Part shown: positions 1 through 64,000 of the stretch, one piece after another
Layout of the letters: every line of letters begins with the position of its first letter
Position numbering within the stretch: position 1 is the stretch's first letter
Assembly (NCBI GenBank): GCA_902623395.1
Contig: CACNTN010000001.1
Span: forward strand, 107,323 to 171,322
Length of the DNA: 64,000 nucleotides
Direction: 5' to 3'
Origin: an uncultured Pelagibacteraceae bacterium
GTDB taxonomy: Bacteria > Pseudomonadota > Alphaproteobacteria > Pelagibacterales > Pelagibacteraceae
The notes under the pieces: model-generated
Databases searched by the model: none
The model's input: only the letters and a program-made list of their open reading frames with translations
Told to the model about the DNA's origin: nothing
Position numbers and translations under genes: made by a program

Positions 1-591
1 GACAATAGCATCAGAAACGTCGTCTACCAAAATAGGTTGAAATTTATAATTTATTCCAACAATTGGAATAATAGGTAGCATACTTAATTTTGAAAAAAGA
101 TTTGTAAAATTATCCTCAGTCCCACAAACTACGCTTGGTCTAATAATCACAGTTTTTTTAAAATTGTTTAAAGCTTTTAGTTCTCCTTGATATTTTGATT
201 TTTGGTAAAGTGATTTTGAATTTTCATTAGCTCCTATTGCAGATACATGAATAAATTTTTTTACATCCGATTCTGAGCAAATTTTAGCTACAGCTTCTGG
301 TATGTCCGTATGGATATTGTAAAATTTTTGTTTTCTGGTTTCGTAAAGAATTCCAATTAAATTGATTACAATATCGGAATTTTTAATAGCATCTTTTAAT
401 TCAGAAAAATTATCAGATTTCCAATCAACTAATTCTACCGCACCAGGAGTAGCTTGAGTTTTTAAGTATCCTTTTTCATAGGGTTTTCTTGTTGATATGA
501 TGCATCTGTAGTTTTTCTTGGTCAAATTTCGAACAAGATATCTCCCTATAAAACCTCCACCACCTAAAATTGTGCAAATTTGATTTTTCAT
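1..591 (-). CDS. NAD(P)-binding epimerase-like protein, complex I NDUFA9-like family (partial, runs off left edge)
   Basis: Minus-strand frame from CAT at 589-591, open to the window edge; translation begins MKNQICTILGGGGFIGRYLVRNLTKKNYRCIISTRKP (Rossmann GGxGFIG). Confidence 0.8.
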   Translation of the reverse strand, partial: MKNQICTILGGGGFIGRYLVRNLTKKNYRCIISTRKPYEKGYLKTQATPGAVELVDWKSDNFSELKDAIKNSDIVINLIGILYETRKQKFYNIHTDIPEAVAKICSESDVKKFIHVSAIGANENSKSLYQKSKYQGELKALNNFKKTVIIRPSVVCGTEDNFTNLFSKLSMLPIIPIVGINYKFQPILVDDVSDAIV

Positions 592-609
592 GGTATTTAA
601 CACTTATAT

Positions 610-1233
610 ATGAAAATAACTAAGTTTAAAGAGGACATAACTTCTGAAATTGCTAACTCGTTTAAAAATAGTATTGCAATAGATACAGAAGCAACTGGCC
701 TTCAGATACCAGAAAGAGATAAGTTAAGCTTAATTCAAATTTGTGATGAAAATGGAAATGTTTATATAATCCAGCCTAATAAAAATAATTATAAAGCACC
801 TAATTTAGTTTCAGTTTTAGAAAATGACAAAATTTTAAAAATCGGTCATTATTTAAGATTTGATAAAAACTCATTAGAATTTTTTTTAGATTGCAAAATC
901 AAAAATATTTTTGATACCAAAATAGCATCAAAAATTGTGAGGACTTATACAGATAGTCATGGTCTTAAAAACCTTGTTCAAGAATTTTGTAATAAAACTT
1001 TGGATAAAAGGTATGGAAGCAGTGATTGGAATAAAGATATTGATGATTTAACAGACAAACAACTTGAATATGCTGCTAATGATGTAATTTTCTTACATAG
1101 AATAAAAAAAGAGTTAGAAAAAATGCTTATACGAGAAAAAAGAACAGATATTTTTAAAAAATGCCTGGAGTTTTTAGACACGAGGGTAACTTTAGATCAA
1201 AACGGATTTAAGTTTGATATTTTTGAACATTAA
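610..1233 (+). CDS. Ribonuclease D-like 3'-5' exonuclease
   Basis: DEDD exonuclease motifs: IAIDTEATGL, GHYLRFDKNSLEFF, YAANDVIFLHRI. Confidence 0.85.
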   Translation: MKITKFKEDITSEIANSFKNSIAIDTEATGLQIPERDKLSLIQICDENGNVYIIQPNKNNYKAPNLVSVLENDKILKIGHYLRFDKNSLEFFLDCKIKNIFDTKIASKIVRTYTDSHGLKNLVQEFCNKTLDKRYGSSDWNKDIDDLTDKQLEYAANDVIFLHRIKKELEKMLIREKRTDIFKKCLEFLDTRVTLDQNGFKFDIFEH

Positions 1234-2210
1234 TGATGAAAAAAAATTATATAGAGTTAGCAAAAAAAGCTGCAAATATTCAGATAAATGAATTAAAAAA
1301 AGTTAAAAAAGTTTTTAATAATTCTTTTGCAAAAGCTGTGGATCTGATTTTAAACTGTAAAGGTAAAGTAATTTTTGCAGGAATTGGAAAATCAGGATTA
1401 ATTGCAAGAAAAGTTTCAGCTACATTTTCAAGTGTAGGTATTCCAAGTTTTTTTTGCCACCCCTCAGAGGCATTACATGGAGACTTAGGTCAAATTGAAA
1501 AAAAAGATATCCTTATAATTTTTTCTTATTCAGGTAATACTTCTGAACTCACTAATATGTTAAAATACGCAAATCGTTATAGAATTAAAATTATTGGAGT
1601 TGCGTCTAAATCAGATAGTATTCTACTTAAAGCTAGCGATATCAAAATTAATCTTCCGAAAGTAAAAGAGTCAGATATTACTGGAATGGTGCCGACATCA
1701 AGTACCTCAATATCTTTATTGATTGGTGATTGTTTAGCAACAACGGTAATGCAACAAAAAAAATTTTCTAAAGATAAGTTTAAAATATTTCATCCTGGAG
1801 GGAACATCGGAAATTCTTTATTACTCGCAAAAGATATTATGGTCGTAGGTGGTAAGATGCCTGTAATTAATTATAACAAAAGTTTTAAGGAAGCTCTAAA
1901 GATTATGAATCAAAAAAAACTAGGTATTGTAGTAATTATAAAAAATAAGTTTATTAAAGGAATGCTAACAGATGGTGATCTCAGAAGAGAACTAAAAAGA
2001 ATTAGTAATAAAGAAAGTTTAAATAAGTATATGAGTAAAAGCCCGTACTCAGTTAATATTAATATGCCTGCTTCAAAAGCCTTAGCTATTATGAATGAAA
2101 AAAAGATTACAAGTTTACTAGTAGTAAGTGATAAAGACTTAAATAAGAAGAACAAAAAACTTTTAGGAATTATACATATTCATTCTTTATTACAAAATGG
2201 AATAAAATGA
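1233..2210 (+). CDS. kdsD: Arabinose-5-phosphate isomerase, KpsF/GutQ family (SIS + CBS domains)
   Basis: VIFAGIGKSGLIARKVSATFSSVGIPSFFCHPSEALHGDLG SIS signature plus C-terminal CBS pair; adjacent to lpt genes. Confidence 0.9.
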   Translation: MMKKNYIELAKKAANIQINELKKVKKVFNNSFAKAVDLILNCKGKVIFAGIGKSGLIARKVSATFSSVGIPSFFCHPSEALHGDLGQIEKKDILIIFSYSGNTSELTNMLKYANRYRIKIIGVASKSDSILLKASDIKINLPKVKESDITGMVPTSSTSISLLIGDCLATTVMQQKKFSKDKFKIFHPGGNIGNSLLLAKDIMVVGGKMPVINYNKSFKEALKIMNQKKLGIVVIIKNKFIKGMLTDGDLRRELKRISNKESLNKYMSKSPYSVNINMPASKALAIMNEKKITSLLVVSDKDLNKKNKKLLGIIHIHSLLQNGIK

Positions 2211-2812
2211 TTATAAGAAAAAATAAAATTAAATTAATTCAATTTTTTCTACTATTTGTTGCAATATCTTTAATTTTATTCACTTACTCAAAGTTAAGAA
2301 TTACTTCATCAGAAAAAATACTTTCGAAGGAAACTAAAGCTGTTATTGATGAAAAACTTAAAAATAGAGACGAATCTGGTGATACTTTTTTCAATGTAAA
2401 ATATTCTGGTATAGATTTAAATGGCAATAGATACACATTAAATGCTGAGGAGGCTAATAATGATAAATTTGATAATGAATTAGTAAATTTAAAATATGTT
2501 AAAGCAGTTTTTTATTTTAAAAATGATAAAACTTTATATGTTTCATCAAACTATGGATTGTATAACAATAAAACCTTAGATATAATTTTCAACGAGAAAG
2601 TTGTAGGCGAATATGAAGGAAGTGAGTTGTTTGCTGGAAAAGCAGAATATTATAATTCTAAAAATTTTCTAATTATATCAGAAAATGTTAGAATGAAAGA
2701 TATTAGAGGAACAATATTGGCTGAAAAGTTAATATTTGATATTAAAAAAAATAAATTAAATATTAGTTCTTCTGATGATAAAAAAATTAATGCTAATATA
2801 AATTATAAATGA
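2207..2812 (+). CDS. lptC: LPS export ABC transporter periplasmic protein LptC
   Basis: Single N-terminal TM, OstA/LptC-like beta-rich region, between kdsD and lptB with 4-bp overlaps. Confidence 0.75.
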   Translation: MIIRKNKIKLIQFFLLFVAISLILFTYSKLRITSSEKILSKETKAVIDEKLKNRDESGDTFFNVKYSGIDLNGNRYTLNAEEANNDKFDNELVNLKYVKAVFYFKNDKTLYVSSNYGLYNNKTLDIIFNEKVVGEYEGSELFAGKAEYYNSKNFLIISENVRMKDIRGTILAEKLIFDIKKNKLNISSSDDKKINANINYK

Positions 2813-3564
2813 AAAAAACTTTTAGGATTTTAAAATTTAAAAAAGATAAACCAATTTTTGAGATTAAAGATATAAATAAATCATTTGACGGGAGACCTGT
2901 ACTTAAAAAACTTTCATTAAGAGTTTTTCCTGGCGAATGTGTAGGTATATTAGGTCCGAATGGCTGTGGAAAAACAACTTTATTTTCCATGTGTATTGGA
3001 GAGCAAAAAATTGATGGAGGTAAAATTTATCTTAACGGTAATGCTATAGAAACTATTCCAACTCATTTACGTGCAAAAGAGGGTTTAGGATACTTACCTC
3101 AACAGAGAAGTGTTTTTAATATGACTGTCTATGACAATGTGATGGGTATTGCGCAAATTTCAATAAAAGGTGCTCAAGAGCAAAAAAGTATCACAGAAAA
3201 AATTTTAGATGAGTTTAACTTACAACATCTAAGAAGTTTAAGTGCTTCTGTTTTATCCGGTGGTGAAGTAAAAAGATTAATGATGGCTAGAGTGATGATA
3301 AATAAACCGAAAATAGTTTTACTTGATGAACCGCTAGCAGCTTTGGATCCACTAGTTATTCAAGATATTCAAAAATATATAATGAAAATTCAGTCCAGCG
3401 GAACTGCAATTTTGATAACAGACCATAATGTTAAAAATTTATTCGATATAACAGATCGTAGTTACGTTCTTGGAGAAAATACTGTAATTGCTGAAGGTAC
3501 ATCAAGAGAATTACTCAAGTCAACAAAAGCCATTAAGCACTATTTTGGAAATAATTTTTCCTAA
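2809..3564 (+). CDS. lptB: LPS export ABC transporter ATP-binding protein LptB
   Basis: Walker A GPNGCGKTT, signature LSGGEVKR, Walker B IVLLDEPLAALDP; LptB-type sequence. Confidence 0.92.
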   Translation: MKKTFRILKFKKDKPIFEIKDINKSFDGRPVLKKLSLRVFPGECVGILGPNGCGKTTLFSMCIGEQKIDGGKIYLNGNAIETIPTHLRAKEGLGYLPQQRSVFNMTVYDNVMGIAQISIKGAQEQKSITEKILDEFNLQHLRSLSASVLSGGEVKRLMMARVMINKPKIVLLDEPLAALDPLVIQDIQKYIMKIQSSGTAILITDHNVKNLFDITDRSYVLGENTVIAEGTSRELLKSTKAIKHYFGNNFS

Positions 3565-3569
3565 AACAA

Positions 3570-4913
3570 ATGCTGCAGAAAAGTTTTAATGTTATTATTA
3601 ACCAAAAAATTTCTAATTTTAAAAAATCTATAATAGTTGATGCTGACAAGTCTACCTCTATAAGAATATTATTGATTGGAGCAATAAGTGAGGGCATTTC
3701 ATCTGTTGAAAATATTTTAGAGTCAGATGATGTCTTGTCTGCTATAAAATGTTTAAGAAAATTAGGTGTAAAAATCGTTAAAAGAAATAATTTACACTAC
3801 ATTTATGGAAAAGGCCTTGGTTCACTTGTAGCTAAAAAGAATATTTCATTAGATTTTGGTAACTCTGGTACACTTGCGAGATTATTAATGGGTTTGCTAT
3901 CAACTAATCCAGATATTAATTTAAGCTTAACTGGTGATAATTCTTTAAAAAAAAGGAGTATGAAAAAATTAATTTTACTCATGTCAGAATTTGGAGCAAC
4001 ATTTAAACCTAGCAAAAAGTTTAATTTTCCTTTCAGAATTATATCTTCTAAATTCCCGATAGGAATTGATTATGAGTCAGGCGTTTCAGCTCAATTAAAG
4101 AGTGCTGTTATTTTTGCTGGATTAAATTCTTTTGGAGTTACAAAAATTTTGGAAAAAAAGAAAAGCAGAGATCACACAGAAAACATGTTATTAAAAAATA
4201 ATGAAGTAATTAAAATTATAAATAAGAAAAATAAATTAATTATAATAAATGGAAAAAGAAAATTAAATTCGTTAAAAATAAGTGTTCCAGGCGACCCATC
4301 ATCTGGAGCATTTTTCTCCGCTTTAACAATTCTTAAAAAGAATTCATCTATGAAAATTACAAATATAGGCCTAAACCCAACTAGAATTGGATTTTATAAA
4401 TTATTGAAAAAGCATGGAGCAAAGATTAATTTCAAAAATATTAAGCAAAGCAATAATGAATTATATGGTGATATTCATGTAAAATATTCCAATTTGAAAC
4501 CAATTAAAGCCTCTAAAGATTATTATGTAAATTCTACAGATGAATATCCAATACTGTTTGTGATTGCTGCACTTACAAAGGGAGTTTCAAAATTTAAAGG
4601 AATAGGTGATTTAGTTAATAAAGAAAGTAATAGAATACTAGAGATGCAAAAAATTCTTAGTCAAGTAGGTATTAAAAGCGTATCTACAAAAGATGAATTA
4701 AAAATTTTTGGAAAAGAATTTATAGACCCAAGTAAAAAAAAAATAATTGTTAAAAATTTAGGTGACCATAGAATTTGTATGTCTGCATTTGTTTTATCTG
4801 TTTTGACAGGAGTAAAAGCGAAAATAAATAGTTTTGAAACCGTTTTTACATCATCGCCATCATTTTTAAAAATTATGAAAAATATTGGAGCCAAATTTGA
4901 AATACAAAAGTAG
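3570..4913 (+). CDS. aroA: 3-phosphoshikimate 1-carboxyvinyltransferase
   Basis: LDFGNSGTLARLLMGLL, VPGDPSSGAFF, DHRICMSAFVL EPSPS motifs. Confidence 0.92.
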   Translation: MLQKSFNVIINQKISNFKKSIIVDADKSTSIRILLIGAISEGISSVENILESDDVLSAIKCLRKLGVKIVKRNNLHYIYGKGLGSLVAKKNISLDFGNSGTLARLLMGLLSTNPDINLSLTGDNSLKKRSMKKLILLMSEFGATFKPSKKFNFPFRIISSKFPIGIDYESGVSAQLKSAVIFAGLNSFGVTKILEKKKSRDHTENMLLKNNEVIKIINKKNKLIIINGKRKLNSLKISVPGDPSSGAFFSALTILKKNSSMKITNIGLNPTRIGFYKLLKKHGAKINFKNIKQSNNELYGDIHVKYSNLKPIKASKDYYVNSTDEYPILFVIAALTKGVSKFKGIGDLVNKESNRILEMQKILSQVGIKSVSTKDELKIFGKEFIDPSKKKIIVKNLGDHRICMSAFVLSVLTGVKAKINSFETVFTSSPSFLKIMKNIGAKFEIQK

Positions 4914-5553
4914 TTCAATTCAAATTTCTTGTGATGGAGGCGCCGCAACTGGAAAATCTACTGGTGCAAAGATGATTTCAAAAAAATATAATTTAAAATT
5001 TTTATCTTCGGGCCTTCTATATAGATATGCAAGTTATTTACTGATAAAATATAAACCAAAAAATAAAATAATTTTTTTAAAAAAAAAATTTAAAGTTTTA
5101 AACTATAAAAAGCTTAATTATATAAATTTACATACTCCCAAAATATCAGAATTTAGTTCTATAATTGCAAAAGATAATAGGGTAAGGAATATTTTAAAAA
5201 ATTTTCAAGTTAAATTTTCTATTAAGAATAAAAATTGCTGTATAGAAGGCAGAGATATATCAACAAAAATACTACCAAATTCTGATATAAAATTTTTTTT
5301 TAAATGCAATCTTAAAATAGCGGCATCAAGAAGATATCTAGAATTAAAAAAATACAATCCTAAAACAAATTTAAAAGATGTCAAAAAAGCCCTTAGAATA
5401 AGAAATATTTTAGATACGAAAAGAAAATACTCCCCTTTACTTAAACATCGAAATTCGATAGAAATCGACACCGGAAAATTAAGTAAATCAGCGGTTTTAT
5501 CTAAAATGTCCCGGTTCGTTGATAAAGTTTTAAAACAAAAATATGAAGGCTGA
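4885..5553 (+). CDS. cmk: (d)CMP kinase
   Basis: ISCDGGAATGKSTGAKMISKKYNLKFLSSGLLYR; order aroA-cmk-rpsA. Start uncertain (overlaps the aroA end). Confidence 0.88.
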   Translation: MEPNLKYKSSSIQISCDGGAATGKSTGAKMISKKYNLKFLSSGLLYRYASYLLIKYKPKNKIIFLKKKFKVLNYKKLNYINLHTPKISEFSSIIAKDNRVRNILKNFQVKFSIKNKNCCIEGRDISTKILPNSDIKFFFKCNLKIAASRRYLELKKYNPKTNLKDVKKALRIRNILDTKRKYSPLLKHRNSIEIDTGKLSKSAVLSKMSRFVDKVLKQKYEG

Positions 5554-7264
5554 ACAAAATTTAAAAGAAACATCTCCTCTTCAAAAAGAGTTCCAAAATT
5601 TATTGGATCAAGATTTCAAAGATAGAAAACTTAAAGAAAACGAAATTATTAACGCTACAATTACTGAAATTACCAAAAATTTTGTGGTAGTCGATTGCAA
5701 AGCAAAAATGGAAGGGATGATTCCAATTGATGAATTCAAAGAAAACGATGAATTAACTAAAATAAAAGTTGGTTCTAAAATAGAGGTCTATCTTGAAAGA
5801 ATAGAGAGTTTCAAAGGAGAAATAATAGTATCAAGAGAAAAAGCAAAAAAATTAAAAGCCTGGAAAAAAATGGAGAAGGTTTTTGAAACTAAAGAGGAGA
5901 TGACTGGATACATTACTGGCAAAGTCAAAGGTGGCTTTATTGCTAATGTGGAAGGCCTACCTTGTTTTATGCCATCATCTCAAATTGATGTAAGACCTCT
6001 TAAAAAAATAGATCATCTGTTAAACACACCTGTAAAAGTTATTGCTACAAGACTAGATAAAAGTAGAGGAAACGTTTGTGTTTCAAGACGAGCAGTCCTA
6101 GAAAAAAATAAAAACGCAGAAATTTCCCAAGCATTAAAAAATATAAATGAAGGAGATATTATTAACGATGCTATCGTTAAAGCTACTACAGATTGGGGCA
6201 TTTTTTTAGACATTAATGGAATTGATGCCTTGCTACATGTCTCCGACTTAAGCCACGGAAGAGTTAAAAAACCTGGTGACTTAGTTTCAATTGGACAAAA
6301 ATTAAAAGTTAAAATAACAAAAATTGATAATAAGACGAACAGAGTGTCTGCTTCGGTTAAAGCATTAACTGAGGATCCATATGAAAATATTGAGAAAAAA
6401 TATAAGATTGGTGAGATATATAGCGGCGTAGTTACAAAGATAATGGACTATGGCTGTTTTGTAAAAATAGAAGATGGTATAGAGGGGTTGATACATAATT
6501 CAGAATTAGACTGGACTAATAGAAACATTAAACCTAGTAAAATTTTATCTGTATCACAAAATATAAAATTTAAAATTTCAAATATTGATAAAGAAGCTAA
6601 GAGGATTTCACTATCTTATAAAGCTACGTTGGATAATCCTTGGGATAAAATAAAAGATAAAATTGGACAAGAAACAAAAATAAAAATTTTAAATATAACT
6701 GATAAAGCAATATTCGGTGAGCTTAATGAATTAAAACTTTCTGGAATGTTGCATTATAAAGAAATTTCATATCAGGAAAATCCTGAAGATCTAAAAAAAT
6801 ACAAAAAGAACGATGTTATCAAAGTAAAAATAATAGAAATTAAAGATGATAAAATAAGATTTTCTATTAGGGCTCTAGAAAAAGATCCTCTCGACTGGTT
6901 TAAAGATAACAAAAGAAAAGTTGGAGATGTCATAACAACAAGAGTTCATGAAGTTTTAAAAACTGGAGTGAAAGTATCTGTAGATAAAGAAAAAAAATTA
7001 ATTGTGTTAATTAAAAAAACAGATTTAGCTAAAGAAACATCTGATGCAAGACCTGAGGTATTTTCACCCGGTAACGCTCTTGACGCAAAAATTACTGAAC
7101 TAGATCTAGAGAAAAGAAGAGTAAGATTAAGTGTTAAAGCTGCGCAAATAGATGAAGAAAAATCATTAATTGCTAAATTTGGTGAGGGTGCCACTAAATC
7201 AGGTGCTACACTTAAAGGTATTTTTGAAAAAGCAATTGGAAAAAAAAATAAAAAAGAAAAATAA
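5543..7264 (+). CDS. rpsA: 30S ribosomal protein S1
   Basis: Multiple S1 repeats (TDWGIFLDINGIDALLHVSDLSHGRVKKPGD; MDYGCFVKIEDGIEGLIHNSELDW). Confidence 0.95.
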   Translation: MKAEQNLKETSPLQKEFQNLLDQDFKDRKLKENEIINATITEITKNFVVVDCKAKMEGMIPIDEFKENDELTKIKVGSKIEVYLERIESFKGEIIVSREKAKKLKAWKKMEKVFETKEEMTGYITGKVKGGFIANVEGLPCFMPSSQIDVRPLKKIDHLLNTPVKVIATRLDKSRGNVCVSRRAVLEKNKNAEISQALKNINEGDIINDAIVKATTDWGIFLDINGIDALLHVSDLSHGRVKKPGDLVSIGQKLKVKITKIDNKTNRVSASVKALTEDPYENIEKKYKIGEIYSGVVTKIMDYGCFVKIEDGIEGLIHNSELDWTNRNIKPSKILSVSQNIKFKISNIDKEAKRISLSYKATLDNPWDKIKDKIGQETKIKILNITDKAIFGELNELKLSGMLHYKEISYQENPEDLKKYKKNDVIKVKIIEIKDDKIRFSIRALEKDPLDWFKDNKRKVGDVITTRVHEVLKTGVKVSVDKEKKLIVLIKKTDLAKETSDARPEVFSPGNALDAKITELDLEKRRVRLSVKAAQIDEEKSLIAKFGEGATKSGATLKGIFEKAIGKKNKKEK

Positions 7265-7546
7265 TTGTCTCGTAAAAAGCTAATAAATCAGCTTAAAGAA
7301 AAAAACCCCCAACTTAATCAATCTCAAATAGAAACTATTCTAGATACATTCTCTGAGAGTGTTTTTAGGGCTTTAAAAAATAATAATTCAGTAGAAATAA
7401 GAGGGTTAGGTAAATGGTATTTAAAAAAATTGAAAGAAAATTTTAATGCAAGAAATCCCTCTACTAACGAGTTAATTTATAAGCCTGAACGTGTTAAGGT
7501 CAGGTTTAGAGCTTCGAAAAATTTGAAAAAAATCATAAATGAGTAA
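7265..7546 (+). CDS. ihfB: Integration host factor beta subunit / HU-family protein
   Basis: HU/IHF fold; VEIRGLGKWYLKKLKENFNARNPSTNELIYKPERVKVRFRASKNLK; TTG start; downstream of rpsA. Confidence 0.85.
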   Translation: MSRKKLINQLKEKNPQLNQSQIETILDTFSESVFRALKNNNSVEIRGLGKWYLKKLKENFNARNPSTNELIYKPERVKVRFRASKNLKKIINE

Positions 7547-8204
7547 AATTAAAAAAATATTTATAGCGTGCGACACTACTAACCCAAAAAAGGTAAGAAA
7601 AATTATTAACCAATCAAGAACAAATAAAATTATAATAGGTTACAAATTTGGTCTAGAATTTATGAATTCTAAACAGGGAAGACAATTTATCTCTAAGCTG
7701 AGGAATAAAATTATTTTTGTTGATTTAAAATTAAATGACACTGTTAATACTATGGTTTCAACAGTAAAAGCTTTGCGAGATTTGAAAATAAATTATCTTA
7801 CAGTTCATATTTCTTCAGGTTTAGCATCTTTAAAAGCAGTTAAAAAAATTTCAGGAAAAATGAAAATTGTAGGTGTAACAACTTTAACATCATTAAATAA
7901 TAAAGATTTGAAATTAATTGGATATAATAGATCTATAAAAAATTTAGTAGCTCACCAAGCTAAACTCGCAAAAAAAGTATCTTTAGATGCTTTGGTTTGC
8001 AGTCCATATGAAGTAAGCACTGTGAGAAAAATTTTCAAAAAGGAAATAATCACTCCTGGTGTTCAAATTGGTAAAAAAAATTATGATCAAAAACGTTCTA
8101 TGGAAGCTAAAAAAGTTAAATCTGATTGGTTAGTAATAGGACGTGCAATTACTCGTGGTAATATTAAAAAAAATATACAAAATCTTACAAAAAAATTAAA
8201 ATAA
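7539..8204 (+). CDS. pyrF: Orotidine 5'-phosphate decarboxylase
   Basis: FVDLKLNDTVNTM, TVHISSG, GVTTLTSL, ITPGVQ, WLVIGRAIT motifs. Confidence 0.9.
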   Translation: MSKIKKIFIACDTTNPKKVRKIINQSRTNKIIIGYKFGLEFMNSKQGRQFISKLRNKIIFVDLKLNDTVNTMVSTVKALRDLKINYLTVHISSGLASLKAVKKISGKMKIVGVTTLTSLNNKDLKLIGYNRSIKNLVAHQAKLAKKVSLDALVCSPYEVSTVRKIFKKEIITPGVQIGKKNYDQKRSMEAKKVKSDWLVIGRAITRGNIKKNIQNLTKKLK

Positions 8205-8821
8205 TGAAAATAAAAATTTGTGGTTTAAATCCAACCAGAGATGTTCAATTATGTATTGATCTCAAGATAAATTATTTAGGATTTGTATTTTATGAAAAAT
8301 CTCCTCGTAATTTAAATATAAGAGATATTGAAGTTCTTTCTAGTTACAAAAGAGAAAATTCTGCATTTGTCGCGGTAACAGTAAACCCAAGTGATGCTTT
8401 TATCAAAAAAAATCTTAAAGGCAATTTTGACTTTATTCAGTTACACGGAACAGAAACAAAAGAAAGAGTAACGGAAATTAAGAATATGGGTTTTAAAATT
8501 ATAAAAGCGATTAAGGTTAAAAAGGAAATAAATATAGATGAGTATAAAAAATTTAATAATGCTGATATAATATTATTTGATACGCCAGGTATGGAAAAAT
8601 CTTTGGAATTTCCGAAAAATCTTATTGCTAAACTTCCTTTGGGAGAAAAATATGCTCTAGCAGGTTCAATCTCAGAAGATAATATAGCAAAAATTAATAA
8701 ATTAGGGGTTAATTTTTTTGATTTATCATCTAGTTTAGAAAGTCAATTAGGTTACAAAGATCATCTTAAAATTAAAAGATTTGTAAATAAAATAAATGAA
8801 ATTAAAAATAAAAAAAAATAA
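8204..8821 (+). CDS. trpF: Phosphoribosylanthranilate isomerase
   Basis: MKIKICGLNPTRDVQLCIDLKINYLGFVFYEKSPRN; followed by trpB and trpA. Confidence 0.93.
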   Translation: MKIKICGLNPTRDVQLCIDLKINYLGFVFYEKSPRNLNIRDIEVLSSYKRENSAFVAVTVNPSDAFIKKNLKGNFDFIQLHGTETKERVTEIKNMGFKIIKAIKVKKEINIDEYKKFNNADIILFDTPGMEKSLEFPKNLIAKLPLGEKYALAGSISEDNIAKINKLGVNFFDLSSSLESQLGYKDHLKIKRFVNKINEIKNKKK

Positions 8822-10028
8822 ACTTCTGATAGACCAACATGATAAAAATTTTATGTATGGCGGTAAGTTTGGTGGTAATTTTATACCTGAAACACTAAAA
8901 AAACCAATAGACGATTTAACAATACTATTTTCAAAATTGAGAAATAACAAAAAATTTCTTAAAGAGAGAGATAATTATTTTAAAAATTTTATAGGCTCGC
9001 CAACGCCTTTTATAAAATTAGAAAATTTAACTGATCACCTTGGGGGAGCACAAATTTATGCCAAAGTGGTATCAGAAGCTAACGGTGGAGCTCATAAAAT
9101 TTATAATGCTACCGTTCATTGTTTGATAGCTAAAAGAGCAAGAAAAAAATATATAGTTGGTGATACTGGAGCAGGTTATGCTGGCAAAATGCTTTCAATG
9201 GCAGCTAAGAAATTTGGTTTAAAATGTAAAATTTTTATGGGTGCCAAAGATATCAAAAGACAAAGGCCTAACGTTGAAGCAATGAAAAAAAATGGAGCAG
9301 AAATAGTCCCTGTAACTACAGGCAGCCAAACACTTGTGGACGCTGTTAGTGAATGTATGAGATACTGGGTCTCAAATTGTGACACAACACATATGTGCGT
9401 TGGCTCGACAGTTGGTCCCAATATTTTTATAAAGATTTGTGCTTGGAGTACGGCTCAAATATCAAGAGAATTAATTAAACAAGTGCTAGAAGAATTTGGT
9501 AAGATACCTGATAATTTAAAATTAATTAATTGTGTTGGAGGTGGAAGTTCTGCAGCAGGATTCTGGAACGAATTCATGGACACCCATGCTCAATTCATTG
9601 GAGTAGAAGCAGGAGGTCCAAAAAAAAGTAAACTACATGCTGCACCTTTAACTAATGGATCTAAAATTGGAATCCTTCATGGAGCCGCACAATATGTTAT
9701 ACAAAACAAAGAAGGACAAATAGGATCAACGGAGTCAATTTCTGCAGGTCTTGATTACCCAGGAATTTCTCCTTTACATTGCTTTCTTAAAGATACAAAA
9801 AGAGCAAGGTACACGTCCGCAAGTGATGAGGAAGCACTTAAAGCTTATCAGTTGGTCTCTAAACTTGAAAATATTTCTCCTTCACTTGAACCTTCTCATG
9901 CCTTTGCAGAAGCAATTAAACTAGCTCCTAAATTAAAATCATCTGAGATTATAATTGTAAACTCTTGCGGAGATAGTGTTAAAGATAAAGATATTATAAA
10001 GCTCAAACTAGGATCGTATATAAGATGA
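8796..10028 (+). CDS. trpB: Tryptophan synthase beta chain
   Basis: EANGGAHKIYNATVHCLIAKR, GDTGAGYAGKMLSMAAKKFGL, CVGGGSSAAGFWNEF; divergent but clearly TrpB. Confidence 0.93.
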   Translation: MKLKIKKNKLLIDQHDKNFMYGGKFGGNFIPETLKKPIDDLTILFSKLRNNKKFLKERDNYFKNFIGSPTPFIKLENLTDHLGGAQIYAKVVSEANGGAHKIYNATVHCLIAKRARKKYIVGDTGAGYAGKMLSMAAKKFGLKCKIFMGAKDIKRQRPNVEAMKKNGAEIVPVTTGSQTLVDAVSECMRYWVSNCDTTHMCVGSTVGPNIFIKICAWSTAQISRELIKQVLEEFGKIPDNLKLINCVGGGSSAAGFWNEFMDTHAQFIGVEAGGPKKSKLHAAPLTNGSKIGILHGAAQYVIQNKEGQIGSTESISAGLDYPGISPLHCFLKDTKRARYTSASDEEALKAYQLVSKLENISPSLEPSHAFAEAIKLAPKLKSSEIIIVNSCGDSVKDKDIIKLKLGSYIR

Positions 10029-10825
10029 AATCTAAAATTGCTTTAGCTTTTGAAAATTGTAAAAAAGAAAAAAGACCAGCATTGATTACATATACAGTTG
10101 CTGGAGATAATACTAAGAATAATTCTCTCAAAATTCTCAATAAAATATCAAAACATGCTGATATTTTAGAGCTTGGATTTGCACATAACACACCAATAGC
10201 AGATGGTGGGCAAATACAAGGTAGCTCGCACCGTGCCCTAAAAAATGGAATTAAATTGAAAGATGTTTTTCAAATTGTGAAAAAATTTAAAAAAGATAAA
10301 CCTAATAAACCAATTATACTAATGGGCTATTTCAATTTGATTTATCAAAAAGGTGAAGACAATTTTTTAAAGAACTGTAAGTCTTCAGGAGTAGACGGTT
10401 TAATTATAGTTGATCTACCTTATCCTGAAAATAAAAATTTTGCCAATAAGTGTAAAAAAAAATCAATAAATTTTATACAACTTTTATCCCCTACAACATC
10501 AAAAAATAGGATGAAAAAAATTATTAAGGACTCACACGATATGATTTATTATATTTCAATGCTATCAACTACAGGCGGAAAATTAAAAGTATCCCCTAAA
10601 AAAATTCTTCAAAACTATAATAATATAAAACGCATCAATCCTAAAAAAAACCTTGTAATTGGATTCGGAATTACTGATAAAACCATTTCATCGCTTAAAT
10701 CGGCTAATGGATTGGTTGTAGGTAGTATGTTGTGCAAAACTATAGCAAATACACTCAAAATGAGACAAAATCCTGTCACAAAGTTAGATAAAGTTGTGTA
10801 CAATCTTAAAAAAAAAATAATATGA
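10025..10825 (+). CDS. trpA: Tryptophan synthase alpha chain
   Basis: ADILELGFAHNTPIADGGQIQGSSHRAL, PIILMGYFNLIYQKG, DGLIIVDLPYPE. Confidence 0.93.
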   Translation: MKSKIALAFENCKKEKRPALITYTVAGDNTKNNSLKILNKISKHADILELGFAHNTPIADGGQIQGSSHRALKNGIKLKDVFQIVKKFKKDKPNKPIILMGYFNLIYQKGEDNFLKNCKSSGVDGLIIVDLPYPENKNFANKCKKKSINFIQLLSPTTSKNRMKKIIKDSHDMIYYISMLSTTGGKLKVSPKKILQNYNNIKRINPKKNLVIGFGITDKTISSLKSANGLVVGSMLCKTIANTLKMRQNPVTKLDKVVYNLKKKII

Positions 10826-11736
10826 ATTGGATTTCTAAATTTATAAAGCCAAAGATAAAATCTCTTTTTGAGAAAAAATCTTCAAAAACTGATGAAAATC
10901 TTTGGACAACATGCGGATGTAAAAATCTTATTTATAAAGAAGATTTAAATTCAAATCAAAAAGTTTGTCCAAAGTGCGGGGCACATCATAAATTGACCTG
11001 TCGAGAAAGATTTGAAACTTTTTTTGATAATAAGGAGTTTGAATTAATTGAAACTCCTTTGCCTAAAGATGATCCATTAAATTTTGAAGATAAAAAAAAA
11101 TACACCGATCGATTAAGCGCAGCTCGTAAACTCACTGGTCAAGATGATGCGATTTTAATTGCTAAAGGTAAAGTACAAAACATTAGTATGATTGTTGGAG
11201 CACAAGACTTCAGATTTATAGGTGGATCTTTTGGTGCGGCTTCTGGAGAAGCTTTTATTTCAGGCGCTCAAAATGCAATTGAAAAAAAAATACCTTATAT
11301 TTTCTTTAGTTGTTCGGGCGGCCAAAGAATGATGGAATCCTCTATAGCATTGATGCAAATGTCTAGAACTGCTTTGGCTGTAAATGAATTAAAGAAAAAT
11401 AATATTCCTTTCATAGTTGTTTTGACTGATCCAACAACTGGCGGAGTGACAGCTTCTTGGGCGATGTTAGGCGATATTCTAATAGCAGAACCAAAAGCTA
11501 CAATCGGATTTGCAGGTCGAAGAGTAATTCAAGACACTGTTCGTGAAACTTTACCTAACCAATTTCAAACTGCAGAATATGTGAAAGATCACGGCGGTAT
11601 CGATTTGGTGGTAGAAAGACAATACCTAAGTTCAACTATAGGAACTTTGTTAAATGTTCTGTTGAAAAAAGCAGAAGCTCAAGCTAAACAAGACTCGAAT
11701 GTCACAGTCGATAAGTCTTTACAAGCAGCTAGCTAA
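10822..11736 (+). CDS. accD: Acetyl-CoA carboxylase carboxyltransferase subunit beta
   Basis: Zn finger CGCKNLIYKEDLNSNQKVCPKCGAHHK; FSCSGGQRMMESSIALMQMSRT; TDPTTGGVTASWAMLGDI. Confidence 0.95.
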   Translation: MNWISKFIKPKIKSLFEKKSSKTDENLWTTCGCKNLIYKEDLNSNQKVCPKCGAHHKLTCRERFETFFDNKEFELIETPLPKDDPLNFEDKKKYTDRLSAARKLTGQDDAILIAKGKVQNISMIVGAQDFRFIGGSFGAASGEAFISGAQNAIEKKIPYIFFSCSGGQRMMESSIALMQMSRTALAVNELKKNNIPFIVVLTDPTTGGVTASWAMLGDILIAEPKATIGFAGRRVIQDTVRETLPNQFQTAEYVKDHGGIDLVVERQYLSSTIGTLLNVLLKKAEAQAKQDSNVTVDKSLQAAS

Positions 11737-12961
11737 TCATAAGCTTTTCAACAAAACTATAAATTTTAATTTAAAGAGAATTAAATTAGTTCTAAAAAAG
11801 TTAGGTCATCCAGAAATTAAACTTAATAATGTAATTAATTTTCTTGGCTCAAGTGGAAAATTTACAACCTTACACTCCGTAAAATGTTTTATTGAAGCTA
11901 ATAGACAAACAACAACCGCTTATATCTCTCCGTCTCTCAAAGATATTAAAGAACGATTTTGGATGGGTGATAGATATTTGACTCATCAAGAAATTAAACA
12001 ATCAATTACAATAATTGCAAAATTAAAAGTGCCTCTTACTATTTTTGAAGTTCTTACAGTAGTTTATATCATTAATGCAGCAAAAAAAAACACTGACTAT
12101 CACTTAGTCGAAGCAGGCGCATTATTTGCCAAAGACTCAACCAATGTATTTGATTTTCCGCTAGCTCAAGTAATCGTGAATATTAACAAACAACATTTAA
12201 ATTTTCTTAAAAAAAAAACATTGGATGAGGTTGTTTATCAGAAAGTAGGTTTTTTATGTAATTTTACCGAAATTTATATTGGCAAACAAAGACCCGATGT
12301 ATTAAGCAAAATTAAAAGAAATCTTGGAAAAAATAAAAGTAAAATAAATTATCCAAATTCATGGAAATTAGTAAAAAAGAATAAAAATTTTTTTTATAAA
12401 GACAAGAAAAATAAAATTAAGCTTAATACCAAAAATATTCATTCAAAGGGATTATTAGAAAATCTTTGTCATGCAATAAAAATAGCACTTGATTTAAAAA
12501 TTGACAGAAAAGTCATTGAAAGAACTATTCCAAGTATTTCTTTTGAAGGAAGATTTCAGTATTTAAAAAAAGGTAAGATAAAAGATAAACTCTTTAGCAA
12601 TGAACAAATTATGTTAGATGGAGCTCATGCAGAAGCTGATGCCAAAAATCTAGCTAATTATTTAAGAAATTTAAAAGTGCCTAAATATGCTGTTTGGGCC
12701 ATGATGAAAAATAAAGAACCTGATTTATTCATAAAACAATTTAAGGGAATTTTTAAAAAGATAATAACTATGCCGATTGAAAATGAGAAGAATTGTTTAT
12801 CTGCAGAAAATTTAAAATCTATAGGTAAAAAAAATCAATTTAATGTAGATAAAGCTAATAACTTTAATGAAGCAATTAAGAAAATTAGCTCCTCTAAGAA
12901 GAAATTAATAAACTGTATAGGCTCTCTTTATAATATTGGAAATATACTAATTAAAAATTAG
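11699..12961 (+). CDS. folC: Folylpolyglutamate synthase / dihydrofolate synthase
   Basis: Mur-ligase-like; NFLGSSGKFTTLHSVKCFIE, FEGRFQYL, IMLDGAHAEADAKNLA; accD-folC adjacency. Confidence 0.88.
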   Translation: MSQSISLYKQLANHKLFNKTINFNLKRIKLVLKKLGHPEIKLNNVINFLGSSGKFTTLHSVKCFIEANRQTTTAYISPSLKDIKERFWMGDRYLTHQEIKQSITIIAKLKVPLTIFEVLTVVYIINAAKKNTDYHLVEAGALFAKDSTNVFDFPLAQVIVNINKQHLNFLKKKTLDEVVYQKVGFLCNFTEIYIGKQRPDVLSKIKRNLGKNKSKINYPNSWKLVKKNKNFFYKDKKNKIKLNTKNIHSKGLLENLCHAIKIALDLKIDRKVIERTIPSISFEGRFQYLKKGKIKDKLFSNEQIMLDGAHAEADAKNLANYLRNLKVPKYAVWAMMKNKEPDLFIKQFKGIFKKIITMPIENEKNCLSAENLKSIGKKNQFNVDKANNFNEAIKKISSSKKKLINCIGSLYNIGNILIKN

Positions 12962-13275
12962 ATATGTGGCTGGATAAACTCTAGCATATCTTTTTCATTA
13001 GTAGCTCCAACTTTAGTGCCCACAAGTTTTCCGCCCTTAAATAAAAGTATAGTAGGTACACCTCTTACTGAATACTTTGTAGGTTCGTTGGGCTGACTTT
13101 CGATATCATGATAGTAACAGTCAATTTTGTCAGCCATATCATTAGAAATCTTTTCTATGATTGGTTTTAATTGCTGGCATGGTCCGCACCAGCTTGCCGA
13201 AAATTGAATTAGATTTAATTTGCTTCCATTAATTTGATCTTGAAATTTTTCATCTGTAGAATTTTTAAATGCCAT
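12958..13275 (-). CDS. trxA: Thioredoxin
   Basis: FSASWCGPCQQLKPIIEKIS active site, RGVPTILLFKGG. Confidence 0.93.
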   Translation of the reverse strand: MAFKNSTDEKFQDQINGSKLNLIQFSASWCGPCQQLKPIIEKISNDMADKIDCYYHDIESQPNEPTKYSVRGVPTILLFKGGKLVGTKVGATNEKDMLEFIQPHI

Positions 13276-13309
13276 AATACTTAAATAAATAATTTAAATT
13301 TTTTGTCAA

Positions 13310-14731
13310 CTATGCAGATAAGTAATGTTTTTCTAAATCTTCAACGTATGCGTTAATTTCGTCTAAAATTTTTAATTTTTCATTATCCTCTTGTTTTTCA
13401 AATTTTGCTCTTAAAGTGTCAATTTCTGAATAAGTTCTTGGTATAGTGTTCCATTTTTCATTGTTCGTACTCAAAAGTTTCTTGGCTGTATCTTTATGTA
13501 TTAAATTATAATCCTCTTTACTTAAAACTTCAGGTTTTTCCATATAAAGAAGTTTTTTTCCAAAATATTGTAGACGCTCATCTTTAAATTTAGAAATTAC
13601 ACTTAATTTTTTATCCCACTCAGCAGAATGGAATTCAGGCATTACTTTATTGTCCTCTACTGTTGTAAATTTAGCGTAGATACTTTCCTCGTTATATAAA
13701 TCTTCTTGCGATTTACTTTGTTCTTTTTCCTCTATCTCTGAACGCTTTATAGATTGAATTTTTTCTGCAAATTCTTTATTTTTTCTAACAAGTTCTGCCC
13801 TAGCTTTTAATTTTGATATCCCTATAACTTTATACTCCTCAAATTTATCTCCATAAGATGGATTCATTATAACTGGATGTTTATTATGTCTTACGGTTCT
13901 CATGAACTTTGGTTGCTTTTTCATTGCAGCCTCTAGTTCCTTTAATGGCATGTTTAAGTAAGGTGTTGGATCATGTCTCAAATCAAAACATAACGGCCAT
14001 TGATATTGAGGGTGCTGACACACAAATGTTTGCACATAAGGTCTACTACGTCCGTAAAAGTATTCATTAGTGCAAAAGAAAAGTTCTTTTTTGATAATTT
14101 CTAATGATTGAGTTTTATCCATAGTTAACATGCTTGCTTTCCAAACATTAGGTGCTTTTTTACAAATAATTTTAGCTATTCCTACTGTTGCCATAACATC
14201 ACCAATTGCACTATGAGCGTTACCATGTTCAATGCCGTTAAGAGGCGCCATTTGATCTAATTTATAAACATCATTACCTTTTTCGTTAACAGAGTTTTTT
14301 AATGTGTTTGGGTAATACAAATTAGCTGCTCTAGCTAAACTCAGAACATCTCCTCTTGTGTTTCCATTTGTACTAGTGATGTAGGGATATTCTAAAGTTT
14401 GAAATAGAGTACACCTTAAAAACTCTTCGTCGAATTCTATCGAGTTGAATCCTATGTAAGTAGCTTTCCCCCATCTTTTTAAAGTTTCAACAAATTGTCT
14501 GATCATCTCATAATGAGATAAATTTGAATTCTTTAACATCTGGGGTGACGATTTATTTACAATCAGTGCCATAGCTTCAGGAATAATTCCTGGACTTAAC
14601 CTGCATCTAGCATCAAATCTATCTAGTTCATCAAGATTATCATTCGTTAAGACAGCACCAATTTGAATTATCTGACCCCAGTATTTATTAGATGAACTGG
14701 TCTCAAAATCGTAAAATACAAAGTTTGCCAC
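13310..14731 (-). CDS. sbcB: Exodeoxyribonuclease I (DnaQ-fold ssDNA exonuclease)
   Basis: FVFYDFETSSSNKYWGQIIQIGAVLTNDNL, YIGFNSIEFDEEFLRCTLFQTL, HSAIGDVMATVGIAKII; length and C-terminal helical region typical of ExoI. Confidence 0.88.
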   Translation of the reverse strand: MANFVFYDFETSSSNKYWGQIIQIGAVLTNDNLDELDRFDARCRLSPGIIPEAMALIVNKSSPQMLKNSNLSHYEMIRQFVETLKRWGKATYIGFNSIEFDEEFLRCTLFQTLEYPYITSTNGNTRGDVLSLARAANLYYPNTLKNSVNEKGNDVYKLDQMAPLNGIEHGNAHSAIGDVMATVGIAKIICKKAPNVWKASMLTMDKTQSLEIIKKELFFCTNEYFYGRSRPYVQTFVCQHPQYQWPLCFDLRHDPTPYLNMPLKELEAAMKKQPKFMRTVRHNKHPVIMNPSYGDKFEEYKVIGISKLKARAELVRKNKEFAEKIQSIKRSEIEEKEQSKSQEDLYNEESIYAKFTTVEDNKVMPEFHSAEWDKKLSVISKFKDERLQYFGKKLLYMEKPEVLSKEDYNLIHKDTAKKLLSTNNEKWNTIPRTYSEIDTLRAKFEKQEDNEKLKILDEINAYVEDLEKHYLSA

Positions 14732-15804
14732 TACTTTAATACTTTCAAGTTCTTTGGATTTGTTTCTGGATTAATCTCAATAGTTTCAGGTTCCTCAATG
14801 TTTGCTAAAACGTTTGTAATAGACCTTCCAGATTTACCTGCTTCATCTATTTTTTTCATAGTAAGATTGGCATTTCTGTAAATTTCTTCGATAAGTTTCA
14901 TGTGATTTACAAAATTAAATTTTAAGTTTTGTAGATCGTCATATATTTTTTTACTCTTTTGCGAAATCTGAACAGACTCATACCCCCAATGAAGAGTTTG
15001 TAGAAAAACAGACAGAGTTGTTGGGCCCAAAATATTAATATTATATTCACGATATAGCGTATGAATTAATGGTTCTTTAGTTTTCGGATCTCTATAATTA
15101 CACGCTTCAAAAAACAAACTTTCAGTCGGCAAGTATACAACTCCAAAAGGAGCTGTCTTTGGTGGGTCAATATAAAGCTCATTAATATTTGAGGCTTTAG
15201 TATCAATTGCAGAGGCAAGTTTCCTTCTTGCGTCTGCAGATAATTTTTTATCTTTAAGTTCATCTGCGTCTTTTATTTTTTCTAAGTGTGAAACTGGGAA
15301 AAATGAATCAACAGCTACCAAAACATCTTTTGGTAGTCTAATAGCAAACTCTACTGTGCCAGTAGTATTTGGTTTTATTCTTGCATTTGGAATATATTGA
15401 CTTGGTGACAAAAGGTCTTTTAATAATGATGCTAACGAAAACTCCGCAGCCGTTCCGAATTTCTTTACATTTGAAAATATTTTAGTTAAGTTTTCTTGAG
15501 ATTGTTCCATTTTTTGAACTTTTTCATTAAAATTTTTTACGTTTTCCTCGTATCTTGTAAAAGAGTCAGTAATATCCTTAGTAATTTTATTAGAAAAACT
15601 ATTATATGATGTTGCTACACTTTCAAATTTACTTGTCATTTCTTTCTTAAATTCTGAAAATTTTTCTTCCTCGTTTTTTTTCCGCTGTTCATCTAGAAGT
15701 TTTTCTTTTTTGAAACTTAAATAATATTTAAAACCAATAACACAAATTATAACTAACAATATTAATACAAGTGTATTTACTATTAAAAAAAGATTAGTAG
15801 TCAT
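14731..15804 (-). CDS. rmuC: DNA recombination protein RmuC
   Basis: N-terminal TM + coiled coil; GTAAEFSLASLLKDLLSPSQY, LPKDVLVAVDSFFPVSHLEKI, PTESLFFEA, GPTTLSVFLQTL RmuC motifs. Confidence 0.92.
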   Translation of the reverse strand: MTTNLFLIVNTLVLILLVIICVIGFKYYLSFKKEKLLDEQRKKNEEEKFSEFKKEMTSKFESVATSYNSFSNKITKDITDSFTRYEENVKNFNEKVQKMEQSQENLTKIFSNVKKFGTAAEFSLASLLKDLLSPSQYIPNARIKPNTTGTVEFAIRLPKDVLVAVDSFFPVSHLEKIKDADELKDKKLSADARRKLASAIDTKASNINELYIDPPKTAPFGVVYLPTESLFFEACNYRDPKTKEPLIHTLYREYNINILGPTTLSVFLQTLHWGYESVQISQKSKKIYDDLQNLKFNFVNHMKLIEEIYRNANLTMKKIDEAGKSGRSITNVLANIEEPETIEINPETNPKNLKVLK

Positions 15805-16117
15805 TTTTTCTAATTTCCTCCTCTCTTATAATAAAAATTCTCAAGTCTTTTCCTTGAATAACAATATGTTTTGCACCTTTTCTTTTCCATTTCGGACCTA
15901 TAAAAATTTTCATTTTTTTCTTTTCATCAATAATCATTTCATATTTATTCTTATATTTTTCTGCAGGTTTAATGCCATTAATTTTTCTCTCAATTTTCCT
16001 CCAATTCGCTGCTGTTCTAGAGCTAATATTAAATTTTGGTAATTCACATGGTGCATAAAACTTATCATCCTCAATTTGATCAACATTTATATAAGGTTTT
16101 TTTTTAATATCAGTCAT
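15794..16117 (-). CDS. Hypothetical protein (107 aa) between HTH protein and rmuC
   Basis: Open frame overlapping both neighbours (8 bp and 11 bp); no family recognised. Confidence 0.7.
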   Translation of the reverse strand: MTDIKKKPYINVDQIEDDKFYAPCELPKFNISSRTAANWRKIERKINGIKPAEKYKNKYEMIIDEKKKMKIFIGPKWKRKGAKHIVIQGKDLRIFIIREEEIRKNDY

Positions 16118-18080
16118 CTTTTGATTTTAAGTTTTGAACTTCAGCTTTCAGTTTTTCAATTTCATATTTAAGCTCTTTGTTAAATTCGAAAGTATCTCTT
16201 GCAATTAATTCCTGTTTCTTGACTCCCCTATCAATATTTCTCTCAGTTCTTTGATTAAATTCTGCTTGGCTTTTTTTTATTTCAGCAAAATATTTAGAGA
16301 AATCTGTTTCTATATTTCGTGGGCTTGGCTCTGACTTAAGTTCTACTACTTTTCCGTCTTCTGTTATTAAATCAGGTCTATATCTTTTTCGAATTGATAT
16401 GTTTTCAAGTTGCCTTTTCTTTATATTTTCAAGTTGTTCTATTGTTTCATTTGATATTTTTTTACTTTCCTTTAAAGATTTTTCAATACTGTCTAAATAT
16501 TTTTTATATTTTTGAGAGTCTATTTTTTCTCTATTGAAGTAGTTCGTTGTTAAATTGCTTTGCTTTATTAATTGAGATCTTAGTTCACTTTTTTTACTAA
16601 CTCTTTTACTATCTAGGACAGCTACAACTGGGAAAATGTTAATAGGTTTAACATTTTCCAATACAATTGAGTTCTGTAATAAATTAATTAGAATTTTTAA
16701 TTGAGTAAAATTTTTGGTATTTGCCAATGTTGTTATTAAGTCACTATGTGTTGAATAAATAGAAGTTATACCTTTAATAGATTTCTTATAATGTCCCACA
16801 ACAAAAATCGATGAATTTAATGAATATTTTATCAATTCATTCATTTGCTTCATAACTTCTATAACATCGGCTCCTTTATTAGCATCTTTATTTTGAGTTA
16901 ATAACTCCATATAAATTTTATCTTCTGATATTTCCTTTCTAAGCTCGTTTGCATCAATTTCAAAAACACAAAGTGTTAGATTTTTTAGATTTTCCTTTTC
17001 ATTTTCTTTATAATAAAAAATGTCTTTATTGTTCAAGGAGCATTCGGACGACGTTACTCTTATTGCTTCCACATCTGGCCTGTAAATATCCCTAGGACAA
17101 TTTATGCTATCAAGAGACTCCGTTTGAAATTCCTCTCGTTTTTTAGCTTTCAATTCTTGTTCTTTAACTCTTCCTGGAAAGATTTTACCTTTTATTAATT
17201 GGATTTTTCTCTGAATTTCGATTTTCTTAAATACATTCTCAAGTTCGTCATCTTTTTTAGAATCTTTTGAGTAAAGACTCATTATATATTCTATATCGAA
17301 AGCTTCCCCCTCAGTCGAAAAATCAACATAACCTTTTAACGGAATTTCAATATCATTAAATAATATTTCGCTTGGATCCATACCAAAAAACTTTGCATAA
17401 TCTTTGGCTGTTTGCCTATTCACATCTAACGTGTTTTGTATATGTCTATAAATTGTTGCCTCATTTAAACCAGTTCCTACCGCTATTTCTTTCGGAGTAA
17501 TATTTTTCTTTTTAATTATCTCATTTAAGATTTGATTTGGCGTTTTTTTGTCAAATATGGTGTTTTGCTCTTTGTCTATGACGTCGATACTTTTACCTTG
17601 CTGTTCTATATGATTTAAATGATTAATAAATGCTGAATTAATTACATTATCCCACTCTTTAATAAATTTCTCATGTTTAAATCTGTCCTTAATTCTTTTA
17701 GAAATTTCTAAAAATAATTTACTAGCTTCAAAGTGATTAATACGGTGCGTGAATTTAGCGTTGTTTCTTGCAAATACTACTTGTTCTACCCTAGATAATT
17801 GTTTTATTGATTGATGTTTATTCGATCTTAAAAATGATTTGTCAAAATAAAATAATTTTACTTCATATGAAAAATCAGCAGTTCTAGATTGTGTACCACT
17901 CTTTTTTGATTGTATTGTTGTGAATATCTCAAAATCATGCAGGAATAGACTTTTTTTTTGGTCGTTTGTAGGAGGCCTTGGAGACCATCCTCCTGAAAAT
18001 TTTTCTCCTTTATCTGTTTTTGGAGTATCCCATAATGTAAGTTTATCTTTTGGTTTTTTAATATTCTTTTTATTAGTCAT
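16110..18080 (-). CDS. 656-aa HTH (XRE-type) protein with C-terminal coiled coil
   Basis: Central HTH TPNQILNEIIKKKNITPKEIAVGTGLNEATIYRHIQNTLDVNRQTAKDYAKFFGMDPSEIL; downstream IPLKGYVDF region; C-terminal RYRPDLITEDGKVVELKSEPSPRNIE plus coiled coil. Confidence 0.75.
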   Translation of the reverse strand: MTNKKNIKKPKDKLTLWDTPKTDKGEKFSGGWSPRPPTNDQKKSLFLHDFEIFTTIQSKKSGTQSRTADFSYEVKLFYFDKSFLRSNKHQSIKQLSRVEQVVFARNNAKFTHRINHFEASKLFLEISKRIKDRFKHEKFIKEWDNVINSAFINHLNHIEQQGKSIDVIDKEQNTIFDKKTPNQILNEIIKKKNITPKEIAVGTGLNEATIYRHIQNTLDVNRQTAKDYAKFFGMDPSEILFNDIEIPLKGYVDFSTEGEAFDIEYIMSLYSKDSKKDDELENVFKKIEIQRKIQLIKGKIFPGRVKEQELKAKKREEFQTESLDSINCPRDIYRPDVEAIRVTSSECSLNNKDIFYYKENEKENLKNLTLCVFEIDANELRKEISEDKIYMELLTQNKDANKGADVIEVMKQMNELIKYSLNSSIFVVGHYKKSIKGITSIYSTHSDLITTLANTKNFTQLKILINLLQNSIVLENVKPINIFPVVAVLDSKRVSKKSELRSQLIKQSNLTTNYFNREKIDSQKYKKYLDSIEKSLKESKKISNETIEQLENIKKRQLENISIRKRYRPDLITEDGKVVELKSEPSPRNIETDFSKYFAEIKKSQAEFNQRTERNIDRGVKKQELIARDTFEFNKELKYEIEKLKAEVQNLKSKDD

Positions 18081-18275
18081 TTATCTTCATATAATAATTA
18101 TACATCTTTTTGTCAAGACTTTACCGTTTTATGCGAAAAATATTATAGCATATGGATAAACAAATATAATTAGCTTATTTATCGCTATTTTACTAGCTTT
18201 TTTGTCATTTATAATACATCTTAATGCAACTAATACGCACTTGCTATTGATATTTTTACAGATCTTATTAAATGT

Positions 18276-18311
18276 CCTCCCATGAACTTTATTAAAAACA
18301 AACATAGGAGG
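18276..18311 (+). promoter_or_regulatory. Candidate SD-sequestering stem-loop in the leader of the nurA-herA operon
   Basis: CCTCCCATG (18276-18284) pairs with CATAGGAGG (18303-18311), 8 of 9 positions, 18-nt loop; GGAGG is the SD of ATG 18321. Confidence 0.55.
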
Positions 18312-18320
18312 TTTAATAAA

Positions 18321-18566
18321 ATGCAAAGCTCAAGAAGACATGGATTCGATTCTTTATATCTTTCTTCTCCTTTCTATCAATTCATGTCTTCAGGAGCTGG
18401 TAAAGTTAAAGTTCATCAAAGGTCATTTAAAAACAAATACCTGGCAGCAAAATTCTGCAAACGTATTTCTCAACTATACAAAGCAATGTTTAAAAAAAAA
18501 TTAAAAATAGTAAGAAACGGTAATTTAAGAAAAGTCAAATATACAACTGGAGGATTAATAAACTAA
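18321..18566 (+). CDS. Small basic hypothetical protein (81 aa), first gene of nurA-herA operon
   Basis: ORF track starts at 18282, but a strong SD (ATAGGAGGTTTAATAAA-ATG) supports ATG 18321: MQSSRRHGFDSLYLSSPFYQFMSSGAGKVKVHQRSFKNKY. Confidence 0.8.
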   Translation: MQSSRRHGFDSLYLSSPFYQFMSSGAGKVKVHQRSFKNKYLAAKFCKRISQLYKAMFKKKLKIVRNGNLRKVKYTTGGLIN

Positions 18567-19861
18567 TGAAAGACTTTTACTCAACGATTAAAAATAACTC
18601 TAATTTATTCATAAACTTTATGAATAAAGCAATAACAGCTAGTCCACAAGTACAAGATAATTTTTTGAAGGTAACAAATAATGTTGCTAATACAATTTAT
18701 AAACTTTTAAAACATGGAAATCATATAATTGATCTTGAATATATACCTAATGACTTTTGGATTAAGAATAAGAATAAAACTGTAGCGTTTGTAGACGGAG
18801 GTGTAGACAAGGCTTCTATAATTTCCACAGCACCTTTATCTATTAGAGCAGGAAGCTACATCGTAAACAAATCAAAACAAAAAGAGCTTTTTGAAGAGAA
18901 TATGATCTTCTTGGGAGATCTTTACGATCCAAATAATGAACTTTATGAATTTTTGGAGGACGCTCACGAAGAAGAAGCTCTTTTATCTCGAAAAAAAGAC
19001 GGAGCTAGAATCATCTTTGAAGCAGCGACTTTAGTTAAACATGTTTTAATGAAACAGAGTTTAGACTATTGTTTTTTACATGGACCAATTCAGGCTATAC
19101 TAACCCCTTTTACACATGCTTCTTTCCCACCATTCTGTCAATTTGCAGTAGAGAATATTTTACCTTTCAATAACAATAGAAAGCTCAATAAGGATCAAAG
19201 ACATTTTATTAATATATATCTTGAGTGCATTAAGTTTATTAAAAAAAGTAAGTTTCCTATTTGGGGTGTGGTAGAAACAGCGGTTTCTGCGTCTTATATA
19301 AAAAATATTCTCTTCATAAATAAAAATAAAGGGATAATCTCTCAAAAGGATTATTCTCAAACTATATCGGTAATAAACAAGTATAGAATTACAGATACAA
19401 ATTTGTTTGAAATAATACTCAAAAAAAATCAAGGTCTTAAGCCTTTAGAAATTCAAAAACAATTTTATGGGTACAAATTAATTCAAAAATCTATTTGGGA
19501 CGATGTAGTTGAACAATACCCAAATATCTTCATGGGTTATATCAAAGTTACTGATAACCAGTGTCCGATAAGAATTGAAACTTTAAATTATCCAGAAAAT
19601 TTTATTAAGGATTACCATTATATCCTTGCCGTATCGAAATTGCTTCCATCGTATTCTTTTCCAATAGGGTTAGACGTAGTTGATAAATTTGCAAAGATAC
19701 CCAACTGGTTATCTAAAGCATCTAGAAATTATCATACATCTTACTTGCTAAAGAAAGCGATTGCTAAAAGAGATAAAAATACAATCTCATTGGCTGTTAA
19801 AATCTTATCAAAAAAAAATAGAGGATGGTCGAATAGACCAGCTAGGGGGTTAAGAAGATGA
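18566..19861 (+). CDS. nurA: NurA-domain nuclease
   Basis: NurA core: TVAFVDGGVDKASIISTAPLSIRAGSY, CFLHGPIQAILTPF, IWGVVETAVSASYI, FMGYIKVTDNQCPIRIETL; overlaps herA by 4 bp. Confidence 0.85.
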   Translation: MKDFYSTIKNNSNLFINFMNKAITASPQVQDNFLKVTNNVANTIYKLLKHGNHIIDLEYIPNDFWIKNKNKTVAFVDGGVDKASIISTAPLSIRAGSYIVNKSKQKELFEENMIFLGDLYDPNNELYEFLEDAHEEEALLSRKKDGARIIFEAATLVKHVLMKQSLDYCFLHGPIQAILTPFTHASFPPFCQFAVENILPFNNNRKLNKDQRHFINIYLECIKFIKKSKFPIWGVVETAVSASYIKNILFINKNKGIISQKDYSQTISVINKYRITDTNLFEIILKKNQGLKPLEIQKQFYGYKLIQKSIWDDVVEQYPNIFMGYIKVTDNQCPIRIETLNYPENFIKDYHYILAVSKLLPSYSFPIGLDVVDKFAKIPNWLSKASRNYHTSYLLKKAIAKRDKNTISLAVKILSKKNRGWSNRPARGLRR

Positions 19862-21579
19862 GTAAGTCAAATAAATGGCCAGTTATTGGAACAGTATTAG
19901 GTGAAACAAACATTAATGAATTTTCATTTACTTTAAAAAGCCATAAGGCAAGCAAGGGAGATATTGTTTGCACGCAAACAAAAATTCCAAGCGATATTGA
20001 TGAAAATAAGATTATAGAGGTTACAGTGTGGGGTAAAATTACTAGTATTGATAGTTTTAACCAATTTTTTCCAAGAGAAGCAGCACAGGAGCTTACTAAT
20101 GAAAATATCAATATTGCAGATACTATTTTACCTACAACAAGGGACGAGTTAATTTGTAACGTAAATATTCTAGGCTATACAAAAAATACAGATCAAAAAC
20201 TTAAATTAAAACCTTTAAATTATCCTGTAAAACCAGCCGCAATGGTAACTTATCCATCGGAAAAAGATTTAGAAAAACTATTAGTGAGTGATCTTGGTGC
20301 AAAATTTCCAATTCTACTTGGCAACTTATCTACAAGAAAGAACGTAAAAATTCAAATAGATGCTGAAAAGTTAGCGGCTAGACACATGCTCGTAACTGGA
20401 ATGTCTGGTGCAGGTAAAACTGTAGCTGTAAGAAGAATTATTTCTGAATACATGAAACTAAACTATCCTTTATTAGTTATAGATATTCATGGAGATTATT
20501 TAGGTTTTGTTCAAAAACAAAAAAAATACTTCAAAGATAATAAAGTGAAACTTTTTTACCCCAAATTATCAGTGAATTCAGATGATAAAGAAATTGTTTA
20601 TACATTAATTGAAAAATTAGGAAAAAAACTTACCGACCCTCAGAATGACTACCTTGATACGCTTATTAGTAAAAATAATTATGAAGGAGGTGATTTATCT
20701 AAATATATAGAAAAATTAATTATTGAGTCTAACAAAATCTATAAAATGCGTAGCACAAAAACTATTGATAAAGCAAAAAGTACTTATAACCAACATAAGC
20801 CCGCAAGTATTTATGTCGTAACTAGGAGTTTAAGAGAAGTTTTAAAAAGACTTAATAAGATGGAACAAACCAATTATAAGCATAGAAAAAAAATGAGCGA
20901 TCTTAAGTTTGAGGAACTGCCGGATCCTGCAACTGAGCCCGAAAAAATTATAAGTAAAGGTCAATTAAGTATACTTTATCTGAAGGGATACCAATCTCTA
21001 CCTGCTAGCGCGATCTTATCAATTTTAATGGAGTCATTATTTAATATTAGACAAGAAATAAATGAAGAAATTTGCCCATTCTTAACTATCATAGAAGAAG
21101 CTCAAAATTTTGTCCCATCGAGATCTGAAAATAAAGATAATTTACCTTCCGTTGAAACAATAAGAAGAATAATCACGGAGGGTAGAAAATTTGGTACAGG
21201 GATTTGTTTAGTAAGTCAGCAACCTGATAGACTTGATGATACCATCATAAGTCAATGTAACTCTCATATTTATTTAAGGTTAAAAAATCAAAAGGCGCAA
21301 AAGTTTTGTAGGGATACATCAGAATACGCTGACAAAGAAGATACTGCTCAATTACCTAATCTAGCTAATGGTCAGGCAATAATTTGCGGTCAAGTCGTTA
21401 ACTTTTCTTTGCCAGTTCAAATTAAATTTGATGAGGAGCTTTTAAACGATGATATTCAAAATGAAAATTTTATATCAATGGTAGAAAACTGGGATGATAA
21501 CAATACAGTTAAACTGAGAAAAAAATTTGCCAAAGATTTTTCGAATATTTCTTCATCAGACCAAAGGAGGCCAAATTAG
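19858..21579 (+). CDS. herA: HerA-family ATPase/DNA translocase (HAS-barrel + FtsK/HerA P-loop)
   Basis: Walker A VTGMSGAGKTVAVRRII, IDIHGDYLGF, Walker B FLTIIEEAQNFVP, GTGICLVSQQPDRLDDTIISQCNSHIYLRLKN. Confidence 0.93.
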   Translation: MSKSNKWPVIGTVLGETNINEFSFTLKSHKASKGDIVCTQTKIPSDIDENKIIEVTVWGKITSIDSFNQFFPREAAQELTNENINIADTILPTTRDELICNVNILGYTKNTDQKLKLKPLNYPVKPAAMVTYPSEKDLEKLLVSDLGAKFPILLGNLSTRKNVKIQIDAEKLAARHMLVTGMSGAGKTVAVRRIISEYMKLNYPLLVIDIHGDYLGFVQKQKKYFKDNKVKLFYPKLSVNSDDKEIVYTLIEKLGKKLTDPQNDYLDTLISKNNYEGGDLSKYIEKLIIESNKIYKMRSTKTIDKAKSTYNQHKPASIYVVTRSLREVLKRLNKMEQTNYKHRKKMSDLKFEELPDPATEPEKIISKGQLSILYLKGYQSLPASAILSILMESLFNIRQEINEEICPFLTIIEEAQNFVPSRSENKDNLPSVETIRRIITEGRKFGTGICLVSQQPDRLDDTIISQCNSHIYLRLKNQKAQKFCRDTSEYADKEDTAQLPNLANGQAIICGQVVNFSLPVQIKFDEELLNDDIQNENFISMVENWDDNNTVKLRKKFAKDFSNISSSDQRRPN

Positions 21580-21860
21580 TGTCATATGAAATTCCACTTC
21601 TTACTATGAGGATGGCTGCTACAGCTTTACTTTTCATAGCAATTTGGAACATTTGGACTTTCAGAATAACTCCAAGATTTTGTGCTCCATTTGCTTTTCT
21701 ATTTAATATTTCAGGTATTATTTTTTTAACTCTTGGAATTAAATATGAAATCTTTGATTTAGTAAGAGGCGGTGGTGTAATTTTGTTTGTTTCATACATC
21801 TTAATAATAAGTTTCCTAATTGATAACTTTCTAAGGAGTAAAAATGATAGCAAAGATTAA
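21579..21860 (+). CDS. Small membrane protein (93 aa)
   Basis: GTG start overlaps herA stop (TAGTG); about three hydrophobic segments. Confidence 0.7.
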   Translation: MSYEIPLLTMRMAATALLFIAIWNIWTFRITPRFCAPFAFLFNISGIIFLTLGIKYEIFDLVRGGGVILFVSYILIISFLIDNFLRSKNDSKD

Positions 21861-22035
21861 ATGTATTTATTGTTTTGGTGCGGGTAGAGAAATTATTAGG
21901 ACACCATTAGTAACCTTTGGGAAGTTTGGAATTTTTAGAGAAAAAACTAGGCTCTGCATTGTTTGCTATGGAAAAGGTCATCTTCACCCTCAAGTATTAT
22001 ATGACCTTGAACAGGACTGTAGGACTTTTCATTAA
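21844..22035 (+). CDS. Small zinc-binding protein with paired CxxCxGxG motifs (63 aa)
   Basis: KCIYCFGAGREI ... LCIVCYGKGHLH: two DnaJ-type CxxCxGxG half-sites; SD AAGGAG before ATG. Confidence 0.75.
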   Translation: MIAKIKCIYCFGAGREIIRTPLVTFGKFGIFREKTRLCIVCYGKGHLHPQVLYDLEQDCRTFH

Positions 22036-22265
22036 TGAAAATTTTATCTGCGGATAAAGTTGAGGTCAGAATTGAAAGGCAGCCAGATAGCAGCGATTGT
22101 AAATGGTGCCTTTATTGTAAAATAGAAAAAAAAAATAAATCAAAATTATTATTCATGATTAAGACCAATGTTTCTCCTTATTTGTTATTTCAACAAAATA
22201 AAATAAATTTAATTGAAAATTCAAAAAAAATTAAATCTGAGGTTCTAAAGCACAGTGAACTTTAA
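22035..22265 (+). CDS. Hypothetical protein (76 aa)
   Basis: TAATG overlap with previous gene; contains SDCKWCLYC cysteine cluster. Confidence 0.65.
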   Translation: MKILSADKVEVRIERQPDSSDCKWCLYCKIEKKNKSKLLFMIKTNVSPYLLFQQNKINLIENSKKIKSEVLKHSEL

Positions 22266-22602
22266 AAGAGAAGAATTAGATCTAATTTTAAAAAAATGTT
22301 CGGTAAAACTTGATTTAAAAGAATACAACGAGTTATGTAGAATACTGTGGGTATCATTAAATGGTGCTACTTTTGAAATTAAAAATCCATGGAGCTCAGA
22401 TTTTTTAAGAGACTGTGAAGATATTTGGAAAAATGAAAATAATATCTCAAAAAAGATTATCGAGAATAGTCCTAACATCATCGATTTTGATGAAAGAAAA
22501 GAAAAGCTTATACAAGATCTTCATGAAGAGATTGAAAATTTAAAAATGAGAAACGATCCAGATATTATTCCTGATGACTTTGAGGTAGATGATGAGCCTT
22601 AA
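22255..22602 (+). CDS. Hypothetical protein (115 aa), last gene of nurA-herA operon
   Basis: GTG start overlapping previous gene; no family recognised. Confidence 0.65.
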   Translation: MNFKREELDLILKKCSVKLDLKEYNELCRILWVSLNGATFEIKNPWSSDFLRDCEDIWKNENNISKKIIENSPNIIDFDERKEKLIQDLHEEIENLKMRNDPDIIPDDFEVDDEP

Positions 22603-23550
22603 TTAAAGATGTTTTATAATGTTTTTAGCTGGGGAAGTTTTTTTAATCCATTGTGAAGGAATATTTTTTAAACCTTTATAAGCTGCAAAATAAGCGCCTA
22701 CAAAGTTAGCTCTAGAACAATTGCAGCCACCGGCTTTAATAGTTTTAATAATTGCAGATTTATAATTATTTGAAGTAATCATGGCATGAATAGACCCCAT
22801 GAAGGTGCCGGGATAACTACACGCTTTTCCAAATTGCTTTACAACTTTAGTATGGTTATGTTTTTTTAATCTTAAAACCTTTTTAATATTAGCAACAACG
22901 CTTTTGAAATATCGTTTTTTGCCATACTTTCTAACAAAGGCATTTACAGGGCTTTTCTCACCATTCATTGCTAAATCAATAATCTTTAATTTTGCTAACG
23001 CGTAAGTTACATTTACTTTAGAGTTAGCTACACTTTTTATAACCCTCTTTAGATCAGTCTCCGAGTTGTTATAAAGAAAATAAGTTAATGCTGCGCAATA
23101 ACCATCGGACTCGTTTACCTTTTTGCCTCCAGTCGTGCTCTTCTTTGTTTTAATGTTTTGTATAGTTTCTAATATGTTTTGGTGGATCCAAGGACCATTC
23201 ATGGGCATTTTCCATTTAATCTTTTTATATTTTTTTCTTAGTTTTAAATTCTTCCAATAGGCTGAACCTGGTCCAAAGTTTTTTACTATATTTCTTTTGA
23301 AATTCTTTATAATTTCTGTTTTTTTCTTTGTAGAAATTAATGTCCTAAACATTACTTGACCAACATCGTTGTATCCAGAAACTTTCCCTGTTTTGATTGA
23401 GTAAAAAGGACTTTTATTTTTTTTTAAAAAAGCTATTTCTTTTTTACCTTTAATATATTGATTTAATTTTTTGGGATCATAAACCCAATGCAAGGGTCTT
23501 GCAGCTGCGTCAGCAACTGTTGCACCTAAAAAAATATGTAAGTTATCCAT
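22603..23550 (-). CDS. ADP-ribosylglycohydrolase / crystallin-J1-like protein
   Basis: LGATVADAAARPLHWVYD near the N-terminus, ESDGYCAALTYFLYN, and GGCNCSRANFVGAYFAAYKGLKNIPSQWI, typical of the ARH family. Confidence 0.75.
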   Translation of the reverse strand: MDNLHIFLGATVADAAARPLHWVYDPKKLNQYIKGKKEIAFLKKNKSPFYSIKTGKVSGYNDVGQVMFRTLISTKKKTEIIKNFKRNIVKNFGPGSAYWKNLKLRKKYKKIKWKMPMNGPWIHQNILETIQNIKTKKSTTGGKKVNESDGYCAALTYFLYNNSETDLKRVIKSVANSKVNVTYALAKLKIIDLAMNGEKSPVNAFVRKYGKKRYFKSVVANIKKVLRLKKHNHTKVVKQFGKACSYPGTFMGSIHAMITSNNYKSAIIKTIKAGGCNCSRANFVGAYFAAYKGLKNIPSQWIKKTSPAKNIIKHL

Positions 23551-24634
23551 TTCCTACAGCTTTCTTATTTGCTAAGGATCCACAAGATGCATTGATGTCT
23601 CTACCTCTACTTCTTCTAAAAAGAGATAGGAAACCATTGTCTTGTATAATTTTTGAAAACTTATCTATATTATCTTTTGAGGCAGGTTTAAAACTTTTAT
23701 TTGCAAGAGGGTTAAATTCAATCAAATTCAGTTTTGATGGAACTTTTTTCATTATTTTTACTAATTCTTTAGCATGTTCTTCGGTCATATTTTCCTCTAA
23801 GCAGATCCATTCAATAAAAATAGGTAATTTTGTTTTGTCATAATATTTTTTTAACTGGGGAACCAATGAATTTATAGAATATTTTTCATTGATGGGCATA
23901 ATCTCAGATCTATGTTTTGGAATTGAGCTATGCAAACTCCAAGCTAGATAAACATTTAGTTCTTTTGCAGCCCACTCAATGGCATCCATATTATCTTTTT
24001 TAATTCCAACGCCCACGGTGCTAACTGTTATTCTAGTTCTTCCATATTCAAGTCCATCTTTATTTTTTGAGTTATCAATTGCTACTTTAACATTATCTAA
24101 ATTTAAAAAAGGTGATCCCTCACCCATTAAAACTTGATTGGTAATCTTTTTTTGTGACGACCAATCGTCAATATAATCTTTACATAAAATAATTTGAGAA
24201 ATAATTTCACCTGGGGTTAGATTTCTAACTAGTTTTTTTGAAATTTGAGCTGTTGCACAAAACTCACATGATAAATAACAACCTACGGATACTGATAAAC
24301 AAATCGTGTAACGACTTTGAGATTTATCAGGTATTAAGACACTTTCCACGTTCCTTTTGTCTTTAAGTTCAAGTAGAAATTTAATTGTTCCATCTTTAGA
24401 TTTTTGAATATCAATTATTTTAGGTTTTTCTAAACTAATTAGATCTTTAATTTTATTTCTTAGCTCTAATCCAAATGTTGTAAGTTCATCAAATTTTTTT
24501 ATATTTTTCTTATAAACAGCATTAAACATTTGCTGTGCACGCATCTTTGCTTTTTTTTCATCAACTTCTGCTTTTTCAATTAAAAAGTTTTTTAATTGAT
24601 CAAAATTGAGATCATAGAAGTTCTGTTTATTCAT
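23543..24634 (-). CDS. RlmN-like radical SAM methyltransferase (divergent)
   Basis: CxxxCxxC in SVGCYLSCEFCATAQ; LMGEGSPFLNLDNV; ITVSTVGV; C-terminal RGRDINASCGSLA. ORF track start 24676; ATG 24634 (MNKQNFYDL) aligns better with RlmN N-termini. Confidence 0.8.
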   Translation of the reverse strand: MNKQNFYDLNFDQLKNFLIEKAEVDEKKAKMRAQQMFNAVYKKNIKKFDELTTFGLELRNKIKDLISLEKPKIIDIQKSKDGTIKFLLELKDKRNVESVLIPDKSQSRYTICLSVSVGCYLSCEFCATAQISKKLVRNLTPGEIISQIILCKDYIDDWSSQKKITNQVLMGEGSPFLNLDNVKVAIDNSKNKDGLEYGRTRITVSTVGVGIKKDNMDAIEWAAKELNVYLAWSLHSSIPKHRSEIMPINEKYSINSLVPQLKKYYDKTKLPIFIEWICLEENMTEEHAKELVKIMKKVPSKLNLIEFNPLANKSFKPASKDNIDKFSKIIQDNGFLSLFRRSRGRDINASCGSLANKKAVGNG

Positions 24635-24654
24635 TGATTTTATATTAAAGACTT

Positions 24655-24678
24655 GAGTGGGGTATTTAAACCCCACTC
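24655..24678 (-). terminator. Rho-independent-like hairpin downstream of the 63-aa gene
   Basis: Perfect 9-bp stem GAGTGGGGT-ATTTAA-ACCCCACTC; modest T-rich tail on minus strand. Confidence 0.65.
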
Positions 24679-24689
24679 CATAAGATTAA

Positions 24690-24881
24690 TTAAAGTTTTG
24701 ATCGGTCAGTTTTTAAATGCTTGAGAATTTTCCCAGCGTTTTTACCTTCCTTAATCAAATAGCCGCTCGTTCCATTTCCATTGGCCTCTGGAGCTTCAGC
24801 TTTTTTGTTAAGTGTGCTTGCTAGTTTAGCCTCTGACTTTTCTCGGCTGAACTTACCAAGCAAACGTGAAAATCTATCCAT
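24690..24881 (-). CDS. Small basic protein (63 aa)
   Basis: SD GAAGAAAGGAGATGTG-ATG gives MDRFSRLLGKFSREKSEAKLASTLNKKAEAPEANGNGTSGYLIKEGKNAGKILKHLKTDRSKL; the ORF-track extension to 25001 lies over a hairpin-rich leader. Confidence 0.65.
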   Translation of the reverse strand: MDRFSRLLGKFSREKSEAKLASTLNKKAEAPEANGNGTSGYLIKEGKNAGKILKHLKTDRSKL

Positions 24882-24909
24882 CACATCTCCTTTCTTCAAC
24901 CGCTTTGCA

Positions 24910-24966
24910 ACTCCCTTATGGAGTCCGGCATGCGAATGCCGAGTCTTTTTTCCCATGACATATGGG
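24910..24966 (-). promoter_or_regulatory. Cluster of three hairpins upstream of the 63-aa gene (candidate structured leader)
   Basis: ACTCC-CTTAT-GGAGT (24910-24924), CGGCAT-GCGA-ATGCCG (24926-24941), CCCAT-GACAT-ATGGG (24952-24966), plus-strand notation. Confidence 0.4.
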
Positions 24967-25000
24967 TAATGAAACTTTATTATAACGATAATATTTGTCA

Positions 25001-25156
25001 ATGGATAATAAGCTATTAGGAGTAATCATTATAGGCTTTGGCCTCTTAGTTCTTTTTAGTAAACAAGAATATTCATGGGTTATTTCTGCGATTGCGGTGG
25101 GGATAGGCTCAGGATTTATAATACGAAAAAGTGAAAAAAATGATATAGACAGTTAA
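25001..25156 (+). CDS. Small membrane protein (51 aa)
   Basis: MDNKLLGVIIIGFGLLVLFSKQEYSWVISAIAVGIGSGFIIRKSEKNDIDS*; two hydrophobic segments; just upstream of the flavodoxin-fold gene; absent from ORF track. Confidence 0.55.
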   Translation: MDNKLLGVIIIGFGLLVLFSKQEYSWVISAIAVGIGSGFIIRKSEKNDIDS

Positions 25157-25158
25157 AG

Positions 25159-25737
25159 ATGTCTAAAAAAATTTTCATTGTTTACGGCCATCACAATACT
25201 AAAAAATGTTTCAATCAATCTGTTAGGGACACATTTATAGAGGAAGCTCAAAAGTTAGGCCATGAAATTGATTTAATAAATTTACATGAAGAAAAATCAA
25301 TTCCTTTTTTTAATGGCTCAGCGCCAAGTGAACAAGTGCTTGATTATAGAAAAAGATTAGAGCAAAGCGATATCTTATTAATGATTTCACCTTGCTATAA
25401 CTTAAGAGCAACTGCAATTTTAGAAAACTGGGTTGATTTAGTCCTAGCTCCTAAATGGTTTTTTTCTTTTAAAAGACTAGTTGGTAATTGGGGTTATCCA
25501 GTTGCAGGTGCAATGAAAGATAAGAAGGCTATTGTTTCAATGTCATACGGTGGAAATTGGTTTTCAATACAAACTTGGTTTCAAAATATACCTTTTAGAA
25601 GAATTAAAGCTGGAGTGCTTAAGCTAGGAGGTATGAAAACAACTTATATAAGATTTTATGAGGTTCTCCCAGGTATGACACCTAAGAGATTTGATAGACA
25701 CATGAAAAAAGTGAGACAATTAGTGAGAAATTTATAA
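25159..25737 (+). CDS. NAD(P)H dehydrogenase (quinone)-like flavodoxin-fold protein
   Basis: MSKKIFIVYGHHNTKKCFNQSVRD ... APKWFFSFKRLVGNWGYPVAG. Confidence 0.8.
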   Translation: MSKKIFIVYGHHNTKKCFNQSVRDTFIEEAQKLGHEIDLINLHEEKSIPFFNGSAPSEQVLDYRKRLEQSDILLMISPCYNLRATAILENWVDLVLAPKWFFSFKRLVGNWGYPVAGAMKDKKAIVSMSYGGNWFSIQTWFQNIPFRRIKAGVLKLGGMKTTYIRFYEVLPGMTPKRFDRHMKKVRQLVRNL

Positions 25738-25775
25738 TAATTTAAATTTCATTTTAAAAAGTATATAAACTTCTT

Positions 25776-26222
25776 ATGGAAAGCTTTAAAAATTGGATGA
25801 CAGAGGCAGCGAACATTATGTTCGATGATAGTAAAAATGATTTAAGAAGTTTACCAAAATCTGTAAGGCTTCAAATATTAATTGTGCTGTCGTTTGTTTG
25901 GTCGACTGTTTTTAGTTTATATGTTTTCAGTGTAACTTCTTTCATTTTTGGTTGGGCTGGAGTAGTAATGGCCCACATAGGTTTAATTATTGCAGTATAT
26001 TTAACTTTTAAATTTTTTCACAAAAAACAAGAACAACCTATTAGTGTCTTTCAATCAGGAAACTATAATCCAGCTAAAATTTTTGCAATTTTTTTTATAG
26101 TTTTTTTTATTTTTATCTTCACAAAAGGAATTGATGTTTTAACTAGAACTAATTCTTATGAAACTCCATATTCTGGTCCTGATACAACTACTGAAGAAAG
26201 AATTAAAAGATTTGTAAAATAG
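25776..26222 (+). CDS. Hypothetical membrane protein (148 aa)
   Basis: Three hydrophobic segments; otherwise unrecognised. Confidence 0.65.
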   Translation: MESFKNWMTEAANIMFDDSKNDLRSLPKSVRLQILIVLSFVWSTVFSLYVFSVTSFIFGWAGVVMAHIGLIIAVYLTFKFFHKKQEQPISVFQSGNYNPAKIFAIFFIVFFIFIFTKGIDVLTRTNSYETPYSGPDTTTEERIKRFVK

Positions 26223-26246
26223 GCAATTCTTATCTAAAATTATTTC

Positions 26247-27086
26247 ATGAGATTATTAAGAGTTGGAGATATTGGTCAAGAAAAAGTTGCAGCCTTGGAT
26301 GACAATAATATTATGAGAGATCTCTCTTCTCATATTAAAGACCTGAACCCTGAAACTATAAACTTTGATAATCTAAAAAAATTAGAGCAAATTAAATTAG
26401 AAACGCTGCCTGAGATTAAAAAAGATATTCGAATTGGATCTTGTATTAATAGGCCAAGTAATATTCTTTGTATTGGCTTAAATTATTCACTCCATGCTGA
26501 ACAAACAGGGTCTAAACTACCAGATTATCCAATAGTATTTAATAAAAGCCCTGATTGTCTTCAGGGGCCCTTTGATCCAATTAAAAAAAGTAAAACACAA
26601 GAAAAATTAGATTATGAAGTTGAACTTGCAGTAGTGATAGGAAAAGAAGCATCAAACGTTTCAGAAGATGAAGCGCTAGATTATGTTTTTGGCTATTTTA
26701 TATTAAACGATATTTCTGATCGTCATGTTCAAAAAGTAATTGGTAATGGACATTGGACACTAGGAAAATCCTGGTGTGCTCCTGCTGGTGGAACTTTGAT
26801 AACGAAGGAGCACATAAAAGATATAAATGACATTAATTTATCTTTAAGTGTTAACGGTGAAATAAGACAAGACGGAAATACTAAAAATATGATATTTAAA
26901 GTGAAATTCTTGATCTCACATATTAGTAAATATTTAACTTTAAAGACTGGTACTATCATATCGACGGGCACTCCTGCTGGAACGGGCATGGAGCAAAAAC
27001 CACAAAAATTTCTACAAGTGGGTGATAAACTTCATCTTAAAGTTGATCATTTAGGTGAACAAAAATATGAAATCGTTGAGGCCTAA
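26247..27086 (+). CDS. Fumarylacetoacetate hydrolase family protein
   Basis: ILCIGLNYSLHAEQTGSKLPDYPIVFNKSP; LDYEVELAVVIGKEA; ISTGTPAGTGM. Confidence 0.92.
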   Translation: MRLLRVGDIGQEKVAALDDNNIMRDLSSHIKDLNPETINFDNLKKLEQIKLETLPEIKKDIRIGSCINRPSNILCIGLNYSLHAEQTGSKLPDYPIVFNKSPDCLQGPFDPIKKSKTQEKLDYEVELAVVIGKEASNVSEDEALDYVFGYFILNDISDRHVQKVIGNGHWTLGKSWCAPAGGTLITKEHIKDINDINLSLSVNGEIRQDGNTKNMIFKVKFLISHISKYLTLKTGTIISTGTPAGTGMEQKPQKFLQVGDKLHLKVDHLGEQKYEIVEA

Positions 27087-27196
27087 TGTCTAAAAGATAT
27101 AGCGGAAAAAGTTTTAAAGACTCAAGTGTAATGAAAAAAGCTAAACTAACATTTAAAGAAAAAAGAAAATTAAAAAGAGAAAAGAAAAAAAAATAA
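27086..27196 (+). CDS. Very basic small protein (36 aa)
   Basis: MSKRYSGKSFKDSSVMKKAKLTFKEKRKLKREKKKK*; TAATG coupling at both ends; absent from ORF track. Confidence 0.5.
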   Translation: MSKRYSGKSFKDSSVMKKAKLTFKEKRKLKREKKKK

Positions 27197-27822
27197 TGTG
27201 CGGAAGATTCACTATAAGAAAGCCAGTTACTAAAACAGTCGATATAGTTAAAACGAATATTAAGGTTGAAGATAGTGACAACTACAATGCCCATCCTAGT
27301 CAACATCTTCCAATCATAAAATCCTATACGAATGGAAAAGCACTTGAATTATGTGAATGGGGAATAGTTCCTTCTTGGTCAAAAAAACTTGATAAATTTT
27401 CTCCTCTTATCAATGCTAGGAAAGAAACTTTAATGGAAAAAGTTACATTTAAAAACCTAATTCAAACTTCAAGATGTATCGTGCCTGCAGATGGTTATTA
27501 CGAATGGAAAAGAGAGGATAAAACAAAAACGCCTTATTATTTTACCAAAGAAAACGATGAACTGATGTTTCTTGCGGCTATTTACCAGAATAACCAATTT
27601 TGCTTAATTACAAGAGAGGCAACTGAAAAAATTAGTACAATTCATCATAGAGAGCCTTTAATTATTAATCAAAGTCAAATAAACAACTACTTAAATGTTA
27701 AAAAAGATGCTATGGAAATTTTAAATTCAATTAAACCACCTGAACTAAAATTTCATGAGATATCAAAAGATATTAACAACCCAATAAATAATGACCCTGC
27801 TTTAATTAAGCCTTTAAACTAA
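27196..27822 (+). CDS. SOS response-associated peptidase, YedK/HMCES (SRAP) family
   Basis: MCGRFT N-terminus, PSWSKKLD, INARKETL, RCIVPADGYYEWKR, FLAAIY, HHREPLII. Confidence 0.93.
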   Translation: MCGRFTIRKPVTKTVDIVKTNIKVEDSDNYNAHPSQHLPIIKSYTNGKALELCEWGIVPSWSKKLDKFSPLINARKETLMEKVTFKNLIQTSRCIVPADGYYEWKREDKTKTPYYFTKENDELMFLAAIYQNNQFCLITREATEKISTIHHREPLIINQSQINNYLNVKKDAMEILNSIKPPELKFHEISKDINNPINNDPALIKPLN

Positions 27823-28632
27823 ATGAATTTATCTATCTCACCAGGAAAAAATAATGTTGGAGCTTATATAAACGGCATTAATTTAAAATCTCTAGATCAA
27901 GATCAGGCAATAGAAATAAAAAAGATTTTAAACCAATACGGAGTAATATTTATAAAAGAACAAAATCTTGATCCTGAAACTTATCAAAATTTTGCAAAAA
28001 ATATAGGCCAACCCGTAGTATATCCAAGACTTAAAGGCTTAGATGAAAAATTTCCATTTATAAATGTAATCGAGAGAAAGCCTGATGATAAAAATTTAAG
28101 TTTCGGCTCTAGCTGGCTTCATCAGGATACGAGTTATTTAGCAAATGATAGACCAAGATATACAATGTTAATGGGTATGGAGATACCAGTTGGCCAAGGT
28201 AATACTATATTCTCTTCTGGCTTTAATGCTTACGACAAATTACCAGACGACATCAAAGAAAAAATTAAAGACGCTACTGGAGTTTTTTCTTCAGCAGGTC
28301 CGATAGCAGTAACAAGACTTGAACGAGAAAAAGAAATGGGAATCAGATCTTCAGAAAGTATGGAGGCTGAACATCCAATAGTTATTACTGTAGACGGGAA
28401 GAAAACTCTTTATGTTTCTCCGGGTCATTTAATGAAAATTAAAAATGTAAAAGAAGATGAAGCAGAATATTTAAAGAATTATTTAGTAGATCACGTAAAT
28501 AAAAAAGAGTTTATATTTTCATATGAGTGGACTAAAGGTGATATCTGTCTTTGGGATAATTTAAGTATTCTGCATATGGCAAGTGAAATAAAGAACTGTA
28601 GAAGAGTTATGCATAGAATAACGATTAAATAA
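27823..28632 (+). CDS. TauD/TfdA family dioxygenase
   Basis: WLHQDTSYLANDRPRYTMLMGMEIP, DICLWDNLSILHMA, CRRVMHRITIK. Confidence 0.88.
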   Translation: MNLSISPGKNNVGAYINGINLKSLDQDQAIEIKKILNQYGVIFIKEQNLDPETYQNFAKNIGQPVVYPRLKGLDEKFPFINVIERKPDDKNLSFGSSWLHQDTSYLANDRPRYTMLMGMEIPVGQGNTIFSSGFNAYDKLPDDIKEKIKDATGVFSSAGPIAVTRLEREKEMGIRSSESMEAEHPIVITVDGKKTLYVSPGHLMKIKNVKEDEAEYLKNYLVDHVNKKEFIFSYEWTKGDICLWDNLSILHMASEIKNCRRVMHRITIK

Positions 28633-29676
28633 TTATTTTTTTAGAACTGTAAGGTGTCCCATTTTCCTTTTATCTTTAATAGATTTTTTTTTATAGTCAA
28701 AAAAGAATTCGTCATCATTAAATTTTTTTGATCTATAAGCTTCTATATCTTTTCCTAAGACATTGAACATTTCAGCGTTAGAAATTTTTTCTACTTTTTC
28801 AAGACCTAAATCACAAACTGCTCTTACGTGATTTTCAAATTGGCTTATATTAAAAGCATTAATTGTTAAATGACCCGAATTATGAACTCTTGGGGCAATT
28901 TCATTAACTAACAAATTATCATCATCGTCGATAAAATATTCAACACACATCGTACCAACATAATTTAATTTTTCTGAAATAAGTTTTGCATTACTCTGTG
29001 CTTTAGCAAAAATTTCTTTATTTATGTCTGCAGGTATTTTTGAGTGATTTAAGATTTGATCTTTATGAATATTTTCTATGGGTTCATAAATATAAGTCTC
29101 ACCATTTGAATATCTTGTAATTACAACTGATATCTCTTTCTTTAAGTTTACCTTCTTTTCTAAAATATAATCAGCAGTAAAGCACCAATCTTTTTTTACA
29201 TCATTAAGAGAGTTTAAAACAAATTGTCCATGCCCATCATAACCAAGAGTATTTGATTTCAAAATTCCAGGTAATAATTTTTTATTCTTTTCGACATCTC
29301 CAGCTTGTTTAATAAATGCCCAATCCGTTGTTTTAATACCTAAATCATTTACAAAAGTTTTTTCTAACTTTCTATTTTGAATTATTTTATTTATTTCAGG
29401 TTTAGGTAAAACTTTTTTCTTTAATTCTATTTTTTTTAAAACATCTATTGGAATGTTTTCGAATTCAAAGGTTACGATATTAACTTTATTAATAAATTCT
29501 TTAATCTTATTTTCATCATTATATCTTGCATATATAAATTCATTAGAATAATTTTGTGCAGGGCCTTGTTCATCATCAGATATGACTACCGTTTTTACTT
29601 TGAGCTTTTTAGCTGCCTGACAAAGCATTGAACCTAACTGTCCTGAGCCTATAATCCCTAAAGTGATGTCAGACAT
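28633..29676 (-). CDS. purK: 5-(carboxyamino)imidazole ribonucleotide synthase
   Basis: IGSGQLGSMLCQAAKKL, VTFEFENIPIDVL, GYDGHGQFVL, LLVNEIAPRVHNSGHLTINA; next to purE. Confidence 0.94.
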   Translation of the reverse strand: MSDITLGIIGSGQLGSMLCQAAKKLKVKTVVISDDEQGPAQNYSNEFIYARYNDENKIKEFINKVNIVTFEFENIPIDVLKKIELKKKVLPKPEINKIIQNRKLEKTFVNDLGIKTTDWAFIKQAGDVEKNKKLLPGILKSNTLGYDGHGQFVLNSLNDVKKDWCFTADYILEKKVNLKKEISVVITRYSNGETYIYEPIENIHKDQILNHSKIPADINKEIFAKAQSNAKLISEKLNYVGTMCVEYFIDDDDNLLVNEIAPRVHNSGHLTINAFNISQFENHVRAVCDLGLEKVEKISNAEMFNVLGKDIEAYRSKKFNDDEFFFDYKKKSIKDKRKMGHLTVLKK

Positions 29677-29679
29677 TTG

Positions 29680-30168
29680 TTATTTAGGTTTTTTTTTAAT
29701 AGATTGAGTTTGTAACCTTCTCCATCTTTCTAAATTTGATTTTACTTTTGTATCAAAGTTACCAATTATTGAAGCTGCTAGAATACCTGCGTTAAATGCA
29801 CCATCGATTGCAAGGCATCCTACTGGGACACCTCTAGGCATTTGCGCCATGGAAAGCAAACTATCAAGACCTTTTATTTTTTTAGTCTCCATTGGCACAC
29901 CAAGAACCGGTAAAGTAGTTAAAGAAGCAACCATGCCTGCTAAATGTGCAGCTCCACCTGCTCCAGCGACGATTACGCCAAAACCATTTTTTTCTGCCGT
30001 TTCTGCAAACTGAAACATTCGCTTTGGAGTTCGATGGGCACTGACAATTAAAGTTTGATATTTTACTTTTAGTAACTTGAGGATTTTTTCACAGTCTTTC
30101 ATTGCGGAATAATCGCTTTGCGAACCCATGATGATGGCTACTTTATTATTTTGTTTCTTAGTTTTCAC
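29680..30168 (-). CDS. purE: 5-(carboxyamino)imidazole ribonucleotide mutase
   Basis: VAIIMGSQSDYSAMKDCEKIL, VSAHRTPKRMFQFA, VIVAGAGGAAHLAGMVAS, QMPRGVPVG. Confidence 0.95.
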   Translation of the reverse strand: MKTKKQNNKVAIIMGSQSDYSAMKDCEKILKLLKVKYQTLIVSAHRTPKRMFQFAETAEKNGFGVIVAGAGGAAHLAGMVASLTTLPVLGVPMETKKIKGLDSLLSMAQMPRGVPVGCLAIDGAFNAGILAASIIGNFDTKVKSNLERWRRLQTQSIKKKPK

Positions 30169-30203
30169 AGACTAATTTAACAATTATGGCCCTAAAAACA
30201 ATG

Positions 30204-30221
30204 GCCTAATATTTATTAGGC
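30204..30221 (-). terminator. Stem-loop between the 39-aa gene and purE
   Basis: GCCTAAT-ATTT-ATTAGGC perfect 7-bp stem. Confidence 0.45.
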
Positions 30222-30247
30222 TATTAAATAGTTATGGGAGAAAGATG

Positions 30248-30367
30248 TTAAGCTCTTGCTCTAAAAAGTAAAGCTTTTGGCGAGTTTTGAAGCTCGAACA
30301 AAGAAACTCTTCTCAATTTTCTAGTAGTTGATTTGTTTTTACTTTTTTTAAATTCTTTTAATTTCAT
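30248..30367 (-). CDS. Small basic protein (39 aa)
   Basis: SD CTAAAGAGGAAAT-ATG; MKLKEFKKSKNKSTTRKLRRVSLFELQNSPKALLFRARA*; fills an otherwise large gap; absent from ORF track. Confidence 0.55.
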   Translation of the reverse strand: MKLKEFKKSKNKSTTRKLRRVSLFELQNSPKALLFRARA

Positions 30368-30473
30368 ATTTCCTCTTTAGTTTATTTTAAATGGTTTAAG
30401 TAATGCTAAAATTGCAAACTTGATTTGATTTAGCTACAGATTTAGGCAAAGATTTGTCTGCTATTCGTCAAAT

Positions 30474-30866
30474 TTATATTTTTTCTAATAAATTTTTCGG
30501 AAGTTTACTGACAGACCCATTACTGTCTATAACTGCTAATTCAACCTGTGCTGAAACTAATATTTCATTATCTCTAGAAACTTCTTGTAACAAGTTTAGT
30601 CTTACCGGTGATTTTTTTATGATCTTCGTTTTAACCTGTAGATTGTCCTCAAAATTTGCAGATTTTAAGTACTTTACATTGCATTCTCTAACTACAAAAA
30701 TTGCATTAAATTGATCTCTTAGCTGTTTATGGTTAAGTTTTAAATGATCATAAATCATCTCTGTTCGCGCTCGTTCAATAAAATGTAAATATCTAGCATA
30801 ATAAACTATACCTCCAGCATCAGTATCTTCATAATAAACTTTTGTTTTATAAATATGGTCTGCCAT
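30474..30866 (-). CDS. ybgC: YbgC-type acyl-CoA thioesterase
   Basis: KVYYEDTDAGGIVYYARYLHFIERARTE hotdog signature. Confidence 0.9.
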   Translation of the reverse strand: MADHIYKTKVYYEDTDAGGIVYYARYLHFIERARTEMIYDHLKLNHKQLRDQFNAIFVVRECNVKYLKSANFEDNLQVKTKIIKKSPVRLNLLQEVSRDNEILVSAQVELAVIDSNGSVSKLPKNLLEKI

Positions 30867-30976
30867 ATAATGAACATTAATCTTTAAGGAGTTTTATTTC
30901 AACAAAGATAAATTTTTCTTTTTTTTGACTAATTTATGCCAAGCAAAATCCAGATTTTTTAATTAACTCTATAATT

Positions 30977-31180
30977 ATGAAAACATTATCTATTTTATCG
31001 TTATTGCTTTTGTTGACCAATTGTGCTGGTGGAAATATGGCGAAAGTAAAAATTGGCAAACGTTGCACAGTTGCTGATTCTAGTCAGTTACAAGAGTCCT
31101 CTTATGTTTGGATAGTAAGCAAAGAAGCTCAAAAAGATTTTGACAAAAGAATTAATCAGTCAAATTGTCTAGACAGCTAA
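30977..31180 (+). CDS. Hypothetical small lipoprotein (67 aa)
   Basis: Signal peptide with lipobox-like LLTNCAGG. Confidence 0.6.
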   Translation: MKTLSILSLLLLLTNCAGGNMAKVKIGKRCTVADSSQLQESSYVWIVSKEAQKDFDKRINQSNCLDS

Positions 31181-31205
31181 ATAGTTATTTAAATTAAAAT
31201 AATTT

Positions 31206-31391
31206 ATGATATTAAGGGGTATGAACTTACCCCTTATTATTGCTTGTATCTTAATCGTTTTAGCTCTAATTATTCTTCCTTTAATTGTTTCCTATAAAGC
31301 TGAAAAAATAGAAAAAAATAAAAAAAATGAGTGGGATAAAATAAAAGAATATGAGAATAAACTTAACAATAAAACTAGAGAAAAATATTAA
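31206..31391 (+). CDS. Hypothetical small membrane protein (61 aa)
   Basis: One strong TM segment followed by a charged tail. Confidence 0.5.
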   Translation: MILRGMNLPLIIACILIVLALIILPLIVSYKAEKIEKNKKNEWDKIKEYENKLNNKTREKY

Positions 31392-31399
31392 TAGAAATA

Positions 31400-32485
31400 A
31401 TGAAAAAACTATCATCGTTTCTAATAATTATTCTTTTTTTTAATTTAGAACTTGTTGCAATGGATCAAAAACCTTATCACCATATTTATAAAGATGGTAA
31501 GTTATTTGCTTTTAGAAACCTTGAAGGTGGTCCAAAAAGGGATCCTAATTTTAAGTGGAATTGGAAAGTTTTTAGGGAAGAGAAGAAAAAACTTAGAATT
31601 GATTATCCACCCGAACATGTAATTGATAAAGAAATAGTTTTAAAAAATCTTGAAAAATATAAATCTGATTCTTATGTGATGTGGCTTGATCATGCGAGTT
31701 TTATAATTAAACTTGGAGATATCACAATTATTACTGATCCAGTTTTTGAAAAGAATTATGGACCTATGATATTTGGTCCCAAGAAATACATAGAGTCTCC
31801 TTTGACTCTTAAAGAACTCCCTAAAATAGATTTATTTTTGCTAACACATAATCATTATGATCACATGAGTATTCGTACGATAAAAAACTTTCCTTATAAG
31901 AATGCTGAAGTTCTTGTGCCTCTTAAGCTCGGGAAATATTTTACAAGAAATGGATATAAAAAGGATACTGTACGAGAAATGGATTGGTTTGATAAAATTA
32001 AAATAAATGATGAAATCACAATAACAATGCTTCCAAGCCAACACTGGTCCAAGCGGTGGATTTGGGGAGATGGAAATACAAATAGAACACTTTGGGGGAG
32101 TTTTTTAATTGAATACAAAGATAAAAAAATCTTTTTTGCTTGTGATACTGGGCCAGCACCATTTTACAAAGAATTAGGAAAAAAATTTGGTCCTATCGAT
32201 TTGGGTTTTGGAAATTTGGGCGCCTATAATTTCTATCCGATTATTCCAGTCAAGGATAAATCTACAGCTCACGCAAACCCTGAAGAGCTTTTATCTTTAA
32301 TGAAAGATTTAAAGGTAAAAAAAGTTATAGGGATGCATTGGGGAACAGCAATACTAAGTTTGGAACCTATTTGGGAGCCTCCAATAAGGTTTAAAGAAAA
32401 TGCTGAAAAGTTCGGCTACAGAAAAGAGGAGGCAGTTATATTTAAAATTGGTGAGATCAAAAAATTAGAAGATCTTATTAACTAA
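31400..32485 (+). CDS. MBL-fold metallo-hydrolase (NAPE-PLD-like)
   Basis: VMWLDHASFIIKLGDITIITDPVF, FLLTHNHYDHMS, SQHWSKRW, FACDTGPAPFYKELG, HWGTAILSLEPIWEPP. Confidence 0.9.
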   Translation: MKKLSSFLIIILFFNLELVAMDQKPYHHIYKDGKLFAFRNLEGGPKRDPNFKWNWKVFREEKKKLRIDYPPEHVIDKEIVLKNLEKYKSDSYVMWLDHASFIIKLGDITIITDPVFEKNYGPMIFGPKKYIESPLTLKELPKIDLFLLTHNHYDHMSIRTIKNFPYKNAEVLVPLKLGKYFTRNGYKKDTVREMDWFDKIKINDEITITMLPSQHWSKRWIWGDGNTNRTLWGSFLIEYKDKKIFFACDTGPAPFYKELGKKFGPIDLGFGNLGAYNFYPIIPVKDKSTAHANPEELLSLMKDLKVKKVIGMHWGTAILSLEPIWEPPIRFKENAEKFGYRKEEAVIFKIGEIKKLEDLIN

Positions 32486-33704
32486 CTTTTCTTTTATTTC
32501 TCTCGCTATCTAATAATTTTGTCAATGCATCAACCATTACATCTGAAGCTTTAAATATTTCATTTGGTTGAAATTCGTGAGTTGTATGATTTTCTGGATC
32601 TGTTTTGTCTTCAATTATTATTCCTTCGTCTGGTGAGTTATTTTTTATATAAATTAAAATTAACCAATCAGCCTCGATCGCATCATCCCATTTTATATAA
32701 ATTTCTCCTGTTTCAAACCTTTTATCTATGCATCTGATGATGCTTAAATATTTTGGAATATATTTTTTATTTAATTGAAAACACAAACTGTGAGCTGATC
32801 GATAAAAACTTTCAAGAGCGTATTCAATCTTTTCTCTTTCTTCGTTATAAACTTTTTCTTTTTCTAATAACGTCGCTTTATCATCAGTTTCTTCTACTTT
32901 AATACCTAAACTTGCAACTCTTTCTCTTATTGCTTCATTAATTTTTTGCTCTCTGATTAACTTGTATTTTTCTTTTATTTTATCAATTCGTTTTTGAACT
33001 TCTTCGTAAGACTCTCTTTGTTGACTTAAAACATATTTTTCTAGGTTTTTGATTTCTAATTCTTCTCTTTTTCTAAAAAGATCAATTTTTCTCTCCAATT
33101 TGATTTGCTCTAAAAATTGCCTTTGTTTCTCAGCTCTTTCTTTTCTAAGCTCAGCCTGTTCTAATTTTATAAATCTTTGTAAATCTAGTTTTCTTTCTTT
33201 TTCAAGTTTTTGCTCTTCTTTAAGCTCATTTCTTTTTGCTTCTAAAGCTAATTTTTCTTGCTCTAGTAATCTTTTTTGAGCATCTTTTTTTTCTTGTTCC
33301 ATAAGCTTAAGTTTTATTTTCTTTTGTTTTTCTCTCTCTTCTAGAATAATTTTTTTGATTCCTGAAACTTTATTAGAAATACCTATAAAAAATGCTTGTA
33401 ATCTTTGATCTAAATTTATTTTAAATCTAAACATAGATTTAACCTTATCATTTAGTTTTAATAAGCCTGAAACTATAGCTCTTGTTTTTTGAGGATTTTT
33501 ATTTGGTTTCTTTAATTTAAAATTTTTTTTTAATTTTACTTTAGTAGTGTTTTTTGTTTTTTTCTTTACAGATCTTTTCGATTTTTTACTTTTTCGAATT
33601 TTCTTATTATTTATTTTTTTTCTTTTATTTTTAAATCTCCGAATTAAGGATTTTTTTTGCTTTTTCTTCTTAACCTTAGTAGGTTTTTTTTTCCTCTTTT
33701 TCAT
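32478..33704 (-). CDS. Lysine-rich coiled-coil protein with globular C-terminal domain (408 aa)
   Basis: About 75 N-terminal residues dominated by K/R, then a long K/E/Q coiled coil, then a mixed globular region. Confidence 0.7.
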   Translation of the reverse strand: MKKRKKKPTKVKKKKQKKSLIRRFKNKRKKINNKKIRKSKKSKRSVKKKTKNTTKVKLKKNFKLKKPNKNPQKTRAIVSGLLKLNDKVKSMFRFKINLDQRLQAFFIGISNKVSGIKKIILEEREKQKKIKLKLMEQEKKDAQKRLLEQEKLALEAKRNELKEEQKLEKERKLDLQRFIKLEQAELRKERAEKQRQFLEQIKLERKIDLFRKREELEIKNLEKYVLSQQRESYEEVQKRIDKIKEKYKLIREQKINEAIRERVASLGIKVEETDDKATLLEKEKVYNEEREKIEYALESFYRSAHSLCFQLNKKYIPKYLSIIRCIDKRFETGEIYIKWDDAIEADWLILIYIKNNSPDEGIIIEDKTDPENHTTHEFQPNEIFKASDVMVDALTKLLDSERNKRKVS

Positions 33705-33730
33705 ACTTACTATTTATTAAATAGCACTTT

Positions 33731-34936
33731 TTATGAATATATATAGTCTCTTGTACGATGGGCTGATTGAAAGTTCTTAACAATTTGTAATTGAAAAACA
33801 ACTAGATCTCTGTATCTAAATGCTGCTGCACAACTTGCCATGTAAAATTCCCACATTTTTACAAATTTTTCATCAAATAAATCTTTCACCTCTTTTTTTC
33901 TTTCTAAAAATCGCTCTAACCAGCTTTCTAATGTTTTATCGTAGTGTCTAATTAGCGTTTCAGTGTCTGCAACAATTAAACCGGTTTTTTCAATCGTATT
34001 TATTATTTGGCTGAAAGAAGGGCAAATACCTCCTGGAAATATGTACTTTTGGATAAATTTATTGGGTGCTGTGGGTTTATCTACTACTCCTATAGTGTGT
34101 AATAAAAATATCCCATCATCTTTCAAAAGTTTGTTCATTGATTTAAAAAAGGTGTTATAAAATTTTCTACCAACATGCTCAAACATCCCTACAGAAAAAA
34201 TTCGATCATATTTCCCCTTTGCCTCTCTATAATCGATAAGTTCAAATTTTACTTGGTTATCTAAATTAAGTTCTTTCGCTTTCCGTTTGCAATATTCTAT
34301 TTGATTTTTACTTAAAGAAATTCCAGTAATTTCACATCCTTTTTGTCTAGCTATTTCAAAAGCCATGCCGCCCCAGCCGCAGCCAACTTCTAAAATTTTT
34401 TGTCCTTCTTTTATGTCTAATTTTTTTACAATATGATCTATTTTGTTTTGTTGAGCTTCCTCTAAAGTTTTAGTATCATTTTTCCAATACGCGCACGAAT
34501 ACAGTCTATGTGTTTTGTCTAAAAAAATATCATAAAGTTTTTCACCTCTAGCTCCTCCTATATCATAATGATGTTCAACATTTTTTCTTGATTTGCCAGG
34601 TAAATTAAAATTCGTTATTGTTCTCCATGTTTGGTATATTTTTTTTGCAATTAGACTCGTAGTTGAAATTTCGCTGCGACCTAAATTTTTAATAAGTTCC
34701 ATTAAAAAATCTTTCATAGATGCATTTTCTATTTCAATTTCATTTCTCATATATGCTTCTGGAAATTCGAGTTCCGGATCTAACAATAATTTCCAATTCA
34801 AGTTGTCTTTAAGTAATTTTATAGTAATTGGTTTTTCTGTTGATGGGTTTCCACAAATATACTTTTGACCTTTTGAATCTATTAAAATTATTCCACCTTT
34901 TTTAAATATTTTTGTAAATATTCTAGCTAAAATCAT
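33731..34936 (-). CDS. cfa: Cyclopropane-fatty-acyl-phospholipid synthase family methyltransferase
   Basis: HHYDIG, LEVGCGWGGMAFEIARQKGCEITGISLSKNQIEYC, DRIFSVGMFEHVG, PGGICPS. Confidence 0.9.
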   Translation of the reverse strand: MILARIFTKIFKKGGIILIDSKGQKYICGNPSTEKPITIKLLKDNLNWKLLLDPELEFPEAYMRNEIEIENASMKDFLMELIKNLGRSEISTTSLIAKKIYQTWRTITNFNLPGKSRKNVEHHYDIGGARGEKLYDIFLDKTHRLYSCAYWKNDTKTLEEAQQNKIDHIVKKLDIKEGQKILEVGCGWGGMAFEIARQKGCEITGISLSKNQIEYCKRKAKELNLDNQVKFELIDYREAKGKYDRIFSVGMFEHVGRKFYNTFFKSMNKLLKDDGIFLLHTIGVVDKPTAPNKFIQKYIFPGGICPSFSQIINTIEKTGLIVADTETLIRHYDKTLESWLERFLERKKEVKDLFDEKFVKMWEFYMASCAAAFRYRDLVVFQLQIVKNFQSAHRTRDYIYS

Positions 34937-34939
34937 AAT

Positions 34940-35824
34940 TTACGCTGCCAAATTTTTTTCTGTTAAAAATTCTAACTTATTTAGTTTATCTATCAGATCT
35001 TTTTGTTTTTCCTCAGATAATAAGACTAGAGGTGGTAAAATATTTTTAAATTTTTCATCTTTAACCGACAAAAAACTATGCAGTGCTGAAATTAAATTAA
35101 ATTGGTCAAATGTCTCTCTTACATCTATTAATTTTTTATTTTTAGATTGAGAAATTTTATTTTCAAAGTCATCAAATACTTTTCTAGCTAAAGAATGGGT
35201 AACATTAGTTACAGCTGATATACATCCTGAACAACCAAGTTCTAGACCTTTCAAAAGTTTTGCCTCTGAACCTGGAAACATTAAAAAGTTTGGTAACTTT
35301 AAACTTTCAAATAAATTATAGCTAGAATCTTTGCATCCAATTATATTTTCTGGAAAATCTTTAACAAGCTTAGTCACCATTTCTGCTGAAAATTTATAAC
35401 CACTTAGCTTTTCAAAATTATAAATAATAATTTTAACTTTAGGAATAGCTCTAACTAATCTTGAATAAAAATCAAAAACCCCTTCATCTGTATTTCCTTT
35501 ATAATATGCAGGTGGCATGATTAAAAAATCTCTAAAGTCATATTCCATAGCATATTTGATTAGATTAATATTTTCATTTAGAGAATTATTTCCGGTCCCT
35601 AAAAAAAATTGTTTTCTTAATTTATGGCTTGCAATTTTGACTATAAGTTCTTTCTTCTCATTTGATGAAATTAATTGGCTTTGACCTGTTGAACCAAAAA
35701 AGAAAACTCCATGTAAGCCGCTTTGAATAGCTTTACTGGCATGATTAATTGTTGCATCAATATTTAATGTTCTATCGGCATTAAGAACACTTAATCCTGC
35801 TGCGTACACTCCTTTTTTAATCAT
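34940..35824 (-). CDS. Dihydrodipicolinate synthase family protein (DapA/NanA-like lyase)
   Basis: GLHGVFFFGSTGQSQLISSNEKKELI, IIYNFEKLSGYKFS, NIIGCKDSS. Confidence 0.85.
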   Translation of the reverse strand: MIKKGVYAAGLSVLNADRTLNIDATINHASKAIQSGLHGVFFFGSTGQSQLISSNEKKELIVKIASHKLRKQFFLGTGNNSLNENINLIKYAMEYDFRDFLIMPPAYYKGNTDEGVFDFYSRLVRAIPKVKIIIYNFEKLSGYKFSAEMVTKLVKDFPENIIGCKDSSYNLFESLKLPNFLMFPGSEAKLLKGLELGCSGCISAVTNVTHSLARKVFDDFENKISQSKNKKLIDVRETFDQFNLISALHSFLSVKDEKFKNILPPLVLLSEEKQKDLIDKLNKLEFLTEKNLAA

Positions 35825-35871
35825 AATCTTACCCTAATTATTCTATCTAAGTTATATTATTAGATTTAAAA

Positions 35872-36828
35872 ATGAAAGTTTTAGTAATTCAACCAAAAAT
35901 TGGCATGGGAGATATGGTAATTTATTTGCCATATATTCATGCTATTTCAAAAAAATATCAAACACCAGTGTCAATTTTAGTGAAAGAAAATTCACGTGCC
36001 AATCAACTTTTGGCTGAGGATAAACATATTAAAGAAATTTTAATATTGGATCGAACAAAAAATAATACTGGAACTCACGACGGCATTTTAGGATTCTTAA
36101 AATTAGGTAAATATCTTAAATTAAAAAAATTTGATAAAGTTTTTATTTTTAATGGCTCATTGAGATACTTGTTAATTTCTAAAATTGCTGGAATAAAAAA
36201 TATCTCTCAATATCCATTGTTTAGAAAAAAAGATAATATTGTAACATCTGCTAAAATTTTTACAGAAAATGAATTAGGAGACATTGTATCTACTCAACCA
36301 GAGCTTATGATTAGTAATGATCAAGTAAACAAAGTAAAACAAAAATTTTCTAACGAGTTCAAACACATTTGTTTAGGCATATCTGCTAGTGGCCCCACTA
36401 AAAGATGGGATATCAAAAACTTTATGAAGCTCTGTATTAATATTAACGCGAGAACACCTTCAAAATTTTATTTAGCAGCAGGCAATAATGATAAGGACTT
36501 AATTGATCAATTCCTTAACTCAGAACTATCAAATAACTGTATTTCATTTAAAGACTTAAAAATAAGTGAAACATTGCCCATTATTAAAAATTGTAACCTT
36601 TATATTGGCAATGATACCGGTTGGTTACATATATCATCAGCCTTAGGTATAAAATGTTTAGCTCTATTTATGGATAGCCCAGTTCAAGCTTATGGAAAAT
36701 ACTCAAAAAATATTGAAGTAATTATACCAGAGGGCGAAACAGAGGAGACCACAACTCACAATACTTTGGGATCAGACAAAATTTCTTTTGAAAAAGTTTT
36801 TAATAACTCGATTAAACTTTTAAATTAA
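35872..36828 (+). CDS. Glycosyltransferase family 9 (heptosyltransferase-like)
   Basis: MKVLVIQPKIGMGDMVIYLPYIHAI, LGISASGPTKRWDIKNF, NLYIGNDTGWLHISSALGIKCLALF. Confidence 0.88.
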   Translation: MKVLVIQPKIGMGDMVIYLPYIHAISKKYQTPVSILVKENSRANQLLAEDKHIKEILILDRTKNNTGTHDGILGFLKLGKYLKLKKFDKVFIFNGSLRYLLISKIAGIKNISQYPLFRKKDNIVTSAKIFTENELGDIVSTQPELMISNDQVNKVKQKFSNEFKHICLGISASGPTKRWDIKNFMKLCININARTPSKFYLAAGNNDKDLIDQFLNSELSNNCISFKDLKISETLPIIKNCNLYIGNDTGWLHISSALGIKCLALFMDSPVQAYGKYSKNIEVIIPEGETEETTTHNTLGSDKISFEKVFNNSIKLLN

Positions 36829-37334
36829 CTAAAGTCAGCTTTGATTATTTTCTCTTTCGCTTCATTAACAAGTTGACTTAATCTTTCAGTTTTAACATCT
36901 CTATTCATATCTGGGTGAATTTTTTTTTGGAGCTTATTCGCAGCATTCAATACATCTTCTTTGGTGCAGCCTCTTTTTAAACCAAGTAACTTATAAGCCT
37001 CATCGCTTGTTACACTTGATGATCCCTGAGTTTGACCAAATTGTCCCTGAGAAAATCTACCAGAATTTTTTAAAAATTGAATTAATCTCCATAGCTGAAA
37101 CATTTGCAAAGCTGTAAAACCTTTTATTTTTAGTCCACTCAAAATTACAAATAGAAAAGGAAGCGAAAAGATATATTTTCCACCAATAGCTAAAAGCATA
37201 GCTAAGATTAATGAAATATAAACCGCAATTTTTTTAATTGTTGTAGCTATCTTTTTTGAACTAGTTCTAGCAAACCAATTCAAAAACAAATAAACGATGA
37301 CAAAGATGATAATTCCTATTAGAAACAAATTCAT
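36825..37334 (-). CDS. Membrane-anchored J-domain protein
   Basis: N-terminal TM segments; C-terminal EAYKLLGLKRGCTKEDVLNAANKLQKKIHPDMNRD (HPD motif). Confidence 0.8.
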   Translation of the reverse strand: MNLFLIGIIIFVIVYLFLNWFARTSSKKIATTIKKIAVYISLILAMLLAIGGKYIFSLPFLFVILSGLKIKGFTALQMFQLWRLIQFLKNSGRFSQGQFGQTQGSSSVTSDEAYKLLGLKRGCTKEDVLNAANKLQKKIHPDMNRDVKTERLSQLVNEAKEKIIKADFS

Positions 37335-37347
37335 ATAATTTTCAAAT

Positions 37348-39432
37348 ATGAGTATACCAAAACTAAAAAAAATTAAGAGTGAGAAAAAGTATCACGACCT
37401 TACCTTATCTGATGAATATGCTTGGGTTGACCAACCGAATATTCTTGAAGTATTGAAAGATGCTAATAAACTTGATCCTGAAGTGAAGAATTACATCAAT
37501 GCAAATAACAAAATTACTGAGAAATATTTTGGCGATGTTAAAGGACTTCAAAAAAGTTTATTCACTGAGATAAAATCAAAAATCAAATTAGATGACACAT
37601 CTTTAAAATATAAAGACAAAAAATATTATTACTGGACTAAAACTGAGTCAAAAGGAAATTACGGAAAAAGAATAAGACAATTAATTGATGGTTCAAAACC
37701 TGAGGAAATTTATTTTGATGGAGACTTGGAAAAGAAAAATTATGGCTCAGAATATTTTGGAGTAGGTTCAGTAAGTACATCTCACTGTGATAGTTACATG
37801 GCTTACTCCTTAGATCTAAAGGGATCTGAATATTATACAATTTACTTAAGAGATTTAAGATCAGGTAAAAACGAAAATGATACTATAGAAAACACCAGTG
37901 GAGGAATAACTTGGTCGCTTGATAGTAAAAGTTTTTTCTACTCAAAATTAGATAAATTTCATAGACCTCGTCAGATTTTTAAACATGTTTTAGGGACGTC
38001 TACTAATGAAGATAAATTAATTTTTGAGGAAAAAGACGAAACATTCACGTGTGGAATTAGTCTGTCATCAGATGAGAAGTACTTTATAATTTCTACTTCA
38101 GACCATGTTACAACTGAAGAGTATTTCTTCCCATCAGATGCAGCGGATATTAAGCCTAAATTATTTCAAGCTAGAAAAAAAGACATTCGATATTCGATAG
38201 ATGCATGGAAAGGTTATTTTTACGTTCATACCAATGAAGACGCTAGAGATTATAAAGTTCTAAGATGTAAGACTGATCAAATTCAAAACTTAGAAGTTTA
38301 TATACCTGCAAAAAAAGAGACAGTAATAGGCGGCTTAGATTTTTTAGATGAATATATTTTAAGGAGTGAAAAGTCAGATGCTATTCCAAAACTCTTTGTA
38401 AGAAACATAAAAACCAACAAGGAAGAAGAGATTAAAATTTCTGATGAAGCAATAGGTGTTCCAGGTGCATCACTGATGCAGCGAGATACAAATACTACAA
38501 AGATTAGAGTTGGTTGGGAGAGTATGGCAACACCAAGTAGAGTTTACGAGTATGATATAGTTACTAAAGAAAAAAAATTAGTTAAAGAAACTGAAATACC
38601 TTCTGGGCATGATCCTAGTAAATATGTAGTTGAAAGAATAAAAGCCAAATCTCATGATGGAAGATTAATACCAATAAGTCTAGTAAGATTAAAAGAGGCA
38701 AAACAGGATAGTAAATCAAAAGTTTTATTATATGCTTACGGTGCTTACAAATATAGCGTATCACCTAGCTTTAGTGCTTCAAGATTCTGTTTAATTGATA
38801 GGGGAATTACTTTTGCAATAGCTCACATTAGAGGCGGGGGTGATTTAGGAGATATTTGGCATGAGGAAGGTAAAAAGAAATTAAAGAGAAACACTTTTTT
38901 AGATTACATCGCATGTGCAAATCATCTTATTGATCAACAATATACTCATAAAAAGGGAATTTGTTTTTATGGCGGAAGCGCTGGAGGACTTACAGGTGGT
39001 GCAGTGGCAAATATGGCTCCCGACTTATTTTTCTCTATGCTTTTACTAGTTCCTTTCGTAGACACAATGACAACAATGTTAAATGAAAAGTTGCCTTTAA
39101 CGCCTGCAGAATGGGAGTTATGGGGAAATCCTATTAAGAGCAAAGAATATTTTAAATATATTCTTTCTTACGCACCTTATAATAACCTTGAAAAAAAAGA
39201 TTACCCTTCAATGTTAATTACAACATCTTTATTCGATAACCGTGTTCTTTATTCTGAGCCAGTAAAATATATTGCAAAACTTAGAGATGTTAAAACTGAT
39301 AATAATACTCAATTACTAAAGTGTAAAATGAAAGCTGCAGGTCATGGTGGTATGAGTGGAAGAGATAATGCAATCACAGAATTAGCTGAAGAGTATTCTT
39401 TTATTTTAAAGTCTGCAAAAATTTTAGACTAA
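37348..39432 (+). CDS. ptrB: Oligopeptidase B / S9 family peptidase
   Basis: YAYGAYKYSVSPSFSASRFCLIDRGITFAIAHIRGGGDLGDIWHEEGK, CFYGGSAGGLTGGAVANMAPDLF, HGGMSGR. Confidence 0.93.
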   Translation: MSIPKLKKIKSEKKYHDLTLSDEYAWVDQPNILEVLKDANKLDPEVKNYINANNKITEKYFGDVKGLQKSLFTEIKSKIKLDDTSLKYKDKKYYYWTKTESKGNYGKRIRQLIDGSKPEEIYFDGDLEKKNYGSEYFGVGSVSTSHCDSYMAYSLDLKGSEYYTIYLRDLRSGKNENDTIENTSGGITWSLDSKSFFYSKLDKFHRPRQIFKHVLGTSTNEDKLIFEEKDETFTCGISLSSDEKYFIISTSDHVTTEEYFFPSDAADIKPKLFQARKKDIRYSIDAWKGYFYVHTNEDARDYKVLRCKTDQIQNLEVYIPAKKETVIGGLDFLDEYILRSEKSDAIPKLFVRNIKTNKEEEIKISDEAIGVPGASLMQRDTNTTKIRVGWESMATPSRVYEYDIVTKEKKLVKETEIPSGHDPSKYVVERIKAKSHDGRLIPISLVRLKEAKQDSKSKVLLYAYGAYKYSVSPSFSASRFCLIDRGITFAIAHIRGGGDLGDIWHEEGKKKLKRNTFLDYIACANHLIDQQYTHKKGICFYGGSAGGLTGGAVANMAPDLFFSMLLLVPFVDTMTTMLNEKLPLTPAEWELWGNPIKSKEYFKYILSYAPYNNLEKKDYPSMLITTSLFDNRVLYSEPVKYIAKLRDVKTDNNTQLLKCKMKAAGHGGMSGRDNAITELAEEYSFILKSAKILD

Positions 39433-39470
39433 AGACCTTGAAAATTTAAAATAAATGACCATATCTTAAA

Positions 39471-39525
39471 TGTTGGTTGCCAACTGGGACCAATATTTAA
39501 CCTTGCTAACAAAGGAGGATATATG
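39471..39525 (+). promoter_or_regulatory. Candidate ROSE-like RNA thermometer upstream of Hsp20 gene
   Basis: 3' hairpin CCUUGCU (39501-39507)/AGGAGG (39513-39518) with a single bulged G and loop AACAA, occluding the SD; upstream hairpin GTTGG-TTG-CCAAC (39472-39484). Confidence 0.6.
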
Positions 39526-39966
39526 ACAAGTAAGGATCTATCGATCTTTAATTCACTAAGACCTTATAGTATCGGATTTGATGATATGTTTGATCAATTC
39601 GAGTCTATGTTGGGAAATGGTAGTCTTGCAGTGCAAAGCAATTATCCGCCATATAACATCCGTAAAGTAGGCAATGATAAGTACGCTATTGAATTAGCAG
39701 TTGCTGGCTTTAACAAAAATGATGTTGAAGTTGAATATGAAGATAATCTTTTAACTGTAAAGACAAAAAACATTAAAAGATCTGAAGAAAAAGATGGTGA
39801 TGAGGTTATTCATAGAGGAATCTCGCAAAGATCTTTTGCTAGATCGTTTACAATTGCAGATGATGTAAAAGTAAATGGTGCTGAGATTAAAGATGGTTTG
39901 CTTACAATTTCTTGTGAAAAAATCATACCAGAAATAAAGAAAAAAAGACTTATTGAAATCAAATAA
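39523..39966 (+). CDS. Hsp20 family small heat shock protein
   Basis: YPPYNIRKVGNDKYAIELAVAGFNKNDVEVEYEDNLLTVKTKN ... HRGISQRSFARSFTIADDVKV alpha-crystallin domain. Confidence 0.95.
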   Translation: MTSKDLSIFNSLRPYSIGFDDMFDQFESMLGNGSLAVQSNYPPYNIRKVGNDKYAIELAVAGFNKNDVEVEYEDNLLTVKTKNIKRSEEKDGDEVIHRGISQRSFARSFTIADDVKVNGAEIKDGLLTISCEKIIPEIKKKRLIEIK

Positions 39967-39975
39967 GTTTACCTT

Positions 39976-40002
39976 ACTTGCGGAGCTAAATGCTCCGCAG
40001 GT
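39976..40002. terminator. Bidirectional-type hairpin between convergent hsp20 and gshB
   Basis: ACTTGCGGAGC-TAAAT-GCTCCGCAGGT, 11-bp stem with one T-G wobble. Confidence 0.65.
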
Positions 40003-40003
40003 A

Positions 40004-40924
40004 TTAGATATAATCAAAGAAATACTTAGCTAAATTAATACCAGTTAAATCATAATAAGTTTTCAAACCTGTAGGGCTTGTAACATTTATATCCCCAATA
40101 AGTTTACCTTGAATAAAGTCTATACCTGCAAAATAAATGTTTCGCATTTTTAATTCGGTAGCTACTATCTTGCTTAACTTCATTTCATGCTGGCTAATCT
40201 CTATTTTTTTCGCAGATGCTCCTTTGCTCATATTAGAAAGTATACTGCCTTTTTTTGGAAGCCTAGTGATAGCTCCTTTTATTTTTCCATTAATTATAAA
40301 TACTCTTTTATCCCCTTTTGAAATTTGAGGAATAAACTTTTGAAACATTAAATGGTGATATTTTTTTAAAAATTTATTTATGAATGATTTATTGAATTTA
40401 GTTAAAAGTTTCACGTCATTACCGCTGTAACTTTCTATAGGCTTCATCACTATTTTTTTATTACTTTTTAAAAAAGATTTGATTTCATTTAAATTTTCAC
40501 TGATTAAAGTCTGGGGCATATACTTAGTCAATCTTAGAGAAAAGAGTTTTTCAGGTACTTCCCTTAGAGCTTTTGGGTGATTAATTATTTTTACTTTTTT
40601 TGAGATATGCTCCAAAATAAATGTCGTATTAATATATTGTTGGTTAAACGGAGGTTCGCTACGTATTAATATCAATTTAGCTTTCAAAAGATTTAAAACT
40701 GTTTTGCTATGTATTTTTACTGGTTGCTTTGGATTATCTAAGAATTTTACTTTTGAGCATAAAGCTATCACTTTTCCGTTAATAAAACTTAGATCTTTAG
40801 GTTCATAATAATAGATTTGATAACTTCTTCTTTGAGCCTCTAAGCCCAAGAAAAATGAGGTGTCAGTTTTAATATTTATTTTTTTTAAATTAGAACCCTG
40901 AATAATTAAAATTTTCTTTTTCAT
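40004..40924 (-). CDS. gshB: Glutathione synthase
   Basis: ILIRSEPPFNQQYINTTFILEHI, VMKPIESYSGNDVKLL, GDKRVFIINGKIKGAITRLPK, GDINVTSPTGLKTYYDLTGINLAK. Confidence 0.92.
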   Translation of the reverse strand: MKKKILIIQGSNLKKINIKTDTSFFLGLEAQRRSYQIYYYEPKDLSFINGKVIALCSKVKFLDNPKQPVKIHSKTVLNLLKAKLILIRSEPPFNQQYINTTFILEHISKKVKIINHPKALREVPEKLFSLRLTKYMPQTLISENLNEIKSFLKSNKKIVMKPIESYSGNDVKLLTKFNKSFINKFLKKYHHLMFQKFIPQISKGDKRVFIINGKIKGAITRLPKKGSILSNMSKGASAKKIEISQHEMKLSKIVATELKMRNIYFAGIDFIQGKLIGDINVTSPTGLKTYYDLTGINLAKYFFDYI

Positions 40925-42212
40925 TTTTAAAAAAATCCAAATTGTTAGTCTTTTTGTATTGATCCAATAAAAGCTGTGCTCTATTCTTTTTATTCTTAAT
41001 TACATTTTCAACATGTTTTAGATAAACCGTTTCATCATTTCCTTTAGAATTTACCCGTTCTCTTTTCATTAAACCTCTTTTAGCAATATCAAAAAATATA
41101 TTTCCCCATTCGTGTAATTTTTTACCTTCAAGTTCTGTTTCAAGACCTTTTTTTGGGGACTCTAAATATGCAATCATCACATTCTCTTTTTTCCATTTCA
41201 TTGAAATCTCAAAAGCTTCATCAAGACCTTCATAAAATATTCCAGTAAAAAAAGCTGGTCCGTCACAAAGACACTCCCAATCGCAAGCATCTAAAGATCT
41301 TAACTCTATAAATTGTTTTAACCTTACTTCGGTAAATATTGTTGCAAGATGAGTTTCAAAATCTAGTAAATTTGCTTTATCTTTAAGATTTGAAAAATTC
41401 CCATTTATGAAATCTTTAAAAGATTGACCGTTTGGTTCAATATAATTTTTATCTCTTATCGCAAATAAAATTGGATATTCAATTACATGATCAAAATATT
41501 TTTCAAAGTTTACTTTTTCAAAAGCAATTGGCATTATTCCCCCTCGAGAAGTATTCTGCCAAACTTTATTTCTATATGAATAATAGCCTACTGGTTTTCC
41601 AGACTCAAATGGTGAATTTGAATAAAGGGCTATTGTTAAAGGTATTAAATAATTTCCTAATCTAAAAATTTTTTCAAAGTTTTTTTCTGAAGTGTAATCG
41701 TAATTAATTTGTATACCGCAGGTTCTGTACATCATTTCTAAACTCTGCTTACCTCCCTTGGGCATTTCTGTTGTCATTATTTTATATCTACTTTTTGGGC
41801 TTTTAGGTATATCTGACAAATTATTAAAAGGATCAAAACCAATCGATACAGTATTAATATTCAAGTCTTTACTTGCAGCCTCTATTTCTTTTAAAAATTT
41901 TGAACTCTCACTACAAACTTGATGAATATTTTCTAACGGTGCGCCAGACAACTCACATTGTAAACCTGGTTCTGTAGTAATTTGTTGGTTGTCTCTTTGC
42001 ATGCCAATAATATTTTCTTTTTCATAAAGAGGTTTCCAATCATTTACTTTTAAGTTTTCAAAAAGTTTTTTTAAAGTTTCAAAAGAAATTCTTTTCTTGT
42101 TTACTCCTTCAAACAAAAACCTTTCGTGTTCGACTCCTATTTTAAGATTATTTTGACTTTTAATTCCTTTAGAAAAATACTCTATGAATTGAGATTTATT
42201 TTTTATGTCCAT
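40890..42212 (-). CDS. gshA: Glutamate--cysteine ligase
   Basis: KIGVEHERFLF, ITTEPGLQCELSGAPLENIHQ, MYRTCGIQINYDY, FIELRSLDACDWECLCDGPAFFTGIFY. Confidence 0.93.
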   Translation of the reverse strand: MDIKNKSQFIEYFSKGIKSQNNLKIGVEHERFLFEGVNKKRISFETLKKLFENLKVNDWKPLYEKENIIGMQRDNQQITTEPGLQCELSGAPLENIHQVCSESSKFLKEIEAASKDLNINTVSIGFDPFNNLSDIPKSPKSRYKIMTTEMPKGGKQSLEMMYRTCGIQINYDYTSEKNFEKIFRLGNYLIPLTIALYSNSPFESGKPVGYYSYRNKVWQNTSRGGIMPIAFEKVNFEKYFDHVIEYPILFAIRDKNYIEPNGQSFKDFINGNFSNLKDKANLLDFETHLATIFTEVRLKQFIELRSLDACDWECLCDGPAFFTGIFYEGLDEAFEISMKWKKENVMIAYLESPKKGLETELEGKKLHEWGNIFFDIAKRGLMKRERVNSKGNDETVYLKHVENVIKNKKNRAQLLLDQYKKTNNLDFFKNEKENFNYSGF

Positions 42213-42215
42213 GCT

Positions 42216-42518
42216 TTAAAAACAGTTTTTGCTGCTAAAGCCTACTATCATATTTTTAGGGTTTATCTCAAATTTTCTTTCACATTTAATCTTATATTTC
42301 TCAGATATATAGACATAGTTCCTATTTCTTGTTTTTAAGAATTCTACTTTATCGGGTTGACCAAAAAAACTTTTAAGATCGCTTTCAGGCTTATTTAACC
42401 ATTTGCTTAATTCTTTTTTTTCCTGCTCTGTGGTTTGATTTATTTTTGTCGTTACCGTCTGGCAAGCACTAAGGAAAAGTGTTAAAAAAACAAACAATGA
42501 TATTTTTTTTAATTTCAT
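42216..42518 (-). CDS. Hypothetical lipoprotein (100 aa)
   Basis: Lipobox FLSACQTV. Confidence 0.65.
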   Translation of the reverse strand: MKLKKISLFVFLTLFLSACQTVTTKINQTTEQEKKELSKWLNKPESDLKSFFGQPDKVEFLKTRNRNYVYISEKYKIKCERKFEINPKNMIVGFSSKNCF

Positions 42519-42651
42519 TTCAGATGTTATTTTATACCTAAAACTTATAAACAGAAATATTGAGCATAGGTTGTATAATTCTTAAATAGTCCAAATTAAT
42601 TAAGATTTTAAAATGGATATAGAGTATTTAACGTCAACAGGAGGTCTTTAG

Positions 42652-43962
42652 ATGTTAAATAAATATTTTGAGTATAGAAAACACAAAACAAATTTTAGAA
42701 CTGAAGTAATAGCCGGTGTAACAACTTTTCTTACAATGGCATATATTATGTTCTTAAATCCTTTTATTCTCTCTGGTGAATTCGCCGGAACAGAAAAAGG
42801 TTTTTTTGACTTTGGGGCAGTATTCACTGCAACAATTTTAGCAACCGCCTTGGCATGTTTTATCATGGCTTTCCACGGGAAAACTTGGCCCGTTGGTTTA
42901 GCGCCAGGAATGGGTATTAACGCATTCGTTGCTTACGGCGTGGTTGCTGGACAGGGTTATACACCTCAAGCAGCTTTAGGCGCTGTGCTTGTTGCTGGTG
43001 TAATCTTCTTAGCAATTTCACTAACACCGATTAGAGCTTGGTTAATTAATTCAATTCCAAAAAGTTTAAAACTAGGAATTGGTGCTGGTATTGGTTTGTT
43101 CTTAGCAATCATTGGTTTGGAGATAATGGGGGTAGTTGGTGATCACCCGGTAACATTGGTTACATTAGGTGATATTAAAAATCCTTTAGTGCTTTTAGCG
43201 TGTGCAACTTTTGTCTTTATGATTGTTTTAGAAAAGATGAAAGTTAGAGGTAATATAATTATTGGTATATTGCTCTTTAGCATTATTGCATGGGTTTCTG
43301 GCTTAGCTAAATTTAATGGAGTAGTAGGATCAATACCGCCTATGACATATTTGTTTGATTTTGATCTTAAAGCTGCACTCACTGCAGGTATGGCTTCAAT
43401 TGTATTTACTTTATTATTCATTGATTTTTTTGATACGGCCGGAACACTAACTTCTGTTGCCAATGTAGCTGGAAAAGTTGATAGAAAAGGTAAAGTTCAA
43501 GATATTGATAAAGCAATGTTGTCAGATAGTGTTGGAACAGTAGCAGGAGCTATGATGGGTACAACGACTGTAACAAGTTATGTAGAGTCTGGCTCTGGAG
43601 TAAAAGCAGGTGGAAGAACAGGAATGACTTCCTTAGTCATTGGTGTTTTATTCTTGTCATGTTTATTCTTTGCACCTTTAGCAACAAGCTTGCCTAAAGA
43701 GATAGATGGAGCTGCTTTGCTATATGTCGCAATCTTATTCGTAAGAAATATAACCGATATAGAGTGGAATGATATTGCTGAATCAGGTCCAGCTGTACTT
43801 GCTATGATTGTTATGCCACTTACATACAGTATCAGTAACGGTATAGCTTTAGCGTTCATTGCTTATGCTTTAATAAGAGTTTTTACTGGTAAGTTTGGGA
43901 AAACTTCACCTGCGATTTGGGTAATCGCAGCTGCAAGTGTTTTAAGCTTTTACATAGGTTAA
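42652..43962 (+). CDS. NCS2 family purine permease (AzgA-like)
   Basis: TEVIAGVTTFLTMAYIMFLNPFIL, VGLAPGMGINAFVAYGVV, LLFIDFFDTAGTLTSVANVAG, GTTTVTSYVESGSGVKAGGRTGMTSLV. Confidence 0.95.
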   Translation: MLNKYFEYRKHKTNFRTEVIAGVTTFLTMAYIMFLNPFILSGEFAGTEKGFFDFGAVFTATILATALACFIMAFHGKTWPVGLAPGMGINAFVAYGVVAGQGYTPQAALGAVLVAGVIFLAISLTPIRAWLINSIPKSLKLGIGAGIGLFLAIIGLEIMGVVGDHPVTLVTLGDIKNPLVLLACATFVFMIVLEKMKVRGNIIIGILLFSIIAWVSGLAKFNGVVGSIPPMTYLFDFDLKAALTAGMASIVFTLLFIDFFDTAGTLTSVANVAGKVDRKGKVQDIDKAMLSDSVGTVAGAMMGTTTVTSYVESGSGVKAGGRTGMTSLVIGVLFLSCLFFAPLATSLPKEIDGAALLYVAILFVRNITDIEWNDIAESGPAVLAMIVMPLTYSISNGIALAFIAYALIRVFTGKFGKTSPAIWVIAAASVLSFYIG

Positions 43963-43969
43963 ATATTTT

Positions 43970-43991
43970 AGGGCCAGTTAATACTGGCCCT
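43970..43991. terminator. Perfect 9-bp hairpin between convergent NCS2 permease and phosphoribosyltransferase genes
   Basis: AGGGCCAGT-TAAT-ACTGGCCCT followed by TTTAATTT. Confidence 0.85.
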
Positions 43992-44519
43992 TTAATTTCC
44001 TTTGTTTTTTTTTATTAAATCTTCTATTCGCACTTCCTCATAATGTTCAAAAGGTTGAACTATCCAAGGATTGCTATTAAGTTTTTGAGCACAATAATCG
44101 GGCTCAAATGTTGAGTCTTTCTTTTTCCAAAGAACGGCAGTCTTTATTGATTTTATTTTTCCTTGAAGAGGTGGGTATTTTTTGAGCCAGTCAATACTTT
44201 TATTTAAAGTTACTCCTGTATCAGATAAGTCATCACACAAAAGAATATTTCCACTCATTTCTTGTACCGTTGAACTCATTTCTCTTGAGAAAACTAACTC
44301 TCCTTGCTGATCTTCGGTTCCTTCTCCTGAATAAGACTCCACAGCTAAATAAGCGCATTTAAGTTTAAACACCCTGCTCAATACATCTATAATTGGGGCT
44401 CCACCTCTCATAATACCTATCAATATATCTGGCTTAAATCCACTTTGATGTATTTGTATTGCAAGTTTTTCAACAATGAGATTATACTCTTTCCAATCAA
44501 CAATAAGTTTATCTGCCAT
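43992..44519 (-). CDS. Purine phosphoribosyltransferase family protein (Gpt-like)
   Basis: PDILIGIMRGGAPIIDVLSRVF, ILLCDDLSDTGVTLNKSIDWL. Confidence 0.88.
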   Translation of the reverse strand: MADKLIVDWKEYNLIVEKLAIQIHQSGFKPDILIGIMRGGAPIIDVLSRVFKLKCAYLAVESYSGEGTEDQQGELVFSREMSSTVQEMSGNILLCDDLSDTGVTLNKSIDWLKKYPPLQGKIKSIKTAVLWKKKDSTFEPDYCAQKLNSNPWIVQPFEHYEEVRIEDLIKKNKGN

Positions 44520-44552
44520 GAAAAAAATTAGTTTATTTTTAAGGAGTTGTAA

Positions 44553-44840
44553 ATGAAAGGTTACGTGGTTTGTGTTTATAAAAATATATCTAATGAGGAA
44601 AAGCTTAAAGAATACGCTTTGAAAGCTAGAGCAGCAGTTGAAAGTTTCGAGGGTAAATTTTTAATCAGAGGAGGCAAGACATCGTCTAAAGAGGGTGAAA
44701 AGTCACCAAGAACAGTTGTTATTGAGTTCCCATCCTATGAAAAGGCACTTTCTTTTTATCAATCGAAAGAGTACCAAGATGCTCATTCAATACTTAAAGA
44801 TCATGCAGAACGACAATTCCAAATAGTTGAAGGCACTTAA
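44553..44840 (+). CDS. DUF1330 domain protein
   Basis: KFLIRGGKTSSKEG ... VVIEFPSYEKALSFYQSKEYQ. Confidence 0.88.
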   Translation: MKGYVVCVYKNISNEEKLKEYALKARAAVESFEGKFLIRGGKTSSKEGEKSPRTVVIEFPSYEKALSFYQSKEYQDAHSILKDHAERQFQIVEGT

Positions 44841-45463
44841 TATTGTATCGGTTCATTATCGATTGATCTCCATAGATACCAAGTTGCTACAGAACAATAA
44901 GGTGTAAATTTTTTGTAAAGCTTGTTAAGGAAAAACTTTGGAGGAAAGTATTTCTTATTATAATTATTTGAAATAGCTCTAAGCAATCCTATGTCTTGTA
45001 ATGGCCAAATATTTGGTCGATTAAATGTAAAAAGCAATATCATTTCTGCAGACCACCTTCCAATTTGTTTTAGGTTAGATAAATATTCTATGGCTTCATC
45101 GTCCGTCATTTTTCCAATTATTTCAGGCTTAAAAGTTTTATTAAGAGTTCTTTTGGCTAAATCTTTTATACCTTTAACTTTTTGTTTACTTAGGCCACAA
45201 CTTTTTAAACTACTAAAGGATAATTTATTTACTGTCTTTGCACTTATTTTATTTTTACATTTTTTTTTAAATTTCGAAAAGACTGAGTTAGCAGCAGCAA
45301 CACTAATTTGTTGGCCAATTATACTTTTGCATAATGAAAAAAAAACATCATTTCTCGTCACAAGGGACCCATCTTTATAATCATTAATGAGCTTTTTCAT
45401 CACCTTATCCTTTTTTGATAAAATTCTCTTGGCTCTAGCCCAGTATTTAGGAGGCTTACTCAT
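44837..45463 (-). CDS. DNA-3-methyladenine glycosylase (AlkA-like, HhH-GPD)
   Basis: FSLCKSIIGQQISVAAANSVFSKF, LKQIGRWSAEMILLFTFNRPNIWPLQDIGLLRAI. Confidence 0.9.
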   Translation of the reverse strand: MSKPPKYWARAKRILSKKDKVMKKLINDYKDGSLVTRNDVFFSLCKSIIGQQISVAAANSVFSKFKKKCKNKISAKTVNKLSFSSLKSCGLSKQKVKGIKDLAKRTLNKTFKPEIIGKMTDDEAIEYLSNLKQIGRWSAEMILLFTFNRPNIWPLQDIGLLRAISNNYNKKYFPPKFFLNKLYKKFTPYCSVATWYLWRSIDNEPIQY

Positions 45464-46341
45464 GTCCTGGGAGTAACAATTTGTTTCTTCAATTTATTTT
45501 CTCTCATAAAAATTATTAAAGAACTAACAATGACAAGAGATGCCCCAAGCAATGTTAAAATTTTCGGTATTTCGCTCCAAATAAAATATCCAAAAATAAT
45601 TGCAAAAACTAAACTTAAATATTTTATCGGGGTTACAAGTGATGCCTCGGCTAACCTATAACTTTGAGTTAATAATAAATTAGCTACACTTCCACATAAA
45701 CCAAGAATGAAAAACAACAAAAAATCTATAAAATTTGGCATTATCCAATCAGTAAAGAAAATTGTTGCTAAACCTAAAAGAGTGCAAAGTAATGTAAAAT
45801 AAAATGCAATTGTATAATTAGCTTCTGTTTTAGACAAAGATCTAACACTAATAGCCACACAGGCAAAAAATATACAAAATACAATTGGTGTAATATAATA
45901 ATAATTCACATCTATAAATGCTGGTTGAACAATTAATAACATTCCAAGAAAACCGAGAAATACGGCCGACCATCTTTTTATTCCAACCTTTTCAGATAAA
46001 AAAAAGATTGATGCAATTGTAACAAATATTGGTCCACCAAAAGTTAATGAAACTACATCGGCTAAAGGTAATTCTCTTAAGCCTAAAAATAATGCTATTA
46101 TTGCTAAAGCCCCGCTTATAGCTCTAAAGGCATGGAGACCTGGACGAGTGGTTTTATAAAAAGAAAATATTTTATCTTTTGGTATAATAAAAAATATTGG
46201 AATAAATCCTATAAAAAATCTCAAAAAAAGAACTTGGCCAACTGGATAATAGTCCAGCCATTTTACGCAGATATCCATTATGGAGAAGCAAATTACACTT
46301 CCTACCATGTACAATACGCCTATTTGATTTTGTGTTAACAA
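45460..46341 (-). CDS. DMT/EamA family transporter
   Basis: About 10 TM; GSVICFSIMDICVKWL, ADVVSLTFGGPIFVTIASIFFLSEKVGIKRW. Confidence 0.9.
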   Translation of the reverse strand: MLTQNQIGVLYMVGSVICFSIMDICVKWLDYYPVGQVLFLRFFIGFIPIFFIIPKDKIFSFYKTTRPGLHAFRAISGALAIIALFLGLRELPLADVVSLTFGGPIFVTIASIFFLSEKVGIKRWSAVFLGFLGMLLIVQPAFIDVNYYYITPIVFCIFFACVAISVRSLSKTEANYTIAFYFTLLCTLLGLATIFFTDWIMPNFIDFLLFFILGLCGSVANLLLTQSYRLAEASLVTPIKYLSLVFAIIFGYFIWSEIPKILTLLGASLVIVSSLIIFMRENKLKKQIVTPRT

Positions 46342-46380
46342 TTTACTATCCTTTCTACTTCAAAATATATTAAATAACTT

Positions 46381-46827
46381 ATGCAGAAATGTACACTTGC
46401 TCTTGGCTGTTTTTGGAAACCTGAGGAAAACTATAAAAATAAACCCGGAATATTAGAAACTGAAGTGGGCTACGCAGGAGGTAATAGTGGTCAAACAACT
46501 TACGAAGAGGTGTGTACAGGAAAAACTGGACATGCAGAAGTTGTAAGGCTTACCTTTGATGAAAATAAAATTTCTTTTAAAAAAATATTAGATTTATTTT
46601 TTAAAATGCATGATCCGACACAAAAAGATATGCAATTTCCAGATGTGGGAACTCAATATAGAAGTGAGATTTTTTACGAAAGCGAAATGCAAAAACAAGA
46701 TGCTTCAGAGGTTTTAGCTGAGTTTAATAAAAAATTAGATGGTAAAATTCAAACTAATATTTCAAAAATAAAAAACTATTGTAAAGCTGAAGAGTATCAC
46801 CAAAAATATATCGAAAAAAATAAATAA
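46381..46827 (+). CDS. msrA: Peptide-methionine (S)-S-oxide reductase
   Basis: LALGCFWKPEENYKNKPGILETEVGYAGG, HDPTQKDMQFPDVGTQYRSEIF. Confidence 0.93.
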   Translation: MQKCTLALGCFWKPEENYKNKPGILETEVGYAGGNSGQTTYEEVCTGKTGHAEVVRLTFDENKISFKKILDLFFKMHDPTQKDMQFPDVGTQYRSEIFYESEMQKQDASEVLAEFNKKLDGKIQTNISKIKNYCKAEEYHQKYIEKNK

Positions 46828-47639
46828 TGCATCAACTAGTTTCAACAGAATGGTTAGGTAAAAATTTAGAAAAAGTAAAAATTTTAGATGCTAGTTGGCA
46901 TCTCCCTAACGCTAATAGAAATTCTTATGAGGAATATAAAACAGAACATATTATTAATTCTATTTTTTTTGATATAGATAAAAATTCAAATCAAAAAACT
47001 AATCTTCCACATATGCTTCCGTCTAAGGAAGATTGGGAAATAATTGTATCTGACTTAGGAATATCTAATTCAGATCATATAATTGTTTATGACAACTCAG
47101 ATGTTTTTAGCTCTTGTAGGGTTTGGTACACTTTTTTGTATTTTGGTCATGACCCAAAACTTATCTCAGTATTAGACGGAGGTTTTAAAAAATGGACAAA
47201 TGAAAAACGCCCCACTACTAAAGATATAGCTAACACTGATAAATCTAAATACATTGCAGCTGAAAATACATCTCTTGTAATAAATAAAGATGAAGTAAAT
47301 AAAAATATTACTAATAATAAATTTCAATTACTGGACGCCAGAGGAGAACAAAGATTTTTAGGTTTACAGCCTGAACCCCGAAAAGAACTTAAAAGTGGAA
47401 ACATTAAAGGATCAATAAACTTGCCATTCCAAAAACTTTTAAGAGAAGATAGAACTTTAAAAAAAAAAGAGGACTTAATTGAGATTTTCAAATCAAAAAA
47501 AATATCAATGGAAAAAGAAATGGCTTTTACATGTGGTTCTGGAGTTACAGCATGCATTTTAGGTCTAGCTAATTCTATTATAAGTGGTAAAAAACCAATT
47601 ATCTACGACGGTTCGTGGGCTGAATACGGTTTAGATTAA
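46827..47639 (+). CDS. sseA: Sulfurtransferase (3-mercaptopyruvate sulfurtransferase/rhodanese)
   Basis: VSTEWLGKNLEKVKILDASWHLPNA, SVLDGGFKKWT, MAFTCGSGVTACILGLA. Confidence 0.92.
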   Translation: MHQLVSTEWLGKNLEKVKILDASWHLPNANRNSYEEYKTEHIINSIFFDIDKNSNQKTNLPHMLPSKEDWEIIVSDLGISNSDHIIVYDNSDVFSSCRVWYTFLYFGHDPKLISVLDGGFKKWTNEKRPTTKDIANTDKSKYIAAENTSLVINKDEVNKNITNNKFQLLDARGEQRFLGLQPEPRKELKSGNIKGSINLPFQKLLREDRTLKKKEDLIEIFKSKKISMEKEMAFTCGSGVTACILGLANSIISGKKPIIYDGSWAEYGLD

Positions 47640-47645
47640 AAAAAA

Positions 47646-48518
47646 ATGAAAACTTCATCAAAAATTAAAACTCTACTAATAACTTTTTTTTTAGCTATTT
47701 TTGCAATCATAACAGCTAGGCATTTTATAGGTCTTCATTTTGAAAAAAAATTTAGCGTAAGACCAGCTCCAGGAGTAATCGTTTCTACAGTTGAAAAATC
47801 ACTCTTTTATAAAAGTATTGAAACTTTTGGCACTGCAATTGCTCAGAACTCAAAAGCTTATAGGGTCCAAGCTAGTAATATAAATGGAAAGCTTAATTTA
47901 GAGAATAGATTTGTAAAAAAAGGAGAAAAAATACTTTCATTAAAAGATGGAGAAAGCTTAATAGCAGATTTTGCTGGCAAGGTGGGAAAAAGGGAAATAG
48001 CTCAAGGTGTTTTAGGTTCAGAAAGTTTAATTATTACACTTGATGATCTAAAGAAAATTGTAATAGATATTAAAGTACCTGAAAATTATGTAGGTATTCT
48101 TAGAACAGGATTAAAAGCTGAGGTTACCAGCTCTGCTTATAAAAAAGTTTTTAAGGGCAAGATAGAAACGATAAGTTCTCGAATCGACCCATCTACTAGA
48201 TCAATCCTTTCAAGAATAATAGTCGATAATTCAAATTTTGAAATAATCCCAGGTCAATTAATGACTGTAAAAATTATCTATGATGAAAAAAACCAAATTG
48301 GTGTACCAGAAAGTGCTGTAACAATTCAGGGAAATACAGCGTTTGTTTATACTGTAAATGATGACACCGCTGAAAAAAAAAATATTGAAATTGGTAAAAG
48401 AAATTTTGGTAAAGTTTCAGTCATATCTGGATTAAGTGAAGGTGATATTGTGATTAGTGAGGGTGTTTCAAAGGTGAGAGATAAGGGTAAAATTAAAATT
48501 GTTACATCAGCAAAATAA
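47646..48518 (+). CDS. RND efflux periplasmic adaptor subunit
   Basis: Short MFP with GTAIAQNSKAYRVQASNINGKL, VPESAVTIQGNTAFVYTV; adjacent to RND permease. Confidence 0.88.
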   Translation: MKTSSKIKTLLITFFLAIFAIITARHFIGLHFEKKFSVRPAPGVIVSTVEKSLFYKSIETFGTAIAQNSKAYRVQASNINGKLNLENRFVKKGEKILSLKDGESLIADFAGKVGKREIAQGVLGSESLIITLDDLKKIVIDIKVPENYVGILRTGLKAEVTSSAYKKVFKGKIETISSRIDPSTRSILSRIIVDNSNFEIIPGQLMTVKIIYDEKNQIGVPESAVTIQGNTAFVYTVNDDTAEKKNIEIGKRNFGKVSVISGLSEGDIVISEGVSKVRDKGKIKIVTSAK

Positions 48519-51500
48519 ATGTTTTTAACTGACCTTTCAATCAAAAGACCTGTTGTAGCCTCAGTAATGAGTTTGGTTTTAGTTATATTTGGTTTAGTAA
48601 CTTTTCAAGAAATCCCAACGGATGAATTACCTGATGTTCAACCACCTGTTGTTACAATTCAAACTGAATATAGAGGTGCTTCAGCTGAGATAGTTGATAC
48701 ACAAATCACGCAAAAAATTGAAGATTTCGTTGGAGGAACTCCAGGATTAGAGACTATTGACTCTTTCAGTGAAGATGAAAGCTCAAGAATTACTCTAACA
48801 TTTGAAACTGATTTAGATTTAGATGATGTTACTAACGATGTCAGAAGTTCTGTGTCTAGAGTTTTAGATAACTTACCAGAAGGAGCTGAACAACCAGAAA
48901 TCTTCAAGCAAAGTGCCGGTATGCGAACTACAATGTGGTTATCTTTCAATTCTGAAACTATGTCTGATTTGGAGCTAACTGATTATGCAGATAGATATTT
49001 AACTGATACGTTTTCAACAGTGGATGGAGTAGGTCGAGTTATACTTGGTGGTCAAAGAGAATTATCACTAAGGATTTGGTTGGACCCAATCGCACTTGCT
49101 GCAAGAGATTTAACTACCGAGGAAGTTGAAAATGTACTCAGAAAAGAAAATGTAGAATTTCCAGCAGGAAGAATAGAATCAAAAGATATTGATCTAACTA
49201 TAAAACTGAATAAAGCTTACAGTAATTTAGAAAATTATAAAAATTTACCACTAAAAAGAGCAACGGATGGATCAATTATAACTCTTTCTGACGTATCAAG
49301 AGTGGAATTAGGTGCTGAGTCAACTCGTACTTTATTTAAAGGAAATGGAAAACAAGTAGTAGGAATAGGAATTTACCAGCAATCAGATGCTAATACCATT
49401 ACCGTTGCCGATGGGATTAAAAAGAAAATTAAAGAGCTCAAACCTAGTTTGCCCCCAAATACAACTTTAGAAGTTTCATTCGATAGAAGTAATTATATTA
49501 AAGCTGCAGTTAAAGAAGTTTATAAAACTCTTTTTATTGCTTTAATTTTAGTGACTATAATTATTTACCTTTTCTTAGGAAATATAAGAGCACTTGTAGT
49601 TCCTTTGGTAGCTTTACCTGTCTCACTAATTTCAACTTTTTTAGCAATTTATATTTTTGATTTTTCAATCAATCTCTTTACTCTTATGGCTTTAGTGTTA
49701 GCAATTGGAATTGTTGTAGATGATGCGATTGTAATGTTAGAAAATATTGTAAGAAGAATAGAGCTGGGTGATACCCCTCTTGTTGCAGCGTTTAAAGGAG
49801 CTAAGCAAGTTTCATTCGCAATAATTGCTACTACAGTCGTCTTGGTTGCTGTCTTTGTTCCTTTAATTTTTATTAAAGGGATTACAGGTGTACTATTTAC
49901 ACAAACTGCAATCACACTTGCAGCCGCTGTCATTATATCAAGTTTTGTTGCTTTGTCTCTTAGTCCAATGTTAGCCAGTAAGTTCTTAAGGCAAAAAATG
50001 AATAAGTCAAAAATCGTTATAAAATTTGAAAAATTTCTAAAAAATTTAACTTATCTATATAAAGTATCTTTGCTAGGTTGGATTAAAAAAAGAACAACGA
50101 TAACAATTTTTTTATTAGCTACGTTAGCTTTAACTTTATTTTTTTTCAATTTTACCAAAAAAGAGTTAATTGCTCCTGAAGATAGAGGGGCGTTCTTTGT
50201 AATCGTAAAAGCACCGCAAGGTTCTGGCTTTAACTTTACAAAAGATAGAGCTGAAGAGATTGAAGAATTATTGCTGCCAAGTGTAGGAAATGGTGAATAT
50301 AGAAAATTGATAATGAGAGTGCCTGGTTTTGGAAAATCTGCAAAACAAGTGAATAGTGGTTTTATTATTGTACTACTTGAACCTTGGAAAAAAAGAGATC
50401 GTCACGGTGTTCAAATAATGAGAGAGTCTTTTGGAAAAATTTCAAAAGTTCCGGGTGTACTGGCTTTTCCAATTATGCCTCAAGGAATAAGAACAGGGGG
50501 AATTGAGAGCCCTGTGCAATTTGTTATTTTAGGAAATACTTATGAACAGCTTATTGAATGGAAGGAAATCATTAAAAAGGAGGCAAGAAAAAATCCAGGA
50601 CTTACTTCTATAGAAGATGATTTCGATTTAAACAAACCTCAATTAAATGTAAAAATAGATCAAAAGAAAGCAGCTGACCTTGGGGTTTCAACAGAGGATA
50701 TAGGTAAAACTATTGAAACTATTTTTGGATCGAGAAGAGTTACTAACTTTACTAAAGACGGTAAAGAATATTCTATTATTCTCCAAGGTGATATAAAAGA
50801 TAGACAAGAGCCTGATAGTATAAGTAAAGTTTTTGTTAGATCAAAAAACAATAATAAACTTGTATCAATCTCTAACTTAGTTGCATATGATGAGGAAGGT
50901 CAGTCACCTTTCCTAGCGCGATATAATAGACAAAAAGCAGTAACCATTTCAGCTAGACTAGTAGGTGATTATTCCTTGGATGAAGCACTTAAATTTTTAG
51001 TTGGAGTAGTTGAACAAAATACTCCTCAAGCAAAAATAGCTTACAAGGGAGAAAGTGAAGAATACAAAAAAACTAATACTGAATTGTATGTAATTTTTGC
51101 TCTTGCTTTAATAACAGCTTATCTTGCAATGAGCGCGCAATTTGAGAGTTGGAAACATCCATTCACAATAATGCTGACTGTACCAATGGCCATACTCGGA
51201 GGTCTGTTAGGTTTACTTGTAGTAGGTTCATCGTTGAATGTTTATAGCCAAATAGCTCTAATAATACTCATTGGATTATCAGCAAAAAATGGAATTCTAA
51301 TTGTTGAATTTGCAAATCAACTAAGAAAAGAAGGTAAAAATTTAGAAGTAGCTGTATTTGAGGCAGCAGCCATAAGATTAAGACCTATACTTATGACAAG
51401 TTTATCTACAATCATAGGTGTCTTACCTTTAATTCTGGGATCAGGCCCAGGTGCAGCAAGTAGACTTACCGTCGGAATAACTATTTTTGGTGGAATGCTT

Positions 51501-51614
51501 TTTTCAACTTTCTTTACACTTTATGTAATTCCTACAATTTATACAATTGTTGGAAAAAATACTAAGAGAATTGATGCAGTAGAAATTGATCTTAATAAAC
51601 AACTTAAAAAATAA
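48519..51614 (+). CDS. RND efflux permease (AcrB/HAE1-like)
   Basis: 1031 aa; MFLTDLSIKRPVVASVMSLVLVIFGLVTFQEIPTDELPDVQPPVVTIQTEYRGASAE; ALVLAIGIVVDDAIVMLENI. Confidence 0.96.
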   Translation: MFLTDLSIKRPVVASVMSLVLVIFGLVTFQEIPTDELPDVQPPVVTIQTEYRGASAEIVDTQITQKIEDFVGGTPGLETIDSFSEDESSRITLTFETDLDLDDVTNDVRSSVSRVLDNLPEGAEQPEIFKQSAGMRTTMWLSFNSETMSDLELTDYADRYLTDTFSTVDGVGRVILGGQRELSLRIWLDPIALAARDLTTEEVENVLRKENVEFPAGRIESKDIDLTIKLNKAYSNLENYKNLPLKRATDGSIITLSDVSRVELGAESTRTLFKGNGKQVVGIGIYQQSDANTITVADGIKKKIKELKPSLPPNTTLEVSFDRSNYIKAAVKEVYKTLFIALILVTIIIYLFLGNIRALVVPLVALPVSLISTFLAIYIFDFSINLFTLMALVLAIGIVVDDAIVMLENIVRRIELGDTPLVAAFKGAKQVSFAIIATTVVLVAVFVPLIFIKGITGVLFTQTAITLAAAVIISSFVALSLSPMLASKFLRQKMNKSKIVIKFEKFLKNLTYLYKVSLLGWIKKRTTITIFLLATLALTLFFFNFTKKELIAPEDRGAFFVIVKAPQGSGFNFTKDRAEEIEELLLPSVGNGEYRKLIMRVPGFGKSAKQVNSGFIIVLLEPWKKRDRHGVQIMRESFGKISKVPGVLAFPIMPQGIRTGGIESPVQFVILGNTYEQLIEWKEIIKKEARKNPGLTSIEDDFDLNKPQLNVKIDQKKAADLGVSTEDIGKTIETIFGSRRVTNFTKDGKEYSIILQGDIKDRQEPDSISKVFVRSKNNNKLVSISNLVAYDEEGQSPFLARYNRQKAVTISARLVGDYSLDEALKFLVGVVEQNTPQAKIAYKGESEEYKKTNTELYVIFALALITAYLAMSAQFESWKHPFTIMLTVPMAILGGLLGLLVVGSSLNVYSQIALIILIGLSAKNGILIVEFANQLRKEGKNLEVAVFEAAAIRLRPILMTSLSTIIGVLPLILGSGPGAASRLTVGITIFGGMLFSTFFTLYVIPTIYTIVGKNTKRIDAVEIDLNKQLKK

Positions 51615-52203
51615 TATATTTCTTTTTATCTAAATTTTTCTTACAAAGTGTTAATTGTTTTCTATATTTGTTTGCCATATCCTTCACCGACTTCGCATAA
51701 ATTATAGCTTTCTTGTCTTTTGAATAATTTTTATAATCACCCCAACCTTTGTAATAAGCTAAATACTGCTTATAAGGATCCTTCTTAGAAATTTTTAAAA
51801 TTTTATTGGTTTTATGAATATACCAACCAATAAAATCAACGGAGTCTTTGAATCTAGCTCTTGTAGCTAAAGGGCTGTTAGTTTCTTTTTTATATTGTTC
51901 CCATGTTCCTTTTACTGCTTGAGAATATCCAAATGAACTTGAAGGTCTTTTGAAAGGAATCACTTTAAATAATTTTTGTCGCGGCGGCTTAGCTAACCAA
52001 TCAAAATCACTTTCTTTTTTAACAAAGGCTAATTGTAAATAGATAGGTGCTCCCCATTTTTTATAAGAAGCTTTTGCATGCTTGTACCAAAGATATCTTT
52101 CCTCAAAAATTGCACAGCTATTTTGTGTATTTTTTGGAATGGAAGAGCATGCGCTAAGAGTAAATATAACTAAAATTAATATAATTTTTTTAAAATGAAT
52201 CAC
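51604..52203 (-). CDS. Lytic transglycosylase-like lipoprotein
   Basis: Lipobox TLSACSS; AFVKKESDFDWLAKP, SSSFGYSQAVKGTWEQYK SLT-like motifs. Confidence 0.78.
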   Translation of the reverse strand: MIHFKKIILILVIFTLSACSSIPKNTQNSCAIFEERYLWYKHAKASYKKWGAPIYLQLAFVKKESDFDWLAKPPRQKLFKVIPFKRPSSSFGYSQAVKGTWEQYKKETNSPLATRARFKDSVDFIGWYIHKTNKILKISKKDPYKQYLAYYKGWGDYKNYSKDKKAIIYAKSVKDMANKYRKQLTLCKKNLDKKKYIIF

Positions 52204-52223
52204 TTGCTAATTTATACTAGAAA

Positions 52224-52727
52224 TTAATTAAGCTTTCTCCACTTTTCTGGCATCATAAAAGATCCTCCCCATACGCCAAGCTTATTTTCTTTTGCATAAA
52301 CTTCGTCTCTCACATAATCTTTTGAATATCTTTTGTACGCTACCGCATTACCGTTCCTTACCATCCATTTATTAAGATTAATTGTATCCTTAAAACAAGT
52401 AGCTAAAAATCTTTTGTACCTATCTTTTGATGACGAGATGCATTTTATTTTTGAATTATCAATTTTATCTATTAATTTTTTTTTCGAAATGACACCACAT
52501 GAATAATTTTTATTAAATTCAAAACCGATTATTGCTGATATTTTTAAAAATGGTTTTTTACATTGTTGTTTGATTTCTGGAGCATCAATTCCTTCTAGTC
52601 TTATTTTTTTGTTATTAATATGTACAGTGTCGCCATCAATTATTTTTGGCACACCATAAATCTCTGTGCTGTTTAACGTTTGGGCTAAGAAAAACGTTGC
52701 GATGAATATTACAGTTGTTTTCGCCAT
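52224..52727 (-). CDS. Thermonuclease (SNase-like) family protein
   Basis: KIIDGDTVHINNKKIRLEGIDAPEIKQQC. Confidence 0.9.
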   Translation of the reverse strand: MAKTTVIFIATFFLAQTLNSTEIYGVPKIIDGDTVHINNKKIRLEGIDAPEIKQQCKKPFLKISAIIGFEFNKNYSCGVISKKKLIDKIDNSKIKCISSSKDRYKRFLATCFKDTINLNKWMVRNGNAVAYKRYSKDYVRDEVYAKENKLGVWGGSFMMPEKWRKLN

Positions 52728-53104
52728 TTTATAAAACTATTAAATAATATAATTATAACTACTCCAGTAAAATTAGCTAATAAATCGTTCAATTCAAAAG
52801 CCCTATTAGGAACTATTAAGTGGAAAATTTCTAATACGCAGGAAATAAATAAAATAAATAGATAATTAGTAAAAATATTTTTAATCTTCAATCTAACTAT
52901 TATTGCTAATACAGTAATATAAGAAAAAAAAATTAAATGGTTTATAGATGTTCCAATTGGATTAGTGATTAAATTTGGTTGTTGGCCTAAGTTACCATAT
53001 AAAAAATACCCTATTAAACTTCCAGGAAATAAATACAGAATGAGTAAAACTAATAATGAAAAATAGTAAACATACTCTGTTAATTTAAATATAGTATTTT
53101 TCAT
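52709..53104 (-). CDS. VanZ-like membrane protein
   Basis: Multi-TM; FISCVLEIFHLIVPNRAFELNDLLANFTGVVIIILF. Confidence 0.78.
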   Translation of the reverse strand: MKNTIFKLTEYVYYFSLLVLLILYLFPGSLIGYFLYGNLGQQPNLITNPIGTSINHLIFFSYITVLAIIVRLKIKNIFTNYLFILFISCVLEIFHLIVPNRAFELNDLLANFTGVVIIILFNSFIKWRKQL

Positions 53105-53144
53105 TAATGATTAAATATAGTACATAATAGCTATTTTAACTATT

Positions 53145-53864
53145 ATGACTAAATTAATTCTCACAAGACATGGGCAAAGTGTTTGGAATGCAGAAAATAG
53201 GTTTACAGGTTGGGTAGATATAGATCTTTCAGATAAAGGAATCCTGGAAGCAGAAAAATCAGGCCAGATTATAAAAGATTTAAACATTAAAATAGATATC
53301 TCTTATACGTCTTATTTAAAAAGGGCGATTAAAACTCTAACAACTATTCTTAAAAAAAATAACCTAGAACTTAAATTCAATACTGCTTGGCAACTTAATG
53401 AAAGGCACTATGGATCTTTAACGGGTTTAAACAAAGAAGAAACAAAGAATAAAATCGGTGAAAAACAATTCAAAAAGTACAGAAGATCCTGGGATATAGC
53501 TCCTCCTCCCATGAATGAAAAAAGTGAATACCTAAATTTATTCAGTCCACTGAATGCTGGTATACCTGTGGGAATGACCCCGTTTACTGAGTCTTTAAAA
53601 AGTACATATGACAGAGTGGTACCTTTTTATGAAAATGAAATTAAGAAAAATCTTTTAAAAAATAAGAATATTTTAATTTCAGCTCATGGAAACTCTCTAA
53701 GAGCTTTATGTAAATATTTATTTAATATTTCGGATACAAAAATAAATGAATTGGAAATACCAACAGGTAATCCGCTATTAATTGAATTTGGTGATAATTT
53801 AAATATTAAAAAATATTATTATTTAGACAAGTCTAGAGCTAGCGATATAATTTTTAATCAATAA
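53145..53864 (+). CDS. gpmA: 2,3-bisphosphoglycerate-dependent phosphoglycerate mutase
   Basis: LILTRHGQSVWNAENRFTGWVDIDLSDKG, LNERHYGSLTGLNKEET, ILISAHGNSLRAL. Confidence 0.94.
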   Translation: MTKLILTRHGQSVWNAENRFTGWVDIDLSDKGILEAEKSGQIIKDLNIKIDISYTSYLKRAIKTLTTILKKNNLELKFNTAWQLNERHYGSLTGLNKEETKNKIGEKQFKKYRRSWDIAPPPMNEKSEYLNLFSPLNAGIPVGMTPFTESLKSTYDRVVPFYENEIKKNLLKNKNILISAHGNSLRALCKYLFNISDTKINELEIPTGNPLLIEFGDNLNIKKYYYLDKSRASDIIFNQ

Positions 53865-54552
53865 TATTAAGACTTTGAATTTTCCTATACATGTCAGAAG
53901 TGTTTAAGTGGTAAAATTTTTGATTACTTTCTAAGCCCAGCAAGTTTTTATCTTTTATTAATTTATTCCATACTTTATTCATTGAAAAAACTTCTGATTT
54001 TTCATTCGTGAAAACACTTCTGTTAATAATTTGCAATCCAGTAAAAATAAATTGGTTTTCACTATCCTTAGAAATTTTTTCATTGGTTAAATTAAAATCT
54101 CCCTTAAAGGAAGGATCAATGGATAATTTCTTGTTCACTAAAAGTAACGTCGGTTTATTATTCTTTAAATAGATAACCTCTAGACTCTTTAATTCTGCTA
54201 GGTAACTCTTACTCCAAACAGTATCTGGATTAATTACAAAAAAAGGATTGTCGCCAAAATTTTGTGTACCTTTAAGTACACCTCCGCCTGTGTCTAATAA
54301 TAAATTTTCTTCATTAGAAATTGAGATCTTTACTTTAAAATTCTTTCTATTAATAAATGATTTAATCTGATCAGGAAGATAATGAACATTAATACTTATT
54401 TCTTGCACACCATAGATGATCAGTAAATTTATCGCTCTTTCCAATAATGTATAATTATTTATTTCTAATAATGGTTTAGGAGTTTTAAGTGTCAAAGGCT
54501 GCATTCTTTTTCCTAACCCTGCTGCTAAAATCATTCCATATTTAATATTCAT
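53854..54552 (-). CDS. Nucleotidyltransferase, MurU/mannose-1-phosphate guanylyltransferase-like
   Basis: GMILAAGLGKRMQPLTLKTPKPLLEI, LLDTGGGVLKG, FFVINPDTVW. Confidence 0.9.
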   Translation of the reverse strand: MNIKYGMILAAGLGKRMQPLTLKTPKPLLEINNYTLLERAINLLIIYGVQEISINVHYLPDQIKSFINRKNFKVKISISNEENLLLDTGGGVLKGTQNFGDNPFFVINPDTVWSKSYLAELKSLEVIYLKNNKPTLLLVNKKLSIDPSFKGDFNLTNEKISKDSENQFIFTGLQIINRSVFTNEKSEVFSMNKVWNKLIKDKNLLGLESNQKFYHLNTSDMYRKIQSLNIID

Positions 54553-55517
54553 ATTTTATTTAATTTTTTAAGTTTTTTAACCGACAAGTGTTTATAAAAT
54601 AATAATTTTAAATTTTTGAGTACTGGGTTTTGTAATCTTTTTTCTATGAGTGTCCATGTGTAAGGTAAAAATTTAAGATAATTATCTTTGTTATCTCTTT
54701 TGTATAAACGTACAAATATGCCTAATATTTTTAAATTTCTTTGGACCGATAAAATATCAAAATCATTTTTTAATTTTCCAATGTGATCGCTCTTCAGTTT
54801 TGAATTCTTATGATAAAAATCTAATAATTGGTTTTGTAATTTGTTTGGTAATTTTATTCTCACATCATCAATTAAAGATGATACATCATATAAAGGATTT
54901 CCAATAATTGCATCTTGGCTATCAATTATTCCTAATTTGTTTTTATTAATCATTATATTTGAAATATGAAAATCTCTATGTACGAATGTATTATTTTTGT
55001 AATTTAATTTTTTATATGCTTTATTTAATTCAGTTCTAAGAATATTCTTAATCTTGCTAATTTTTTTGATTTTAATAAAATATTTTAAATACCAATCAAA
55101 AAACAAATCTGACTCTTTGTGAAGATTGAATAATGTATAATTTGGTATTTTAATTTTAAGCTTTTCAAATTTATAAAGTTTTTTTACTTTTATTTTTTGC
55201 ATCTTAATCAATAATTTTATTAATAATTTATAGCTATTAATTTTATTTTTTTTTGAAATTACGTGATCGTAGAAAGATTTTTCTCCTAAATCAGATATCT
55301 CGATCATATCGTTTTTATAATGATTACTTAATAATTTTGGAGCATTAATCCTATTATTGTTAAGTATATTATTTATCACTGCATATACTGCAAGATTTTT
55401 AAATTTTTCTTTTTTAGCTGAGACAATAATTGAAGTTTTATTATTTTTTTTTAATCTATAAAACTCTCTAAAAGAAGCATCTCCTGAAATTTTTTTTAAT
55501 TTATATTTCATTTTCAA
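54549..55517 (-). CDS. Aminoglycoside phosphotransferase-like sugar kinase (AmgK-like)
   Basis: FVHRDFHISNIMINKNKLGIIDSQDAIIGNPLYDVSSLIDD; adjacent to MurU-like gene. Confidence 0.87.
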   Translation of the reverse strand: MKMKYKLKKISGDASFREFYRLKKNNKTSIIVSAKKEKFKNLAVYAVINNILNNNRINAPKLLSNHYKNDMIEISDLGEKSFYDHVISKKNKINSYKLLIKLLIKMQKIKVKKLYKFEKLKIKIPNYTLFNLHKESDLFFDWYLKYFIKIKKISKIKNILRTELNKAYKKLNYKNNTFVHRDFHISNIMINKNKLGIIDSQDAIIGNPLYDVSSLIDDVRIKLPNKLQNQLLDFYHKNSKLKSDHIGKLKNDFDILSVQRNLKILGIFVRLYKRDNKDNYLKFLPYTWTLIEKRLQNPVLKNLKLLFYKHLSVKKLKKLNKI

Positions 55518-55953
55518 AATCTTTCCATTTACCTGATCCTCGTATCTTCATTTTTCTTTCATTATCATTTTTTCCATACTCTAAATGAATTTCTAATTTA
55601 TTTGTCAATGGTGTTTTAATTAAGTCTGGCCACTCTATGATTTTAATTGTTTTTTCATTTTCTAAAAAAATACCAAGGTGATCTAATTCATTGGCTTTTT
55701 TTATTCGATAAAGATCATAGTGCATGATTTTTAAATCTTTAATTTCATATTCATAAAGTAAGTTGAATGTGGGACTAAGTACTTCTGTCTCTTTAAGTCC
55801 TTTTTGGTTTTGCAAGTTATTAATTAAGTGTCTTGTGAATGTAGTTTTTCCAACTCCAATTTCACCAATTAAAAAAATGCAATCTTCTTTTTCTAATTTT
55901 TTTGAAATTGTTTTAGATATTTGATTTAAATGGTCTAAAGATTTAACAATCAT
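55501..55953 (-). CDS. tsaE: tRNA t6A biosynthesis ATPase TsaE
   Basis: FLIGEIGVGKTTFTRHLINNL, EVLSPTFNLLYEYE, HYDLYRIK. Confidence 0.92.
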   Translation of the reverse strand: MIVKSLDHLNQISKTISKKLEKEDCIFLIGEIGVGKTTFTRHLINNLQNQKGLKETEVLSPTFNLLYEYEIKDLKIMHYDLYRIKKANELDHLGIFLENEKTIKIIEWPDLIKTPLTNKLEIHLEYGKNDNERKMKIRGSGKWKDFENEI

Positions 55954-55962
55954 TAGCTACTG

Positions 55963-57252
55963 TTAGTAGCGATAAGTATCTGGTTTAAATGGTCCTGATG
56001 GTTTAACGCTAATATAATCGGCTTGCTCTTTTGACATTTTTGTTAATTTGGCTCCCACTTTTTCTAAATGAAGCATAGCAACTTTTTCATCAAGATGTTT
56101 AGGAAGCACATAAACTTTTTTTTCATACTTAACTGAATTGTTCCATAATTCAATTTGAGCAATTACTTGATTCGTAAATGAAGCACTCATTACAAAACTA
56201 GGATGCCCCGTGGCACATCCTAAATTAACTAATCTTCCTTCAGCTAAAAGAATAATTCTTTTTTTACTAGGTAATTCAATTTCGTGAACTTGAGGTTTTA
56301 TTTCATCCCACTTATAATTTTTTAACGCCTCAACTTGAATTTCGTTGTCAAAGTGTCCAATGTTACAAAGTATTGCTCTGTCTTTCATGTTTCTCATATG
56401 ATCTGCTGTAACTATGTCTTTGTTTCCTGTTGCTGTTACAACTATATCAGCGTCTTTGATGGCTTCATCCATAACTACGACTTCGTAACCTTCCATTGCG
56501 GCTTGTAGCGCACATATCGGATCTGTCTCTGTTACCATAACTCTTGCACCTGCTTGACGTAGTGAAGCAGCGCTTCCTTTACCAACATCACCAAATCCAG
56601 CTACGATAGCTACTTTGCCTGACATCATAATATCAGTTGCTCTTTTTATTCCGTCAACCAAACTTTCTCTGCAACCATAAAGATTATCGAATTTTGATTT
56701 TGTCACTGAGTCATTTACATTTATAGCAGGTATTAATAATTCTTTATTAGACTCCATTTTTTTAAGAGCCAGAACACCTGTTGTAGTTTCTTCTGATACT
56801 CCTTTAACATCTTTTAATAAATTTTTATATTCTTTATGCATTAAAGCAGTAAGATCACCACCATCATCTAAAATCATATTTGGTTTCCAATCTTTCTTTC
56901 CTTCAATAGTTTGTTTAACACACCACCAGTACTCTTCTTCGGTCTCACCTTTCCAAGCAAATACAGGAATACCCGCTTTTGCTATTGCTGCTGCAGCGTG
57001 ATCTTGTGTTGAAAAAATATTGCATGAGGACCATCTTACTTCTGCTCCTAATTCAACTAAAGTTTCAATTAAAACTGCAGTTTGTATTGTCATATGAAGA
57101 CAGCCTAAAATTTTTGCACCCTTTAATGGTTTTTTACCTTTATATTCTTTCCGCAAAGCCATTAGCCCTGGCATTTCTGTTTCTGCTAAAGAGATTTCTT
57201 TTCTACCGAAGTCTGCTTGGTTAATGTCTTTTACTTTATAATCCTGAGCCAT
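55963..57252 (-). CDS. ahcY: Adenosylhomocysteinase
   Basis: [34 protein letters not shown]...; [23 protein letters not shown] track starts at 57291; ATG 57252 fits family N-termini. Confidence 0.96.
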
Positions 57253-57300
57253 ATTGAAGAAGTTATTATCAACATAAATAAACCTTAGCAAGAAATAATC

Positions 57301-58821
57301 TTAGGACAATTTGGGAAGCAAAACCTCAACTTGAGCTCCTTTAGTATTAAGCCTATTTGAAGCTGCAATAGTACCTTTGTGCAGCTGAATAATATTCTTT
57401 ACAATATTTAAACCCAAGCCGGAGTGTTTACCAAAACTCGATGGCCTATTGCTGTAAAAGCGTTTGAAAATTTTCTGAGGTGAAGTCTCGGTAAAACCAG
57501 GGCCCTCATCTTTTACTGACAATAAAAGATTTGATGAAATTTCTTCAAGTCCGATTTCAATTTTTTGATTATCCTGACTAAAGGAAATAGAGTTATCTAA
57601 AAGGTTTGCGATCACTTGCTCTATTCGATTACTTATGCCTAATATGAAATGTCCGTTTTTACCTTTAATTTTATTTTTAACAATAATCTTAATTTTTTTA
57701 TTTTGATTTATTAAATCTTGATTAAAATCCTCTACCACGCTGTCAATAATTTCAATCAGATTAATTTTACTCATCTTCTCTCGAGATAAAGATGCTTCAT
57801 CTTTTAACATTTGAGTGTAATCTGTTATTAATCTTTCTATTCGTTCTGCATCATGATTTATAATTTTAAGAAGTTTTTCGCCCTCATCTTTTTCTGTGGT
57901 TTTATCTAAAAGTTCTGAGGCACTTTTTAAAGACGCCAAAGGGTTTCTTATTTCGTGAGCTAAATCATTTGAGAATGTTTCTGCTCTATTAGTTCGTTGC
58001 TGTAAATCTTTCGTCATTTCATCAATAGATTGTGTTAATTTTCCAATTTCATCATCTCTTACGAATACTTTATTAATATCTATAGTTTGATTAGATTTTT
58101 TTTTAATACCTTCACTAAATTTAACCAAAAGACCAATTGGTTTTAAAATATATTTATTTAAAAATAGAGAGAAGATTAAAATTACAATTACAACAGCAAT
58201 CATTGTTCTGATAATAAATGCCTTTCTCTCTTTAACAGCAGTGGTTATGTCATTGGCTTGCTCTGAAACAACAATGTATCCTATATCAATATTTTGAAAT
58301 TTTATTTTGCTTAGAGTACTTACGAAAAAATTGTTTTTTTCATCATTCGTAAGAGTCATTATTTCATCATTATACTTATTTGTAATAATATCTTTTATTT
58401 CATCTTTTTGCTCTTCTACAAGTCTTTCTTCAATTTCCGGTGAAATGGTTTCACTACCTAAAGTCTCCTCAAAAATTATATCTGATCCTGTAAATACACT
58501 TTGATCCAAATCTAAAATATTTGTATCACCAATAAGATTTCCAGATAAATCATAAAATTGAACTTGATCTAGACTTTGAAAAAGAAATCTTGTTGAGAGT
58601 AAGAAGTCTCTAATTCCTTCCTTTGTATATTTTACATTAAGTCTTTCGAGATTATCCTTAGTATTATTAATAACTATTTTATGATTATTTGATCTTTCTT
58701 TAACTAAAGTTGGCTGTATTGCCTCAAGATAAATGATTGTAAAAAGTCCTAAAACAGAAAAGACTGTAAGGTTAATTATTAAAAACTTCTTTAGAATAGA
58801 AGCTGATTTTTTTTGTTTCAT
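57301..58821 (-). CDS. chvG: Sensor histidine kinase, ChvG/ExoS-like
   Basis: Two TM, HAMP, H-box SNDLAHEIRNPLASLKSASELL, N/G boxes; adjacent response regulator. Confidence 0.88.
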   Translation of the reverse strand: MKQKKSASILKKFLIINLTVFSVLGLFTIIYLEAIQPTLVKERSNNHKIVINNTKDNLERLNVKYTKEGIRDFLLSTRFLFQSLDQVQFYDLSGNLIGDTNILDLDQSVFTGSDIIFEETLGSETISPEIEERLVEEQKDEIKDIITNKYNDEIMTLTNDEKNNFFVSTLSKIKFQNIDIGYIVVSEQANDITTAVKERKAFIIRTMIAVVIVILIFSLFLNKYILKPIGLLVKFSEGIKKKSNQTIDINKVFVRDDEIGKLTQSIDEMTKDLQQRTNRAETFSNDLAHEIRNPLASLKSASELLDKTTEKDEGEKLLKIINHDAERIERLITDYTQMLKDEASLSREKMSKINLIEIIDSVVEDFNQDLINQNKKIKIIVKNKIKGKNGHFILGISNRIEQVIANLLDNSISFSQDNQKIEIGLEEISSNLLLSVKDEGPGFTETSPQKIFKRFYSNRPSSFGKHSGLGLNIVKNIIQLHKGTIAASNRLNTKGAQVEVLLPKLS

Positions 58822-59519
58822 TAGCTAACATTCCATCTATACCCACTTCCATATCTAGTTTCAATTGCAGAAAACTTTTCATCAACCTTTTTAAACTTTT
58901 TTCTTATTCTTTTAACATGGCTATCGATTGTTCTGTCCTCAATTTCTGTATTTTCCTTATAAGCTATGTCCATTAAATGTGCTCTTTCTTTTATAACCCC
59001 TGGCCTTTTAGCTAATTCCTTTACTATTAAAAATTCTGTAGTGGTCAGCTTATCTGGTAAAGCTTTTCCGTTCCATTCACACTCTAATTGTGCAGGATCT
59101 AATTTTAATTTACCATGGCTAATTATATTTTTTGTGTCATCGATAGTATTAGTTTTTTTTCTTAGTTGAACTCTTATTCTCTCTATTAAAACTTTTGTAG
59201 AAAAACCTCCAGATTTTTTGACAAAGTCATCAGCACCCAACTTCAAACCAAGTAATTCATCAACTTCATCATCTTTTGATGTCAAAAAGATAATTGGAAT
59301 TGACATTTTTTTTTTAAGCTTTTTAAGTAACTCTTCTCCATCCATTCTTGGCATTTTGATATCTAAAATAGCTAAGTCAGGTGGGTTTCTAGTCAATCCT
59401 ATTAAAGCGGACTCTCCGTCAATATAAGTTTGAACTTTAAAGCCTTCTCTTTCCAAGGCCATGCTTATACTAGTTAGTATATTTCTATCATCATCTACTA
59501 AAGCTATTGTTTGAGTCAT
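58821..59519 (-). CDS. chvI: OmpR-family response regulator, ChvI-like
   Basis: IALVDDDRNILTSISMALEREGF, LAILDIKMPRMDGEELL, C-terminal winged helix RTIDSHVKRIRKKFK. Confidence 0.9.
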   Translation of the reverse strand: MTQTIALVDDDRNILTSISMALEREGFKVQTYIDGESALIGLTRNPPDLAILDIKMPRMDGEELLKKLKKKMSIPIIFLTSKDDEVDELLGLKLGADDFVKKSGGFSTKVLIERIRVQLRKKTNTIDDTKNIISHGKLKLDPAQLECEWNGKALPDKLTTTEFLIVKELAKRPGVIKERAHLMDIAYKENTEIEDRTIDSHVKRIRKKFKKVDEKFSAIETRYGSGYRWNVS

Positions 59520-59558
59520 ATTTTTATTTTCTTAATTATGTTGTCAAAATTTAGGCGT

Positions 59559-62324
59559 TTAGTGGGCTTCCCCCCAATTGTTTCCAGAGTTAATACTTAC
59601 TTCTAAAGGTATTGAAAACATGTGATGGTCTGAACTTGAGACTGACGTCATTACTTCTTTAACAATTTTTTTCACTTCACTGTCATCTTTTTTTAAACAC
59701 TCAAAAATAAGTTCATCGTGGATTTGTAAAAGCATTTTTGCTTTCTTTTTTTCTTCAAGGATTTTATCAATTTTAATCATTGCTAATCTTATTATATCTG
59801 CAGCTGACCCTTGTATTGGAGCATTAATTGCTGCTCTTTCTTGAAATGCGCGTACACTAAAATTTTTATCATTAATTCCTCTTAAATGAATTCTTCTTCC
59901 AAAAATATTTGTAACAAAGCCTTGCTTTCTGCAAGTTTTAATTGTCGTATTCATATAATCTTTTATTTCTGGAAACTTTTTAAAATATGAATTAATGAAA
60001 CTTAAAGCCTCTTCATTTGAGACTGATATTTGTTTTGCTAATCCATATTGCGTTATTCCATAAATAATTCCAAAATTAATCGCTTTGGCTTTTCTTCTAA
60101 AATCATCTGTCACTTTTGCAATAGGAACATCGAAAACTTGGCTGGCTGTTAAAGAGTGTATATCTTGTTTATTTTTAAAAGCTTTCTTTAATTCTTTTAC
60201 ATCGGCCATATCAGCCAGAATTCTCATTTCTATTTGATTATAATCTGCTGAAATTAATAAATTATCTTTATCAGCTATAAAGGCTTTTCTTATCTCTTTA
60301 CCGTCTGAAGTTTTTATAGGAATATTTTGTAAATTTGGATCACTCGAAGCTAACCTACCGGTATTCGTTGCAGCTAGTAAAAAGGAAGTATGCACTCTTT
60401 TTGTTTTTTTACTTATATGGTCTTGTAAAGCATCTGTATAGGTGCTTTTTAATTTTGAAACTTGTCGCCATTCTAAAACCAAATTAGGAAATTTATGTCC
60501 TGTTAACGCTAAGTCCTCCAGAATTTTAGCGCTCGTAGCTAAACTTCCTTTCTTAGTTTTTTTCAATTTAGCTATCTTCAAGTCATTATAAATAATTTCT
60601 CCTAATTGTTTTGGTGATCCAATATTAAATTTTTTACCTGATATTTTATAAATTTCTTTCTCGATAGTTATTAATCTTTCCTCAAATTTTTTTGAAAGTT
60701 TTTTTAGATAAACATCATCAACTTTTATGCCACTTGACTCTAGCTTTGAAAGAATTTTTATCATTGGTTTTTCAAATTCCTCATAAACTTTTCCTAACTT
60801 TTCCTCGGATACTCTTTCAGATAAAACTTCATATAATCTTAAAGTTATATCTGCATCTTCGGCGGCATATTCAGTGGCTGATTTAATATCTACTTCTGAA
60901 AAATTTAGTTGCTTTTTTCCCGTTCCTACCAAATCTTTATATGAAATAGTTTTATGACCAAGGTGCAATTCGGATAATGTATCCATATTATGTCTATTGT
61001 TTCCAGCATCTAATGTATACGAAAGTAACATCGTATCTTCTACTGGATTTAATTCGATACCGTGATTTTTAAATATTATAAAATCATATTTTATATTTTG
61101 GCCAACTTTTTTTATACTTGGATCTTCTAAAATTGGTTTAAGTTTTTTTAAAACTAAATCTTTATTTAATTCCGTAATTTCTTTATGACCCACTGGAATA
61201 TAAAAAGCCTTGTTGGCCTCATAACATACTGAAACACCAACTAAATTAGCTTCTTGTGGATTTAAAGATGAAGTTTCAGTATCTACTGCTATTACTGATT
61301 TTTCATCTAATTTTTTTATTAATTCATCCAGTTCTTTTTCTTTTGATACAGTTTTGTAGATCTTAGTATTTATTTTATTGTTTTTTTTTACTTTAGTTTT
61401 TTCTGTAAAATCTTTATTTCCAGGATCACCATAAAAACTAATTGCCTGGCTTAGCAATCTATTAAACTCCATATCTCTTAAAAATTCATATAATTTATTT
61501 TTATCAATATCTTTAATGATAAAATCAGTAGCGTTATTTTTAAGTGGAACATCATTTTTTAATGTGACTAATTGTTTACTTACCATAGCTTTATCTTTGT
61601 TAGACAATAATGTTTCACGTCTTTTATTTTGAGGTATTTCTGAAGCTTTGTTTAATAAATTTTCTAAAGTTTTATATTTATTTATAAGTTCTGCTGCTGT
61701 TTTGATACCTATACCTGGAACTCCTGGTATGTTATCTGAACTATCTCCTGCAAGTGATTGCACATCAATTACTTGTTCTGGTTTTACTCCAAATTTTTCA
61801 ATTACTTCTTTTTCACCAATCACTTTACTTTTCATAGGATCAAATAATCTAACTTTCTTAGAAACCAATTGCATTAAATCTTTGTCCGATGATATTACGG
61901 TAACCTTTGCGCCAGCTTCTGTAATTTTTTTTGCATAGGTGGCTATGAGATCATCAGCTTCATAATTTAAAAGTTCAATAGACGGTAAGTTAAAAGCTTC
62001 AACAGATTTTCTTATATATTCGAACTGAGGAGCTAGATCATCAGGTGCCTCAGCCCTATTAGCTTTATAGTCACTATAAATTTCATTTCTAAAATTTTTT
62101 CTGGCTGAGTCAAATATAACAGCAAAATGAGTTGGCTTATTTTTAGAATCATCAGATCTGGCATCCTCTAAAAGTTTGAAAAGCATTGAGCAAAAACCAC
62201 TTACAGCTCCTGTAGGTAGCCCATCACTTTTTCTAGATAGGGGTGGTAACGCGTAGTATGCTCTGAAAATATAACCAGATCCATCTATAAGATAAAAATG
62301 ATCTGTTTTTTTTATTGAACTCAT
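59559..62324 (-). CDS. polA: DNA polymerase I
   Basis: 5' nuclease domain, 3'-5' exo VIAVDTETSSLNP, polymerase motifs SADYNQIEMRILADMADV, RRKAKAINFGIIYGIT, LLQIHDELIFE. Confidence 0.97.
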   Translation of the reverse strand: MSSIKKTDHFYLIDGSGYIFRAYYALPPLSRKSDGLPTGAVSGFCSMLFKLLEDARSDDSKNKPTHFAVIFDSARKNFRNEIYSDYKANRAEAPDDLAPQFEYIRKSVEAFNLPSIELLNYEADDLIATYAKKITEAGAKVTVISSDKDLMQLVSKKVRLFDPMKSKVIGEKEVIEKFGVKPEQVIDVQSLAGDSSDNIPGVPGIGIKTAAELINKYKTLENLLNKASEIPQNKRRETLLSNKDKAMVSKQLVTLKNDVPLKNNATDFIIKDIDKNKLYEFLRDMEFNRLLSQAISFYGDPGNKDFTEKTKVKKNNKINTKIYKTVSKEKELDELIKKLDEKSVIAVDTETSSLNPQEANLVGVSVCYEANKAFYIPVGHKEITELNKDLVLKKLKPILEDPSIKKVGQNIKYDFIIFKNHGIELNPVEDTMLLSYTLDAGNNRHNMDTLSELHLGHKTISYKDLVGTGKKQLNFSEVDIKSATEYAAEDADITLRLYEVLSERVSEEKLGKVYEEFEKPMIKILSKLESSGIKVDDVYLKKLSKKFEERLITIEKEIYKISGKKFNIGSPKQLGEIIYNDLKIAKLKKTKKGSLATSAKILEDLALTGHKFPNLVLEWRQVSKLKSTYTDALQDHISKKTKRVHTSFLLAATNTGRLASSDPNLQNIPIKTSDGKEIRKAFIADKDNLLISADYNQIEMRILADMADVKELKKAFKNKQDIHSLTASQVFDVPIAKVTDDFRRKAKAINFGIIYGITQYGLAKQISVSNEEALSFINSYFKKFPEIKDYMNTTIKTCRKQGFVTNIFGRRIHLRGINDKNFSVRAFQERAAINAPIQGSAADIIRLAMIKIDKILEEKKKAKMLLQIHDELIFECLKKDDSEVKKIVKEVMTSVSSSDHHMFSIPLEVSINSGNNWGEAH

Positions 62325-62366
62325 ATATACATATTACATTGAATTCATAGGTAAGATTAAAAAATT

Positions 62367-63296
62367 ATGTCAAATAACGCATTAACTGTTGAAAATCTTA
62401 ATAAAATCTATTCGAATTTTAAAACAAAAAAAGAGATCAAAGCTATTACAGATTTAACTTTTGATGTCAAAGAGGGAGAGGTATTTGGACTGCTTGGACC
62501 GAATGGTGCTGGCAAAACAACATTTTTAAGTATTTTAGCTGGAACAGTAATTAAAACATCTGGAGATGTTAATGTTTGGGGTTTTGATCTAGATAAAAAC
62601 CCAAGACAAGTGAAAGCTTCCATAGGAATAGTTCCTCAAGAAGTAAACCTGGATGCTTTTTTTAGTCCAAAACAATTATTAGATCTACAAGCTGGCCTTT
62701 ACGGAGTTGCCAAGAAAGACAGAATTACAGATCTGATACTTCAAATGGTTTCCTTAGAGGGTAAGGCTAATGCGTATTCTAGAAGTTTGTCTGGCGGAAT
62801 GAAAAGAAGGCTTTTGATTGCCAAGGCAATGGTTCACCAGCCTCCGATATTAATTTTAGATGAACCAACAGCAGGTGTGGATGTAGAACTTAGAAATAAT
62901 CTTTGGAATAACGTAAAAAAACTAAACAAAGAGGGCGTCACAATAATTTTAACTACTCATTATCTCTTGGAGGCGCAAGAAATGTGTGATCGCATAGCTA
63001 TCATAAATAAAGGTAATTTGGTTGCTTTAGATACGACTGAAAAACTTTTAGAAAGAATTAAAATAAAAAAAATCAATTTTAAAGTTAAGAATGTAGATTT
63101 AAATCTCCCCCTTCTTATGAAAGAGATTAAGTTTAAAATTGTTTCAAAAAATCAAATTACTGCAACATATGAAAAAAATTCATTAAATTTTGGAGAAATA
63201 ATCAATTATTTCAGTCAAAACAATATTAAAATTGAGGATATTTCTACTGATGACGGAGACTTAGAAGATGTATTTGTTCAATTGACAAATCACTAG
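62367..63296 (+). CDS. ABC transporter ATP-binding protein
   Basis: LLGPNGAGKTTFLSIL, RSLSGGMKRRLLIAKAMVHQPPILILDEPTAGVD. Confidence 0.93.
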   Translation: MSNNALTVENLNKIYSNFKTKKEIKAITDLTFDVKEGEVFGLLGPNGAGKTTFLSILAGTVIKTSGDVNVWGFDLDKNPRQVKASIGIVPQEVNLDAFFSPKQLLDLQAGLYGVAKKDRITDLILQMVSLEGKANAYSRSLSGGMKRRLLIAKAMVHQPPILILDEPTAGVDVELRNNLWNNVKKLNKEGVTIILTTHYLLEAQEMCDRIAIINKGNLVALDTTEKLLERIKIKKINFKVKNVDLNLPLLMKEIKFKIVSKNQITATYEKNSLNFGEIINYFSQNNIKIEDISTDDGDLEDVFVQLTNH

Positions 63297-63327
63297 ATTT
63301 TATTGAAAAAAATGTTTATTTAGATAT

Positions 63328-63879
63328 ATGGAATTAGTAAAAAGTTTAAAAGAATCTAAACTATTAAAATATGTTTTCTTAGCTCTATTTGGAAGCATAG
63401 TCTTAGCTATTTCTTCAAAAATCAAAATTCCTTTTTATCCTGTTCCAATGACAATGCAGACATTAATAGTTTTACTAATAGGTATAATTTTTGGTTGGAA
63501 GTTGGGTTTGGCGACAATTTCTTTGTATTTGTTTGAAGGAATAATTGGATTGCCGGTTTTTTCTGGAACTCCAGAAAAAGGTATAGGATTAATTTACTTT
63601 ACTGGTCCTACAATGGGTTATCTCTTGGGTTTCTTAGTTACTGTCTACATTTCTGGAAAATTTATTTACGATAGTAATTTGATAAAAAATTTTTTTAAAC
63701 TTTTGTTTGCCACAAGTTTTATTTATATTTCGGGACTACTGTGGTTAGGAAATTTAGTTGGCTGGGATAAACCTATTTTTCAATTAGGTGCACAGCCATT
63801 TCTACTTGCTGAACTTTTCAAAATACTAATAGCAACCTTATTAATTAGTCAAATCAGAAAAATTAAGAAATTTATATAA
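63328..63879 (+). CDS. bioY: Biotin transporter BioY
   Basis: IKIPFYPVPMTMQTLIVLLIGIIFGWKLGLATISLYLFEGIIGLPVFSG. Confidence 0.92.
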   Translation: MELVKSLKESKLLKYVFLALFGSIVLAISSKIKIPFYPVPMTMQTLIVLLIGIIFGWKLGLATISLYLFEGIIGLPVFSGTPEKGIGLIYFTGPTMGYLLGFLVTVYISGKFIYDSNLIKNFFKLLFATSFIYISGLLWLGNLVGWDKPIFQLGAQPFLLAELFKILIATLLISQIRKIKKFI

Positions 63880-63881
63880 TC

Positions 63882-64000
63882 TTATCTCGGAGATCTTTTA
63901 GAAAGAATTCTTTGGAGGGTTCTTCTGTGCATTTTGAGTCTTCTAGCTGTTTCAGAAACATTTCTATTACATAGTTCAAATACACGATGTATATGTTCCC
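63882..64000 (-). CDS. Response regulator of RegA/PrrA/ActR type, C-terminal Fis-like HTH (partial, runs off right edge)
   Basis: Minus frame ending at 63882: ...EHIHRVFELCNRNVSETARRLKMHRRTLQRILSKRSPR*. Confidence 0.85.
   Translation of the reverse strand, partial: EHIHRVFELCNRNVSETARRLKMHRRTLQRILSKRSPR

What the first reader, a model, noticed from the sequence alone, without database searches (positions are those of the whole stretch)
18321..22602. Seven-gene translationally coupled NurA-HerA operon in a streamlined alphaproteobacterium
Sequence: an 81-aa basic protein, NurA (VAFVDGG..., LHGPIQA), HerA (GMSGAGKT, IIEEAQNFVP, LVSQQPDRLDDTIISQCNSHIYLRL) and four small proteins follow each other with overlapping stop/start codons. 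Knowledge: HerA-NurA is best known as the archaeal DNA-end-resection machine working with Mre11-Rad50. Bacterial HerA homologs also occur in defence systems paired with SIR2 or DUF4297. No SbcCD (Mre11-Rad50) is in this window. Inference: a small-genome marine lineage keeping seven such genes suggests either a housekeeping resection complex with undescribed accessory subunits or a fixed defence module.
Basis: partly seen in the sequence, partly recalled or inferred. Interest (0 to 1): 0.82.

Follow-up and report, generated by a model that had tools for sequence, protein, structure and literature searches.

The report
Swappable-switch NurA-HerA locus in SAR11
A few percent of the ocean's most abundant bacteria carry, always at the same chromosomal spot, a conserved DNA-degrading machine (NurA-HerA plus small partners) fitted with one of several interchangeable control units, most likely an anti-virus device whose on-switch has been swapped again and again.

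Summary
Seven overlapping genes lie at 18282-22602; comparison moves the first start from 18321 to 18282 (94 aa). NurA and HerA are confirmed by profile, and NurA also by predicted fold. The seven genes are the constant core of a larger SAR11-specific locus found in about 3% of Pelagibacteraceae genomes, always between rmuC and the next core gene (ADP-ribosylglycohydrolase or hisG). Relatives without it show a clean empty site. All 20 testable genome-collection relatives without the window-type front end carry a three-gene front end: an OLD/RecF-like ATPase (NsnB-like), a MIT_C/PLD-like protein and a sigma70-like protein. Within one genus NurA and HerA are about 81-84% identical, but the front-end proteins only about 17-22%. 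The front ends fall into classes shared between genera; ATPase and sigma classes match (ARI 0.88, 0/20000 permutations), and the two best-sampled sigma classes each have their own promoter-like motif upstream of rmuC, the ATPase and the sigma gene. The window carries a different front end on the minus strand, related to a pelagiphage repressor-type DNA-binding protein. A housekeeping resection complex is unlikely. Best reading: a defence locus with a constant HerA-NurA effector under exchangeable transcriptional switches. Modularity is shown; antiviral function is inferred.

The parts
18282..18566 (+). protein A, 94 aa, pI 11.2, with conserved C-terminal RSF..K..C..F...KK...Y domain; in every module copy checked that is not cut off, directly before NurA
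   Evidence: dN/dS 0.28
18566..19861 (+). NurA-family nuclease (RNase H-like), 431 aa; invariant D77-G-G, E152, H172-G-P, D373
   Evidence: Pfam PF09376 above cut-off; fold matches 2ygk, 3tai, 3taz, 9x1l_G; alignments A1 and A10
19858..21579 (+). HerA/FtsK-type hexameric DNA translocase, 573 aa, Walker A GMSGAGKT, Walker B TIIEEA
   Evidence: Pfam DUF87, HerA_C; PADLOC HerA; PDB HerA chains incl. T. kodakarensis HerA-NurA 9x1l, E 2.8e-46
21579..21860 (+). D, 93 aa small membrane protein (three hydrophobic segments), GTG start
21844..22035 (+). E, 63 aa zinc-ribbon-like protein, invariant CxxC...CxxC
22035..22265 (+). F, 76 aa, invariant C22, W24, C25; homologues in pelagiphage-type sequence
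22255..22602 (+). G, 115 aa, GTG start, not in every module copy
18081..18281 (.). divergent intergenic region between the front-end pair and protein A; TATAAT-containing stretch conserved with the nearest relative; lacks the class-specific sigma motifs (best 3-4 mismatches)
16110..18080 (-). HTH656: window-type front end, repressor-like protein with HTH_26 domain; homologous to Pelagibacter phage HTVC028P gp05; C-terminal RPDLITEDGKVVELKSEP resembles a PD-(D/E)XK motif (weak)
15794..16117 (-). g107: small basic partner of HTH656, in the position of the small HTH/AlpA-like protein next to the homologous phage gene (sequence similarity too weak to call)
14731..15804 (-). RmuC-like protein, core gene that borders the insertion site; in class 0 and 1 relatives it carries the module's sigma motif upstream

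Best explanation
The locus is a patchily distributed SAR11 defence island with a constant effector and an exchangeable transcriptional switch. Constant part: A-NurA-HerA-D-E-F. A HerA hexamer would pump double-stranded DNA into a NurA dimer that cuts it (known for HerA-NurA; inferred here), with A, E and F as DNA- or complex-binding adaptors and D as a membrane anchor (inferred). Switch part: in most carriers, an OLD/RecF-like ATPase plus a fast-diverging MIT_C/PLD-like protein sense infection, and a dedicated sigma70-like protein turns on rmuC, the ATPase operon and its own sigma-A-NurA-HerA operon. In the window the switch is a CI-type phage-repressor relative (HTH656) with a small partner, divergent from A. 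It most likely holds the operon off, and the operon is derepressed when a phage inactivates repressors of this type. Shown: gene content, fixed site, empty site, exchange of front ends, class-matched motifs, purifying selection. Inferred: antiviral role, sensing, repression, and DNA degradation by this NurA-HerA pair.
For: Patchy: 5/147 and 10/297 genomes, none in about 380 other Alphaproteobacteria, at one site with a clean empty site. Constant core against hypervariable front end: median identities within one genus HerA 84, NurA 81, hisG 74, RmuC 68, against ATPase 22, P3 19, P2 17. Front-end classes are shared by both genera, and ATPase and P3 classes co-vary: ARI 0.88, 0 of 20000 permutations. 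P3 profile matches full-length sigma factors (SigA E 1.9e-19). P3 class predicts the motif: GCGGTTATWWW within 1 mismatch upstream of P3 in 8/8 class 0 loci and 0/10 others, within 2 upstream of rmuC in 8/8; GCGTATATCTW in class 1; upstream of rmuC within 1 mismatch in 0/19 (class 0 motif) and 1/19 (class 1 motif) module-less genomes. All 18 ATPases tested match defence ATPases (NsnB 3.6e-41, AriA, AbiLi). HTH656 relatives lie on pelagiphage or prophage DNA; F has homologues there too. Within-site allele replacement: window against L024 has NurA 57% identity but D-G 92-97%.
Against: No phage-challenge or DNA-cleavage data. Several other variable SAR11 traits are also patchy. The two motifs were read off the same loci that were then counted, so the counts are descriptive, and the inverted pair between rmuC and the ATPase gene could be an operator dyad rather than two promoters. 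The window itself has no sigma protein or ATPase; its switch is inferred from homology only. P2's fold match rests on a model of pLDDT 67.
Confidence: 0.6

Rival explanations
1. A double-strand-break resection complex used for recombinational repair, as in archaea and Deinococcus, with lineage-specific subunits.
For: HerA-NurA resects DNA ends in Deinococcus (PMC9960219); flanking ExoI and RmuC are repair-type genes, and rmuC appears co-regulated in class 0 and 1 loci; no AddA over its cut-off in 147 order genomes.
Against: Present in about 3% of genomes, so not needed for repair; ExoI and RmuC remain in genomes without it; no Mre11 or Rad50 pair; hypervariable front ends are not a feature of repair complexes.
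Confidence: 0.12
2. A DNA export or import (genetic exchange) machine, like the Thermus TdtA-NurA donation system or archaeal Ced, with D as the membrane part.
For: Conserved small membrane protein D after HerA; a TdtA (FtsK-family translocase) - NurA pairing is known in Thermus (PMC7767461); CedD profile matches HerA weakly; SAR11 exchanges DNA by homologous recombination.
Against: No competence, pilus or mating genes in the locus; defence-type ATPase and dedicated sigma are not parts of such machines.
Confidence: 0.13
3. A domesticated remnant of, or an immunity cassette spread by, pelagiphages (superinfection exclusion), serving the phage rather than the cell.
For: HTH656 and F have phage homologues.
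Against: NurA and HerA not found in 50,697 phage records or IMG/VR by single-sequence searches; no integrase or att at the site; same chromosomal position across two genera.
Confidence: 0.1

Closest known systems
HerA-NurA of archaea and Deinococcus (T. kodakarensis 9x1l; D. radiodurans)
   Same: NurA RNase H-like fold and HerA translocase encoded together; T. kodakarensis authors propose an antiviral role (PMC12977600)
   Different: No Mre11-Rad50; six or more extra genes; patchy; invariant H172 (HGP) and D373 where other NurA proteins, from my own knowledge, carry Asp and His ligands (not tested residue by residue)
TdpAB anti-phage system of Thermus (PDB 8wfd, 8wet)
   Same: HerA-like ATPase plus NurA-like nuclease; matched by our HerA profile and NurA fold. 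Its defence role is from my own knowledge
   Different: TdpAB is tied to DNA phosphorothioate modification (own knowledge); no modification gene was recognised in this locus
HerA-Sir2 and HerA-DUF4297 defence systems
   Same: HerA translocase coupled to an effector enzyme; HerA matches PADLOC HerA models
   Different: Effector is NurA, not Sir2 or DUF4297; far below the NCBIfam equivalog cut-offs
Menshen (NsnABC)
   Same: Front-end ATPase of all 18 loci tested matches NsnB
   Different: P2 and P3 match no Menshen model; Menshen has a DUF262 gene (PMC10952713), absent here

Membership tests
NurA nuclease family | sequence profile above curated cut-off | tested here: met
   PF09376 22.2 bits vs 21
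NurA nuclease family | NurA RNase H-like fold | tested here: met
   top six PDB matches are NurA, best E 4.6e-8, probability 1.00; model pLDDT 70
NurA nuclease family | canonical metal-binding residues | tested here: inconclusive
   D77 and E152 invariant; H172 and D373 invariant where Asp and His are expected from memory; no residue-level alignment to a solved NurA was obtained
HerA translocase family | DUF87/HerA core with Walker A and B | tested here: met
HerA repair equivalog (NF040819) | score above equivalog cut-off | tested here: not met
   153 bits vs 970
Archaeal HerA-NurA-Mre11-Rad50 operon | Mre11 and Rad50 encoded alongside | tested here: not met
   no Mre11; front-end ATPase is OLD/RecF/NsnB-like with only short Rad50 matches
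HerA-Sir2 / HerA-DUF4297 defence | Sir2 or DUF4297 effector | tested here: not met
   no such hits among window proteins
Menshen | NsnB ATPase | tested here: met
   18/18 members, best 3.6e-41; ATPase not present in the window itself
Menshen | NsnA and NsnC partners | tested here: not met
   no PADLOC match for P2; only MzaA and CARF matches for P3
TdpABC | TdpC modification enzyme encoded alongside | tested here: inconclusive
   no enzyme of that kind recognised among window proteins by Pfam; TdpC itself not searched for
sigma70 family (P3) | sigma regions 2 and 4 in order | tested here: met
   profile matches SigA over positions 24-311; individual members weak
Defence system | protects against phage | not testable with these tools
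   needs experiment

The most novel reading that the evidence does not exclude
A new design of bacterial immunity: one conserved HerA-NurA DNA-degrading effector at a fixed site, plugged into interchangeable transcription-level switches. Each switch is either an ATPase-sensor set with its own sigma factor and matching promoters (which also capture the neighbouring rmuC), or a captured phage-type repressor that would act as a decoy for phage anti-repressors or induction.
Probability: 0.4. Interest if true: 0.88.

Novelty: new variant of a known kind. Interest (0 to 1): 0.78.

Why it matters
SAR11 cells are among the most abundant on Earth, yet their defences against equally abundant pelagiphages are poorly known. 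A single fixed locus with a constant nuclease core and swappable, co-evolving sensor and promoter sets would show how a streamlined genome diversifies immunity at low cost. It also links HerA-NurA, usually filed under DNA repair, to defence. The sigma-promoter and repressor-operator predictions are directly testable in laboratory strains.

Tried and rejected
1. tRNA fragment inside protein A: peptide motifs such as RVPVTAL and HGFDS suggested a T-arm, but the DNA has no such element and ARAGORN finds none. 2. AddAB replaced by NurA-HerA: AddA matches in the order are partial UvrD-type hits in carriers and non-carriers alike, none over cut-off. 3. RmuC and ExoI as parts that travel with the module: both are present without it. 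4. Viral spread: single-sequence IMG/VR searches with NurA and HerA, and a search of phage records with NurA, found nothing. 5. Pfam and PADLOC for P2: nothing; only the fold search placed it (MITD1 MIT_C). 6. G-like and 98-aa proteins in phages: no significant profile match. 7. Operator repeats between HTH656 and A: no convincing conserved palindrome. 8. A match of HTH656 to an ORF in L032 looks like a chance hit to an outer-membrane-receptor-type protein.

Full report
1. The observation. The window holds seven plus-strand ORFs with overlapping ends between 18282 and 22602. NurA passes the Pfam cut-off narrowly (22.2 vs 21 bits), so I checked the fold. An AlphaFold model built on 17 SAR11 sequences (pLDDT 70) has NurA crystal or cryo-EM structures as its six best PDB matches; the NurA-like TdpB is at rank 8. 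HerA is clear. The other five proteins have no family in Pfam, NCBIfam, PADLOC or PHROGs above noise. All seven are under purifying selection against the nearest relative. Alignment shows that protein A starts at 18282: MNFIKNKHRR matches MNFNFNKTKQRR and similar starts elsewhere.

2. Distribution. NurA occurs in 5 of 147 genomes of the order and HerA in 10 of 297 of the family. No other genome in a class-wide sample of 385 has this NurA. A scan of 84,980 species genomes returned 29 loci; all but two short contigs (from a MAG titled only Proteobacteria) are from records titled Pelagibacteraceae or Pelagibacter, and two of those belong to a divergent type.

3. Site. In genomes lacking the module the order is folC, trxA, ExoI, (PD-(D/E)XK gene), RmuC, then ADP-ribosylglycohydrolase-rlmN (window genus) or hisG-hisZ-hisS (the other genus). 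In carriers the module sits exactly between RmuC and that next core gene, in both genera. Alleles are replaced in place: window against L024 shows NurA 57% and HerA 59% identity but D, E, F, G and the ADP-ribosylglycohydrolase and rlmN genes 91-97%.

4. The larger unit. All 20 genome-collection loci that reach far enough upstream and lack the window-type front end carry three more plus-strand genes before A: an AAA_15/OLD-like ATPase, P2 and P3. P2 has no sequence family; its predicted fold (pLDDT 67) matches the MIT_C (PLD-like) domain of MITD1 with probability up to 1.00. P3's profile matches sigma factors end to end (SigA 1.9e-19, RpoH 1.1e-14). The ATPase matches defence ATPases in all 18 members tested, best NsnB of Menshen, and OLD, RecF, AriA and PtuA in the PDB.

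5. Constant core, variable front end. Among 17 loci of one genus the median identity is 84% for HerA, 81% for NurA and 66% for A, but 22%, 17% and 19% for ATPase, P2 and P3; flanking hisG and RmuC are at 74% and 68%. The ATPases fall into five classes and P3 into six. Classes include loci from both genera, and the two classifications agree (ARI 0.88 after removing near-duplicates, 0 of 20000 permutations). P2 diverges even within classes. So front ends are exchanged as cassettes while the core stays.

6. Class-matched promoters. A gap of 66-173 nt separates P2 from P3 in every copy, while P3-A-NurA-HerA-D-E-F are mostly packed. Class 0 gaps carry TTGAAA followed by GCGGTTATATAA; class 1 gaps carry GCGTATATCT. 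Counting: the class 0 motif is within one mismatch upstream of P3 in 8/8 class 0 loci and 0/10 others, and within two upstream of rmuC in 8/8. In module-less genomes neither motif is within one mismatch upstream of rmuC, except one genome (L034) with the class 1 motif. In L055 the variant GCGGGTAT appears at all of its sites. The motifs came from the same data, so these numbers are descriptive, but the contrast between classes and with empty sites is hard to explain without a class-specific regulator, for which P3 is the obvious candidate.

7. The window's variant. The window, L048 and L049/L017 have, instead of ATPase-P2-P3, a minus-strand pair HTH656 and g107; a divergent fourth case (L087) has A, then a 759-aa relative and a 122-aa HTH protein, then RmuC. 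HTH656 relatives lie on pelagiphage or prophage sequence next to a small HTH/AlpA-like gene, including HTVC028P gp05. The phage proteins look like CI-type repressors (my reading of the sequence). Neither sigma motif is present upstream of A in the window. Protein F also has homologues in such phage sequence (E 7e-10 and 3.6e-5; weaker in HTVC028P).

8. Interpretation. Patchiness, a fixed hot spot, allele swapping, defence-type ATPases and phage-related regulators point to antiviral defence with NurA-HerA as DNA-degrading effector. Bacterial HerA-nuclease pairs are known in defence, and the T. kodakarensis study argues for an antiviral role of archaeal HerA-NurA (PMC12977600). A repair-only role is hard to square with 3% occurrence; DNA exchange (as in Thermus, PMC7767461) remains possible because of membrane protein D. 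No function has been tested. The paper searches made found no description of this locus, but that library lacks most subscription journals.

Noticed in passing
L087:823-3102: The 759-aa HTH656 relative has a C-terminal stretch (VLIVVTGGNNFRLEEADEVVNTIRKEMSPEADVIFGAILDENMENKIRV) that looks like the FtsZ C-terminal domain, perhaps a sensor or decoy for phage proteins that target FtsZ.
   Followed up: no
L022:8885-9547, L072:11281-11943 (also L069, L074): A 220-aa ORF with GIY-YIG-like motif sits between NurA and HerA in related loci.
   Followed up: no
L025, L075, L076: A second, divergent NurA-HerA type (NurA 28%, HerA 37% identical) elsewhere in the genome, next to a C5 DNA methyltransferase and an HNH protein.
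   Followed up: partly
L044:10282-17113: One module-less genome (G144) has a different 7-kb insert at the same rmuC/hisG site, with a 608-aa HATPase-like protein and a 658-aa protein: the site may be a general hot spot.
   Followed up: no
L034, upstream of rmuC: A module-less genome keeps the class 1 motif ACGTATATCTT upstream of rmuC, possibly a scar of module loss.
   Followed up: partly
window 12958-14731: The neighbouring trxA and ExoI genes are themselves two-state among relatives (about 30-40% or about 70-97% identical in the window's genus), so the variable region may be wider than the module.
   Followed up: no
L023:12988-13833: A sulfotransferase-like gene is inserted between hisG and hisZ in some relatives.
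   Followed up: no
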